Assembly (NCBI GenBank): GCA_913056145.1
Contig: CAJXMI010000004.1
Location: 1-54,780 of the forward strand
Source of the DNA: an uncultured Spiribacter sp.
GTDB lineage: Bacteria > Pseudomonadota > Gammaproteobacteria > Nitrococcales > Nitrococcaceae
Length of the DNA: 54,780 nucleotides
Reading direction: 5' to 3'
The notes beneath the pieces were generated by a model, which did no database searches, was not told the DNA's origin, and saw only the letters and a program-made list of their open reading frames with translations. Numbering within the stretch: the first letter of the stretch is position 1; each line of letters begins with the position of its first letter. A program made the translations under genes and the position numbers. Shown piece after piece: positions 1 through 54,780 of this stretch.

Positions 1-531
1 CTCGAGAACTGGTGCTGGGAGCGCGAGGCGCTGGATCTCTTTGCCCGTCACCACGAGACCGGCGAGCCGATCCCCGAGGCGCTCTTTGCGCGCATGACCG
101 AGGCTCGCAACTTCCAGGCCGCCATGCAGATGGTCCGCCAGCTCGAGTTCTCGCTCTTTGACCTGCGGCTGCATGTCGAGCATGACCGTGCGGGCGGCGA
201 GCGAATTTTTGCACTGCTCAAAGAAGTGCGCGATCAGGTCGCGGTGGTGCACCCACCCGCCTTCAACCGCTTTCCCAACAGCTTTGCGCACATCTTTGCC
301 GGCGGCTATGCGGCAGGCTACTACAGCTACAAGTGGGCCGAGGTGCTGTCCGCCGATGCCTTTGCGCGGTTTACCGAGGAGGGCATCTTCAACCCCGTCA
401 CCGGCCGGGCCTTCCTCGAGCACATCCTCGAGCGGGGCGGATCAGAGGACGCCGCCAAGCTCTTCCACGACTTCCGCGGGCGCGAGCCCAGCATCGAGCC
501 CTTGCTGCGGGCGAGCGGACTGGCGGCCTGA
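1..531 (+). CDS. prlC: M3 family oligopeptidase A (C-terminal fragment, truncated by window start)
   Basis: Frame open from base 1 ([58 protein letters not shown]...), typical oligopeptidase A C-terminus; stop TGA 529-531. Confidence 0.88.
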
Positions 532-640
532 GGCTGCCAACCCTCGCCGCGCACCGCCGGCGGGACCGACGGACGCTGCACGCCGCTCCGCCACCCAGTA
601 CAATCGAGCGACTGTCACCCATGCCAACCGGAGGGCGCCC

Positions 641-1411
641 GTGAAGCTCGCCTCGTGGAACGTCAACTCGCTCAATGTGCGCCTGCCCCAGGTCCTGGAA
701 TGGCTCGAGGCGGCCCAGCCCGACGTGCTGGGTCTGCAGGAGACCAAGCTGACCGACGAGAAATTCCCGACTGCCGCCCTTCAGGAGGCCGGTTACGAGG
801 TCGCGTTCTCGGGGCAGAAGACCTACAACGGCGTTGCGGTGCTGGCGCGTGCGCCGCTCACGGACATCGCGCTCGATATACCCGGTTTTGAAGACCCGCA
901 GCGCCGGGTGCTGGCCGCCACCATCGATGGACTACGCTTCATCAACCTCTACGTGCCCAACGGCAAGGCCGTCGGCAGCGACAAATACGACTACAAACTG
1001 GCCTGGCTTGCGCATTTGCACGACTGGCTGCGCGACGAGCTGACACGCCATGAGCGCGTCGCCGTGGTTGGTGATTTCAATATTGCGCCCGCCGATGCCG
1101 ATGTCCACGACCCCGCCGAGTGGCAGGAGCAGATTCTGTGCTCCACGCCCGAGCGCGAGGCACTTGCGGCCATCCTCGAGCTGGGCTTTAGCGACAGCTT
1201 CCGATGCTTCGACCAGCCCGAGGCCGCGTTTTCGTGGTGGGATTATCGAATGAACAACTTCAAGCGCAATCGCGGCCTGCGCATCGACCTGATTCTGACC
1301 AGCCCGGCACTCACTGGCGCGCTTGCGCGCAGCGATGTGGACGCCATACCGCGCGCCTGGGAGCGGCCGTCGGATCATGCCCCCGTCGTTGCCGAGTTCG
1401 ACGCCGCCTGA
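641..1411 (+). CDS. xthA: Exodeoxyribonuclease III
   Basis: GTG start after GGAGG-like [44 protein letters not shown] motifs of the EEP/AP endonuclease family. Confidence 0.92.
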
Positions 1412-1439
1412 ACAGCCGGCGCATCCACCAGGAGCCCCC

Positions 1440-2918
1440 ATGCAATACCGCGATCTGCGCGACTTCATTGACCAGCTGGAAGCCCGCGGCGAGCTCAAGC
1501 GGGTGTCGGCCGAGGTTGATCCCAACCTCGAAATGACCGAGATCTGCGACCGCACGCTGCGCCGCGCCGGGCCCGCCATCCTGTTTGAAAACCCCACGGG
1601 ACACTCCATGCCCGTGCTCGGCAACCTCTTTGGCACGCCCGAACGGGTTGCCCTGGGGATGGGTGCCGAGAGCGTGGATGCCCTGCGCGAGATCGGTGAG
1701 CTGCTGGCCTTTCTGAAATCGCCCGAGCCACCCAAGGGCATGCGTGATGCCTGGCATAACCTGCCCGTGTTTCGCAAAGTGCTCGACATGGCGCCCAAGG
1801 TCCGTCGCAGCGCGCCTTGCCAGAAAAACATCATCGAGGGCGACGACGTCGATCTGGGCCAGCTGCCCATCCAGACCTGCTGGCCCGGCGACGCTGGCCC
1901 GCTGATCACCTGGGCGCTCGTCATCACCCGCGGCCCCGGCCAGAAGCGCCAGAACCTTGGCATCTACCGCCAGCAGGTCATCGGCCGCAATCGCGTGATC
2001 ATGCGCTGGCTCTCGCACCGGGGCGGCGCACTCGACTTTCGCGACTGGCAACAGGCGCATCCCGGCGAGCCGTTTCCGATTGCCGTGGCGCTGGGCGCAG
2101 ACCCCGCGACGCTGCTGGGGGCCGTAACCCCGGTGCCCGACAGCCTCTCGGAATATGCCTTCGCCGGTCTGCTCCGCGGCAGCCGTACCGAGCTGGTCAA
2201 CTGCATGGGCTCCGATCTCCAGGTACCGGCGTCGGCCGAAATCGTCCTCGAGGGCCATATCCACCCCGACGACATGGCCCCCGAGGGGCCGTTCGGTGAT
2301 CACACCGGCTATTACAACGAAGTCGACGACTTCCCGGTATTCACCATTGATCGCATCACGCATCGCGACGATCCGATCTATCACAGCACCTATACGGGCC
2401 GGCCACCCGACGAGCCGGCCGTGCTGGGTGTGGCGCTCAACGAGGTCTTTGTACCGATCCTGCAGCGCCAGTTCCCCGAGATCGTCGACTTCTACCTGCC
2501 GCCCGAGGGCTGCAGCTACCGCCTCGCCGTGGTCAGCATGCGCAAGCAGTACCCCGGCCATGCCAAGCGCGTCATGATGGGCGTCTGGTCCTTTCTGCGG
2601 CAGTTCATGTACACCAAGTTCATCATTGTGGTGGATGACGATGTGAACGCACGCAGCTGGGACGATGTCATCTGGGCCATGACCACGCGAATGGACCCGG
2701 CGCGCGACACGGTAATGGTGGAAAACACCCCCATCGACTATCTGGACTTTGCCTCGCCCGTCTCGGGCCTTGGCTCCAAAATGGGGCTGGATGCCACCAG
2801 CAAGTGGCCCGGCGAAACCGACCGCGAGTGGGGCCGCGCCATCGCCATGGATCCGGCGGTCAAGCAGCGCGTGGATGAACGCTGGTCTGATCTGGGCATC
2901 GACGGAGAGGCGAAATGA
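1440..2918 (+). CDS. ubiD: 4-hydroxy-3-polyprenylbenzoate decarboxylase UbiD
   Basis: [22 protein letters not shown]..; [27 protein letters not shown] typical of UbiD. Confidence 0.95.
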
Positions 2919-3928
2919 CGCATCAGGTACGCATCGAAGGCACCGACCATCAGTTTGACGTAGGCGATGACGAGAGTGTCATCGACGCCGCCCTGCGCGC
3001 CGGCCTGATGCTGCCCTACAGCTGTCGCAGCGGCACCTGCGGCACCTGCAAGGGTGACATCGTCGAGGGCGCCATCGCCTACCCCGACGGCCTGCCGCCC
3101 GCCATCGACGCCAAAGAAGACGCCGCCGGGAAGGCCCTTTTCTGCCAGGCCCGGCCTGCCAGTGATCTGCTCATCCGGGTCGCCGAGGTTCGCGAGGCCG
3201 GCGCCATCCAGCCCCAGCGTCTGCCCGCCCGGGTCGAGCACATCGAGGAGGTCGCGCCCGATGTCCGCCGGCTGTTCCTCAAGCTCCCACGCGACAAGCG
3301 CCTTGCATTCCTGGCCGGCCAGTACCTCGATATCCTGCTGCGCGGCGGCCAGCGCCGGAGCTTTTCGCTTGCCAATGCCCCGCACGACGATGAGCGGCTT
3401 GAACTGCATGTCCGCCATCTGCCCGGCGGCGTATTCTCGGAGTATGTCTTTACCGGCCTGCAGCCGGGAGCCCTGCTGCGCTTCGAGGGGCCCCTCGGCA
3501 ACTTCTTTTTGCGCGAGGACAGTGATCGGCCCATGATCCTCATGGGGGGTGGAACCGGCTTTGGCCCCATCAAAGGCATTGTCGAGCATGCCCTGCATCT
3601 GGGTGTTACCCGGCCCATGCACGTATACTGGGGTGCACGAGCCCAGGCTGACCTGTATCTGGACAGCCTGCCGCGCGAATGGGCCGCACGGCATCCATCG
3701 GTGCTCTACACACCGGTGCTGTCGGAGCCTGCCCGCGATACGGCCTGGGAGGGTGCTACCGGCTTCGTGCATGAGCAGGTGCTGAATGACCACCCCGACC
3801 TCAGCGGTTTTGATGTCTACATGAGTGGGCCGCCCCCCATGATCAATGCCGCCCGCGAGGCATTTACGAGTGCCGGTCTGCCGGCCGAGCGTTTGTTCTA
3901 TGACTCGTTCGAGCCCGGGGGCGACTGA
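2915..3928 (+). CDS. 2Fe-2S ferredoxin / FAD-NAD(P)H oxidoreductase (CDP-6-deoxy-delta-3,4-glucoseen reductase-like)
   Basis: N-terminal plant-type ferredoxin [12 protein letters not shown] and C-terminal FNR-like domain ([19 protein letters not shown]); ATGA overlap with ubiD. Confidence 0.88.
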
Positions 3929-3951
3929 GCAATGACACGGAGACCGCGCCA

Positions 3952-4737
3952 GTGAACACGATTGCCCGCTACCGACCGGTGCTGTTTGCACTGCTTGCCG
4001 TGTCACTGGCAATCACCGGATGCGCCGGCACTCAGGGGCCCGATACTGCCAACGACCCCATCGAGGGCGTGAACCGCGGCGTCTACAGCTTTAACGAAAC
4101 GCTCGACACCTACGCCCTCGAGCCTGCCAGCAAAGGCTGGACCCGCATCACCAGCGCCGGCGTGCGTGACAGCGTGGATCACTTCTTCGATAACCTGCAG
4201 GCGCCCGGCTATATCCTCAACGACCTGCTGCAGGGCAAGGCCGCGGGCGCCGGGCAGCAGACCGTGCGCTTCGTGCTGAACAGCACGGTGGGCGTGCTGG
4301 GCCTGTTCGATCCCGCTGATGCATGGTTCGGGCTTGCCCCGCGCAGCGAAGACTTCGGCCAGACGCTGGGGGTCTGGGGCGCCGACGCCGGGCCTTACGT
4401 GGTGCTGCCCCTGTTCGGGCCATCCAGCGGCCGCGATGTAACGCGCTACCCGGTGGCCTACTACACCAACCTCCTGACCTACGTCACACTCGATACCCTG
4501 ACCTTCGGGACCCTCACCGCGGTCGAGGTCGTCAATGCCCGCGCACGTGCCGACCGCACCGCGCGCTTCCGCGACGACGCCGCCGTGGACCCCTACGTGT
4601 TCACCCGCTCGGCCTATCGCCAGTATCGTCGCGATCAGATCCACGACGGCAACCCGCCGCTGGATGACGACCCCTACAGCGATTTCTTTGACACGATGGA
4701 AGACAACGCCGACGGGCCGGCTGACAGGGCCCCCTAG
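3952..4737 (+). CDS. mlaA: MlaA/VacJ family lipoprotein
   Basis: Lipobox ITGCAG; DPIEGVNRGVYSFNETLD, NDLLQGK, RFVLNSTVGVLGLFDPA signatures; GTG start. Confidence 0.92.
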   Translation: MNTIARYRPVLFALLAVSLAITGCAGTQGPDTANDPIEGVNRGVYSFNETLDTYALEPASKGWTRITSAGVRDSVDHFFDNLQAPGYILNDLLQGKAAGAGQQTVRFVLNSTVGVLGLFDPADAWFGLAPRSEDFGQTLGVWGADAGPYVVLPLFGPSSGRDVTRYPVAYYTNLLTYVTLDTLTFGTLTAVEVVNARARADRTARFRDDAAVDPYVFTRSAYRQYRRDQIHDGNPPLDDDPYSDFFDTMEDNADGPADRAP

Positions 4738-5354
4738 GGCGACTCCGACTCCGCGGCTGTCAGGCGCTCCAGGCGCTCGCGCAAGGGGCTGCGACGCGGG
4801 AAGTGCGCGCGCAAAAAGGCCATCTGATCGGCCAGAATCCGCCGCCCCTGCAAATACACATACTCGGCATGCGTGGGCCGGAACGGCACCGCCAGCAACT
4901 GCATGCCCGCCTGCTCCGGCGTGCGGTTGCCCTTGATGTTATTGCAGCGCTTGCAAGCGCTTACCACGTTGGTCCAGGTGTCCTCGCCGCCGCGGCTGAT
5001 CGGCTTGACGTGGTCGCGCGAGAGCTCGCGGGTGCGCTTTTGCCCGCCGCAGTACAGGCACAGGTGGTCGTCGCGCCGGAATAGCGTGGCGTTGTTGAGC
5101 GGTGGCACATAGGCCGGATTGCCCTTGAGGCTGGCCTGCATGGCCCCGGCGGTCGCGATGATCGAGTTGACCTCAATGACACTGCGCTCGCCGGTGCGGG
5201 CACTGTAACCGCCATGAATACGATACAGACCGCGCCCGCAGGTGTAGGCCACCTGGTCGAGGTAGTAGAGGCGAACCGCATCCTGATAGGTGATCCACTC
5301 GAGTGGCATGCCGGAGACATCGGTTCGCAGGATATGGTGCTCGAGCGTGATCAC
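4734..5354 (-). CDS. HNH endonuclease family protein
   Basis: CLYCGGQ...ELSRDHVKPISRGGEDTWTNVVSACKRCNNIKGNRTP: HNH core with two CxxC. Confidence 0.9.
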   Translation of the reverse strand: MITLEHHILRTDVSGMPLEWITYQDAVRLYYLDQVAYTCGRGLYRIHGGYSARTGERSVIEVNSIIATAGAMQASLKGNPAYVPPLNNATLFRRDDHLCLYCGGQKRTRELSRDHVKPISRGGEDTWTNVVSACKRCNNIKGNRTPEQAGMQLLAVPFRPTHAEYVYLQGRRILADQMAFLRAHFPRRSPLRERLERLTAAESESP

Positions 5355-5556
5355 GCCTTGGCCCCTCTATCGCGTATCGGTGCCGCAATCGCATCTATCT
5401 TGCTCCGATCATCCATCGCCTGAACGTAATGTGCAAGCATTACAGCGACATGACGGGATGACTGCACCCCCAAAGGGGTGTTTCACTGCGCAGATACTGT
5501 AGAATCGGCGATCCGCCGGTCATCAGACGGCCAGTCTAAGGACAGGAGAACAGCCG

Positions 5557-6690
5557 ATGAGCATCACCATTGCGGTACCCAAGGAAACAGCCAGCGGCGA
5601 GCGCCGGGTGGCCATCGTTCCGAGCGTGCTCAAACAGCTCGACAAACTGGGCGTCAACGTCCGGATACAGCGCGGCGCGGGCGACGCAGCCGGCTTTCCC
5701 GATGCCGAGTATGGCGAGAGCGTAGCCTGGGCGGACGACGCCAAGGCCCTGAACGACGGCGCCGACATTATCCTGCGCGTCCAGCCGCCGACGGCCGAGG
5801 ACGCCGGCAAGCTGCCCGAGGAGGCGCTGCTGCTCGGCTTCATGACGCCGCACGAGGGCGACACCCGGATCCGCAACCTCTGCAAGCGCAAGGTCACCAG
5901 CTTTGCGCTTGAGCTGGTGCCACGGATCACCCGGGCCCAGTCCATCGACGCCCTCTCCTCGCAGGCCAACCTCGCCGGGTACAAATGTGCCCTGCTTGCG
6001 GCCCATCTCAGCCCCAAGCTGTTCCCCATGCTCACGACCGCGGCCGGGACCGTAAAACCCGCACGGGTCGTGGTGGTTGGGGCCGGCGTTGCCGGCCTGC
6101 AGGCCATTGCCACGGCCAAGCGCCTGGGGGCCATTGTCGAGGCCTACGACGTGCGCTCCGCCACCCGTGAGCAGGTGGAATCACTCGGCGGCAAGTTCAT
6201 CGACACCGGTGTCAGCGCCGACGGGGAAGGCGGTTATGCCCGCGAGCTGACCGACGACGAAAAGGCCCAGCAGGCCGAGGTACTGGCGCAGCACATCGCT
6301 CAGGCCGACGCGGTGATCACCACCGCGGCGATTCCGGGGCGCCCTGCACCAACGATCATCGACAAGGCAACGGTTGAGCGGATGAAGGCGGGCGCGGTCA
6401 TCGTGGACATGGCGGCCGAGACCGGCGGCAACTGCGAGCTGACCGAGGCCGGCAAAGACGTCCGCCACGGCTCGATCACCATCGCCGGGCCCACCAACAT
6501 TCCCAGCATGGCTGCCACGCACGCCAGCGAGATGTATGCCCGCAACCTCTGCAATCTGCTGGCGCTGATCATCAAGGACGGCGAGATACAGCTGGACTGG
6601 GACGACCAGGTGGTAGCGGACAGCTGTCTGACCCATGCTGGCGAGGTTCGTCACGCGCCGACGCGCGAGCGCCTTGAAGGAGGCAAGTAA
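5557..6690 (+). CDS. pntAA: NAD(P) transhydrogenase subunit alpha part 1
   Basis: MSITIAVPKETASGERRVAIVPSV; VVVVGAGVAGLQAIATAKRLGA; followed by PntAB and PntB. Confidence 0.95.
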   Translation: MSITIAVPKETASGERRVAIVPSVLKQLDKLGVNVRIQRGAGDAAGFPDAEYGESVAWADDAKALNDGADIILRVQPPTAEDAGKLPEEALLLGFMTPHEGDTRIRNLCKRKVTSFALELVPRITRAQSIDALSSQANLAGYKCALLAAHLSPKLFPMLTTAAGTVKPARVVVVGAGVAGLQAIATAKRLGAIVEAYDVRSATREQVESLGGKFIDTGVSADGEGGYARELTDDEKAQQAEVLAQHIAQADAVITTAAIPGRPAPTIIDKATVERMKAGAVIVDMAAETGGNCELTEAGKDVRHGSITIAGPTNIPSMAATHASEMYARNLCNLLALIIKDGEIQLDWDDQVVADSCLTHAGEVRHAPTRERLEGGK

Positions 6691-6998
6691 TGGCTATCGA
6701 AGGCTTTGTCGCAATCTACATCTTCATGCTGGCCGGGTTTGCCGGCTTTGAGGTCATCAGCCGCGTGCCGGTCATCCTGCACACACCGCTGATGTCGGGC
6801 TCCAACTTTGTGCACGGCATTGTGGTGGTTGGCGCCATGGTGGTGCTCGGTCATGCCGAAACCGTGGCCGAGCAGATCGTCGGCTTCATCGCCGTGGTGC
6901 TCGCCGCCGGCAATGCCGTGGGTGGCTATGTGGTCACCGAGCGCATGCTCGAGATGTTCAAGAGCAAGGATGAGCAGAAGAAGGGGGCCAAGGAATGA
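6690..6998 (+). CDS. pntAB: NAD(P) transhydrogenase subunit alpha part 2 (membrane)
   Basis: FMLAGFAGFEVISRVPVILHTPLMSGSNFVHGIVVVGAM typical PntAB. Confidence 0.95.
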   Translation: MAIEGFVAIYIFMLAGFAGFEVISRVPVILHTPLMSGSNFVHGIVVVGAMVVLGHAETVAEQIVGFIAVVLAAGNAVGGYVVTERMLEMFKSKDEQKKGAKE

Positions 6999-8488
6999 AC
7001 TTCATTGTCCAGCTGAGCTACCTCATTGCCGCGGTCCTGTTCATTCTGGGCCTCAAGGCCATGAGCTCGCCCAGGACCGCGCGCCGCGGCATCGTGTGGG
7101 CCGGCGTGGGCATGGTCCTCGCTACCCTGATCACCTTCCTGCACCCGGCCGTGCATGGCGTGACCAACTACATCCTCATCGTGATCGGTATCGCGGTGGC
7201 AGGTGGCCTTGCCTGGTGGTCGGGCCGTCGCGTCGCAATGACCGAAATGCCGCAGATGGTTGCGCTCTACAACGGCATGGGTGGCGGTGCGGCCGCCGCC
7301 ATCGCCGGCGTCGAGATGCTACGGGCACTGCGCACGCTGCCCGACGGGCTGCAGGCGCAGGCCCAGGCCCTGGCGGCTGATGCCGGCATCAGCGTCGCCG
7401 CGGCCGAGGCCGCCCTGCGCGCCGAAGGCGTCGGGAGCGCCAGCGTGGCTGGCGCCCTCGGGAGCGACGTGGCTATCCTGGCCATCCTGGGTGCGCTGAT
7501 CGGCACCGTTGCGTTCTCCGGCTCATTGATCGCATGGGCCAAGCTTGATGGGCGCATGAAGCGCAACAAACTGGTCCCCGGCCAGCAGATCGTGAACATC
7601 GTGGTGTTCGCGCTCGCCATTCTCTTCGGGATCATGACGTTCTTTACCGACAGCATCGCGGTCGTGGCCATTTTCTTTGCGCTTGGCCTGCTGTTCGGGG
7701 TCTTCGTGGCGGTGCCCATCGGGGGCGCCGACATGCCGGTCATCATCTCGCTGTTCAACGCCCTCACCGGCCTGGCCGTGGCCTTTGAAGGCTATGCCAT
7801 CGGCAACCCGGCAATGATCATTGCCGGCACCGTGGTCGGCGCGGCGGGCACGCTGCTCACCCAGCTCATGGCCAAGGCCATGAACCGGCCCATTACCAAC
7901 GTCCTCTTTGCCGGCTGGGGCGCCCAGGACGGCGGCAGCGGCGAGACCAGCGACGGCGAAATGCGTGACGTATCGCCCGAGGACGCCGGCATCACGATGG
8001 CCTACGCCGAGCGGGTCATCATCGTGCCCGGCTACGGCATGGCGGTGGCCCAGGCGCAGCACAAAATCTGGGAGCTGGTCGAGCTGCTCCAGGATCGCGG
8101 CGTCGAGGTCAAGTTTGCCATCCACCCGGTGGCGGGGCGCATGCCCGGGCACATGAACGTGCTGCTCGCCGAAGCCGGCGTGCCCTACGACATGATCTTT
8201 GACATGGAGGACATCAACGAGGAGTTCGGGATGACCGACGTGGCTGTCGTGATTGGCGCCAACGATGTGGTCAACCCGGCGGCGCGCGACGATGCCTCCA
8301 GCCCGATCTACGGCATGCCCATTCTCAATGTCGATGAGGCCGAGAACGTGTTCGTGATCAAGCGCGGCCGTGGCGCCGGTTTCTCGGGTGTCGAGAACAA
8401 ACTGTTCTTCAATGAAAACACCCGGCTGGTGTTTGGCGATGGCCAGAAAGTAGCCGCCGGCATGGTTCAGGCAGTCAAGGGCCTGTAA
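6995..8488 (+). CDS. pntB: NAD(P) transhydrogenase subunit beta
   Basis: C-terminal NADP domain VIIVPGYGMAVAQAQHKIWEL..FAIHPVAGRMPGHMNVLLAEA; ATGA overlap with pntAB. Confidence 0.96.
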   Translation: MNFIVQLSYLIAAVLFILGLKAMSSPRTARRGIVWAGVGMVLATLITFLHPAVHGVTNYILIVIGIAVAGGLAWWSGRRVAMTEMPQMVALYNGMGGGAAAAIAGVEMLRALRTLPDGLQAQAQALAADAGISVAAAEAALRAEGVGSASVAGALGSDVAILAILGALIGTVAFSGSLIAWAKLDGRMKRNKLVPGQQIVNIVVFALAILFGIMTFFTDSIAVVAIFFALGLLFGVFVAVPIGGADMPVIISLFNALTGLAVAFEGYAIGNPAMIIAGTVVGAAGTLLTQLMAKAMNRPITNVLFAGWGAQDGGSGETSDGEMRDVSPEDAGITMAYAERVIIVPGYGMAVAQAQHKIWELVELLQDRGVEVKFAIHPVAGRMPGHMNVLLAEAGVPYDMIFDMEDINEEFGMTDVAVVIGANDVVNPAARDDASSPIYGMPILNVDEAENVFVIKRGRGAGFSGVENKLFFNENTRLVFGDGQKVAAGMVQAVKGL

Positions 8489-8508
8489 GGCCCCCTACAG
8501 GAGCAGAC

Positions 8509-8937
8509 ATGAGCGACGCCGAAAAACAGCAGACGCTGGAGCAGCTCCAGCTCGACAACGACGGTCTCTACCGCGAAGAGAACTTCACCGACCGTCGTGT
8601 CGGCAGCATCCAGCGGCTCACGCCGATTACGCGCGACGGTGAGCCCGACCCGGGCCGCCCCGTGCTCTATGTGGGCTCCACCCAGGTGATGACGCCGGTT
8701 GGGGCACTGCCGCTTACCTTCGAGCTCGAGGTGGACAGCCTTGAGGCCGCCCTCCAGGCGTTCCCCGAGGCCGCGCATGTTGCCCTCGAGCAGACGATGG
8801 ATCAGCTCAAGGAAATGCAGCGCGAGCAGGCTTCGCGCATCATGACGCCCGATCAGATGGGCGGCGGGATGCCCGGCGGGGGTATGCCCGGTGGTGGCGG
8901 CGGCGGTGCGCCAGGGGGCGGCATTCAGCTGCGCTGA
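8509..8937 (+). CDS. Conserved hypothetical protein with Gly/Met/Pro-rich C-terminal tail
   Basis: RBS ACAGGAG, 142 aa, tail GGGMPGGGMPGGGGGGAPGGGIQLR; co-directional with pnt operon. Confidence 0.75.
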   Translation: MSDAEKQQTLEQLQLDNDGLYREENFTDRRVGSIQRLTPITRDGEPDPGRPVLYVGSTQVMTPVGALPLTFELEVDSLEAALQAFPEAAHVALEQTMDQLKEMQREQASRIMTPDQMGGGMPGGGMPGGGGGGAPGGGIQLR

Positions 8938-9506
8938 AACACCCCGAGAGTGATGGTGCCGCGCTCCAGCGGCGCCATGATCGCTGCCAGATCCGCGACA
9001 TCCACCGCTGCCGGCGGGTTGGCATAGCGCTGCAGATAGCAGCGGGCAGTGGCGGTGGCAGCCGCCTCGTGAGGCGCCCCCGGGCGCTGAGCGGCGGCTG
9101 GCAGCGCCGGGGCCATAACCCTCAGATAATCGCTGCACACCAACTGCTGCTGAAGCCATTCGGCCTCAACCTCCCGGGCCAGCAGCTGCTTGCGCAGGGC
9201 GTCGGCGTCTGCCTCGATGGCCAAATGGCCGGCCGCCTCGCGCACGCCGCCGCGTGCCGCGCGCAAAGGCTCAATGACCCGATGCTGCCAGTCGTCCGCA
9301 CGCGCCATTATCTCGGCCATTTGCGCCGGGGTTGGCACCGGATACCCCAGTGCACCCAGACCCGCCAGGGCAAAGAGAGCGCTCACGCCCAGGCCAAGCC
9401 GGGTCTGCAGCGCGAGACAGGCCCTCTGCACCCCCTCCGCCTCGTACCATTGCAGCGTTAGCTGCCAGATCGCCTCGGCGACATCCGGCCGGGTTGTATC
9501 CGTCAT
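8925..9506 (-). CDS. TIGR02444-like (DUF2390) family protein
   Basis: IWQLTLQWYEAEGVQRACLALQTRLGLGVSALFALAGLGALG resembles TIGR02444 N-terminus; convergent 13-bp overlap with upstream gene. Confidence 0.75.
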   Translation of the reverse strand: MTDTTRPDVAEAIWQLTLQWYEAEGVQRACLALQTRLGLGVSALFALAGLGALGYPVPTPAQMAEIMARADDWQHRVIEPLRAARGGVREAAGHLAIEADADALRKQLLAREVEAEWLQQQLVCSDYLRVMAPALPAAAQRPGAPHEAAATATARCYLQRYANPPAAVDVADLAAIMAPLERGTITLGVFQRS

Positions 9507-9571
9507 CCCCGGAGTCTAGCAGGGCGACCGCCGGGGTTGCGCTCAGGCCGGCCGCACCCAACAATCGCGCA

Positions 9572-11761
9572 ATGACCCTCGCCATTCCCGTTGCCGTTCC
9601 CGGGCCGTTTGCCGAGCCCCTCGACTATCTGCCGCCTGCCAGTAACCCGCTGCCCGGTATCGGCACCCGAGTGCGCGTGCCGCTGGGCCGTCGGCGGGTG
9701 ATCGGCATTGTGGTTGCATCGGCGCGTGAAGGCCGGGTGGACAGCGCGCGACTGCGCCAGATCGAGGCGGTACTCGACACGGTGCCGGTACTGGATGCGG
9801 AGCTCATGGCGCTACTCACCTGGGCCGCAGCCTATTACCACCATGCCCCGGGTGAATGCCTCGGCACCGCCCTGCCTGCTCGACTGCGCCAGGGTGCGGC
9901 CGCCCGTCTCAGCGCCGAAACCTGCTGGCAGCTGACGGCAGCCGGGCAGGCGGCTGACCCCGAGGCACTGCGGCGCCGGGCGCCTCGACAGGCCGAGCTA
10001 CTGGTTGCCCTGCAGAGCGCCGGCGAACTCGGCGCGGCCGAGCTCGCCGGGATGGGTGGCGATGCCCGCGGTGCCCTGCAGCGTCTGGTAGAACGGGATC
10101 TGGCCGTGGCGATTCAGCGCGAAAACGCCGGCCTGATCAGCGCCACCGCCGCCCATGCGCCGCCTGCACTGAACGCCGAGCAAACGGCGGCAGCTGCTGC
10201 CATCACGACCACCACCGGCCACGCCGTGGTGCTTATTGATGGCGTGACCGGCAGCGGCAAGACCGAGGTGTATCTGGACGCCATTGCAAAGGCCCTGGCT
10301 GCCCGGCAGCAGGCCCTGGTGATTGTTCCCGAAATCGGGCTCACGCCGCAGCTGGTCAACCGTTTTCGCGAGCGACTGAGCGGACGCATCGCGGTGCTGC
10401 ACTCCGGGCTTTCCGATACCGAGCGACTCAACGCCTGGCTCGCCGCGCGGGACGGGCTGGCCGACGTCGTGATCGGCACGCGCTCGGCGATATTCGCCCC
10501 GCTGGCCCGGCCCGGCCTGATCGTGGTGGACGAAGAGCATGACGCCTCCCTCAAGCAACAGGAAGGGTTTCGCTACTCGGCCCGGGATCTGGCCATATTG
10601 CGCGCGCACCGCCTGGGCCTCCCGGTGGTACTGGGGTCGGCGACACCCTCGCTGGAGACCCTGGCCAATGCCCGCGCCGGGCGTTATGTCCATCAACGCC
10701 TGACCCGCCGCGCCGGCGATGCCATGCCCCCGCAGCTGCGACTGCTCGACATGCGCGGACAGCCGACGCAGGAAGGCCTGTCCGCGCCGCTCCTCGACAC
10801 AATCCGCCGGCACCTCGACAACGCCGGCCAGGTGCTGGTGTTTTTGAACCGGCGCGGCTATGCGCCCACGCTCATCTGTCACGAGTGCGGCTGGCTTGCC
10901 GAGTGCGAGCGCTGCGATGCCCGCTATACCTACCACCGCGGCCGCGCCCGCCTGCACTGTCACCACTGCGACCGCGAACGGCCCATACCACGGGCCTGCC
11001 CGGACTGCGGGAGCGTCGATTTGCGCCCGTTGGGCCTTGGCACCGAGCGCATCGAACAGGCCCTGGAGACGCTTTTACCCGACACTCGGCTGGTGCGTAT
11101 CGATCGCGACAGCACCCGCCGGCGCGGGCACTTCGAGACCCGAATGGCCGAGGCGCTCCGGGGCGAGGCGCGACTGCTGCTGGGCACGCAGATGCTGGCA
11201 AAGGGCCATCATTTGCCGGCCGTTACCCTGGTCGCGGTGGTTGACGCCGATCAGGGCCTGTTCGGTGCCGACTTCCGCTCGCCCGAGCGCCTCGCCCAGC
11301 TCATTGTCCAGGTGGCCGGGCGCGCCGGCCGGGCCGAGCGGCCCGGTGAGGTTGTCATCCAGACCCATCAACCCGAACACCCGCTGCTACAGACGCTGAT
11401 CCACGGCGGCTACCCGGCCTTTGCCGATGCCGCGCTTGCCGAGCGTGAGGCGGCGGGGCTGCCACCGGCACGGGCCATGGCCCTGCTGCGTGCCGAGGCC
11501 CCGGGGCGCGAGGGCCCGCAGGGCTTTTTGCAGGCGGCCCGCGCCTGCCTGCCGACACCCGGCACGATAGACCTTCTCGGCCCCTACCCCGCACCGATGG
11601 AGCGCCGAGCGGGCCGCTATCGGGCCCAGCTCATGCTGCTGGCCGACGAACGACCAGCGCTCCAGCACCTGCTTGCCCGCTGGCTGCCGGCGGTCAGCGC
11701 CCTGCCCGCGGCCCGTCGAGTGCGCTGGTCGGTCGATGTCGACCCCGTTGAGACCCTATAA
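9572..11761 (+). CDS. priA: Primosomal protein N' (replication restart helicase PriA)
   Basis: [37 protein letters not shown], Zn-binding [22 protein letters not shown]. Confidence 0.95.
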
Positions 11762-11798
11762 TGGCGGTTTACTCTACATCCGGACTGCTGACACCCTC

Positions 11799-13559
11799 AT
11801 GAAAGACGAACTCGCCGATCTGCTGCGCCAGGCGCTCCAGTCCTATCTTGCCGATAGCGGTATCGAGCCGCCGGAGGGGCTGGACATACAGATCGAGCGC
11901 GGTCGCGGAAGCGGCCATGGCGACTACGCCAGCAATCTGGCCATGCGCCTTGCCAAAACGGCCCGGCGTGCCCCGCGCGACCTGGCGCAGTCCCTGGTCG
12001 CTGCCCTGCCGGCGCATCCCCATGTCGAGCGCATCGAGGTGGCCGGCCCCGGGTTCATCAACTTCTTTCTCACGCGCGATGCGGCCGCCTCGGTCATCGG
12101 CCGGATCCATCGTGAGGGCGCGGAGTTCGGCCGCTCCGGCGAGGGCGCCGGGCGGCGGATCATGGTGGAGTTTGTGTCGGCCAACCCGACCGGCCCGCTG
12201 CATGTCGGACATGGCCGCGGCGCGGCCTTTGGCAGCGCCCTTGGCAACCTGCTCGAGGCGGCCGGCTATCACGTCCATCGCGAGTACTACGTCAACGATG
12301 CCGGCCGTCAGATCCACATCCTCACGGCAAGTGTCCTGGTCCGCTATCTGGAGCATCGCGGCGAGGCCGTCCCGTTCCCGGTGAACGGCTACCGCGGTGA
12401 CTACATCCACGACATTGCCCGGGATCTTGAAGCCAACCACGGCGAGCGCTACCGCATCAGCGGCCATGAGCTGCTTGCGGACCTTCCCGCCGATGGCAAC
12501 GCCGGTGGCGACAAGGAGCAGTACATCGATGCGCTCATCCAGCGCATTCGCGAGCTGCTTGGCGAGGCCCGTTATCTCGAGATTCTGAAAACGGCGGTTG
12601 GCGCGATTACCGCCGATATCGAAGAGGACCTGGCCGCCTTCGGCGTGCGCTATGACCGCTGGTTCAGCGAGCGCGGCCTGGTCGAATCCGAGGCGGTTGA
12701 GCGGACCCTGGAGCGGCTGCGTGCCGCCGGTGAGCTCTACGAACAGGACGGCGCCGAGTGGTTTCGCTCCAGCCACTACGGTGATGAGAAGGATCGCGTT
12801 GTCCGCCGCGCCGATGGCCAGACCACCTACTTTGCCTCCGACATCGCCTACCACCTCGACAAATTCGAACGCGGCTTCGAGCGGGTGATTGATGTCTTTG
12901 GCGCGGATCACCACGGTTACATGGCACGCGTGCGGGCCAGCCTGGACGCCTTTGATCACGATGCCGAGCGGCTCGAGTTCCGCCTGGTGCAGTTCGCCAT
13001 CCTCTACCGCGGGCATGAGCGGCTACCCATGTCGACCCGCTCGGGCGAGTTTGTGACCCTGCGCGAGCTGCGCGAGGAGGTGGGCAACGACGCCGCCCGC
13101 TTTTTCTATGTCATGCGTCGGCCCGAGCAGCATCTCGACTTTGATCTCGAGCTGGCCAAATCGCGCTCCAACGACAACCCCGTGTACTACGTGCAATACG
13201 CCCATGCCCGCGTCTGCAGCGTCCTTGCACAGATGGCGGAGCGCGGCATCCAGCATGACCGCGATCGCGGGCTTGCTGCCGTGGATCGACTGGTCGAGGC
13301 GCATGAACAGGCCCTCATCAGCGCCCTTGGCCGCTATGCCGAGCTCATCGAGAGCGCGGCCGCCACCCATGAGCCGCACCAGCTTGCCCAGTACCTGCGT
13401 GAGTTGGCGGGCACCTTTCACACCTACTACAACGCCCATACCTTTCTGGTCGATGACGCCGATGTCCGTGATGCCCGGCTCGCGCTCATCACCGCCGTCC
13501 GGCAGGTCATCCGCAACGGCCTTGCCGTCCTGGGTGTCTCCGCCCCCGAGAGCATGTAG
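11799..13559 (+). CDS. argS: Arginyl-tRNA synthetase
   Basis: [30 protein letters not shown] (HIGH region), [14 protein letters not shown] (KMSKS-like), ALERMEX anticodon domain. Confidence 0.96.
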
Positions 13560-13562
13560 GCC

Positions 13563-14267
13563 ATGGCGGCGCGTTCATCCAGCCAATCCAGCGCCAGCCC
13601 CAAGCGCAAGTCGGCCCGGACGCAACGCGCCGGCGGTGGTGGCCAGGCGCGTCAGCGCAAACCGGCCGCCAACCCGCGTCGCCCCCTGATCACAGGCTGG
13701 CTGATCGGACTGGCAATGGGGCTCTTTGTCGCCGGCATCGTCCACCTGGAACATACGCGACCCGCGACAACCAGCGGCGGCACCGAGGCCACCGCGGGCA
13801 GTGGCGGTGCCGCCGGCAGTACGGCCGGGGATGGCCCACGCTTTGAGTTCTACCGCCTGCTAAGCGAGCAGGAAGTGGATGTAAGAAGAGACGATCCCAG
13901 CGGCGTTGACGGCAGGGATGCCCTGCCATCGGTCGCGGATCAGGATGGCAGCGAAGACGCGCCCCCAGCCCCGTCCGCGCAAGCCACTGCCAACGAGGAT
14001 GGCGCCGGACAGCCCGATGCCGAAGCCGGCGAGCGCTATCTGCTGCAGGCCGGCTCGTTCCGGCAGGCTACCGATGCCGAGGAGCTCAAGGCCAACCTCG
14101 CCCTGCTCGGCATCCAGGCGCGGGTTCAGGTGGTGGAGCTGCCGGGCGGCGAGACCTGGCACCGGGTACGCATCGGGCCGTTCGCGGACCTGCCATCAGT
14201 CAACACGGTGCGCGAGCGCATGGCCGCCCGCCAGATCGACTCGATTCTCCTGCGAGCCGGTGGCTAG
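13563..14267 (+). CDS. SPOR domain-containing (FtsN-like) membrane protein
   Basis: N-terminal basic region, one TM (LITGWLIGLAMGLFVAGIVHLEH), C-terminal YLLQAGSFRQATDAEELKANLALLGIQARVQ..W.RVRIGPF SPOR domain. Confidence 0.88.
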   Translation: MAARSSSQSSASPKRKSARTQRAGGGGQARQRKPAANPRRPLITGWLIGLAMGLFVAGIVHLEHTRPATTSGGTEATAGSGGAAGSTAGDGPRFEFYRLLSEQEVDVRRDDPSGVDGRDALPSVADQDGSEDAPPAPSAQATANEDGAGQPDAEAGERYLLQAGSFRQATDAEELKANLALLGIQARVQVVELPGGETWHRVRIGPFADLPSVNTVRERMAARQIDSILLRAGG

Positions 14268-14303
14268 CGCCGGCGGCTTGCCAGGACCAGCCCGCTCACT
14301 CGC

Positions 14304-15188
14304 CTAGAGACTGCGCCGATTGCCGGTTTCGAACAGCGCCCGCTTCAGCCGGTAGAGCGCCGACATGTCCTCATCGCCATGGCCCTCGGCCAGGAGCCGG
14401 TCATAGTGCTTGATGGTCATCTCGACGAGCGGCAGGTTCATGTCCATGGCCTGCAACAACTCGCGGCACAGATGCAGGTCCTTGTGATGCAGTGCCATGC
14501 GAAACCCCGGCGCAAAATCCCCGGCGAGGATCCGCTCACCACGCCGCTCCAGCAGGCGACTGCCCACGGCGCCCCCTTGCAGCACGGGCAGTAGCCGGTC
14601 CGGCTCAAGGCCACTGGCATCGGCAAAGGCCAGGGCCTCGCTGATTGCCTGGACCATCCCCGCGGCAAGCACCTGATTGACGGCCTTTGCCCGCTGGCCG
14701 TAGCCGACCGGGCCAAAATGGGTGACGGCAGCGCCAATGGCCTCGAGCGCCGGCATCACCGCCTCCAGCGTGGCCGGGTCGCCGCCTGCCATGACCTGCA
14801 ACGTGCCATCCCGCGCACCCTCGGCGCCGCCCGTAACCGGGGCATCAATAAACTGCACATTGCGCTCGGCCAGCCCCGCAGCCAGCCCCTCCACCGTGGC
14901 AACCCCCACGGTCGAGGTATCGACCACCACCTGCCCGGATTGCAGGCCGGGCATCAGGGCGTCGACAACCTCGCGCAGGTCAGCGTCGGCGCTCACACAG
15001 GTGAGCACGACATCGCAACGATGCGCCAGGTCCTGCGGGCCGTTGGCCAGCGCCACATCCAGGGACTGTGCCACGGCCTCACCGCGCGCGGCGGTGCGAT
15101 TCCAGACCGCATCGAGCAGACCCGCCCGTGCCAGATTGCCGGCCATTCCGGCCCCCATCACCCCCAGTCCGATCACTCCGACCCGCAT
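14304..15188 (-). CDS. NAD(P)-dependent oxidoreductase, 3-hydroxyisobutyrate dehydrogenase family
   Basis: MRVGVIGLGVMGAGMAGNLARAG; FIDAPVTGGAEGARDGTLQVMAGGD; internal ATG chosen over longer ORF. Confidence 0.9.
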   Translation of the reverse strand: MRVGVIGLGVMGAGMAGNLARAGLLDAVWNRTAARGEAVAQSLDVALANGPQDLAHRCDVVLTCVSADADLREVVDALMPGLQSGQVVVDTSTVGVATVEGLAAGLAERNVQFIDAPVTGGAEGARDGTLQVMAGGDPATLEAVMPALEAIGAAVTHFGPVGYGQRAKAVNQVLAAGMVQAISEALAFADASGLEPDRLLPVLQGGAVGSRLLERRGERILAGDFAPGFRMALHHKDLHLCRELLQAMDMNLPLVEMTIKHYDRLLAEGHGDEDMSALYRLKRALFETGNRRSL

Positions 15189-15256
15189 GCAGCCTCCTGA
15201 TTTGGTGCTTTGGCGCCCATGGTAACGATCGCCGAGTCTAAACGAGCCCTGCCGGC

Positions 15257-15286
15257 ATAAAAAAACGGGCGCCCGAAGGCGCCCGT
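15257..15286 (-). terminator. Rho-independent terminator downstream of amt
   Basis: Stem ACGGGCGCC (15265-15273)/GGCGCCCGT (15278-15286), loop CGAA; adjacent A-run reads as U-tract on minus strand. Confidence 0.88.
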
Positions 15287-15310
15287 TGTCCGTGGAGAAC
15301 TCCGTCTCGC

Positions 15311-16558
15311 TTACTGCGTGCGGGTGAACTCCGGATAGGCTTCGACGCCACATTCGGTGATGTCGAGACCCGTCTCTTCCTCTTCCTCGGTCACGCGGAC
15401 GCCCATGACGGCCTTGATGATGGTCCAGAGGATGAAGCTGACCACAAAGGTCCAGGCAAAGATGGCCAGGATGCCGATGATCTGCGGGCCAAAGCTGGCA
15501 CCGTCGCTCCACAGCGGCACAGCCAGCACACCCCAGATACCCGCGGTACCGTGCGCCGAGATCGCACCGACCGGATCGTCAAGCTTGAGCTTGTCGAGGC
15601 CAACGATCGAGAAGACGACGAGCACGCCACCCACGGCACCGATGAGCGTTGCAACCAGCAGGCTCGGCACATTGGGCCCGGCCGTGATGGCCACCAGGCC
15701 AGCGATGCCGCCGTTCAGGGCCATGGTCAGATCCGCCTTGCCAAACATCAGGCGGGCGGTGATCAGCGCAGCAACCACGCCACCGGCAGCCGCCAGGTTG
15801 GTGTTGGCAAACACCAGCGCCACGGCGTTGGCCGAATCCACGTCGGACACCTTGAGCTCGGAGCCGCCGTTGAAGCCGAACCAGCCAAGCCAGAGGATGA
15901 ACACACCCAGTGTGGCGAGCGGCATGTTGGTACCCGGGATCGGCTTGACCTCACCGTTGGGGCCGTACTTGCCCTTGCGGGGGCCGAGCACGATCACTGC
16001 CGCGAGCGCTGCCGCCGCGCCAAACATGTGCACAATGCCCGAGCCGGCATAGTCGCTGTAGCCCAGATCTGCCAGGAAGCCGCCACCCCAGCTCCAGAAG
16101 CCCTGGATCGGGTAGACCACGCCGGTCAGAATGACCGTGAACAGCAGGAACGACCAGAGCTTCATCCGCTCGGCCACGGCACCGGAGATGATGGACATCG
16201 CCGTCGCCACGAACACGACCTGGAAGAAGAAGTCGGAGACGTTCGAGTAGTAGGCATCGCTGCCCGCCGCGATATCAGCCGCCGCGTTGTCGCCGGCGCC
16301 CAGAATCAGGCTGACGGACGGGATGACCGAACTGATTCCACCGCCGTACATGATGTTGTAGCCGATCACCATGTACATGATGCAGGCGATCGCATACAGC
16401 GCGACGTTTTTGGTGAGGATCTCGGTGGTGTTCTTCGAGCGCACGAGGCCCGATTCGAGCATCGTAAAGCCCGCCGCCATCCACATGACGAGCGCGCCCG
16501 ATATCAGGAAGTAGAATGTATCAAGCGCGTACGCAAGTTCATTGAATTCTGCAGACAT
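15311..16558 (-). CDS. amt: Ammonium transporter
   Basis: VMWMAAGFTMLESGLVRSKNTTEILTKNV; GFNGGSE, VHMFGAAAALAA, SAHGTAGIWG. Confidence 0.96.
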   Translation of the reverse strand: MSAEFNELAYALDTFYFLISGALVMWMAAGFTMLESGLVRSKNTTEILTKNVALYAIACIMYMVIGYNIMYGGGISSVIPSVSLILGAGDNAAADIAAGSDAYYSNVSDFFFQVVFVATAMSIISGAVAERMKLWSFLLFTVILTGVVYPIQGFWSWGGGFLADLGYSDYAGSGIVHMFGAAAALAAVIVLGPRKGKYGPNGEVKPIPGTNMPLATLGVFILWLGWFGFNGGSELKVSDVDSANAVALVFANTNLAAAGGVVAALITARLMFGKADLTMALNGGIAGLVAITAGPNVPSLLVATLIGAVGGVLVVFSIVGLDKLKLDDPVGAISAHGTAGIWGVLAVPLWSDGASFGPQIIGILAIFAWTFVVSFILWTIIKAVMGVRVTEEEEETGLDITECGVEAYPEFTRTQ

Positions 16559-16580
16559 TGTTCAGACTCCCAGTGATTCC

Positions 16581-17030
<450 letters not shown>

Positions 17031-17077
17031 TCACGAACCGGACCGGCGGGGCAAAATCGGGGCAAAATCGGGGGGGT

Positions 17078-17094
17078 TGCACCACTGTGGCTCA
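17078..17094. promoter_or_regulatory. Putative second (weaker) NtrC site
   Basis: TGCACCACTGTGGCTCA: good left half-site, weak right half; between the strong site and the sigma54 promoter. Confidence 0.45.
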
Positions 17095-17120
17095 TCCATT
17101 GGGCCGAGCGGGGCGTTATT

Positions 17121-17137
17121 TGCACTCTATTGGTGCG
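17121..17137. promoter_or_regulatory. Putative NtrC binding site
   Basis: TGCACTCTATTGGTGCG, close to NtrC consensus TGCACYNNNNTGGTGCA; about 120-150 bp upstream of the sigma54 promoter. Confidence 0.75.
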
Positions 17138-17203
17138 TTAATCGGGTTTGGGTTCCGCCGGGCCGCCGCTTAAACTGGAGTCACAGTCACGGAGGTACCC
17201 CAG

Positions 17204-17488
17204 ATGCTTGACCCCAAACAATTTGACGAAATGGCGAAGCGGTTCGCAGACAACCTGCCCACCGGTGTTCGAGACTTGCAGCAGGAAGTCGAGAAAAACG
17301 CCCGGGTGGCCCTGCAGAGCGCATTCAACCGCATGGAGCTGGTCACCCGCGAGGAATTCGACGCCCAGGCCAAGGTCCTTGCCCGCACGCGCGAGCGGCT
17401 CGAGGCCCTGGAGGCGCGTCTCGCTGCACTGGAAAGCGGATCGGCAGGCCCTGAAGCCAGTTCCGGCGACGACACAGCTAGCGCCTAA
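17204..17488 (+). CDS. ubiK: Ubiquinone biosynthesis accessory factor UbiK (BMFP/YqiC family)
   Basis: MLDPKQFDEMAKRFADNLPTGVRDLQQEVEKNARVALQSAFNRMELVTREEFDAQAKVLARTRERLEALEARLAALE; precedes comM. Confidence 0.92.
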   Translation: MLDPKQFDEMAKRFADNLPTGVRDLQQEVEKNARVALQSAFNRMELVTREEFDAQAKVLARTRERLEALEARLAALESGSAGPEASSGDDTASA

Positions 17489-17530
17489 CCCCGACAGAGC
17501 GGCCTGCCATGCACACGGAGGTGCTGGCGC

Positions 17531-19018
17531 ATGTCGCTTGCCGTTGTTCAGGGCCGGGCCGCGCTCGGCGTCGATGCCCCTGCCGTCACCATCGAGGTAC
17601 ATCTGGGTGGCGGCCTGCCGTCCTTTTCGATTGTGGGCCTGCCCAATACCGCACTGCGCGAGGCGCGCGACCGGGTGCGCGGTGCGCTCACCACCAGCGG
17701 CTTTGAATTCCCGCGCCGCCGGATCACCGTCAACCTGGCGCCCGCCGATCTGCCCAAGGATGGATCGCGCTTTGATCTGGCGATTGCGCTGGGGATCCTG
17801 GCGGCCTCGCGACAGATCGACCCCATGCGCCTTGAGGGCGGTGTCTTTACCGCCGAGCTGGCACTGTCGGGCGCGCTTCGCCCGATCAGCGGCGCACTGC
17901 CCGCGGCGGCGCGCTGTGCCGAGGCAGGGGAATGGCTGATGCTCGCCCGCGCCAACGCCGAGGAGGCCGCGCTGGCCGGTGGCACCGTCTACGGTGCCGC
18001 TCACCTGCTGGATGTTTGCGAGCATCTATCGGGCAGGCGCCCATTATCCCCGGCTGCGCCACCTACCACGCGCGGCACCGCCTCAAGCCCGGATCTTGCC
18101 GATGTTCGCGGCCAGCATCGCGCCCGACGGGCCCTGGAAATTGCAGCCACCGGCAGCCACAGTCTGCTGTTGCAGGGGCCGCCCGGCAGTGGCAAGAGCA
18201 TGCTGGCAGCGCGGCTCCCGGGCCTGCTACCACCCATGACCCGCACCGAGGCCATCGAATCAGCAACGCTGCGGTCCGTGGCGCACGGGGGGTTCGAGGC
18301 CCGGCATTGGGGACTGCGGCCGTTTCGCGAACCCCATCACACGGCGTCATCGCGCGCTCTGACAGGCGGTGGCGCCACCCCCCGACCGGGCGAGATATCG
18401 CTCGCGCACCACGGGGTCCTCTTTCTTGACGAACTGCCCGAGTTCCCGCGCGATGCCCTCGAGGCCCTGCGCGAACCCCTCGAGACCGGCGAAATCCATG
18501 TCTCACGCGCCCATGCACATCTGCGCTTTCCGGCCCGCTTTCAGCTGGTTGCCGCCATGAACCCCTGCCCCTGCGGCTACCTTGGCGAGGGCGATCACCT
18601 CTGCCGCTGCACCCCCAACCAGGTTCAGCAGTACCGCAACCGCATCAGCGGCCCGCTGCTTGATCGCATCGACATGCGCATTGATGTGCCGCGCGTGTCG
18701 CCAGCCGAGCTGGAGCGGCTGACACCCGGCGAGTCAAGCGCCCGGGTGGCCGAGCGAGTGGCGGCCACCCGCGCCCGCCAGCAACGCCGCGATGGCTGCC
18801 CCGCCGCTGATCTGCCGGCTGGCACGCTCGAAGAGCGTTGCCCACTCGATGCCGGTGGCCGCCTGCTGATGCGCGAGGCCTGCGAGCGTCTGGGCCTGTC
18901 GGCCCGCGCCTGGCATCGTAGCCTGCGTCTGGCGCGCACCATCGCCGACCTGGAAGCCACCGAGCGCATTGGCGAGGCCCATATTGCCGAGGCACTCGGC
19001 TATCGGGGATCACAATGA
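17531..19018 (+). CDS. comM: YifB/ComM family Mg-chelatase-like AAA ATPase
   Basis: GLPSFSIVGLPNTALREARDRVRGAL; LLQGPPGSGKSMLAARLPGLLPP; HHGVLFLDELPEF. Confidence 0.95.
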   Translation: MSLAVVQGRAALGVDAPAVTIEVHLGGGLPSFSIVGLPNTALREARDRVRGALTTSGFEFPRRRITVNLAPADLPKDGSRFDLAIALGILAASRQIDPMRLEGGVFTAELALSGALRPISGALPAAARCAEAGEWLMLARANAEEAALAGGTVYGAAHLLDVCEHLSGRRPLSPAAPPTTRGTASSPDLADVRGQHRARRALEIAATGSHSLLLQGPPGSGKSMLAARLPGLLPPMTRTEAIESATLRSVAHGGFEARHWGLRPFREPHHTASSRALTGGGATPRPGEISLAHHGVLFLDELPEFPRDALEALREPLETGEIHVSRAHAHLRFPARFQLVAAMNPCPCGYLGEGDHLCRCTPNQVQQYRNRISGPLLDRIDMRIDVPRVSPAELERLTPGESSARVAERVAATRARQQRRDGCPAADLPAGTLEERCPLDAGGRLLMREACERLGLSARAWHRSLRLARTIADLEATERIGEAHIAEALGYRGSQ

Positions 19019-19069
19019 GACAATGGGGCGCAGGTGGCGACCCTCTCGCAGCAAAGCGCAGGAGCCAAC

Positions 19070-20332
19070 GTGCACATCACAGTCATCGGTGGCGGACTCG
19101 TCGGCGTTACCACGGCCTGGTATCTCATCGAGGACGGCCACCACGTCACGCTGATTGATCGGGCCAGCGAGCTGGCGGCCGAGGCCAGTCACGCCAACGG
19201 GGCCATGCTGCATGCCAGCCATACCGAGCCCTGGAACACGCCGCGAGCCATCGGCCAGCTGCTGCGCTGGATCGGGCGGGAGGACTCACCGCTCCTGCTG
19301 CGGCCCGGCGAGCTGCCGCGCATGGCTCGCTGGGGGCTCGGCTTCCTGCGCTACAGCCAGCCGCATCATCACGCCCGCAACACCGGCGTCAACGCGCGTC
19401 TGGCCGTTTACAGCCTTGCGCAGATGCGCGCCCTCGAGGCCATGCTTGACCTCGACTACACCCAACGGCATGACGGTATCCTCAAGATCTTTCGCAGTAG
19501 CGAGGAACTGATCCGGGCACGTGCCGATACGGCGCTTATGGCCGAAGCCGGCGTGCGCCATCAAGAGCTGGAGCCCGCGGCTATCGCGGCCCACGAGCCG
19601 GCGCTTGCCGACATCCAACAGACCCTGAGCGGTGGCTTCTACTACCCGGACGACGCCAGCGGCGATGCGCGGCTGTTCTGCCAGCGGCTGGGGGCCATCG
19701 CCGCAGAACGCGGACTGGTCCTGCGGCTCGGCGAAACGGTGGAGCGGCTTGTCATCCGTGATGGCCGGGTTGCAGCGGTAACCACGAGCGCAGGAGACCT
19801 CGAGGCCGACGCCTTTGTGCTGGCCACCGGCGCCGAGGCACCGCGTCTTGCACGGCAGGCGGGCGTTCGCCTGCCGATCCGCCCGGTCAAGGGCTATTCC
19901 GCCACGATCCCGGTGGCCGGGCTGGAAGGGGCGCCCCGGCTGCCGATCATTGATGATGGCCGCAAGGTGGTCATTACGCGGCTGGGTGATCAGTTACGGA
20001 TTGCGGGCACCGCCGAGTTCGCAGGCTATGACACCCGTGTTCGGGCAAATCGGGTCGCCGCGGTCCTGAATCAGGGGCTTGCCAACTTTCCGGCGCTGGC
20101 CAGCCAGGTGGCTCCGGCCGGCGTCGATCAATGGGCCTGCCTGCGCCCCATGAGCATGGATGGCCCGCCCATCCTGGGGGATAGCGGCGTGCCGGGGCTG
20201 CACCTCAACACCGGCGCTGGCCATTTGGGGTGGACCTTTGCCGCCGGTGCGGGCCGGGTGGTTGCTGATATGATCGGCAACCGGGCACCCGAGATCGACG
20301 TGACCGGACTCACGCTGGATCGATACCGCTAG
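19070..20332 (+). CDS. D-amino acid dehydrogenase-like FAD-dependent oxidoreductase
   Basis: MHITVIGGGLVGVTTAWYLIEDGHHVTLIDR; RPVKGYSATIP; C-terminal GAGHLGWTFAAGAGRVVADMI; GTG start with AGGAG RBS. Confidence 0.88.
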   Translation: MHITVIGGGLVGVTTAWYLIEDGHHVTLIDRASELAAEASHANGAMLHASHTEPWNTPRAIGQLLRWIGREDSPLLLRPGELPRMARWGLGFLRYSQPHHHARNTGVNARLAVYSLAQMRALEAMLDLDYTQRHDGILKIFRSSEELIRARADTALMAEAGVRHQELEPAAIAAHEPALADIQQTLSGGFYYPDDASGDARLFCQRLGAIAAERGLVLRLGETVERLVIRDGRVAAVTTSAGDLEADAFVLATGAEAPRLARQAGVRLPIRPVKGYSATIPVAGLEGAPRLPIIDDGRKVVITRLGDQLRIAGTAEFAGYDTRVRANRVAAVLNQGLANFPALASQVAPAGVDQWACLRPMSMDGPPILGDSGVPGLHLNTGAGHLGWTFAAGAGRVVADMIGNRAPEIDVTGLTLDRYR

Positions 20333-20362
20333 CAACAACGCAAAGGGAACAAGCGAGCCAAA

Positions 20363-22342
20363 GTGCACGGACTACACAGCGTTCTCATACTGCTGGCCGC
20401 ATCAGTCGTGGTCGTCGCGTTATTCCGGCGACTGTCACTGCCGCCCATCATCGGCTATCTGGCAGTGGGCATGGCCATTGGCCCCTCCGCGCTCGGGCTC
20501 GTTGAAGACACCGCCGGCACCCATCTGATCGCCGAGTTTGGCGTGGTCTTTCTGCTGTTCACCATTGGCCTGGAGTTCTCATTCCCTCAGCTCCACGCCA
20601 TGCGCTGGGCGGTGGGGGTGCTTGGCTCGATCCAGGTGCTGGTCTGCCTGGCTTTGTTCGGCGCAACGGCCTGGTGGCTGACCGGCTCCTCGGGCGCGGG
20701 CATTGTGCTCGGCGGCGCGCTGGCGCTTTCCTCCACCGCGATTGTCACCAAGCAGCTCACCGAACAACTCGAGATTCATACCCGGCATGGGCGGCGGGCA
20801 GTGGGCGTGCTCCTGTTCCAGGATCTGGCCGTCGTGCCCCTGCTCATCGCGATTCCCATTCTGGCCGGCAACGCCAATGACTCACTGGCAACCGAGCTGG
20901 GTCTGGCACTCCTGAAGGGCATACTGGTATTCGCCGCCATGGTGTGGATTGGCCGCAAGGGGCTTCGGCCCATTTTCCATGAAGTGGCCGCGGCGCGCTC
21001 CAACGAGCTATTCACGCTGACCGTGCTGCTCATCGCCATCGCCGCCGCGTGGTTTACCCACCTGGCTGGCCTGTCGCTGGCACTGGGCGCATTTCTGGCC
21101 GGCATCATGCTGGGAGAGACCGAATACCGCCACCAGATCGATGCCGATATACGGCCGTTTCGCGATGTGCTGCTGGGTTTTTTCTTTATCACCGTCGGGA
21201 TGGTCATCGATCTGTCCGTGCTACTGCTTGGCCTGCACTGGGTAGTGCTCATCGCCGCGGCGATGATGCTGTTCAAGGGCGCGCTGGTCTTTGCCATTGC
21301 GCGCTTTGTTGACAGCCCGCAGGACGCCACGCGCACCGCCATCATCCTGGGCAATGGCGGCGAGTTCGGCTTTGCACTGATCGCCCTGGCGCTCAGTGCC
21401 GGACTGCTTGAACCGGATATGACGCAACACGTCCTGGCCGCCATTGTACTGAGCATGATCGCCGCCCCGTTGCTCATCCGGCACAACGAAAAACTTGCCG
21501 AACGGCTGGCCGGCCGCGCCGGGAGTCCCGTGGATGCGGTGGCGGCCGAATCAGATGTGGCCCGCCTTGGCGAGACGCTTGATGGGCATGTTGTGCTCTG
21601 TGGCTATGGGCGCACAGGCCAGAACATCGCCCGCTTCCTGGACCAGGAGGGCATCGCCTATCTGGCGCTCGACCTCGACCCGCAGCGCGTGCAGGAAGCA
21701 CGCAGTGCGGGCGAGTCGGTGAGTTATGGCGACTGCGAGCGTCGCGAGATATTGCAGGCGGCAGGGCTTGAGCGCGCGCGCATGCTGGTACTGAGCTTTG
21801 ATGACCCCGCAGCCAGCATGAAGGTGCTGGAGCATACCCGCGGTGAGCGTCCCGATCTTCCGGTACTGGCCCGCACCCGCGATGACCGCTGGATCGAGCA
21901 GTTCGAGGATTCCGGGGCCACGGTGGTTGTGCCCGAGGTGCTCGAGGCCAGCCTCATGCTTGCCTCGCATGTGCTGGCACTGCTTGGCGTCCCGATGGCG
22001 CGGGTCTTTCGTTATGTGCGCGAAGTCCGGGGCGACCGCTATCGCTTGCTGCGCGGCTACTTTCATGGTGCCGAGCGCATGGATATGGAAAAGGCGGATC
22101 GCTTTCGCGAACAGCTACACGCCGTCACCCTGACCGGGCAGGCACGGGCCATCGGCAAGCCGCTTGCCGACATTGATCTGGAGAAATCCGGCGTTCAGGT
22201 GACCGCCGTGCGTCGTGGCGGGATCCGTGGCCCGCAGCCCGACCCGGGGACCGTGCTGCGTGATGGGGATGTTTTGGTGCTCTACGGAACACCCGAGGCG
22301 CTCGAGCACGCCGAGCACCAGCTGCTGGGCGGCGAGCGCTAG
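20363..22342 (+). CDS. KefB-like CPA2 monovalent cation:proton antiporter with TrkA-N and TrkA-C domains
   Basis: Many TM segments, GRRAVGVLLFQDLAVVPLL, C-terminal HVVLCGYGRTGQNIARFLDQEGI (RCK). Confidence 0.92.
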   Translation: MHGLHSVLILLAASVVVVALFRRLSLPPIIGYLAVGMAIGPSALGLVEDTAGTHLIAEFGVVFLLFTIGLEFSFPQLHAMRWAVGVLGSIQVLVCLALFGATAWWLTGSSGAGIVLGGALALSSTAIVTKQLTEQLEIHTRHGRRAVGVLLFQDLAVVPLLIAIPILAGNANDSLATELGLALLKGILVFAAMVWIGRKGLRPIFHEVAAARSNELFTLTVLLIAIAAAWFTHLAGLSLALGAFLAGIMLGETEYRHQIDADIRPFRDVLLGFFFITVGMVIDLSVLLLGLHWVVLIAAAMMLFKGALVFAIARFVDSPQDATRTAIILGNGGEFGFALIALALSAGLLEPDMTQHVLAAIVLSMIAAPLLIRHNEKLAERLAGRAGSPVDAVAAESDVARLGETLDGHVVLCGYGRTGQNIARFLDQEGIAYLALDLDPQRVQEARSAGESVSYGDCERREILQAAGLERARMLVLSFDDPAASMKVLEHTRGERPDLPVLARTRDDRWIEQFEDSGATVVVPEVLEASLMLASHVLALLGVPMARVFRYVREVRGDRYRLLRGYFHGAERMDMEKADRFREQLHAVTLTGQARAIGKPLADIDLEKSGVQVTAVRRGGIRGPQPDPGTVLRDGDVLVLYGTPEALEHAEHQLLGGER

Positions 22343-22377
22343 CGCGGCGCAAGCGGCCCGCACCGTCTGCGCCAGAA

Positions 22378-22887
22378 TCAGGACTCGGGGATATCGAGCC
22401 CGGTCTCGCCTTCGATCATCCACTCGATTGCGGCACGGATCTCTTCTTCACTGGCGGCGGCACCCTGCGCCGGCATATTGCCGTAGCCGTTGACGACATT
22501 GCCGATCAACGTCTCCCAGCCCTTGCCAATGCGCTCGTTCCAGCCATCGACATCGCCCACACCGGGGGCATTGAGGAAATTGCCCTGGTGACAGGCAATG
22601 CAGACCGCCTGGGTCACCTGCTCGCCGCTACGGACCTCGGTGACACCGGAGTCGGCCGCTTCATCCTGCGCCGAGGCCATGGCAGGGGCAGGCTCGCCGG
22701 TCAGCCGTACCGCAAAGCTGGGAGCCAGATTGGCGGCGCCGCGTTCTTCGGCAAGCGCTTGCTGCTCGGCGCTGTCAGTGCCAAAGAAAATGTTGGCGAT
22801 CAGCACCAGCACCACGGTGATACCGACCAGACCGGCAATGACGATGGCAAAGTTGCGGATGAAAAGACTGTCCTGCTCGGCGCTCAC
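22378..22887 (-). CDS. Cytochrome c5-like c-type cytochrome
   Basis: N-terminal TM anchor; [18 protein letters not shown] heme motif CxxCH; distal Met in YGNMPAQG. Confidence 0.9.
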
Positions 22888-22983
22888 GATGCAATCCTCA
22901 TAATTGAAGGCATAAGTGGCGACGAGTATAGCCAGAATGCCCCCGCCGGGAAACTAGGGCTATGCCGTGGCCCGCGTTGCCGG

Positions 22984-22989
22984 TACAAT
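22984..22989 (+). promoter_or_regulatory. Putative -10 element (TACAAT) of tRNA-Arg
   Basis: TACAAT 11 bp before the tRNA 5' end; no convincing -35. Confidence 0.4.
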
Positions 22990-23000
22990 CGGCTCGCATT

Positions 23001-23077
23001 GCGCCCGTAGCTCAGCTGGATAGAGTGTCGGCCTCCGAAGCCGAAGGTCGCAGGTTCGAATCCTGCCGGGCGCGCCA
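23001..23077 (+). tRNA. tRNA-Arg(CCG), CCA encoded
   Basis: Acceptor GCGCCCG/CGGGCGC + G + CCA; anticodon stem TCGGC/GCCGA with loop CTCCGAA (anticodon CCG); T-arm CAGGTTCGAATCCTG. Confidence 0.97.
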
Positions 23078-23130
23078 ACCTCCTCGCCCCAGCCCCGGAG
23101 CGCCTATCTCAGCGTGAGGAACCGCAAGCC

Positions 23131-24153
23131 GTGAAAGCGTATTTCGACAGTCGTCAGGATCTGCATCACCCCCGCACCTACTTCACCCGCGGCCAGATGC
23201 GCGCCCCACAGGAGATTCCCGAGCGCAGCGGTCACATCCGCTCCGGGCTCGAGGCATCGGGCATTCACGTCGAGGCCGTCGAGGATCATGGGATACAGCC
23301 GATCAGCCGGGTCCATGACCTGGGTTATCTGCGCTTCCTGGCGTCGTGCCACCGCCGCTGGAAAGCCATGCCCGAGGACTGGGGCGACGAGGTCCTTTCC
23401 AACATCTTCGTGCGCTCACCCAACCCGCTGCGCGGGATCCTGGCCGAGGCCGCGCGTTACCTGGCAGACGGCAGCTGCCCGGTGGGCGAGCACACCTGGG
23501 AGGCGGCCTACTGGTCGGCCCAGGGCGCCGTCACGGCGGCCAATGACATCCTGGCCGGCGACCCGATGAGCTTTGCCCTTTGTCGTCCGCCCGGTCATCA
23601 CGCCCGCGTCGATGCCGCCGGCGGGTTCTGCTATCTCAACAATGCGGCCATCGCCGCCGAGCACCTGCGCCAGCGCTATGCCCGGGTTGCGGTACTGGAC
23701 ACCGACGTACACCACGGCCAGGGCATTCAGGAGATTTTCTACGAGCGCGACGACGTGCTCTACATCTCCATCCATGGCGACCCCACCAACTTCTACCCGG
23801 TCGTCACCGGCTTCGAAGACGAGCGCGGCGCCGGCCGCGGGCTGGGCTACAACATCAATCTGCCGCTGCCGCATGGCTCCGATGCCGATGCGTTTTTCGG
23901 CCAGCTCGACGCCGCGTTCAACGCGATCCGACTGTTCGCACCCGATGCGCTGGTTCTCTCGAACGGCTTTGATATCTATCGCGAAGACCCGCAGGCAAAG
24001 ATCGCCGTGGACTCAGCCGACATCGAACAACTGGGTGCTCGCGTGGCCTCGCTCGACCTGCCGACACTGATCATCCAGGAAGGCGGCTATCACTACGACA
24101 GCCTGGCGGATAACACGCGACATCTCATACAGGGCCTGACCAAGGGGCACTAG
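23131..24153 (+). CDS. Histone deacetylase superfamily, acetylpolyamine amidohydrolase-like
   Basis: FALCRPPGHHARVDAAGGFCYLNNAAIAA; VAVLDTDVHHGQGIQEIFYERDDVLYISIHGDP; LSNGFDIYREDP. Confidence 0.92.
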   Translation: MKAYFDSRQDLHHPRTYFTRGQMRAPQEIPERSGHIRSGLEASGIHVEAVEDHGIQPISRVHDLGYLRFLASCHRRWKAMPEDWGDEVLSNIFVRSPNPLRGILAEAARYLADGSCPVGEHTWEAAYWSAQGAVTAANDILAGDPMSFALCRPPGHHARVDAAGGFCYLNNAAIAAEHLRQRYARVAVLDTDVHHGQGIQEIFYERDDVLYISIHGDPTNFYPVVTGFEDERGAGRGLGYNINLPLPHGSDADAFFGQLDAAFNAIRLFAPDALVLSNGFDIYREDPQAKIAVDSADIEQLGARVASLDLPTLIIQEGGYHYDSLADNTRHLIQGLTKGH

Positions 24154-24177
24154 GCGGGTTGGCCCATTGGGCCACGC

Positions 24178-24294
24178 TCAGTGGGTGCTGGCCAGATAGT
24201 CGACCAGCACCAGGCCGATGATCGCCGCCAGGGTAATAATGAGGGCCAGCCGGCTATAGGGCGGTCGCGAATCGTTGGCGTCCCGATCGTTCAT
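24178..24294 (-). CDS. 38-aa single-TM small protein
   Basis: MNDRDANDSRPPYSRLALIITLAAIIGLVLVDYLASTH; ATG one base after the TGA of the YeeE/YedE gene (TGA-C-ATG). Confidence 0.6.
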   Translation of the reverse strand: MNDRDANDSRPPYSRLALIITLAAIIGLVLVDYLASTH

Positions 24295-24295
24295 G

Positions 24296-25507
24296 TCAGT
24301 TGCCCATCCCGAATCGTGGCCGCAGCGCAACGCCCACGATCGAGCCAAGAAAGCCAAAGACAAACCAGACCCAGCCATGCAGGCTGCCCGAGGCAATGCC
24401 GCTAAAAAACGCGCCAATGTTGCAGCCAAACGCAAGACGGGCGCCATAGCCCATGCACAACCCCCCGATGACGGCGGCACTGACATTGCCAATGCCCAGG
24501 CGGTTCTGACTGCCGGCGTTAAACTTGCCGGCGAGCCCGGCCGCCAGCATGGCCCCCAGAATGAGCCCAAAGGCCATCACCGAGGTGATATCGAGCAGCA
24601 CACTCTGCTCGAGCACGCGGGCCGGATACGCCCAGGTCCAGTACTCGAACTGTGCCATGTCAACGCCAATGGCACTGAGGGCCTTCGCCCCCCAGACGGC
24701 GAAGGCGAATGTAATCCCCCAGGGCCGACCCGCCAGCAGCAATGTCGCAAGGCCCAGCACCGCCAATGCCACGACCCCCCAGACAAGGGGCCAGTCGCCG
24801 CTCACGAGCGTGCGCAGCCATGACCGTCCGGGCGCAACAAGCAGCGGCTCGACGTTGCCATGCCGGTCACGCTCCACTGCCAGGATGACACCCCCCAGTG
24901 CCAGCAGCAGGGCAACCTGCAACAGCAGACCGCCCAGCGGGTCGAGTGCAGCGGCCAGATCAACAGGGCCCAGGTTGGGCCCGGACAGCCACCAGGGCAG
25001 ATGCAAGGTGCCAAGTACCGACCCGGCGATGAACGCGATCAGGGTAATCAGCATGCGGCGGTTGCCCGCCCCGACGGTAAACAGCGTCCCCGAGCCGCAG
25101 CCACCGCCCAGCTGCATGCCAATGCCAAACAGGAAACTGCCTACCACCACGAATGTGCCCACCGGCGCGATGGCGCCGGCGGCCTGCCCCCCGGCAATGA
25201 CGGGAATAAAGAGCACCGAGGCCAGCCCCAGCAGCAGTAGCTGGGCGCGCAGACCGCGGCTGCGCCGGCGCACAATGAAGTTGCGCCAGCCCGCGGTAAA
25301 ACCAAAGGCGGCATGATACAGCGCTACGCCAAGCCCCCCACCAATCAGGAACAGCCAGAACAGCCGGAGCGAGCCCAGCTGCCAGACCATTCCGCCCAGC
25401 ACCAGGCCCGCCAGTATCACGCTGGTGATGACAAACCGATCGCCCCCCAGCGCGCGCGCGGCATGCCGGGGGGATTCGCCGTTTATGGCCTCGGCAAGGG
25501 TACTCAC
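24296..25507 (-). CDS. YeeE/YedE family protein (thiosulfate/sulfur transporter-like)
   Basis: Multi-TM with GGGCGSGTLF and FGCNIGAFFSG cysteine motifs; GTG start MSTLAEAINGESP. Confidence 0.88.
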   Translation of the reverse strand: MSTLAEAINGESPRHAARALGGDRFVITSVILAGLVLGGMVWQLGSLRLFWLFLIGGGLGVALYHAAFGFTAGWRNFIVRRRSRGLRAQLLLLGLASVLFIPVIAGGQAAGAIAPVGTFVVVGSFLFGIGMQLGGGCGSGTLFTVGAGNRRMLITLIAFIAGSVLGTLHLPWWLSGPNLGPVDLAAALDPLGGLLLQVALLLALGGVILAVERDRHGNVEPLLVAPGRSWLRTLVSGDWPLVWGVVALAVLGLATLLLAGRPWGITFAFAVWGAKALSAIGVDMAQFEYWTWAYPARVLEQSVLLDITSVMAFGLILGAMLAAGLAGKFNAGSQNRLGIGNVSAAVIGGLCMGYGARLAFGCNIGAFFSGIASGSLHGWVWFVFGFLGSIVGVALRPRFGMGN

Positions 25508-25523
25508 AAGGCAATCACCCGGA

Positions 25524-26477
25524 TTAGTTGAGCAGCTGGCTGAGTGCCCGCTGACCCCGCACCAGCTCGCGGGAGTCATCCTGCGTCCACGCGGTCATGG
25601 AGCCATCGTAGAGAGACACGTCGGCCAGGCCAGCCACCTCGGAGAGGGCAAACCAGCTGGTCGCGGCCCAGTGGCCGGTGTTGCAGAACGAGACCACGGG
25701 GCCGTCGCCATCAATCCCGGCCGTGCGGATCAGGTCATTGATTTCGTCGCGATCCAGAAAGTACGCCGTGCCTTCGGTGACCAGCAGCTGCTGCTCAAGG
25801 CTCGCAGCCCCCGGAATGGTCCCCGCGCGGCGAGCGGCCGGATGCTTGGCCTCACCCGCGTACTGCGCGGCCGGACGCGCGTCGACCAGCTGATGGCCTT
25901 GGGCACGGGCCTGTTCCACAGCGGCCGTATCGGCCAGCAACTCGGGGCGGACATCGGCGGTGAAGCCGCCAGCCTCAGGCGCTGGACGGCCGCTGGCCAC
26001 CTCCCCGCCCGACTCGACCCAGGCACGGTAGCCGCCGTTCAGAATGGCCACATCGTCGTGTCCCAGATACTTGAATGTCCAGTAGACCCGAGCCGCGCTG
26101 CCAAAGTCGGTGGACCCAACGCCGGCCGGCACAACCACGACGCTGTCGTCATTATCGATCCCGAGGCCGCCGATGAGCGTCTCCAGTCGATCGACGGACG
26201 GCAGCACACCAGGCACCGCGCCGTCGGTCACGCGCCAACCGGCGCCGGTGTAGCTTGCATAGACCGCACCGGGGATATGCCCGGCCGCAAAGCCCTCGGC
26301 ATCGGTGCCATCAATGGCGGAGCGCACATCCAGCACCACCAGATCCTGATTATCGAGATGACCGGCCAGCCAGTCGCTGTCCACCAGCGGCGTCACGGCA
26401 GGGCCTGCGAACGCAGTGCCAAAGGCCAGCACCCCGGACAGTGCCGTCACTGAGAGAAAGGGAATCCTGAACGCCAT
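25524..26477 (-). CDS. Periplasmic two-domain rhodanese / sulfurtransferase
   Basis: Signal peptide MAFRIPFLSVTALSGVLAFGTAFA; VLDVRSAIDG, catalytic loop SFCNTGHWAATSWFAL. Confidence 0.9.
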   Translation of the reverse strand: MAFRIPFLSVTALSGVLAFGTAFAGPAVTPLVDSDWLAGHLDNQDLVVLDVRSAIDGTDAEGFAAGHIPGAVYASYTGAGWRVTDGAVPGVLPSVDRLETLIGGLGIDNDDSVVVVPAGVGSTDFGSAARVYWTFKYLGHDDVAILNGGYRAWVESGGEVASGRPAPEAGGFTADVRPELLADTAAVEQARAQGHQLVDARPAAQYAGEAKHPAARRAGTIPGAASLEQQLLVTEGTAYFLDRDEINDLIRTAGIDGDGPVVSFCNTGHWAATSWFALSEVAGLADVSLYDGSMTAWTQDDSRELVRGQRALSQLLN

Positions 26478-26529
26478 GCGAAGTCTCCGCTGAATCGAAT
26501 GAGACCGACGAGCCTACCGGAGTGCTTAG

Positions 26530-26561
26530 ATATTGGAAGAACGGATTTACTCTAACAATAT
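26530..26561. promoter_or_regulatory. Inverted repeat, candidate operator
   Basis: ATATTGGAAG (26530-26539) N12 CTAACAATAT (26552-26561); matching ATATTG..AG / CT..CAATAT arms, 53-84 bp upstream of rhodanese ATG. Confidence 0.45.
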
Positions 26562-26579
26562 GCCCGTTGGTTATATCGA

Positions 26580-26723
26580 TTGATGCCAGAGTGTCACAAG
26601 CGGTCATCCAGCCTGGCTCTTCCCGCCATCGGCCGTTCTTCCTATCATTTACCCCATCGCAGGGCAGCGTCCCTGCCACCGACTCTCCTCCTCTTGGCCG
26701 GCCCTAGTGTCGGCTTTTTTTTT
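26580..26723 (+). ncRNA. Candidate trans-acting small RNA (5' end uncertain)
   Basis: Non-coding gap; hairpin GCAGGG-CAGCGT-CCCTGC (26659-26676), exposed TCTCCTCCTC, then terminator hairpin + T9; no upstream + strand gene for >2.5 kb. Confidence 0.45.
26697..26723 (+). terminator. Rho-independent terminator on + strand (orphan)
   Basis: GCCGGC (26697-26702) loop CCTAGT, GTCGGC (26709-26714), then nine T. Confidence 0.7.
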
Positions 26724-27615
26724 ATTCGAACCAGGCCTGCAGACGGGGCAGGAAGCGCGCCAGCTCGCCGGTCATGATGGCAAAGTCGGCGTCGAACCGC
26801 TCCGCAGCGCTTTCCGCTTCGCGATCATCCGCGTCCGACTGAACCAGGTCGGAAAAGCGCAGGCGCTTGACCGACAAATCCGCATCGAGCATGGCATTGA
26901 TACGACCGTCCCAATCAATCGCCAGCCGCCGAATGCGCTTGCCGGCCCGGATATGGGCACGGATTTCGTCGCTGCGCAGATCCTGACGCTTGCAACGCAC
27001 CTCGGCGCCCTCGCTGCGCGGGTCTTCAAAGACCGCTTCTTCGCCGGGTTCCAGATCACTCGGAAAGCGATCCCGCGCCAGCCACTCCGTCATCACCTGT
27101 GCGGGCGAGCTATCGGTCTGAAACGGGCGCACCGGCAGGCTGCCCAGCATGGCGCGCAAATCGTCGGTCAGGAGCTCGGCCTCGCGCCAGGTGGCGGCAT
27201 CCACCACCAGCCAGCGGCCCTCGGGGTCGATATAGGCATAGGCCCGCCGGCTTTTGGTGAAGGCGCGCGGCAACAAATCCAGGGTGACCTCTTCCTTGAG
27301 CCGGGCCTTTTCGCGCCGCCCCATAGGCCGGCCCATGGCGTCCTCGCGCTCACTGATCCGCTGCTCCACCTGCTCGCGCACCACGGCAGGCGGCAGCACG
27401 CGCGACTCGGTCTGCAGGCAGATCATCAGGCACTGGCTGGCGGCATGCACCAGCTGCTCACTATCACCCCCCAGCGGAGGCACCCAGCCACGCGACTCGG
27501 GATCATGCCCGCCAACGGGATGAAACACACCGGGCTGCAGGCGCTCCTCGAGCTGCTCGGCATCAATGGAGAACGCGTCAGCCAGCTGGTAGACGCAGAG
27601 ATTGCGAAACCACAT
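26722..27615 (-). CDS. rdgC: Recombination-associated protein RdgC
   Basis: MWFRNLCVYQLADAF; FVPPLGGDSEQLVHA-like (WVPPLGGDSEQLVHAASQCLMICLQTESRVLPPAVVREQV); EKARLKEEVTLDLLPRAF. Confidence 0.95.
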   Translation of the reverse strand: MWFRNLCVYQLADAFSIDAEQLEERLQPGVFHPVGGHDPESRGWVPPLGGDSEQLVHAASQCLMICLQTESRVLPPAVVREQVEQRISEREDAMGRPMGRREKARLKEEVTLDLLPRAFTKSRRAYAYIDPEGRWLVVDAATWREAELLTDDLRAMLGSLPVRPFQTDSSPAQVMTEWLARDRFPSDLEPGEEAVFEDPRSEGAEVRCKRQDLRSDEIRAHIRAGKRIRRLAIDWDGRINAMLDADLSVKRLRFSDLVQSDADDREAESAAERFDADFAIMTGELARFLPRLQAWFE

Positions 27616-27649
27616 GGATTTATTGTGTCCGGTTATCTAATAAAATGCG

Positions 27650-28780
27650 TTAAAGGGCAGCGCGGGCAGCCAGTGCCCGGCGCGCCGCATCGTCACGGTC
27701 ATCGCCCAGAGCCGTGATATGGCCCATCTTGCGTCCTGGTTGCGGCTCGGCCTTGCCATACAAATGCAGATTGACGCGCGGGTCGGCGAGAGCCGCCTGC
27801 CAGTCGGGCTCGCCGGCAGCCCAGCGCTCGCCCAGCAGGTTGGCCATGGCCACGGGCGCGACCCGGGCCGTATCACCAAGCGGCAGGCCACATACGGCAC
27901 GCAGCTGCTGATCAAACTGGCTGCTCGCACACCCCTCAATGGTCAGATGCCCGGAGTTATGCGGCCGCGGCGCCAGTTCATTCACGATCAATGCGCCGTC
28001 CCGGGTCAGGAACAGCTCGATGCAGAGCACGCCCACCACCTCCAGCGACTCCAGGACGGTGTGGGCAATGTCCCGCGCCGCCTGGGCCTGGGCGGGCTGC
28101 AACGGCATATCGGCAATCGAGAGATCCAGAATGTGGCTGGCATGCCGGTTTTCGATCAGGCCATAGTCGACCATCGTGCCGTCGAGCCCGCGGGCCGCCA
28201 CCACCGACAGTTCGGCGGCAAAGTCGACCACACCCTCGAGCACCGCTGGACCACCCCCGATGGCCGCCCAGGCCGTGGCCGGGTCGGTGTCGGCCTCAAT
28301 GCGGGTCTGGCCCTTGCCGTCGTAGCCAAAACCCGCGGTCTTGAGGATGGCCGGCGTGCCGATGCGCTCAATGGCTCCAGGCAGTTCGGCGCCCTCAGCA
28401 ACCGCCTCGAAAGGGGCGGTTGGCAGGCCCGCCGCGGCCAGTGCCCGCTTTTCGCGCAGCCGGTTCTGGGTGATGTGCAGCACCCCGCCATCCGGGCGCA
28501 CGGGGGCATGCCGGGCGGCACAGTCCGCTGCCGCAAAGGCCACGTTCTCGAACTCGAACGTCACCACATCGACCGTGCGGGCAAATGCGGCAATGGCGTC
28601 GAGGTCATCGTAATCGGCGACGATTTCGCGGTCGGCCAGCTGGCCGGTCGGCGTGTCCCGGCCCGGTGACAGGGTATGCACCCGATAGCCCATGCGCCGC
28701 GCCGCCTGCGCCAGCATGCGCCCCAGCTGGCCGCTGCCCAGGATGCCAATGGTTGCGCCGGGCAGAACCGCTGTGCTCAA
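27650..28780 (-). CDS. purK: 5-(carboxyamino)imidazole ribonucleotide synthase
   Basis: [60 protein letters not shown]. Confidence 0.96.
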
Positions 28781-29268
28781 GGCAGCTCGTCCTCGATCAC
28801 CTTGCGCGCCTGCGCATCCCGAAACGCCTGCAGGGCCTCGACGAGGGCCGGATCATCCGCCGCCAGCAGCGATACGGCAAACAACGCGGCATTGCGCGCC
28901 CCGGCCTCGCCGATCGCAAATGTCGCAACCGGGACGCCGCCCGGCATCTGAACGATCGACAGCAGCGAGTCGAGCCCCTTCAGCGCCTTGCTCTGCACGG
29001 GCACGCCCAGCACCGGAACGGTGGTCTGCGCGGCCACCATGCCAGGCAGGTGGGCCGCGCCCCCGGCACCGGCAATGATGGCCCGCAGCCCGCGCTCGCG
29101 CGCCGTTGCGGCATAGTCGTTCATGCGCTCAGGCGTGCGATGCGCCGAGACAATGCGACATTCATGCGGCACACCGAAATCCTTCAGGACCGTATCGGCA
29201 TGCGCCATCGTCTCCCAATCGGAGCGGCTGCCCATAATGATGCCAACGCGGGGCGCCGCATCAACCAT
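28777..29268 (-). CDS. purE: 5-(carboxyamino)imidazole ribonucleotide mutase
   Basis: [52 protein letters not shown]. Confidence 0.96.
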
Positions 29269-31060
29269 CCGATTTCTCCAGCACATAACTCCCCGGTGCG
29301 GGCTCGATCGACTTCAGCTTGCCCTCGCCGGGCTTGCGCGCCGGGACCTCACCACCCCGCTTGGGCTCGAGCCACTTCACCCAGTCGAGCCACCATGAGC
29401 CCTCGTGCTGCGTGGCTGCCTCCAGCCAGGCCTCGGGGTCTTTCGGCCGCCGGCTGTTGAGCCAGTAGCCGTACTTCTGCTTCTCGGGCGGGTTGATCAC
29501 ACCGGCAATATGCCCGGATCCGCCCAGCACAAAGCGCGTCTTGCCGCCCAACAGCTTGGCGCTGCTGTAACAGGCATGCCACGGGGCAATGTGATCCTCG
29601 CGAGCCGATATGAAGTAGGCCGGCACCTTGACCTTGCCAAGATCGACCGGCACACCATCGAGCGTAATGCCGCCGGGCTCGCGCAAGCGGTTCTCGAGGT
29701 ACATGTTGCGCAGGTAATACGCATGCATGCGCGCCGGCATGTTGGTCGAGTCCTGGTTCCAGTAGAGCAGATCAAACGGGAACGGATCCTCGCCCTTCAG
29801 GTAGTTGTTCACAAAGAACGACCAGATCAGATCGTTCGAGCGCAGGCTCGACATCGTGGTGGCCATCTGATTGCCCGCCAGATAACCGCGTTCGTTCATC
29901 TGCTTTTCAAGGGCGTTCAGCTGCTCGTCATCGATAAACACCTCGAGCTCGCCCGGGCTCTCGAAATCGAGCAGCGTGGTCAGGAAGGTCGCGCTGTTGA
30001 CGCCCCCCTCACCACGATCGGCCATATACGCCAGGGTTGACGCGAGCAGCGTGCCGCCCAGGCAGTAGCCAATGATGTTGACATCACGCTCGCCAATGGC
30101 CTGCTCAACGGCATCCAGTGCCGCCAGCGGACCCTCTTTCATGTAGTCCTCGAACTGCTTTTCCGCCAGCTCGGCATCGGGGTTGCCCCACGAAATCACG
30201 AAGACCGTGAAGCCCTGCTCGACCAGCCACTTGATCAGCGAGTTCTTGGGGCGCAGGTCAAGGATGTAGTACTTGTTGATCCAGGGCGGGACAAACAGCA
30301 GGGGGCGCCGGGCAACCTGCTCGGTGGCCGGCGTATACTGTATTAACTGCATGAGTTCGTTTTGATAGATGACCTCGCCCGGGGTGACCGCCAGGTCCTC
30401 GCCTACCTGGAAGGCGTCCGGGTGCGTCTGACGGATCTTGAGGGTGCCATTGCCCCGCTCCAGATCCTCCAGCAGCTTGTTCAGGCCATCCAGCAGGTTC
30501 TGGCCACGGCTCTCGACCGTGCGCTCAAGCACCTCGGGGTTGGTGGCCAGGAAATTGGAGGGCGACAGCGCACTCACAAACTGACGGGTGTAGAAGTCGA
30601 TCTTTCGCCGCGTGCGATCATCGAGCCCGTCGACGTTATCAACCGTGTGATGCAGATAGTCGGCCGTGAGCAGGTAGGACTGCTTTACAAAGTCAAAGAA
30701 CGGGTTGTCCTCCCAACCCTCATGGGCAAAGCGCTTGTCACGGCGATCCGGCTCGCGCACGGGCTCGCTCTCGACACCCATCATGCGCAGTGTCGAGTTC
30801 TGCATGAGTGACATGTAGTCCTGCCAGAAGGCCATCTGCGCCTGGACGAGCTGAACAGGATCGGCCATCAGCCGGGCGTAGAGATCCTGAAAGAGCTTGC
30901 TCATGTGCAGGGCGTCGTCCATCGACACATTCTGGCCGGCCTCCTGACGCGCCAGGAAATCCTTGACGAGCTGCTGACTGCGACCAGCGATCTCGGAGAG
31001 AGAGCGACTGAGCTCGTTGGGATCGATGGTGTCGAGTCCGCTATCCTTTTGTTCGGTCAT
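29261..31060 (-). CDS. phaC: Class I poly(R)-hydroxyalkanoic acid synthase
   Basis: Lipase-like box [64 protein letters not shown]. Confidence 0.96.
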
Positions 31061-31182
31061 GATTTGATTCGCCTCCTGGCACGAGTGGTAGCAAGATCAT
31101 ACGGCACTGCGACAAAGCCCCACAAACACCCGGAAGACTCCCACTGGTTGCAACAGCGGAGTGCGCCGGCGAGGCACCCGGA

Positions 31183-31911
31183 TTGGCCCGGCGTGCCGGG
31201 GCGTTTGTGGCCGACACCCCGCCTGGCGCGGGGCTGTATTTATGGCTCGACCCGAGTGGACTGCACCTGTGTCGGGCGGGGCGGCCAGTCAGCTGCCTGC
31301 GCGTCGATTTTCTGGGGGGTGATCAGGGGTATCGGGCCGGGCAGCTTGGCCGCCAGCGTGAACTCGTGGCTCGCGCCTGCGGCATCAGGGGCAACGCCGC
31401 CATCAACATCGTGGACGCCACCGCGGGCCTGGGGCGCGATGGCTTTGTCCTGGCCGGACTGGGCGCCCGGGTCACGCTGATCGAGCGCTCGCCCGTCGTG
31501 GCCTGCCTGCTCGAGGACGGCCTGGCACGCGCCCGGCAGGGCGGGCTTGATGGCATTGCGAGTCGAATCCGACTGGTGCATGACGACGCACTGCCCTGGC
31601 TGCAGGGTCTGCCCGCCGACAGGCAACCCGACGTGATTTACCTCGACCCCATGTACAGCGACGGTCGGCGCCGGGCCGCCGCCGGCAAAGCCCTTGCACT
31701 GCTGCAGACACTCCTGGGCGACGACGGAGAGGCCACGCCATTGCTCAATGCCGCTACAGGCATTGCGCGGGATCGGGTGGTGGTCAAACGCCAGCGCCGC
31801 GCGCCGCCGCTTGGCGAGCGGCCGCCCGATTATGCGCTCAAGGGGCGTAGCACCCGGTTCGATGTGTATCGCGTCAACGCGGCACGGCGGGCTGATGCCG
31901 GGGAATACTGA
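31183..31911 (+). CDS. rsmJ: 16S rRNA (guanine1516-N2)-methyltransferase RsmJ
   Basis: VDATAGLGRDGFVLAGLGARVTLIERSPVVACLLEDGL; DVIYLDPMYS; TTG start uncertain. Confidence 0.88.
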   Translation: MARRAGAFVADTPPGAGLYLWLDPSGLHLCRAGRPVSCLRVDFLGGDQGYRAGQLGRQRELVARACGIRGNAAINIVDATAGLGRDGFVLAGLGARVTLIERSPVVACLLEDGLARARQGGLDGIASRIRLVHDDALPWLQGLPADRQPDVIYLDPMYSDGRRRAAAGKALALLQTLLGDDGEATPLLNAATGIARDRVVVKRQRRAPPLGERPPDYALKGRSTRFDVYRVNAARRADAGEY

Positions 31912-32779
31912 CCGACGCCTCCAGTGCCAGCATGGTTGACCAGGGGTCGTCGGCGGTCGCCGGTGCCCGCAGATCGTCCTGCCCAACCAGGCGCAGGCGC
32001 AGATCGCTGAACCCGGCCCGCGCCAGTTGACTGGCAACGCCCGCCTGAGCCGCCGCATCCACTTCACCGGCCAGCAACGCGAGCAGTGTGCCGCCGCGCC
32101 CCGCACCCGGCTCGAACTCGGCCAGGCGGAGACTGCGCAAGCGCTCGCCAAAGGCCTCGCGCAGAACCGGCCAGGCTAACTGCAGCCGCTGCCGATGGGC
32201 ACCATTGAGCCGGGGGGTGGGCGGCATGGCCCGCCGCAGCGCCAGATCGATCAGCACCTCCGGCGGTGGCCCGGCGCGCAGCACCGCAGCCGGGGTGCGT
32301 CCGCCCAATCCAGGGTGGGGGCTGAGCCACCAGTTGCCTGCCCCCTGCTCGGTTGCACCGTCGTGCTGGCGCAGCCGCTCCACAAAATGCACATCACAAC
32401 TCACCCGATGCATGCCGGCTACCTGCCGGCGCCGCCCCGGACGGCCACAGCCCTCGCAACATACGGCGGCGGTATCACGGGCCCGGGTAACGGCGGGGAG
32501 AATGCGATCGCGAACGCCATCAAAGCGAATCTCGAGGCCGCCCTGAATGGCGGCAAGACGGCGCCAGCGGAATCCGCCCTGCTCTTCGGCCGGAACGGCC
32601 GCCTCGACCTCGGCAAACAGCTGCTCAAGCAGGTCATGCCAGCCGGCCGGCACGTTGACCTCGACCGGATCCTCATCGGCATGCTGGCCGCGTCGGCGAA
32701 ACTGCCAGGCGTGACGCAGCTGGGCTGCGGCCAGAAAGGCCCGGTGCCGGCGTTCTTCGTCATGAGCAACCATGGGCAT
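31874..32779 (-). CDS. Hypothetical protein with Cys knuckle and MbcA/ParS/Xre (DUF2384)-like segment
   Basis: 301 aa; CCEGCGRPGRRRQVAGMHRVSCDVH then NWWLSPHPGLGGRTPAAVLRAGPPPEVLIDLALRRA; convergent overlap with rsmJ. Confidence 0.7.
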   Translation of the reverse strand: MPMVAHDEERRHRAFLAAAQLRHAWQFRRRGQHADEDPVEVNVPAGWHDLLEQLFAEVEAAVPAEEQGGFRWRRLAAIQGGLEIRFDGVRDRILPAVTRARDTAAVCCEGCGRPGRRRQVAGMHRVSCDVHFVERLRQHDGATEQGAGNWWLSPHPGLGGRTPAAVLRAGPPPEVLIDLALRRAMPPTPRLNGAHRQRLQLAWPVLREAFGERLRSLRLAEFEPGAGRGGTLLALLAGEVDAAAQAGVASQLARAGFSDLRLRLVGQDDLRAPATADDPWSTMLALEASVSIPRHQPAVPR

Positions 32780-32802
32780 ATTGTGCGCAAAGCCGCCCCA
32801 TA

Positions 32803-32837
32803 AACAAAAAAACCCGTGGCTGCAGCGCAGCCACGGG
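32803..32837 (-). terminator. Rho-independent terminator downstream of RRM protein gene
   Basis: CCCGTGGCTG (32813-32822)/CAGCCACGGG (32828-32837) with A-run on + (U-run on minus). Confidence 0.88.
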
Positions 32838-32859
32838 CTATCAACGGCTTATCGGGCCG

Positions 32860-33141
32860 TTACCAGGAGCGGCGCGGGCCACCCCCACCGCCGGCAGGCT
32901 TACGATCCTGCGCTTCGTTGATGCGCAGGGTGCGTCCGCCCATTTCGGTTCCGTTCAGGGCCTCGATGGCGGCATCCGCCTCGGAGGGATCCATGCGAAC
33001 GAAGCCAAAGCCGCGAGGACGACCGGTTTCCCGATCGGAAATCATGCGAACTTCTTTGACCTCGCCATGCGGGGCAAACAGATCACGGACTTCGTCCTCG
33101 GAGGCGGTAAAGGGCAGATTGCCCACGTAAATCGATTTCAT
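32860..33141 (-). CDS. RRM-type RNA-binding protein
   Basis: KSIYVGNLPF (RNP2), RPRGFGFVRM (RNP1), GGRTLRINEA; Gly-rich C-terminus. Confidence 0.95.
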   Translation of the reverse strand: MKSIYVGNLPFTASEDEVRDLFAPHGEVKEVRMISDRETGRPRGFGFVRMDPSEADAAIEALNGTEMGGRTLRINEAQDRKPAGGGGGPRRSW

Positions 33142-33384
33142 CAGTAACGTCTCATCACGCTCTGCCGGCTTGTGTTGAGCTCGGCAGGTCTAACATCGCA
33201 GAGGGCAAAACACCCTCCTTCGGGCGGCCTTACATCGGCACGCCGGGCCGGGCCACTCGCAAGCGACACCAACTTGAGGTTGACAATACGGCAGTCAGTG
33301 GTGCCGCGCAATCAGAAATTTGTTCAGAAACTCGGTACCATGTCGAATTGCATTATTTATTGAGCAAAACAGGAGGCCGGGCCG

Positions 33385-33804
33385 ATGGGGGCACCCCTCG
33401 ACAGCGGCGATGCCATACTCGATCGTCAGGGCGCCTACGCGCACTGGCTGCTGCGAACGCCGCTGGCGCTTGTAATGCTCTACCACGGGCTCGACAAATG
33501 GCTGGGCAGCGGCCTTGCCGGCTTTGCCGAGGGCATTGGCCTGCCGTTCGCCGTGGCGGCAGCCGTGGCGACAAGCGAGGTGGCTGCAGGGCTTTGCCTG
33601 CTCATCGGCGCCATAGCGGGCGACTGGATCACCCGCCTTGGCGCCGCGCTGGCCTGCCCGGTTCTGCTGGGGGCCATATTCATGGTCCACTGGGGGCAGT
33701 GGCATTTCCTGCCGAGCGCCAGTCATCCGATGGGTGGTCTGGAGTTTCAGGTAACCCTGCTGTTCCTCGCCACCTATCTGCTGATTCGCGGCAACCAGAC
33801 CTGA
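33385..33804 (+). CDS. DoxX family membrane protein
   Basis: YAHWLLRTPLALVMLYHGLDKWL; four hydrophobic segments; HWGQWHF..HPMGGLEFQVTLL. Confidence 0.88.
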   Translation: MGAPLDSGDAILDRQGAYAHWLLRTPLALVMLYHGLDKWLGSGLAGFAEGIGLPFAVAAAVATSEVAAGLCLLIGAIAGDWITRLGAALACPVLLGAIFMVHWGQWHFLPSASHPMGGLEFQVTLLFLATYLLIRGNQT

Positions 33805-33814
33805 TGGATACGCG

Positions 33815-34117
33815 ATGACCGATACCGACCGCAAACGCCTGCTCGCCCGTCTTTCGCGCGGCGTGGTCTACTCCGCACCGCTCCTGATCGCGGTAACGGG
33901 GGCCGCCTCGCTGCATGCCATTGTCTCGGATATCCGGACACCGCCGGAGAGCGCAGGCGTCGAGCGCGACAGCGCGGCGCCCGGGGCGACGCCGGAAGCC
34001 ACACCCGAGGCCATGCCCGAAGCAGCGCCGGAGGCCACTCCCGAGGCCATGCCTGAGGCAACACCGGAGGCCGCCCCCGAGGCCATGCCCGAGGCCAGCC
34101 CGGAGGCCTCGTACTAG
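33815..34117 (+). CDS. Small TM-anchored protein with Pro-Glu-Ala repeat tail
   Basis: One hydrophobic segment (VVYSAPLLIAVTGAASLHAIV) then (A/M/T)PEA(x)PEA repeats; 10 bp after doxX-like gene. Confidence 0.65.
   Translation: MTDTDRKRLLARLSRGVVYSAPLLIAVTGAASLHAIVSDIRTPPESAGVERDSAAPGATPEATPEAMPEAAPEATPEAMPEATPEAAPEAMPEASPEASY
33990..34112 (+). repeat. Degenerate PEA-coding tandem repeat
   Basis: Repeated GCC(GG)AGGCC-type units encoding TPEATPEAMPEAAPEATPEAMPEATPEAAPEAMPEASPEAS. Confidence 0.75.
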
Positions 34118-34141
34118 GCCGCCTGGGCCGCCTGGACCGCC

Positions 34142-35286
<1,145 letters not shown>

Positions 35287-35292
35287 CCGCCA

Positions 35293-36612
35293 TCATTCCA
35301 CGGCGTTAATGACGTCGGCCGGCCCGACCAGCACCGTTACCAGTCGGTCGGGGTGGATATGGGTCTGCAACGCGGACTGGACATCGCCAGCGTCAAGGGT
35401 TTCGACGCGATCGACAAATCGCTGCAGATAGTCATGCGGCAGGTCATGGAAACCAATGCTCGAGACATAACCCAGCAGATCCTGATTGCTGTCTAGCTGC
35501 AGCGGGAAGCTGCCGGTAATGTTTCGCTTCGAGCCGTCCAGGCGCTCGGCCGAGGGGCCGTCATCGCGCAACTCCTGCAGACTGCCCCGCAACACCTCGA
35601 GCGCCTCGCCGAGCGCGTCGTTACGCACCTGGGTTGCCATCTGGAAGCGGCCTCGCCGCGCGCCCGTCGTAACGCGTGACGAGCTGCTGTAGGAAAGCCC
35701 CCGCTCCTCGCGCATGCGCTCGGCGAGGATCGAAGTCAGGCCGCCACCGCCCAGAATGTGATTACCCAGGTAGAGCGGGTAATAGGCCTCATCGCCACGG
35801 CGCACCGCTGGCTGGCCAACCACGACATGGGTCTGCCCGGCCTCGAAGGGGATACGCACGATCTGCGGCGTCTGGGGCAGTTCGACCTCGGGCAGTGGCT
35901 CCAGCGACTCACCGGCCGGCAGCGCCCCGGCAAGTGCGTTGGCCATCTGCTCCGCCGCAGCCCGATCCAGATCACCCACAATCGAGATCACGGCGTTTGC
36001 CGCGGTGTAATGGGCGGCGTGGAAGGCCATTACCGCCTCCCGCGACAGGCCCTGCACCGACTCCAGCGTGCCCGCAGGTGGCGAGGCATAGGGGTGGTCG
36101 CCATAAATACCCCGGGTAAAGGCGCGTTCGGCCAGATCCGACGGCGATGACTGCGCCTGCTGCAGTCCCAGCAGCATTTGCTGGCGGACGCGCTCGAGGG
36201 CGTCAGCGGGGAAGCTCGCGCCCTGCAACACCTCGGCCAGGCTGCTGATAGCCGGGTCGAGGCGGGCCGGATCGCTCAGGCTGCGCAGAGACACCTCGGC
36301 CACGTCACGGCTGCTGCCGCTGGAAACCCGCGCCCCGTGCCGCTCGAAGGAGCGGGCGATTTCGCCGGCATCCCGCTCGGTTGTGCCCTCCAGCAGGAGG
36401 TTGCTGACCATGCGGGCCAGCCCGGGCGTCCCGGCGTCCCGGGCGCTGCCGGCATCAAATGCGACGCGCAAGTCCACAATCGGCAGCTCGTGGCGTTCGA
36501 CAAAAAGGACCCGCGCCCCGTTGTCGGTTGCCCATTCCTGGATATCCGCTTCCATTGCACCCCCCGTGCCCGTCATTGCGATCAGCCCGATTGCCGTTAA
36601 CCAGCGTTTCAT
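35293..36612 (-). CDS. M16 family peptidase-like protein (no HxxEH, likely non-catalytic partner)
   Basis: Signal peptide; M16 fold motifs (RMVSNLLLEGTTERDAGEIARSFERHGARV) without Zn-binding HxxEH. Confidence 0.9.
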   Translation of the reverse strand: MKRWLTAIGLIAMTGTGGAMEADIQEWATDNGARVLFVERHELPIVDLRVAFDAGSARDAGTPGLARMVSNLLLEGTTERDAGEIARSFERHGARVSSGSSRDVAEVSLRSLSDPARLDPAISSLAEVLQGASFPADALERVRQQMLLGLQQAQSSPSDLAERAFTRGIYGDHPYASPPAGTLESVQGLSREAVMAFHAAHYTAANAVISIVGDLDRAAAEQMANALAGALPAGESLEPLPEVELPQTPQIVRIPFEAGQTHVVVGQPAVRRGDEAYYPLYLGNHILGGGGLTSILAERMREERGLSYSSSSRVTTGARRGRFQMATQVRNDALGEALEVLRGSLQELRDDGPSAERLDGSKRNITGSFPLQLDSNQDLLGYVSSIGFHDLPHDYLQRFVDRVETLDAGDVQSALQTHIHPDRLVTVLVGPADVINAVE

Positions 36613-37952
36613 GACCGGGTCTCCCCATCCGCCGGCTGCAGGATGCCGATGGTCAGCTCTTCGCGGCGCAGATAGCGCCTGGCCGCTGCCTGCACGTCCT
36701 CGGCGCTCACCGCACGCACCCGGTCCTCAAATTCAGCGAGCGCCTCGTAGCCGGCACCGGTTGTCTCGAGCATGCCCACCTGCATCGCCTGGTAGAACAC
36801 CGAATCCAGCTGGAAGAGATGATCGGCCAGAAGCTGACTGCGGGCGCGCTCCAGTGCCTCGGCGCTGACCGGTTCGTCCTTCAGGCGCTCAATCTGCTCG
36901 AGCAGCGCCGCCTCGACGGCCGCAACATCACCGTCCGCCGGCACGCCATAGAGCGAGAACTCCGACTCAAGCCGCGTCATCGGGTTGTAGCCGGCGCCAG
37001 CCGCGGCGGCCACGCCACTCCCGCGCACCAGGGTCTCGGGCAGTCGGGCACCGTCGCCACCATCCAGCAGCGTTGCGATCATGAGCAATGCATAGGGGTC
37101 GGCGGGGTCACTGGCGGTTGCCAGCGACGGCACGCCATAACCCATGCGCAGCTGGGTGACACGGGCCTGATCATCGCGATAGACGAGCCGGCGTTCACCC
37201 GGCGGATCAAGCGCCTCGGGGTCGTGTACGGCCGGGACGGGGCGTGCCGGGATATCACCGAAGTGCTCCCGCGCCAGCGCATGAACGGCGTCCGGGTCGA
37301 CATCGCCCGCCACCACCAGGATGGCATTGGCGGGGTTGTACCATTGAGCGTACCACCGCTCGAGATCTTCCACCCCGAACTGCGCTATATCGTCCGCCCA
37401 GCCAATGATGGGGTGGGCGTAGCCCGTCCCGACATGCGCAAGCGCGGCATAGCGCTCACCAAACCGGCCCTCGGGGCGATCTTCGGTGCGCAGGCGTCGC
37501 TCTTCCAGAACCACATCGCGCTCCGTGGCGAGCGCATCGGGGTCAATCTGCAGATTGGCCATGCGATCGGCCTCCAGCTCGAGCGCGACCGGCAGCCGGT
37601 CGGCCGCCAGAATCTCGAAATAGGCACTGAAGTCGCGGCCGGTGAACGCGTTCTCGCGCCCGCCCTCGCGCGAGATGATCTCGGAGAATCGGCCCTCGGG
37701 ATACGCCTCGGTGCCCTTGAACATCATGTGCTCGAACAGATGGGAGAGGCCGGTCTGGCCCCGGCCCTCGTAACTGGAGCCGATCCGGTACCAGACCTGC
37801 GAGACCGCGACAGGCGCACGGTGGTCTTCACGAACGAGGATCTGCATGCCGTTGTCGAGTGTGAACTCGTGCACCCCCGCCACGGGCTGGGCGGCGGCGG
37901 GCATTGCCAGCAGAGCCGGCACCAGGGCAAATAAGGCATTGCGCGTTGTCAT
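36609..37952 (-). CDS. M16 family zinc metallopeptidase
   Basis: Signal peptide MTTRNALFALVPALLAMPAAAQ; HLFEHMMFKGT Zn motif; ENAFTGRDFSAYFE. Confidence 0.93.
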   Translation of the reverse strand: MTTRNALFALVPALLAMPAAAQPVAGVHEFTLDNGMQILVREDHRAPVAVSQVWYRIGSSYEGRGQTGLSHLFEHMMFKGTEAYPEGRFSEIISREGGRENAFTGRDFSAYFEILAADRLPVALELEADRMANLQIDPDALATERDVVLEERRLRTEDRPEGRFGERYAALAHVGTGYAHPIIGWADDIAQFGVEDLERWYAQWYNPANAILVVAGDVDPDAVHALAREHFGDIPARPVPAVHDPEALDPPGERRLVYRDDQARVTQLRMGYGVPSLATASDPADPYALLMIATLLDGGDGARLPETLVRGSGVAAAAGAGYNPMTRLESEFSLYGVPADGDVAAVEAALLEQIERLKDEPVSAEALERARSQLLADHLFQLDSVFYQAMQVGMLETTGAGYEALAEFEDRVRAVSAEDVQAAARRYLRREELTIGILQPADGETRS

Positions 37953-38027
37953 GCTTCGGCGTCTCCGAGTGGGTGTCACGGTGATACGATAATGCCAGTT
38001 TGTTCGAATTCGACCCACGAGAGTTCC

Positions 38028-39034
38028 ATGCTGCCTTTTCGCCGCAAGCGCCCCACGGGCGATGACAACGCCCCGACCGACCCGTCGCCGTCCACCGACA
38101 GCGGCGGCCTGCTGCAGCGCCTTCGCAGCGGCCTTAAACGAACCGGCAGCGGCCTGGGCCAGTTGTTCCTGGGGCGCAAGCAGATTGACGAGGACCTGCT
38201 CGACGAGCTGGAAACCCTTTTGCTGATGGCCGATGTGGGTGTCGATGCCACCCGACAGATCATCGATGACCTGACCGCGCGCCTCAAACGCAATGAACTG
38301 GCCGATATCGAGGCCCTGCATACGGCGCTGCGCGACGACATGCTGGCCATTCTGGGGCCGGTGGCACAACCCCTCGCCCTGCCCGGGCTCGAGCAGCCCG
38401 CGGTCATCCTGACGGTGGGGGTCAACGGCGCGGGCAAGACCACCACCATCGGCAAGCTTGCTGCAAGGTTGCACGGCGAGGGGCGGCGGGTAATGCTGGC
38501 CGCCGGCGATACCTTCCGGGCCGCCGCCGTCGAGCAGCTCCAGACCTGGGGAGAGCGCACCGGCATAACGGTCATCAGCCAGCCCACGGGCTCCGATGCC
38601 GCCTCGGTGGTGTATGACGCCCACCAATCCGCCACGGCGCGCGGCGTTGATGTATTGATCGCGGACACGGCGGGACGCCTGCACACCCAGGGCAACCTGA
38701 TGGAGGAGCTGCGCAAGATCCATCGGGTGCTTGGCAAGCAGGACGCCACGGCCCCGCACGAGGTCCTCCTGGTGCTTGACGCCGGCACGGGTCAGAACGC
38801 GCTGGCCCAGGTCGAACAGTTCCAGCAGGCCGTCAATGTCACCGGCCTGGTGCTGACCAAGCTCGACGGCACCGCCAAGGGCGGCGTCATCTTTGCGATC
38901 GCGCAGCGCTTTGGCATCCCGGTGCGCTTCATCGGTGTTGGCGAGGGCGTTGATGATCTGCGCCCGTTCGACGCCGAAGCGTTTGTCGATGCCCTGCTCA
39001 GTCAGGCCCGGCCCAACGCCGACGTTGACGACGC

Positions 39035-39038
<4 letters not shown>
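38028..39038 (+). CDS. ftsY: Signal recognition particle receptor FtsY
   Basis: VGVNGAGKTTTIGKLAARL; AAGDTFRAAAVEQLQTW; DTAGRLHTQGNLMEEL; LDGTAKGG. Confidence 0.96.
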
Positions 39039-39681
<643 letters not shown>

Positions 39682-39685
<4 letters not shown>

Positions 39686-40614
39686 AGATCATGGCGCCGC
39701 TAAGGGGCTGGCTGGCACAGCATGCCCGCGCCGCGATCGGAGCGCTGGGCCGGTTGCGGCGGCGGCCTGCGGGCAGCCTGATGACCACAGCCGCCGTGGG
39801 GATCGCACTGGCGCTGCCGGCCGGGTTTCTCCTGGCCGTTGACAACCTGGAGCGCGCCACAACGGGCTGGGATGGAACGCCGCGGCTCTCGGTATTTGTC
39901 GATCAGCGGCTTGCAGCGGAGGCGCAAACCGCGCTGCAGGCCGAGCTGGAGCGGCTCCACGGCGTTCGCGAGGTCACTCTGATCACCCCGGAGGCGGGGC
40001 TCGAGGCCTTTCAACGCGAGTCCGGCATGGCCGATACGCTTGCCCTGCTCGACTCGAACCCGCTGCCACCGGTCCTCGAGGCCACGCTGGCGGATAGCCT
40101 TGGCAGCAACGCCGCCCAGGCGCTCGTCGCGCGGGTCAATGACCTGGACGGCGTCTCCGAGACACGGTTTGACCGCGCCTGGCTGGAGCGCCTGCAGGCC
40201 ATCATGGCCCTCGCAGGGCGCGGGTCGAGCCTGGTCGCACTCCTGCTGGGGCTCACCGTGGCCCTGGTGGTAGGCAACACGATCCGGCTCGACATTGCCA
40301 ACGCCCGCGCCGAGATTGAAATCACCAAGCTGATTGGCGGGACCGACGCCTTCGTCCGACGGCCCTTTCTCTATACCGGACTGTGGTACGGGCTGGCGGG
40401 GGGCCTGCTCGCCGCCCTGTTGCTGGGGATCGGGGTAGCAGCTGTTGCAGGGCCCGCTGCAGACCTCGCAACCCTTTATGGCAGTGATTTCGAGTTGGCG
40501 GGCCCGGGCCTCGATGGCACCCTCACGCTCATTCTGACCGGCACCGGCCTGGGGCTGCTGGGTGCCTGGCTGGCCGTGGGCCGACACCTGGCCACCATCG
40601 AACCCACCGGATGA
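39682..40614 (+). CDS. ftsX: Cell division permease-like protein FtsX
   Basis: Adjacent to ftsE with ATGA overlap; four TMs; VVGNTIRLDIANARAEIEITKLIGGTDAFVRRPFLYTGLWYG. Confidence 0.95.
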
Positions 40615-40683
40615 ACTTGTCGGCCTGCTTTTCATCCAAGCAAGCATGGTAAAATCCAGCGGATAAGAAGGCAGGACACACCA

Positions 40684-41586
40684 ATGTCAACCGCTACCGC
40701 ATTAATCAGCACCGACTACGAAAAACTGCCGCTTCGCGCCGGCAGCGAAGAGCACTACATCCAGGCTGTCAACGCCATCCCGGCGCTTGGCGCCGATGAA
40801 GAGCACGACCTGGCCGTTCGCTATCGCGACCACAACGACCTCGACGCTGCCCGCTGGCTGGTTCTGGCCCACTTGCGCTTTGTTGTGCACGTGGCACGCG
40901 GCTATTCGGGCTACGGCCTGCCGCTCGCCGATCTCATCCAGGAAGGCAACGTCGGCTTGATGAAGGCCGTCAAGCGCTTTGACCCGGAGGTCGGCGTGCG
41001 TCTGGTCTCGTTTGCCGTGCACTGGATCCGGGCCGAAATCCACGAATACATCCTGCGCAACTGGCGCATCGTGAAGGTGGCCACCACCAAGGCGCAGCGC
41101 AAGCTGTTTTTCAACCTGCGCTCGGCCAAAAAACGCCTGGGCTGGCTCAATCGCCAGGAGGTCGAGGCCGTTGCCGAAGACCTTGGCGTCAAGCCCGAGA
41201 CCGTGCTCGAAATGGAATCACGGCTCTCAAGCCAGGACCTCGGCTTCGACCCGACACCGGAGTCGGACGACGAATCGGCCGCACGCGCACCGGCGGCCTA
41301 CCTCGAGGATGTGCGGCTCGACCCGGCCCGCACCATCGAGTCGGAGGACTGGGACGACTGGCGGGAGACGCGTCTGCACGGCGCCATGGACAGCCTCGAT
41401 GCACGCAGCCGCGACATCCTGACCCGGCGCTGGCTCACCGAGCCCAAGGCCACGCTACACACGCTGGCCCACGAATACGGCGTATCGGCAGAGCGTATCC
41501 GCCAGCTCGAGAAAAACGCCCTGCGCAAACTGCGCGACGACATGGGCAGCGACGACATGGGCAGCGACGACGTCCTGGCCACCTGA
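40684..41586 (+). CDS. rpoH: RNA polymerase sigma-32 factor RpoH
   Basis: [72 protein letters not shown] (RpoH box). Confidence 0.97.
41536..41565 (+). repeat. 15-bp tandem duplication in the 3' end of rpoH
   Basis: GACGACATGGGCAGC x2 then GACGACGTC, encoding [13 protein letters not shown]. Confidence 0.85.
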
Positions 41587-41597
41587 GGCCACTACAG

Positions 41598-42272
41598 TCA
41601 CAGCAGACCGCGCTCGGCAAAACTCACCGGGCGCCCCTCGCCCACCACAAAATGATCCAGCACCCGGATATCGACGGTGCCGAGCGCCTCGGCCAGGCGC
41701 TGGGTCATCATTTCATCGGCATGACTGGGCTCGGCGACACCCGAAGGGTGGTTATGCGCCAGGATCACCGCCGCCGCATTCAGCTCAATGGCTCGGCGGA
41801 CCACCTCGCGCGGGTAAACGCTGGCCGCATTGATGGTGCCGCGGAACAACTCCTCAAAGGCAATCATCTGGTGGCGATTGTCGAGAAACAGGCAGGCGAA
41901 GATCTCATAGGGCAGATGACGCAGGCGTGCGGTGAGGTAGTGGCGTGTGTCATCAGGTCCGGTCAGCGCCTCGCCCGATGACAGCCGGGCATGCAAATGC
42001 CGGCGGCCCATTTCGAGCACCGCCTGGAGCTGCACGTATTTGGCGGTGCCGAGGCCGTGGTGTCCGGTAAACACCTGCAGTTCCGACTCAAGCAGCGGCC
42101 GCAGCCCCCCGAACGCGGCCAGCAAATCACGGGCCATGTCCACCGCGCTGCGGCCGCGCACACCAGTGCGCAGAAAAATGGCCAACAACTCCGCATCCGA
42201 TAGCGCAGCCGCGCCGCGAGCCAGCAGCTTCTCGCGGGGACGCTCGCCCTGCGGCCAATGATTGATCCCCAT
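41598..42272 (-). CDS. radC: RadC family protein (JAMM/MPN+)
   Basis: [48 protein letters not shown]. Confidence 0.95.
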
Positions 42273-42355
42273 GAATGACCTCCCTGTTGCAGTTTTCATG
42301 TGCGGGGCAACAGTGTAAGTTCCGGGCTTTGGTCACGCTGTGAACCTGTTCCGCA

Positions 42356-43582
42356 ATGACACTTTCTGCCGAGCGCATCGTCCTGGGGGTCAGCGGTGGC
42401 ATCGCCGCCTACAAGGCCCCCGACCTGGTTCGCCGTCTTCGAGAGGCGGGCGCCGAAGTCCGCGTGGTGCTCACGCAGGGCGCCCGGGCCTTTGTGGGGC
42501 CGCTCACCTTTCAGGCGGTCTCGCATCAGCCGGTGCACACCGATCTGCTTGACCCCGCGGCCGAGGCCGGCATGGGTCATCTCGAGCTGGCGCGCTGGGC
42601 CGATCGGGTGGTCATCGCACCGGCTACGGCGGACTGTCTGGCCCGCCTTGCTGCCGGGCTGGCCGACGACCTGCTGACCACGCTGTGCCTGGCCACCGAG
42701 GCACCGATCACCGTTTGCCCGGCGATGAATCATGTCATGTGGCGCGCCGCCGCCACGCAGGACAACCTGGCAACCCTGGTACAGCGCGGTATCGACGTGA
42801 TTGGCCCGGAGGAGGGCTCACTGGCCGAGGGGGAATCCGGCCCCGGGCGGCTGACCGAACCGGCCGAGGTCGTCCGTCGGCTGATCGCGGCACCCGCAGC
42901 CCCGCGCACTGCCGGCCATGCCCCCAAAAGCGGGCCGCTTGCCGGCCGCCATGTGCTGATCACGGCCGGGCCCACGCGTGAGGCGATTGACGCAGTGCGT
43001 TTCATTGCCAATCGCAGCAGCGGACGCATGGGCTTCGCGCTGGCAGCGGCCGCTCAGGCAAGCGGTGCCCGCGTTACCCTGATCGCCGGCCCGTCCACCG
43101 AGCCAACCCCCACCAACGTGGAACGGATCGACGTGGAGACAGCCCTCGAGATGCATGCCGCCACGCTGGCGCGGGCGTCGGCCAGCGATCTCTTCATTGC
43201 CGCCGCCGCCGTGGCGGATTACCGCGTGGCCGACCCCGTCACGCACAAGCTCAAGAACTCCCGGGAGCAGCAAACCCTGGCGCTGGTCGCCAACCCCGAC
43301 ATCCTGCGCGACGTGGCGGCCCTCCCGAACGGGCCCTTCACGCTTGGTTTTGCTGCCGAAACCGAGGCCCTGGAAGAGCATGCGCGCCACAAACTGACCG
43401 CCAAGGGCCTTGATATGATCGCGGCCAACCGCGTGGGCGACGGCATGGGCTTTGAGGTCGCGGACAACACACTGCATGTTCTCTGGCCCGATGGCGCAGT
43501 CACCCTGGGCCCGGCCACCAAGGGCCAAATCGCCCACGACCTTCTGACCATTGCCGGAGAACAACTTGATGGAGCAGGTTGA
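42356..43582 (+). CDS. coaBC: Bifunctional phosphopantothenoylcysteine decarboxylase / phosphopantothenate-cysteine ligase
   Basis: [61 protein letters not shown]. Confidence 0.96.
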
Positions 43583-44024
43583 ATTACGCCTCCTGGACCC
43601 CCGCCTCGGCCATGAATTTCCGCTGCCCGACTACGCAACCGATGGCTCGGCGGGGATTGATCTGCGGGCCTGCCTGAAGGCAAGCGAAACGCTCGCACCC
43701 GGCGATACGATGCTGATTCCGTCGGGCATGGCCGTCCACATCGCCGACAATAGCCACGCCGCGGTGGTGCTGCCACGCTCGGGGCTCGGTCACAAGCATG
43801 GCATTGTCCTTGGCAACCTGGTCGGGCTCATCGACTCCGACTATCAGGGCGAAATCTTTATCTCGTGCTGGAATCGTAGCGACACGCCTTTCACCGTCGA
43901 ACCGGGCGAGCGCATCGCCCAGCTCGTGTTTCTGCCCGTGGCCCGCCCCGCCTTTCGTCAGGTTGAGGCCTTTGCGGCCTCGACACGCGGCGACGGTGGC
44001 TTCGGGCATACCGGCCGGCAATAA
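43569..44024 (+). CDS. dut: dUTP diphosphatase
   Basis: [49 protein letters not shown]. Confidence 0.96.
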
Positions 44025-44041
44025 ACGGCAAGGAGCGCCCA

Positions 44042-45421
44042 ATGCAGACCATAGACCCTGCCATCCTCCGCACCTACGACATCCGCGGGCTTGTGGACCG
44101 CGATCTGACCGAGGCCAGCGTCGAGGCACTGGGTCAGGCCATCGGCAGCGCGGCCGCCGCAGCCGATCAAACGGCCGTCGTGGTGGGATATGACGGCCGC
44201 GAATCGAGCCCGCGGCTTGCGGCGGCGCTACGCCGCGGGCTGGTGGCCGCCGGCCGGCGCGTGCTCGACATCGGCCAGGTGCCTACGCCCGTCATGTACT
44301 TTGCCACTCACCATCTCAATACCGGCACGGGCGTTGCCGTTACCGGCAGTCACAACCCGGCCGAGTACAACGGTCTCAAGACAATGATCGCGGGCCGCCC
44401 CCTGTGGGGCGAGGGCATCACCGACCTGGGACGGCGCCTGCGCGAGTCCGATCTGGTCAAGGGCAAAGGCAGCGAAGCGACCGCTGATGTCCTCGACGCC
44501 TACGCCGCGCGCATCACCGGCGAAATCCGTCTGGCCCGCCCCCTGCGCGTGGTGGTGGACTGCGGCAACGGCGTTCCGGGCGCCCTCGCACCAGCGGTGC
44601 TGGAGGCGATCGGGGCCGAGGTTACGCCCCTGTTCTGTGACGTGGACGGCCGCTTCCCCAACCATCACCCGGATCCCACCGTGCCCGAGAACCTGGACGA
44701 CCTGATCCGGACCGTTCGCGAGCAGGGTGCCGATGTGGGGCTTGCCTTTGACGGCGATGGCGACCGGCTGGGTGTGGTTGATGACACCGGCCATATCATC
44801 TGGGCGGATCGGCAGATGATGCTGTATGCCCGGGCCATCCTCAGCGAGCGCCCCGGCAGCAGCATTGTCTTTGATGTGAAGTGCAGCGGCCGTCTCGCCG
44901 ATGTCATCCGTCAGGCCGGTGGCGAGCCGATCATGTGGAAGACCGGGCACTCACTCATCAAGGAAAAGCTGCGCGAGACCGGGGCGCCCATCGCCGGCGA
45001 GATGAGCGGGCATCTGTTCTTCAACGACCGCTGGTATGGCTTTGACGATGCCACCTATGCCGCCGCGCGCCTGCTCGAGATTCTGGCGGCCGATCCGCGA
45101 CCCGCGAGCGCCGTCTTTGCTGAACTGCCCGAACCCGTTACCACCCCCGAGATCCGTCTGGACCTCGAGGAGGGACAGCCGCACCGGCTCATCGATGCCC
45201 TCATGGCCCAGGCGACCGACTTCGACGATGCCACCGTTACCACCCTCGATGGGCTACGCGTGGACTTCGATGATGGCTGGGGCCTGGTGCGTGCCTCGAA
45301 CACCCAGCCCTGCCTGGTAATGCGCTTTGAGGGCCGGGATCAGGCAGCGCTCGAGCGGATCCGCGAGCGGTTTGACGGCCTGATTCGGGCCGCCGCAGAT
45401 ATTGCAGACGTTCCAATTTGA
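44042..45421 (+). CDS. algC: Phosphomannomutase/phosphoglucomutase
   Basis: ILRTYDIRGLVDRDLTE; VTGSHNPAEYNGLKTM active site; DGDGDRLGVVD; GEMSGHLFF. Confidence 0.95.
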   Translation: MQTIDPAILRTYDIRGLVDRDLTEASVEALGQAIGSAAAAADQTAVVVGYDGRESSPRLAAALRRGLVAAGRRVLDIGQVPTPVMYFATHHLNTGTGVAVTGSHNPAEYNGLKTMIAGRPLWGEGITDLGRRLRESDLVKGKGSEATADVLDAYAARITGEIRLARPLRVVVDCGNGVPGALAPAVLEAIGAEVTPLFCDVDGRFPNHHPDPTVPENLDDLIRTVREQGADVGLAFDGDGDRLGVVDDTGHIIWADRQMMLYARAILSERPGSSIVFDVKCSGRLADVIRQAGGEPIMWKTGHSLIKEKLRETGAPIAGEMSGHLFFNDRWYGFDDATYAAARLLEILAADPRPASAVFAELPEPVTTPEIRLDLEEGQPHRLIDALMAQATDFDDATVTTLDGLRVDFDDGWGLVRASNTQPCLVMRFEGRDQAALERIRERFDGLIRAAADIADVPI

Positions 45422-45431
45422 CCCGGATCAA
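45418..45431. promoter_or_regulatory. Putative FNR/ANR box upstream of cytochrome c peroxidase
   Basis: TTGACCCGGATCAA, 9/10 specific positions of TTGATNNNNATCAA; overlaps algC stop. Confidence 0.65.
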
Positions 45432-45512
45432 GGTTGCTCAAGGTTCGGCTATCCAGGCGGAGACGCCCGCCCTATCCTCAGTATCAACCACACCGACTGA
45501 GGAGCGTGAAAA

Positions 45513-46589
45513 ATGAAAACGGTCTATTCACTCACTGCAGTTGTCGCGCTGGGCCTTGCCAGCAGCGTTGCTTCTGCAAACGATGCCCTGATGGAACGGG
45601 CCCAGCTGCTCTTTGAGCCGATCCCGGAGAGCGCGGCCGACCGTCTGGCCGATCGCAACCCGATGACCGAAGAGAAGATCGAGCTCGGCAAGAAGCTGTT
45701 CTTTGATCCGCGCCTGTCGGCCAGTCAGACCATCAGCTGCAACACCTGCCACAACGTGGGTATGGGCGGCGATGACAACATCCCCAGCTCGGTAGGCCAT
45801 AACTGGCAGCGCGGTCCGCGCAACTCGCCCACCATCTTCAACGCGGTGTTCAACGTCGCGCAGTTCTGGGATGGTCGCGCCGAGGACATGACCGAGCAGG
45901 CCAAGGGCCCGATCCAGGCAGGCGTCGAGATGAACAACACGCCCGCCGTGCTCGAGGAGACGCTGAACAGCATTGGCGCCTACGTCGACGCGTTCGAGGC
46001 CGCCTTCCCTGATTCGGCCAATGCTGTCAGCTTTGACAACACGGCCAAGGCCCTCGAGGTCTACCAGGCCACGCTGATCACGCCCGACTCCCCCTTCGAT
46101 CAGTATCTGAAGGGTGATGTCGATGCACTGACCGATCAGCAGATCGCCGGCCTGGATGCCTTTATGAACAAGGGCTGTGTGGCCTGCCATAACGGCGTCA
46201 ATGTGGGCGGCCAGGGCTACTACCCGTTTGGTGTAATCAACCGCCCCGGGGCCGACATCATGCCCGAGGCCGACACGGGCCGTGCCCAGGTCACCGAGAC
46301 GGCAGCCGACGAGTACGTCTTCCGCTCCCCGTCACTGCGTAACGTCGAGCTGACGGCGCCGTACTTCCACTCCGGCAACGTCTGGGGTCTTCGGGAAGCC
46401 GTGGCCGTCATGAACGACGCGCAGCTCAACAGTGCGCTCACGGACGAGGATGTCGACAACGTCACGGCGTTCCTTCGCTCGCTGACGGGTCGCCAGCCCG
46501 AGGTGGTCTACCCCGAGCTGCCGATCAGCACGGAGTCCACGCCGCTGCCCGATATCCCGGACTATCCCCGGGCCACGGGCGAGGGCTAA
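45513..46589 (+). CDS. ccpA: Di-heme cytochrome c peroxidase
   Basis: Signal peptide; SCNTCHNVGMGG and CVACHNGVNVGG heme motifs; LGKKLFFDPRLSASQTISC. Confidence 0.94.
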   Translation: MKTVYSLTAVVALGLASSVASANDALMERAQLLFEPIPESAADRLADRNPMTEEKIELGKKLFFDPRLSASQTISCNTCHNVGMGGDDNIPSSVGHNWQRGPRNSPTIFNAVFNVAQFWDGRAEDMTEQAKGPIQAGVEMNNTPAVLEETLNSIGAYVDAFEAAFPDSANAVSFDNTAKALEVYQATLITPDSPFDQYLKGDVDALTDQQIAGLDAFMNKGCVACHNGVNVGGQGYYPFGVINRPGADIMPEADTGRAQVTETAADEYVFRSPSLRNVELTAPYFHSGNVWGLREAVAVMNDAQLNSALTDEDVDNVTAFLRSLTGRQPEVVYPELPISTESTPLPDIPDYPRATGEG

Positions 46590-46636
46590 CAGCCTCCCGG
46601 CGCTTGCGCCCCGGCTGACGGGGCGCCACCATTGGG

Positions 46637-46661
46637 CCGCACCTCCGGGTGCGGTCTTTTT
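46637..46661 (+). terminator. Rho-independent terminator after cytochrome c peroxidase gene
   Basis: CCGCACC-TCCG-GGTGCGG followed by TCTTTTTG. Confidence 0.88.
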
Positions 46662-46673
46662 GTCTGTGGATAA

Positions 46674-48235
<1,562 letters not shown>

Positions 48236-48239
48236 GCCC

Positions 48240-50882
48240 CTATCCCGTGTTACGCATGCCGGCGGCAATGCCGTTAATGCATATCATGAGCGCCTCGCGC
48301 AGGTCTTCCTCGTGGCCATGGCGGACCCGATCCAGCAGCTCGACCTGCAGCAGGTTGAGCGGGTCAACATAAGGGTTACGCACCCCGACCGAGCGCTGAA
48401 CCACCGGCGCCTCGTCCAGCGGGTTTTCATGACCGCTCACGGTCAGCACGCCGTGTCGGGTCTCAACCAGGCGCTTGCGCAGATCCTCTCCCAGGCCATG
48501 CAGTGCCTCGGGCACCAGACGCTGGTCGTACCAGGCCGCAACGGCCGGATCGCTCTTTGCCAGCACCATTTCCTGCATGTCGATAAACGCGCGAAAGAAC
48601 GGCCAGGCCTGATACATGTGCTGCAGATCCGCCTCACGCCCGGCGTCCAGCGCCTCGCGCAGGGCATCACCGGCACCCAGCCAGGCCGGCAGCAGCAGAC
48701 GGGTCTGGGTCCAGGCAAAGATCCACGGGATGGCGCGCAGACTATCGACTCCCAGCGTGGGCTTGCGGCGGGCCGGGCGGCTGCCAATGGCCAGGTGGCT
48801 GATCTCATGCTCGGGCGTGGCATGCCGGAAGTACTCGATGAAGTCGGGCGTCTCGCGCACCATGTCGCGATAGACCCGGCACGAGGTAGCGGCCAGCTGA
48901 TCCATGAGCCCTCGCCAGCCCGCTTCGGGCGGGTTGGGCGGCGCCAGCGTGGCCTCGGCCACCGCCGTGGTGTAGAGCTCGAGGTTGCGTTCAGCAATGC
49001 CCTTCAGGCCGAACTTGGCCTGAATGACCTCGCCCTGCTCGGTCACCCGCAACCGGCCGTCCACGGAACCCGGGGGCTGCGAGAGAATGGCGGCATGGGT
49101 GGGCCCGCCACCGCGGCCGATCGAGCCCCCGCGCCCATGAAAGAGGGTGAGTTTGATGCCCTTGTCACGCGCCGTCGCCACCAGCTGCTCCTGGGTCTGA
49201 TAGAGCCCCCAGGCTGCTGCCATGTGGCTCGCATCCTTGGCCGAGTCGGAATACCCGATCATGACCTCCTGGACGCCGTCGATATGCGCGCGATACCAGG
49301 GAATATCGAGCAGCTGTTCCAGCGTGGTCTGGGCACCTTCGAGGTCGGACAGGGTCTCGAACAGCGGCACGACCCGAAGCGGATCGGCCACGCCCATCTC
49401 CTTTTGCAGCAGCTTCACGGCCAGGATGTCGGAGGGCTTGGAGGCCATCGAAATCACATAAGCGCCCAGCGAACTATTGCCCATTTCGGCAACCACCCTG
49501 AGCGTGTCCAGGACCTCGGTGACGGCCTCATCGGCATCAAAGTCGCGGGGAATGAGCGGGCGTCGGCTGTCGAGCTCACGAATGAGAAAGCGCTGGCGCT
49601 CCGCCTCGTCCCAGGCGGTGTAGCTGCCAATCCCCAGCGCCTGGGTCAGCGCATCAAGCACATCACTGTGTCGTGTTGACTCCTGACGGATATCCACACG
49701 CATCAGCGTGAGCCCAAAGACAGACAGCCGCCGCAACAGATCCTTGAGCCGGCCCTCGGCGATCACCGCCCCGCCTGTGTCATGCAGCGAGCGATAGCAC
49801 ACCATCAGCGGTTCGCGCAGCTCCTCGGTGCGCCAGTAGATCAGCGCCTCGGCGGGTCGCCGCCCGGCGAGGCGTGCCTCGATCCAGTGGCGCGTGGCCA
49901 GCAGCCGGTCGCGTACGGCCTTCAGCGCTGTCCGATAGGGCTCCCAGGCATCGCCGACCCAATCGCGCAGCTCCGCGTTGGCGGTCTGCATGGACAGCTC
50001 TTCAATGAGCTCGTTGATCTCGCGCTCATAGAGCTCGACCGCCTTCCAGCGATTGAGGAGGCAGACCTCCCGCGTAACATTGGCGGTGACCCGCGGGTTG
50101 CCATCGCGATCCCCCCCCATCCACGAGCCAAAGTGTATGGGGGCGGCATCCAGCGCAAGCCCTTCGCCCGTCTGGCGGGTGAGGATACGATCCAGGCGGC
50201 GCAGGTAATGCGGCACCACGTCCCAGAGCGTTTGCTCAATAACGGCCAGCCCCCAGCGGGCCTCGTCCTGCGGCGCCGGCCGGCGACGCCGGATCTCGTC
50301 GGTCTCCCAGGCCGCGGTGATCTCGCGCCGCAGTGACTGGTGGACCTCTTCGATCTCCTCGGGCGTCGGGTCAACCCGATCACCCTGATCCAGGAGCTCG
50401 GCGATGTGGTTGTACTTCTGCAGGAGCGAGCGACGCATGACCTCGGTGGGATGCGCGGTGAGGACGAGCTCGATATCCAGGTTGGCGATCGTGGCGTGGA
50501 GGTCGGCAGGTTCGGTATGCGGCAGCATGCGCTTGAAGAATTCCTCGAGCGAGCCGCGCAGGGGGCCAGTCTCCGGGTCGCGCACCCAGGCCCGGCTGCG
50601 GCGGATACGATGATGCTGCTCGGCGATGTTGGCGAGATTGAGGAACTGCGAGAAGGCGCGCACCACGGGCACAATCATCTCGTCGGGCAATTCGCCGAGG
50701 CGCTTTTCAAGCTCGCGCCCGGCGTTGCCATCGCCGGCCCGGGCCTCTTTGGCGAGTCCGCGCACCTCCTCGATGGTCTCGTAGACGGTCACGCCCGACT
50801 GCTCATGAATGGTGCTGCCAAGCAGTCCGCCGAGCTGGCGGATGTCTTCGCGTAGCGGGGCATCACTGCGATTGTCGCTCAT
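48240..50882 (-). CDS. ppc: Phosphoenolpyruvate carboxylase
   Basis: [80 protein letters not shown]. Confidence 0.97.
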
Positions 50883-50906
50883 CCCGCATTCCCTCCCTGC
50901 GGACAT

Positions 50907-50939
50907 AAAAAAATCCGAACGGCGCAATCACCGCCCGGA
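50907..50939 (-). terminator. Terminator-like hairpin in the ppc 5' leader
   Basis: Minus strand TCCGGGCG-GTGATTG-CGCC(GTT)CGGA followed by TTTTTTT, ending 25 bp before ppc ATG. Confidence 0.6.
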
Positions 50940-50959
50940 CTCTCCCCTGATAACGACTG

Positions 50960-50988
50960 ATTCTGACCAAAGGCCGCGGTGGGTTCAA
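50960..50988 (-). promoter_or_regulatory. Putative sigma70 promoter of ppc
   Basis: Minus strand TTGAAC-N17-CAGAAT (4/6 and 4/6 matches, ideal spacing). Confidence 0.4.
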
Positions 50989-51040
50989 GGAAGCGGTCCC
51001 GGCGCTTGCCCAATGCCCCGGCATCACCGAGGATGCCGAC

Positions 51041-53438
<2,398 letters not shown>

Positions 53439-53459
53439 CCCCCGGAGCGACCAACACCA

Positions 53460-53735
53460 ATGACTGACAGCACGCAAAAGCCATCCCATCTTGCGCTCTA
53501 CGAGCATGAACTCTGCGGGTTCTGCCAGATGGTCCGCCGTTCAACCGCCAACCTCGGCCTCGAAGTGGAGTCGCGCAACATCCTGCGCGAACCCCGCCGA
53601 CGGCAGGAACTGATCGAGGGCGGCGGCAAGGGCATGGTGCCGTGCCTGCGCATCGAATACCCGGACAGCCGCGTTGAGTGGCTTTACGAGTCGGCGGACA
53701 TCATTGACTATCTCAAACGCGTTGCCGGGGACTGA
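53460..53735 (+). CDS. Glutaredoxin / GST N-terminal-like protein
   Basis: LALYEHELCGFCQMVRRSTANLGLEVESRNILREPRRRQELIEGGGKGMVPCLRIE; CxxC plus cis-Pro. Confidence 0.9.
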   Translation: MTDSTQKPSHLALYEHELCGFCQMVRRSTANLGLEVESRNILREPRRRQELIEGGGKGMVPCLRIEYPDSRVEWLYESADIIDYLKRVAGD

Positions 53736-53771
53736 GCACGGTCTGCACCGCGGGCTCGGGCAGCCGGCCCG

Positions 53772-54551
53772 TCAGAGATCCCAGTCGTAGTCGATGGTGA
53801 GCGGGGCGTGGTCCGAGAAGCGATCGCTGCGGTTGACCCGCTCGGCAACGGCCGTATTGGCGATCCCGGGGGTGGCTACATGGTAGTCGATGCGCCAGCC
53901 GGTGTTGTTGGCCCAGGCCTGCCCCCGGAATGACCACCAGGTATATTGATCCTCGCCATCATTGAGACGGCGGAAGACATCCACATAGCCCGCTTCGTCA
54001 AACAACCGGTCCATCCACTCGCGCTCGTGGGGCAGAAAACCCGAGTTTTTCTTGTTGGAACGCCAGTTCTTGAGATCGCGCCAGGTATGGGCGATGTTCC
54101 AGTCACCGCAGATCACGTATTCGCGGCCATCGCTGGCCATGCCTTTCAGGCGGTCGAGCAGCGGCTCCAGAAACGCATCCTTGATCCCCTGGCGGTGTTC
54201 GCCCGAGCTGCCCGAGGGCATGTAGAGTGAAATCACGCTCAGCTTGCCGAACCGTGCCTCCAGCCAGCGCCCTTCGGAGTCGATTTCGGGGATGCCGATG
54301 CCGCGGATGTAGTCATCAGGCTTGCGCCGACTGTACACGGCGACGCCGCTGTAGCCCTTCTTCTGGGCATCGACGAATTCGGCGTGATAGCCATCGGGGA
54401 AGTACGGCCCGCCCTCGAGTTGCTCGCGCTGGGCCTTGGTTTCCTGGATGCACAGGATGTCTGGCTGCTCGGCCTCGAGCCACTCGAAAAAGCCCTTTCG
54501 CTGCGCGGCCCGGATACCATTGAGATTGGCGGTCATGATGCTGATAGTCAT
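53772..54551 (-). CDS. Exodeoxyribonuclease III family (second paralogue)
   Basis: MTISIMTANLNGIRAAQRKGFFEWLEAEQPDILCIQETKAQ; GDWNIAH; SDHAPLTIDYD. Confidence 0.93.
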   Translation of the reverse strand: MTISIMTANLNGIRAAQRKGFFEWLEAEQPDILCIQETKAQREQLEGGPYFPDGYHAEFVDAQKKGYSGVAVYSRRKPDDYIRGIGIPEIDSEGRWLEARFGKLSVISLYMPSGSSGEHRQGIKDAFLEPLLDRLKGMASDGREYVICGDWNIAHTWRDLKNWRSNKKNSGFLPHEREWMDRLFDEAGYVDVFRRLNDGEDQYTWWSFRGQAWANNTGWRIDYHVATPGIANTAVAERVNRSDRFSDHAPLTIDYDWDL

Positions 54552-54588
54552 GGCCGAAAGGATAACCGAATCAGCCGAGGAATGACCC

Positions 54589-54780
54589 ATGCAGCGTAGC
54601 GCCGATATCGACGAAGTCTGCTACCCGTTTATCCACGAACCCGGTCCCTTGTGTGACTTCGAGGTCTTCACCGACGAGCTCTGCGGCAACATCGGCGCCG
54701 CCGTTTCAACGCTGCCGTCCGATATGGCGGATCTACGCGATGATCTGGCCGCGCTGCAGCCGCTCGCCTTTCACCTGAAC
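54589..54780 (+). CDS. Partial CDS, possibly cobalamin adenosyltransferase-like (truncated by window end)
   Basis: MQRSADIDEVCYPFIHEPGPLCDFEVFTDELCGNIGAAVSTLPSDMADLRDDLAALQPLAFHLN open to window end; family call is weak. Confidence 0.4.
   Translation, partial: MQRSADIDEVCYPFIHEPGPLCDFEVFTDELCGNIGAAVSTLPSDMADLRDDLAALQPLAFHLN

Follow-up and report, generated by a model that had tools for sequence, protein, structure and literature searches.

The window, a stretch of 54,780 nt, belongs to a draft genome of 1.87 Mb from the Spiribacter group, relatives of which include Spiribacter salilacus. A gap at positions 26478-26721 separates two minus-strand genes: a rhodanese/3-mercaptopyruvate sulfurtransferase-like gene (25524-26477; best model below its curated cut-off), which is the divergent upstream neighbor of the element described here, and rdgC (26722-27615; NCBIfam NF001464 RdgC, 355 bits), which is convergent with that element, lies outside the RNA, and serves as a synteny marker only. 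The original prediction had described this gap as free of any convincing open reading frame and as encoding, on the plus strand, an unannotated small RNA (sRNA) with an anti-Shine-Dalgarno (anti-SD) segment and an intrinsic terminator of its own. The gap is as described, with every letter in its place; no short open reading frame is common to the copies of the element, which also rules out a small-protein reading; and a terminator scanner calls a terminator on the plus strand of the gap and none on the minus strand. The predicted transcript, type A, is about 69 nt long (26655-26723, plus strand), its 5′ end being placed from a -10 element and its 3′ end from the terminator. It comprises a 5′ hairpin, GCAGGG-CAGCGT-CCCTGC (26659-26676); the CU stretch CTCTCCTCCTCTTGG (26683-26697), which belongs to a 17-nt anti-SD seed, CUCUCCUCCUCUUGGCC (26683-26699); and the terminator GGCCGGC-CCTAGT-GTCGGCT + T9 (26696-26723; stem 26696-26715, T9 26715-26723), the T-run of which extends 2 nt into the rdgC stop codon. 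RNA folding of 26655-26723 yields two hairpins and leaves the CU part of the seed unpaired, as had been supposed; the single-sequence fold is within the range of shuffled sequences (z -1.3, 20 of 200 shuffles equally good). A class I PHA synthase gene (29261-31060, minus strand; TIGR01838, 805 bits) is located 2.5 kb from type A.

A 149-nt query from the window finds matches in all 13 other genomes of the genus, and its 3′ 40 nt match a second place in nearly all genus genomes; seed and terminator are present in 14/14, nearly always in two copies. Across six genomes in which the element is linked to rdgC, invariant positions make up 78% of the core and terminator, 51% of the rdgC coding DNA, and 16% of the remaining gap; 12 genomes share the 20-nt run GACTCTCCTCCTCTTGGCCG unchanged, and the 17-nt seed is invariant or nearly so across the copies of both types A and B (see below). 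Compensatory changes keep the 5′ stem in 16/16 copies of type A, where the hairpin re-forms with different sequence (for example GCAGGG/CCCTGC, TCGGGC/GCCCGA, GTAACGGC/GCCGTTAC, and CTGTAATC/GATTACAG), giving a stem score of 173, whereas 2000 shuffles average 77 (sd 12.7) and never exceed 115; the variable column pair 72/84 of the terminator also covaries (A-U/G-C/G-U). Because of the invariant 20-nt run, the 78% invariant core, and the re-forming 5′ hairpin, the window element is more than a chance arrangement. The original prediction had looked to related genomes for the hairpin and the CU-rich segment, and both are kept there; together, conservation, covariation, and paralogous copies bear out the proposed plus-strand sRNA, which is almost certainly a real, previously unlisted sRNA of Spiribacter-type bacteria. 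The R1 model, of which the window sequence is itself a part, matches type A at G000:C4:26677-26722 (62.9 bits, E 8.6e-14), and an R1 search of 369 genomes of the class found A and B only in the host family, weakly in G024, and in a number of doubtful matches.

A scan of the rhodanese-rdgC gap found no consensus sigma-70 promoter, in agreement with the original prediction, but the 5′ end, which had been left unplaced, can be set near 26655 from a conserved -10 element TATCAT (26643-26648, plus strand). In an alignment of 13 type A promoters, including one at another locus in a second genus (G017), a TAnnnT -10 lies exactly 19 nt downstream of a GGCTMTTCC box in 13/13 (the first base of the box is C in two), and GGTCATCC or a near variant precedes the box in most; the corresponding window sequences are GGTCATCC (26602-26609) and GGCTCTTCC (26615-26623). 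These boxes are probably an activator site overlapping the -35 of type A.

In most genus genomes examined, the second copy, type B, is flanked by genes for an ion channel and a phosphoesterase (L101:2838-2914 in the window's own genome). It has the same seed and terminator as type A, lacks the 5′ hairpin, and in nearly all copies uses an extended -10, TGnTATAnT. PhaR is a PHB-granule-sensing repressor known best for phasin control, and genes for PhaR and Hfq are found in every genus genome. A PhaR-type operator, TGCRNYGCAACA, is invariant at the type B promoter (16/16), and the phasin promoters of the genus carry TATATTGCRNYGCAACA with the same geometry. The type B site fits the PhaR-binding consensus TGCRNYGCASMA, derived from Bradyrhizobium footprints, except for an A at the tenth base that also occurs in several sites listed in the same study (PMC6201568). 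In the complete 1.74-Mb genome G005, the operator 12-mer occurs only 9 times: three times within coding sequence, twice at the phasin promoter, and once each at type B, type C (see below), sdhC, and coaD. By sequence, the promoters of B and C match those of a PhaR regulon, some C sites with 1-2 mismatches; the promoter of the window's type A copy has no PhaR site, and any PHB link of type A is therefore indirect. The window's sole TGCRNYGCANMA is TGCGGTGCAACA at 34669-34680, directly upstream of coaD (minus strand); coaD of G005 likewise carries TGCACTGCAACA, and coaD may belong to the PhaR regulon. G015 has two type B-like copies in tandem (L114:3119-3364), the second with a CTCTCCTCCTCCTTGG seed.

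A search for complements of the seed recovered A and B themselves and a single further intergenic place that recurs, adjoining phaR-phaB. The RNA gene located there, type C (L121; G000:C21:16028-16158, minus strand), lies on the 3′ side of phaB, is convergent with it, and has a PhaR-type operator. Type C carries an invariant GCCAAGAGGAGGAG, which complements the A/B seed perfectly over 14 nt; a promoter, TTGCGY-N17-TANNNT, in most copies, usually with the operator directly upstream; a covarying hairpin, GCACCC/GGGTGC; and a terminator, GGGAGAC/GTCTCCC + T run. It is present in 13/14 genus genomes, and the remaining one is a draft assembly that is 74% complete; near phaR of G015 no type C was found. 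We considered whether C might be the 3′ UTR of phaC and ruled this out, as another gene lies upstream in G005 and C has its own promoter. Pairing of C with the core that holds the A/B seed reaches -30.6 kcal/mol, better than all 1639 ribosome-binding site (RBS) windows of G005. Judged from sequence, C thus combines an independent transcription unit with a seed-complementary site, as a dedicated sponge would, and we lean slightly toward the view that it acts as a sponge of A and B.

The best-supported candidate target of the A/B seed is prpC, the product of which is a bifunctional 2-methylcitrate/citrate synthase (NF009006). Pairing at the prpC RBS (examples are GGCCAGAGGAGGAGAGACCT-ATG and AGCCAGGAGGAGGAGAG-ATG) ranks within the top 0.2% for 7/10 genomes, at -25.8 to -34.1 (percentiles for genomes other than G005 are read off the G005 distribution), a conserved target-RBS pairing of the kind expected for an anti-SD sRNA, and the RBSs of phaB, rdgC, and phasin, which served as controls, have ordinary pairing energies. 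The prpC RBS is weak in G003 (-18.3) despite the presence of type A, and lacks a match in G011 and G007, in neither of which a type A copy was found. Because the genomes with a mismatched prpC are those without a detected type A, there is a hint that type A regulates prpC, a weak one since one of the two assemblies (G007) is incomplete. Calls of other targets are weak, because across the full set of G005 RBS windows the true seed cannot be told from shuffled ones; we therefore dropped the genome-wide target ranking in G005 and kept only the prpC signal, which is conserved across genomes. Phasin mRNA, considered by analogy with MmgR, was rejected because its RBS is ordinary. In G008 a near-perfect 17-nt seed complement, absent from the G005 orthologue, precedes the gene for an amino-acid ABC transporter binding protein (L117:2646-2669); aapJ of that genome seemed a perfect target, and was rejected because the G005 orthologue has no match. 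The similar genome-wide energies of true and shuffled seeds, the fit of CUCCUCC to a generic SD, and the slowing of growth by RF02278 RNAs (PMC5688073) would also suit a general anti-SD growth brake like that "toxic small RNA", broad rather than selective in its action; the conserved seed reaches beyond the SD complement, however (CUUGGCC), and both prpC and type C keep that extension, and we consider such a brake unlikely.

We favor instead a selective mechanism in which A and B would be sibling trans-acting sRNAs with one common 17-nt seed; the seed would pair with purine-rich RBSs and so block translation of selected metabolic mRNAs; A would answer to a predicted activator, and B would be freed when PHB granules titrate PhaR; pairing at prpC would repress it, with Hfq; and C, itself PhaR-controlled, would sequester A and B. 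Type A has the architecture of an anti-SD sRNA (a short intergenic unit, an intrinsic terminator, and an unpaired CU-rich seed), and anti-SD translational repression by A and B is probable; taken as a whole, anti-SD siblings with prpC repression and a sponge C are quite likely to be the best explanation of the sequence evidence. The roles might be reversed, with C as the active regulator, or as no more than a target under regulation, and A and B as its antagonists, as the retention of C across the genus and the wider occurrence of related loci in the order might suggest; this strikes us as improbable, the usual direction being that of a CU-rich seed against a purine-rich RBS, prpC fitting the A/B seed, and no open reading frame consistently following the C anti-seed. 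Action mainly in cis on rdgC, by convergent antisense or transcriptional interference, would account for the overlap of the T-run with the rdgC stop codon and for the rdgC synteny of type A in many genus genomes, yet G005 and other genera have type A beside other genes, the same seed occurs elsewhere in type B, and the rdgC RBS does not pair with the seed (-4 to -10 kcal/mol), all of which makes it very improbable. That the locus is a mere terminator plus simple CU-rich sequence, perhaps a read-through terminator and no sRNA, would agree with the nonsignificant single-sequence fold and the lack of a consensus promoter, but is scarcely credible in the face of the 20-nt invariant seed, the covarying 5′ hairpin, the fixed promoter spacing, the existence of another, unlinked copy that shares the seed and has an extended -10, and the conserved complementary RNA.

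Searches of Rfam with A, B, and C at relaxed thresholds gave no score near a cut-off: for RF00519 (alphar8/MmgR), A scores 13.7 and B 12.7 bits versus a gathering threshold of 41; for RF02278 (Betaproteobacteria toxic sRNA), 13.6 and 14.2 bits versus 50; and for the SorX model, 14.5 bits versus 46.6. The likeness to alphaproteobacterial anti-SD RNAs that had been proposed for the window element therefore holds for architecture but not for family membership. The "cuckoo"-motif RNAs resemble type A in their exposed CCUCC-type motif, but no sequence relation to them was found. Sequence comparison thus points to A and B as a genuine sRNA family, new but of a known kind, accompanied by an unexpected sponge candidate linked to PHB. 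No paper on a Spiribacter sRNA was found in a literature search; a published survey of structured RNAs across 26 bacterial genomes describes a proX motif of Spiribacter, and searching its text by terms turned up no mention of the type A element.

Several known systems share parts of this design. The sibling sRNAs SisA-D and the sponge CrfA of Caulobacter, of the alphar8 family (PMC12559287), resemble A, B, and C in i) being multi-copy sRNAs with unrelated promoters; ii) combining a hairpin, a single-stranded anti-SD stretch, and a terminator; and iii) having a separate G/A-rich RNA complementary to the common seed. They differ in having the alphar8 seed UUUCCUCCCU and in belonging to another bacterial class, the RF00519 score of our RNAs being below cut-off; and the sponge candidate C, unlike CrfA, has phaR-phaB as its neighbor and an operator of the PhaR type. 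MmgR of Sinorhizobium meliloti (RF00519) is a PHB-related, PhaR-repressed sRNA with a PhaR site in its promoter (PMC12542648, PMC8401924), a feature matched, from sequence alone, by type B and not by the window copy; MmgR lowers phasins, whereas the phasin RBSs are not predicted targets here, and the sequences differ. NmsRA/NmsRB of Neisseria are sibling anti-SD sRNAs that repress prpC, prpB, gltA, sdhC, sucC, and fumC (PMC5362039); they share with A and B the sibling anti-SD design and the (here predicted) target prpC, but have three stem-loops, two anti-SD segments, and stringent-response control, and the word "sponge" is absent from that paper. The Burkholderia double-hairpin RNAs (RF02278), with three to five copies per genome (PMC5688073), are like A and B in their multiple copies, two hairpins, and CU-rich segments facing the RBS, and unlike them in that the covariance scores are far under cut-off. 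The genome layout predicts that in halophilic Gammaproteobacteria, for which there is no Rfam family of such RNAs, PhaR also runs an sRNA and the matching counter-RNA. If this is true, anti-SD siblings with a sponge (as in Caulobacter) and anti-SD siblings acting on prpC (as in Neisseria) would represent a design used repeatedly to switch carbon use. The prediction can be stated concretely, as a single seed with a single target site, a single sponge site, and a single operator.

Loci related to type C are distributed more widely in the order than in the genus alone. At the phaB-linked place of G016, G019, G026, G029, G030, G031, and G038, both strands bear signals for transcription. The phaB strand carries a promoter, TTGACA-N16/17-TAnnnT (one TTGAGC), a PhaR-like site with one mismatch, and anti-SD sequence of the CUCCUCC type together with a hairpin and a terminator; the opposite strand has the features of type C. 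In Rfam these order-wide loci gave only sub-threshold matches (anti-hemB, RF02278, MmgR), mostly on the phaB strand. The phaB strand of Spiribacter has no terminator in 11/13 loci and no convincing one in the remaining two, and because signals are found on both strands elsewhere, this suggests that an overlapping phaB-linked pair, consisting of an anti-SD sRNA and C, was an ancestral antisense pair; we infer that change ran from this pair to the dispersed genes. It is conceivable, though we offer it tentatively, that a PhaR-run switch arose in this way: an ancestral antisense pair at the 3′ end of phaB, each member with a PhaR-type operator, would have been split in Spiribacter, the seed being dispersed to A and B and C staying at phaB as a trans-acting sponge; by way of prpC, the switch would couple the use of propionyl/acetyl-CoA to the state of the PHB granules.

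In G026 the phaB-strand sRNA is present in one further copy, which stands alone; at L318:1650-2330 two copies of the phaB-strand anti-SD sRNA lie in a row, the second overlapped by an antisense unit. The distant genome G139 has PhaR-like sites in front of a CU-rich terminator RNA (L308, near 1400-1570), which may be a distant analogue.
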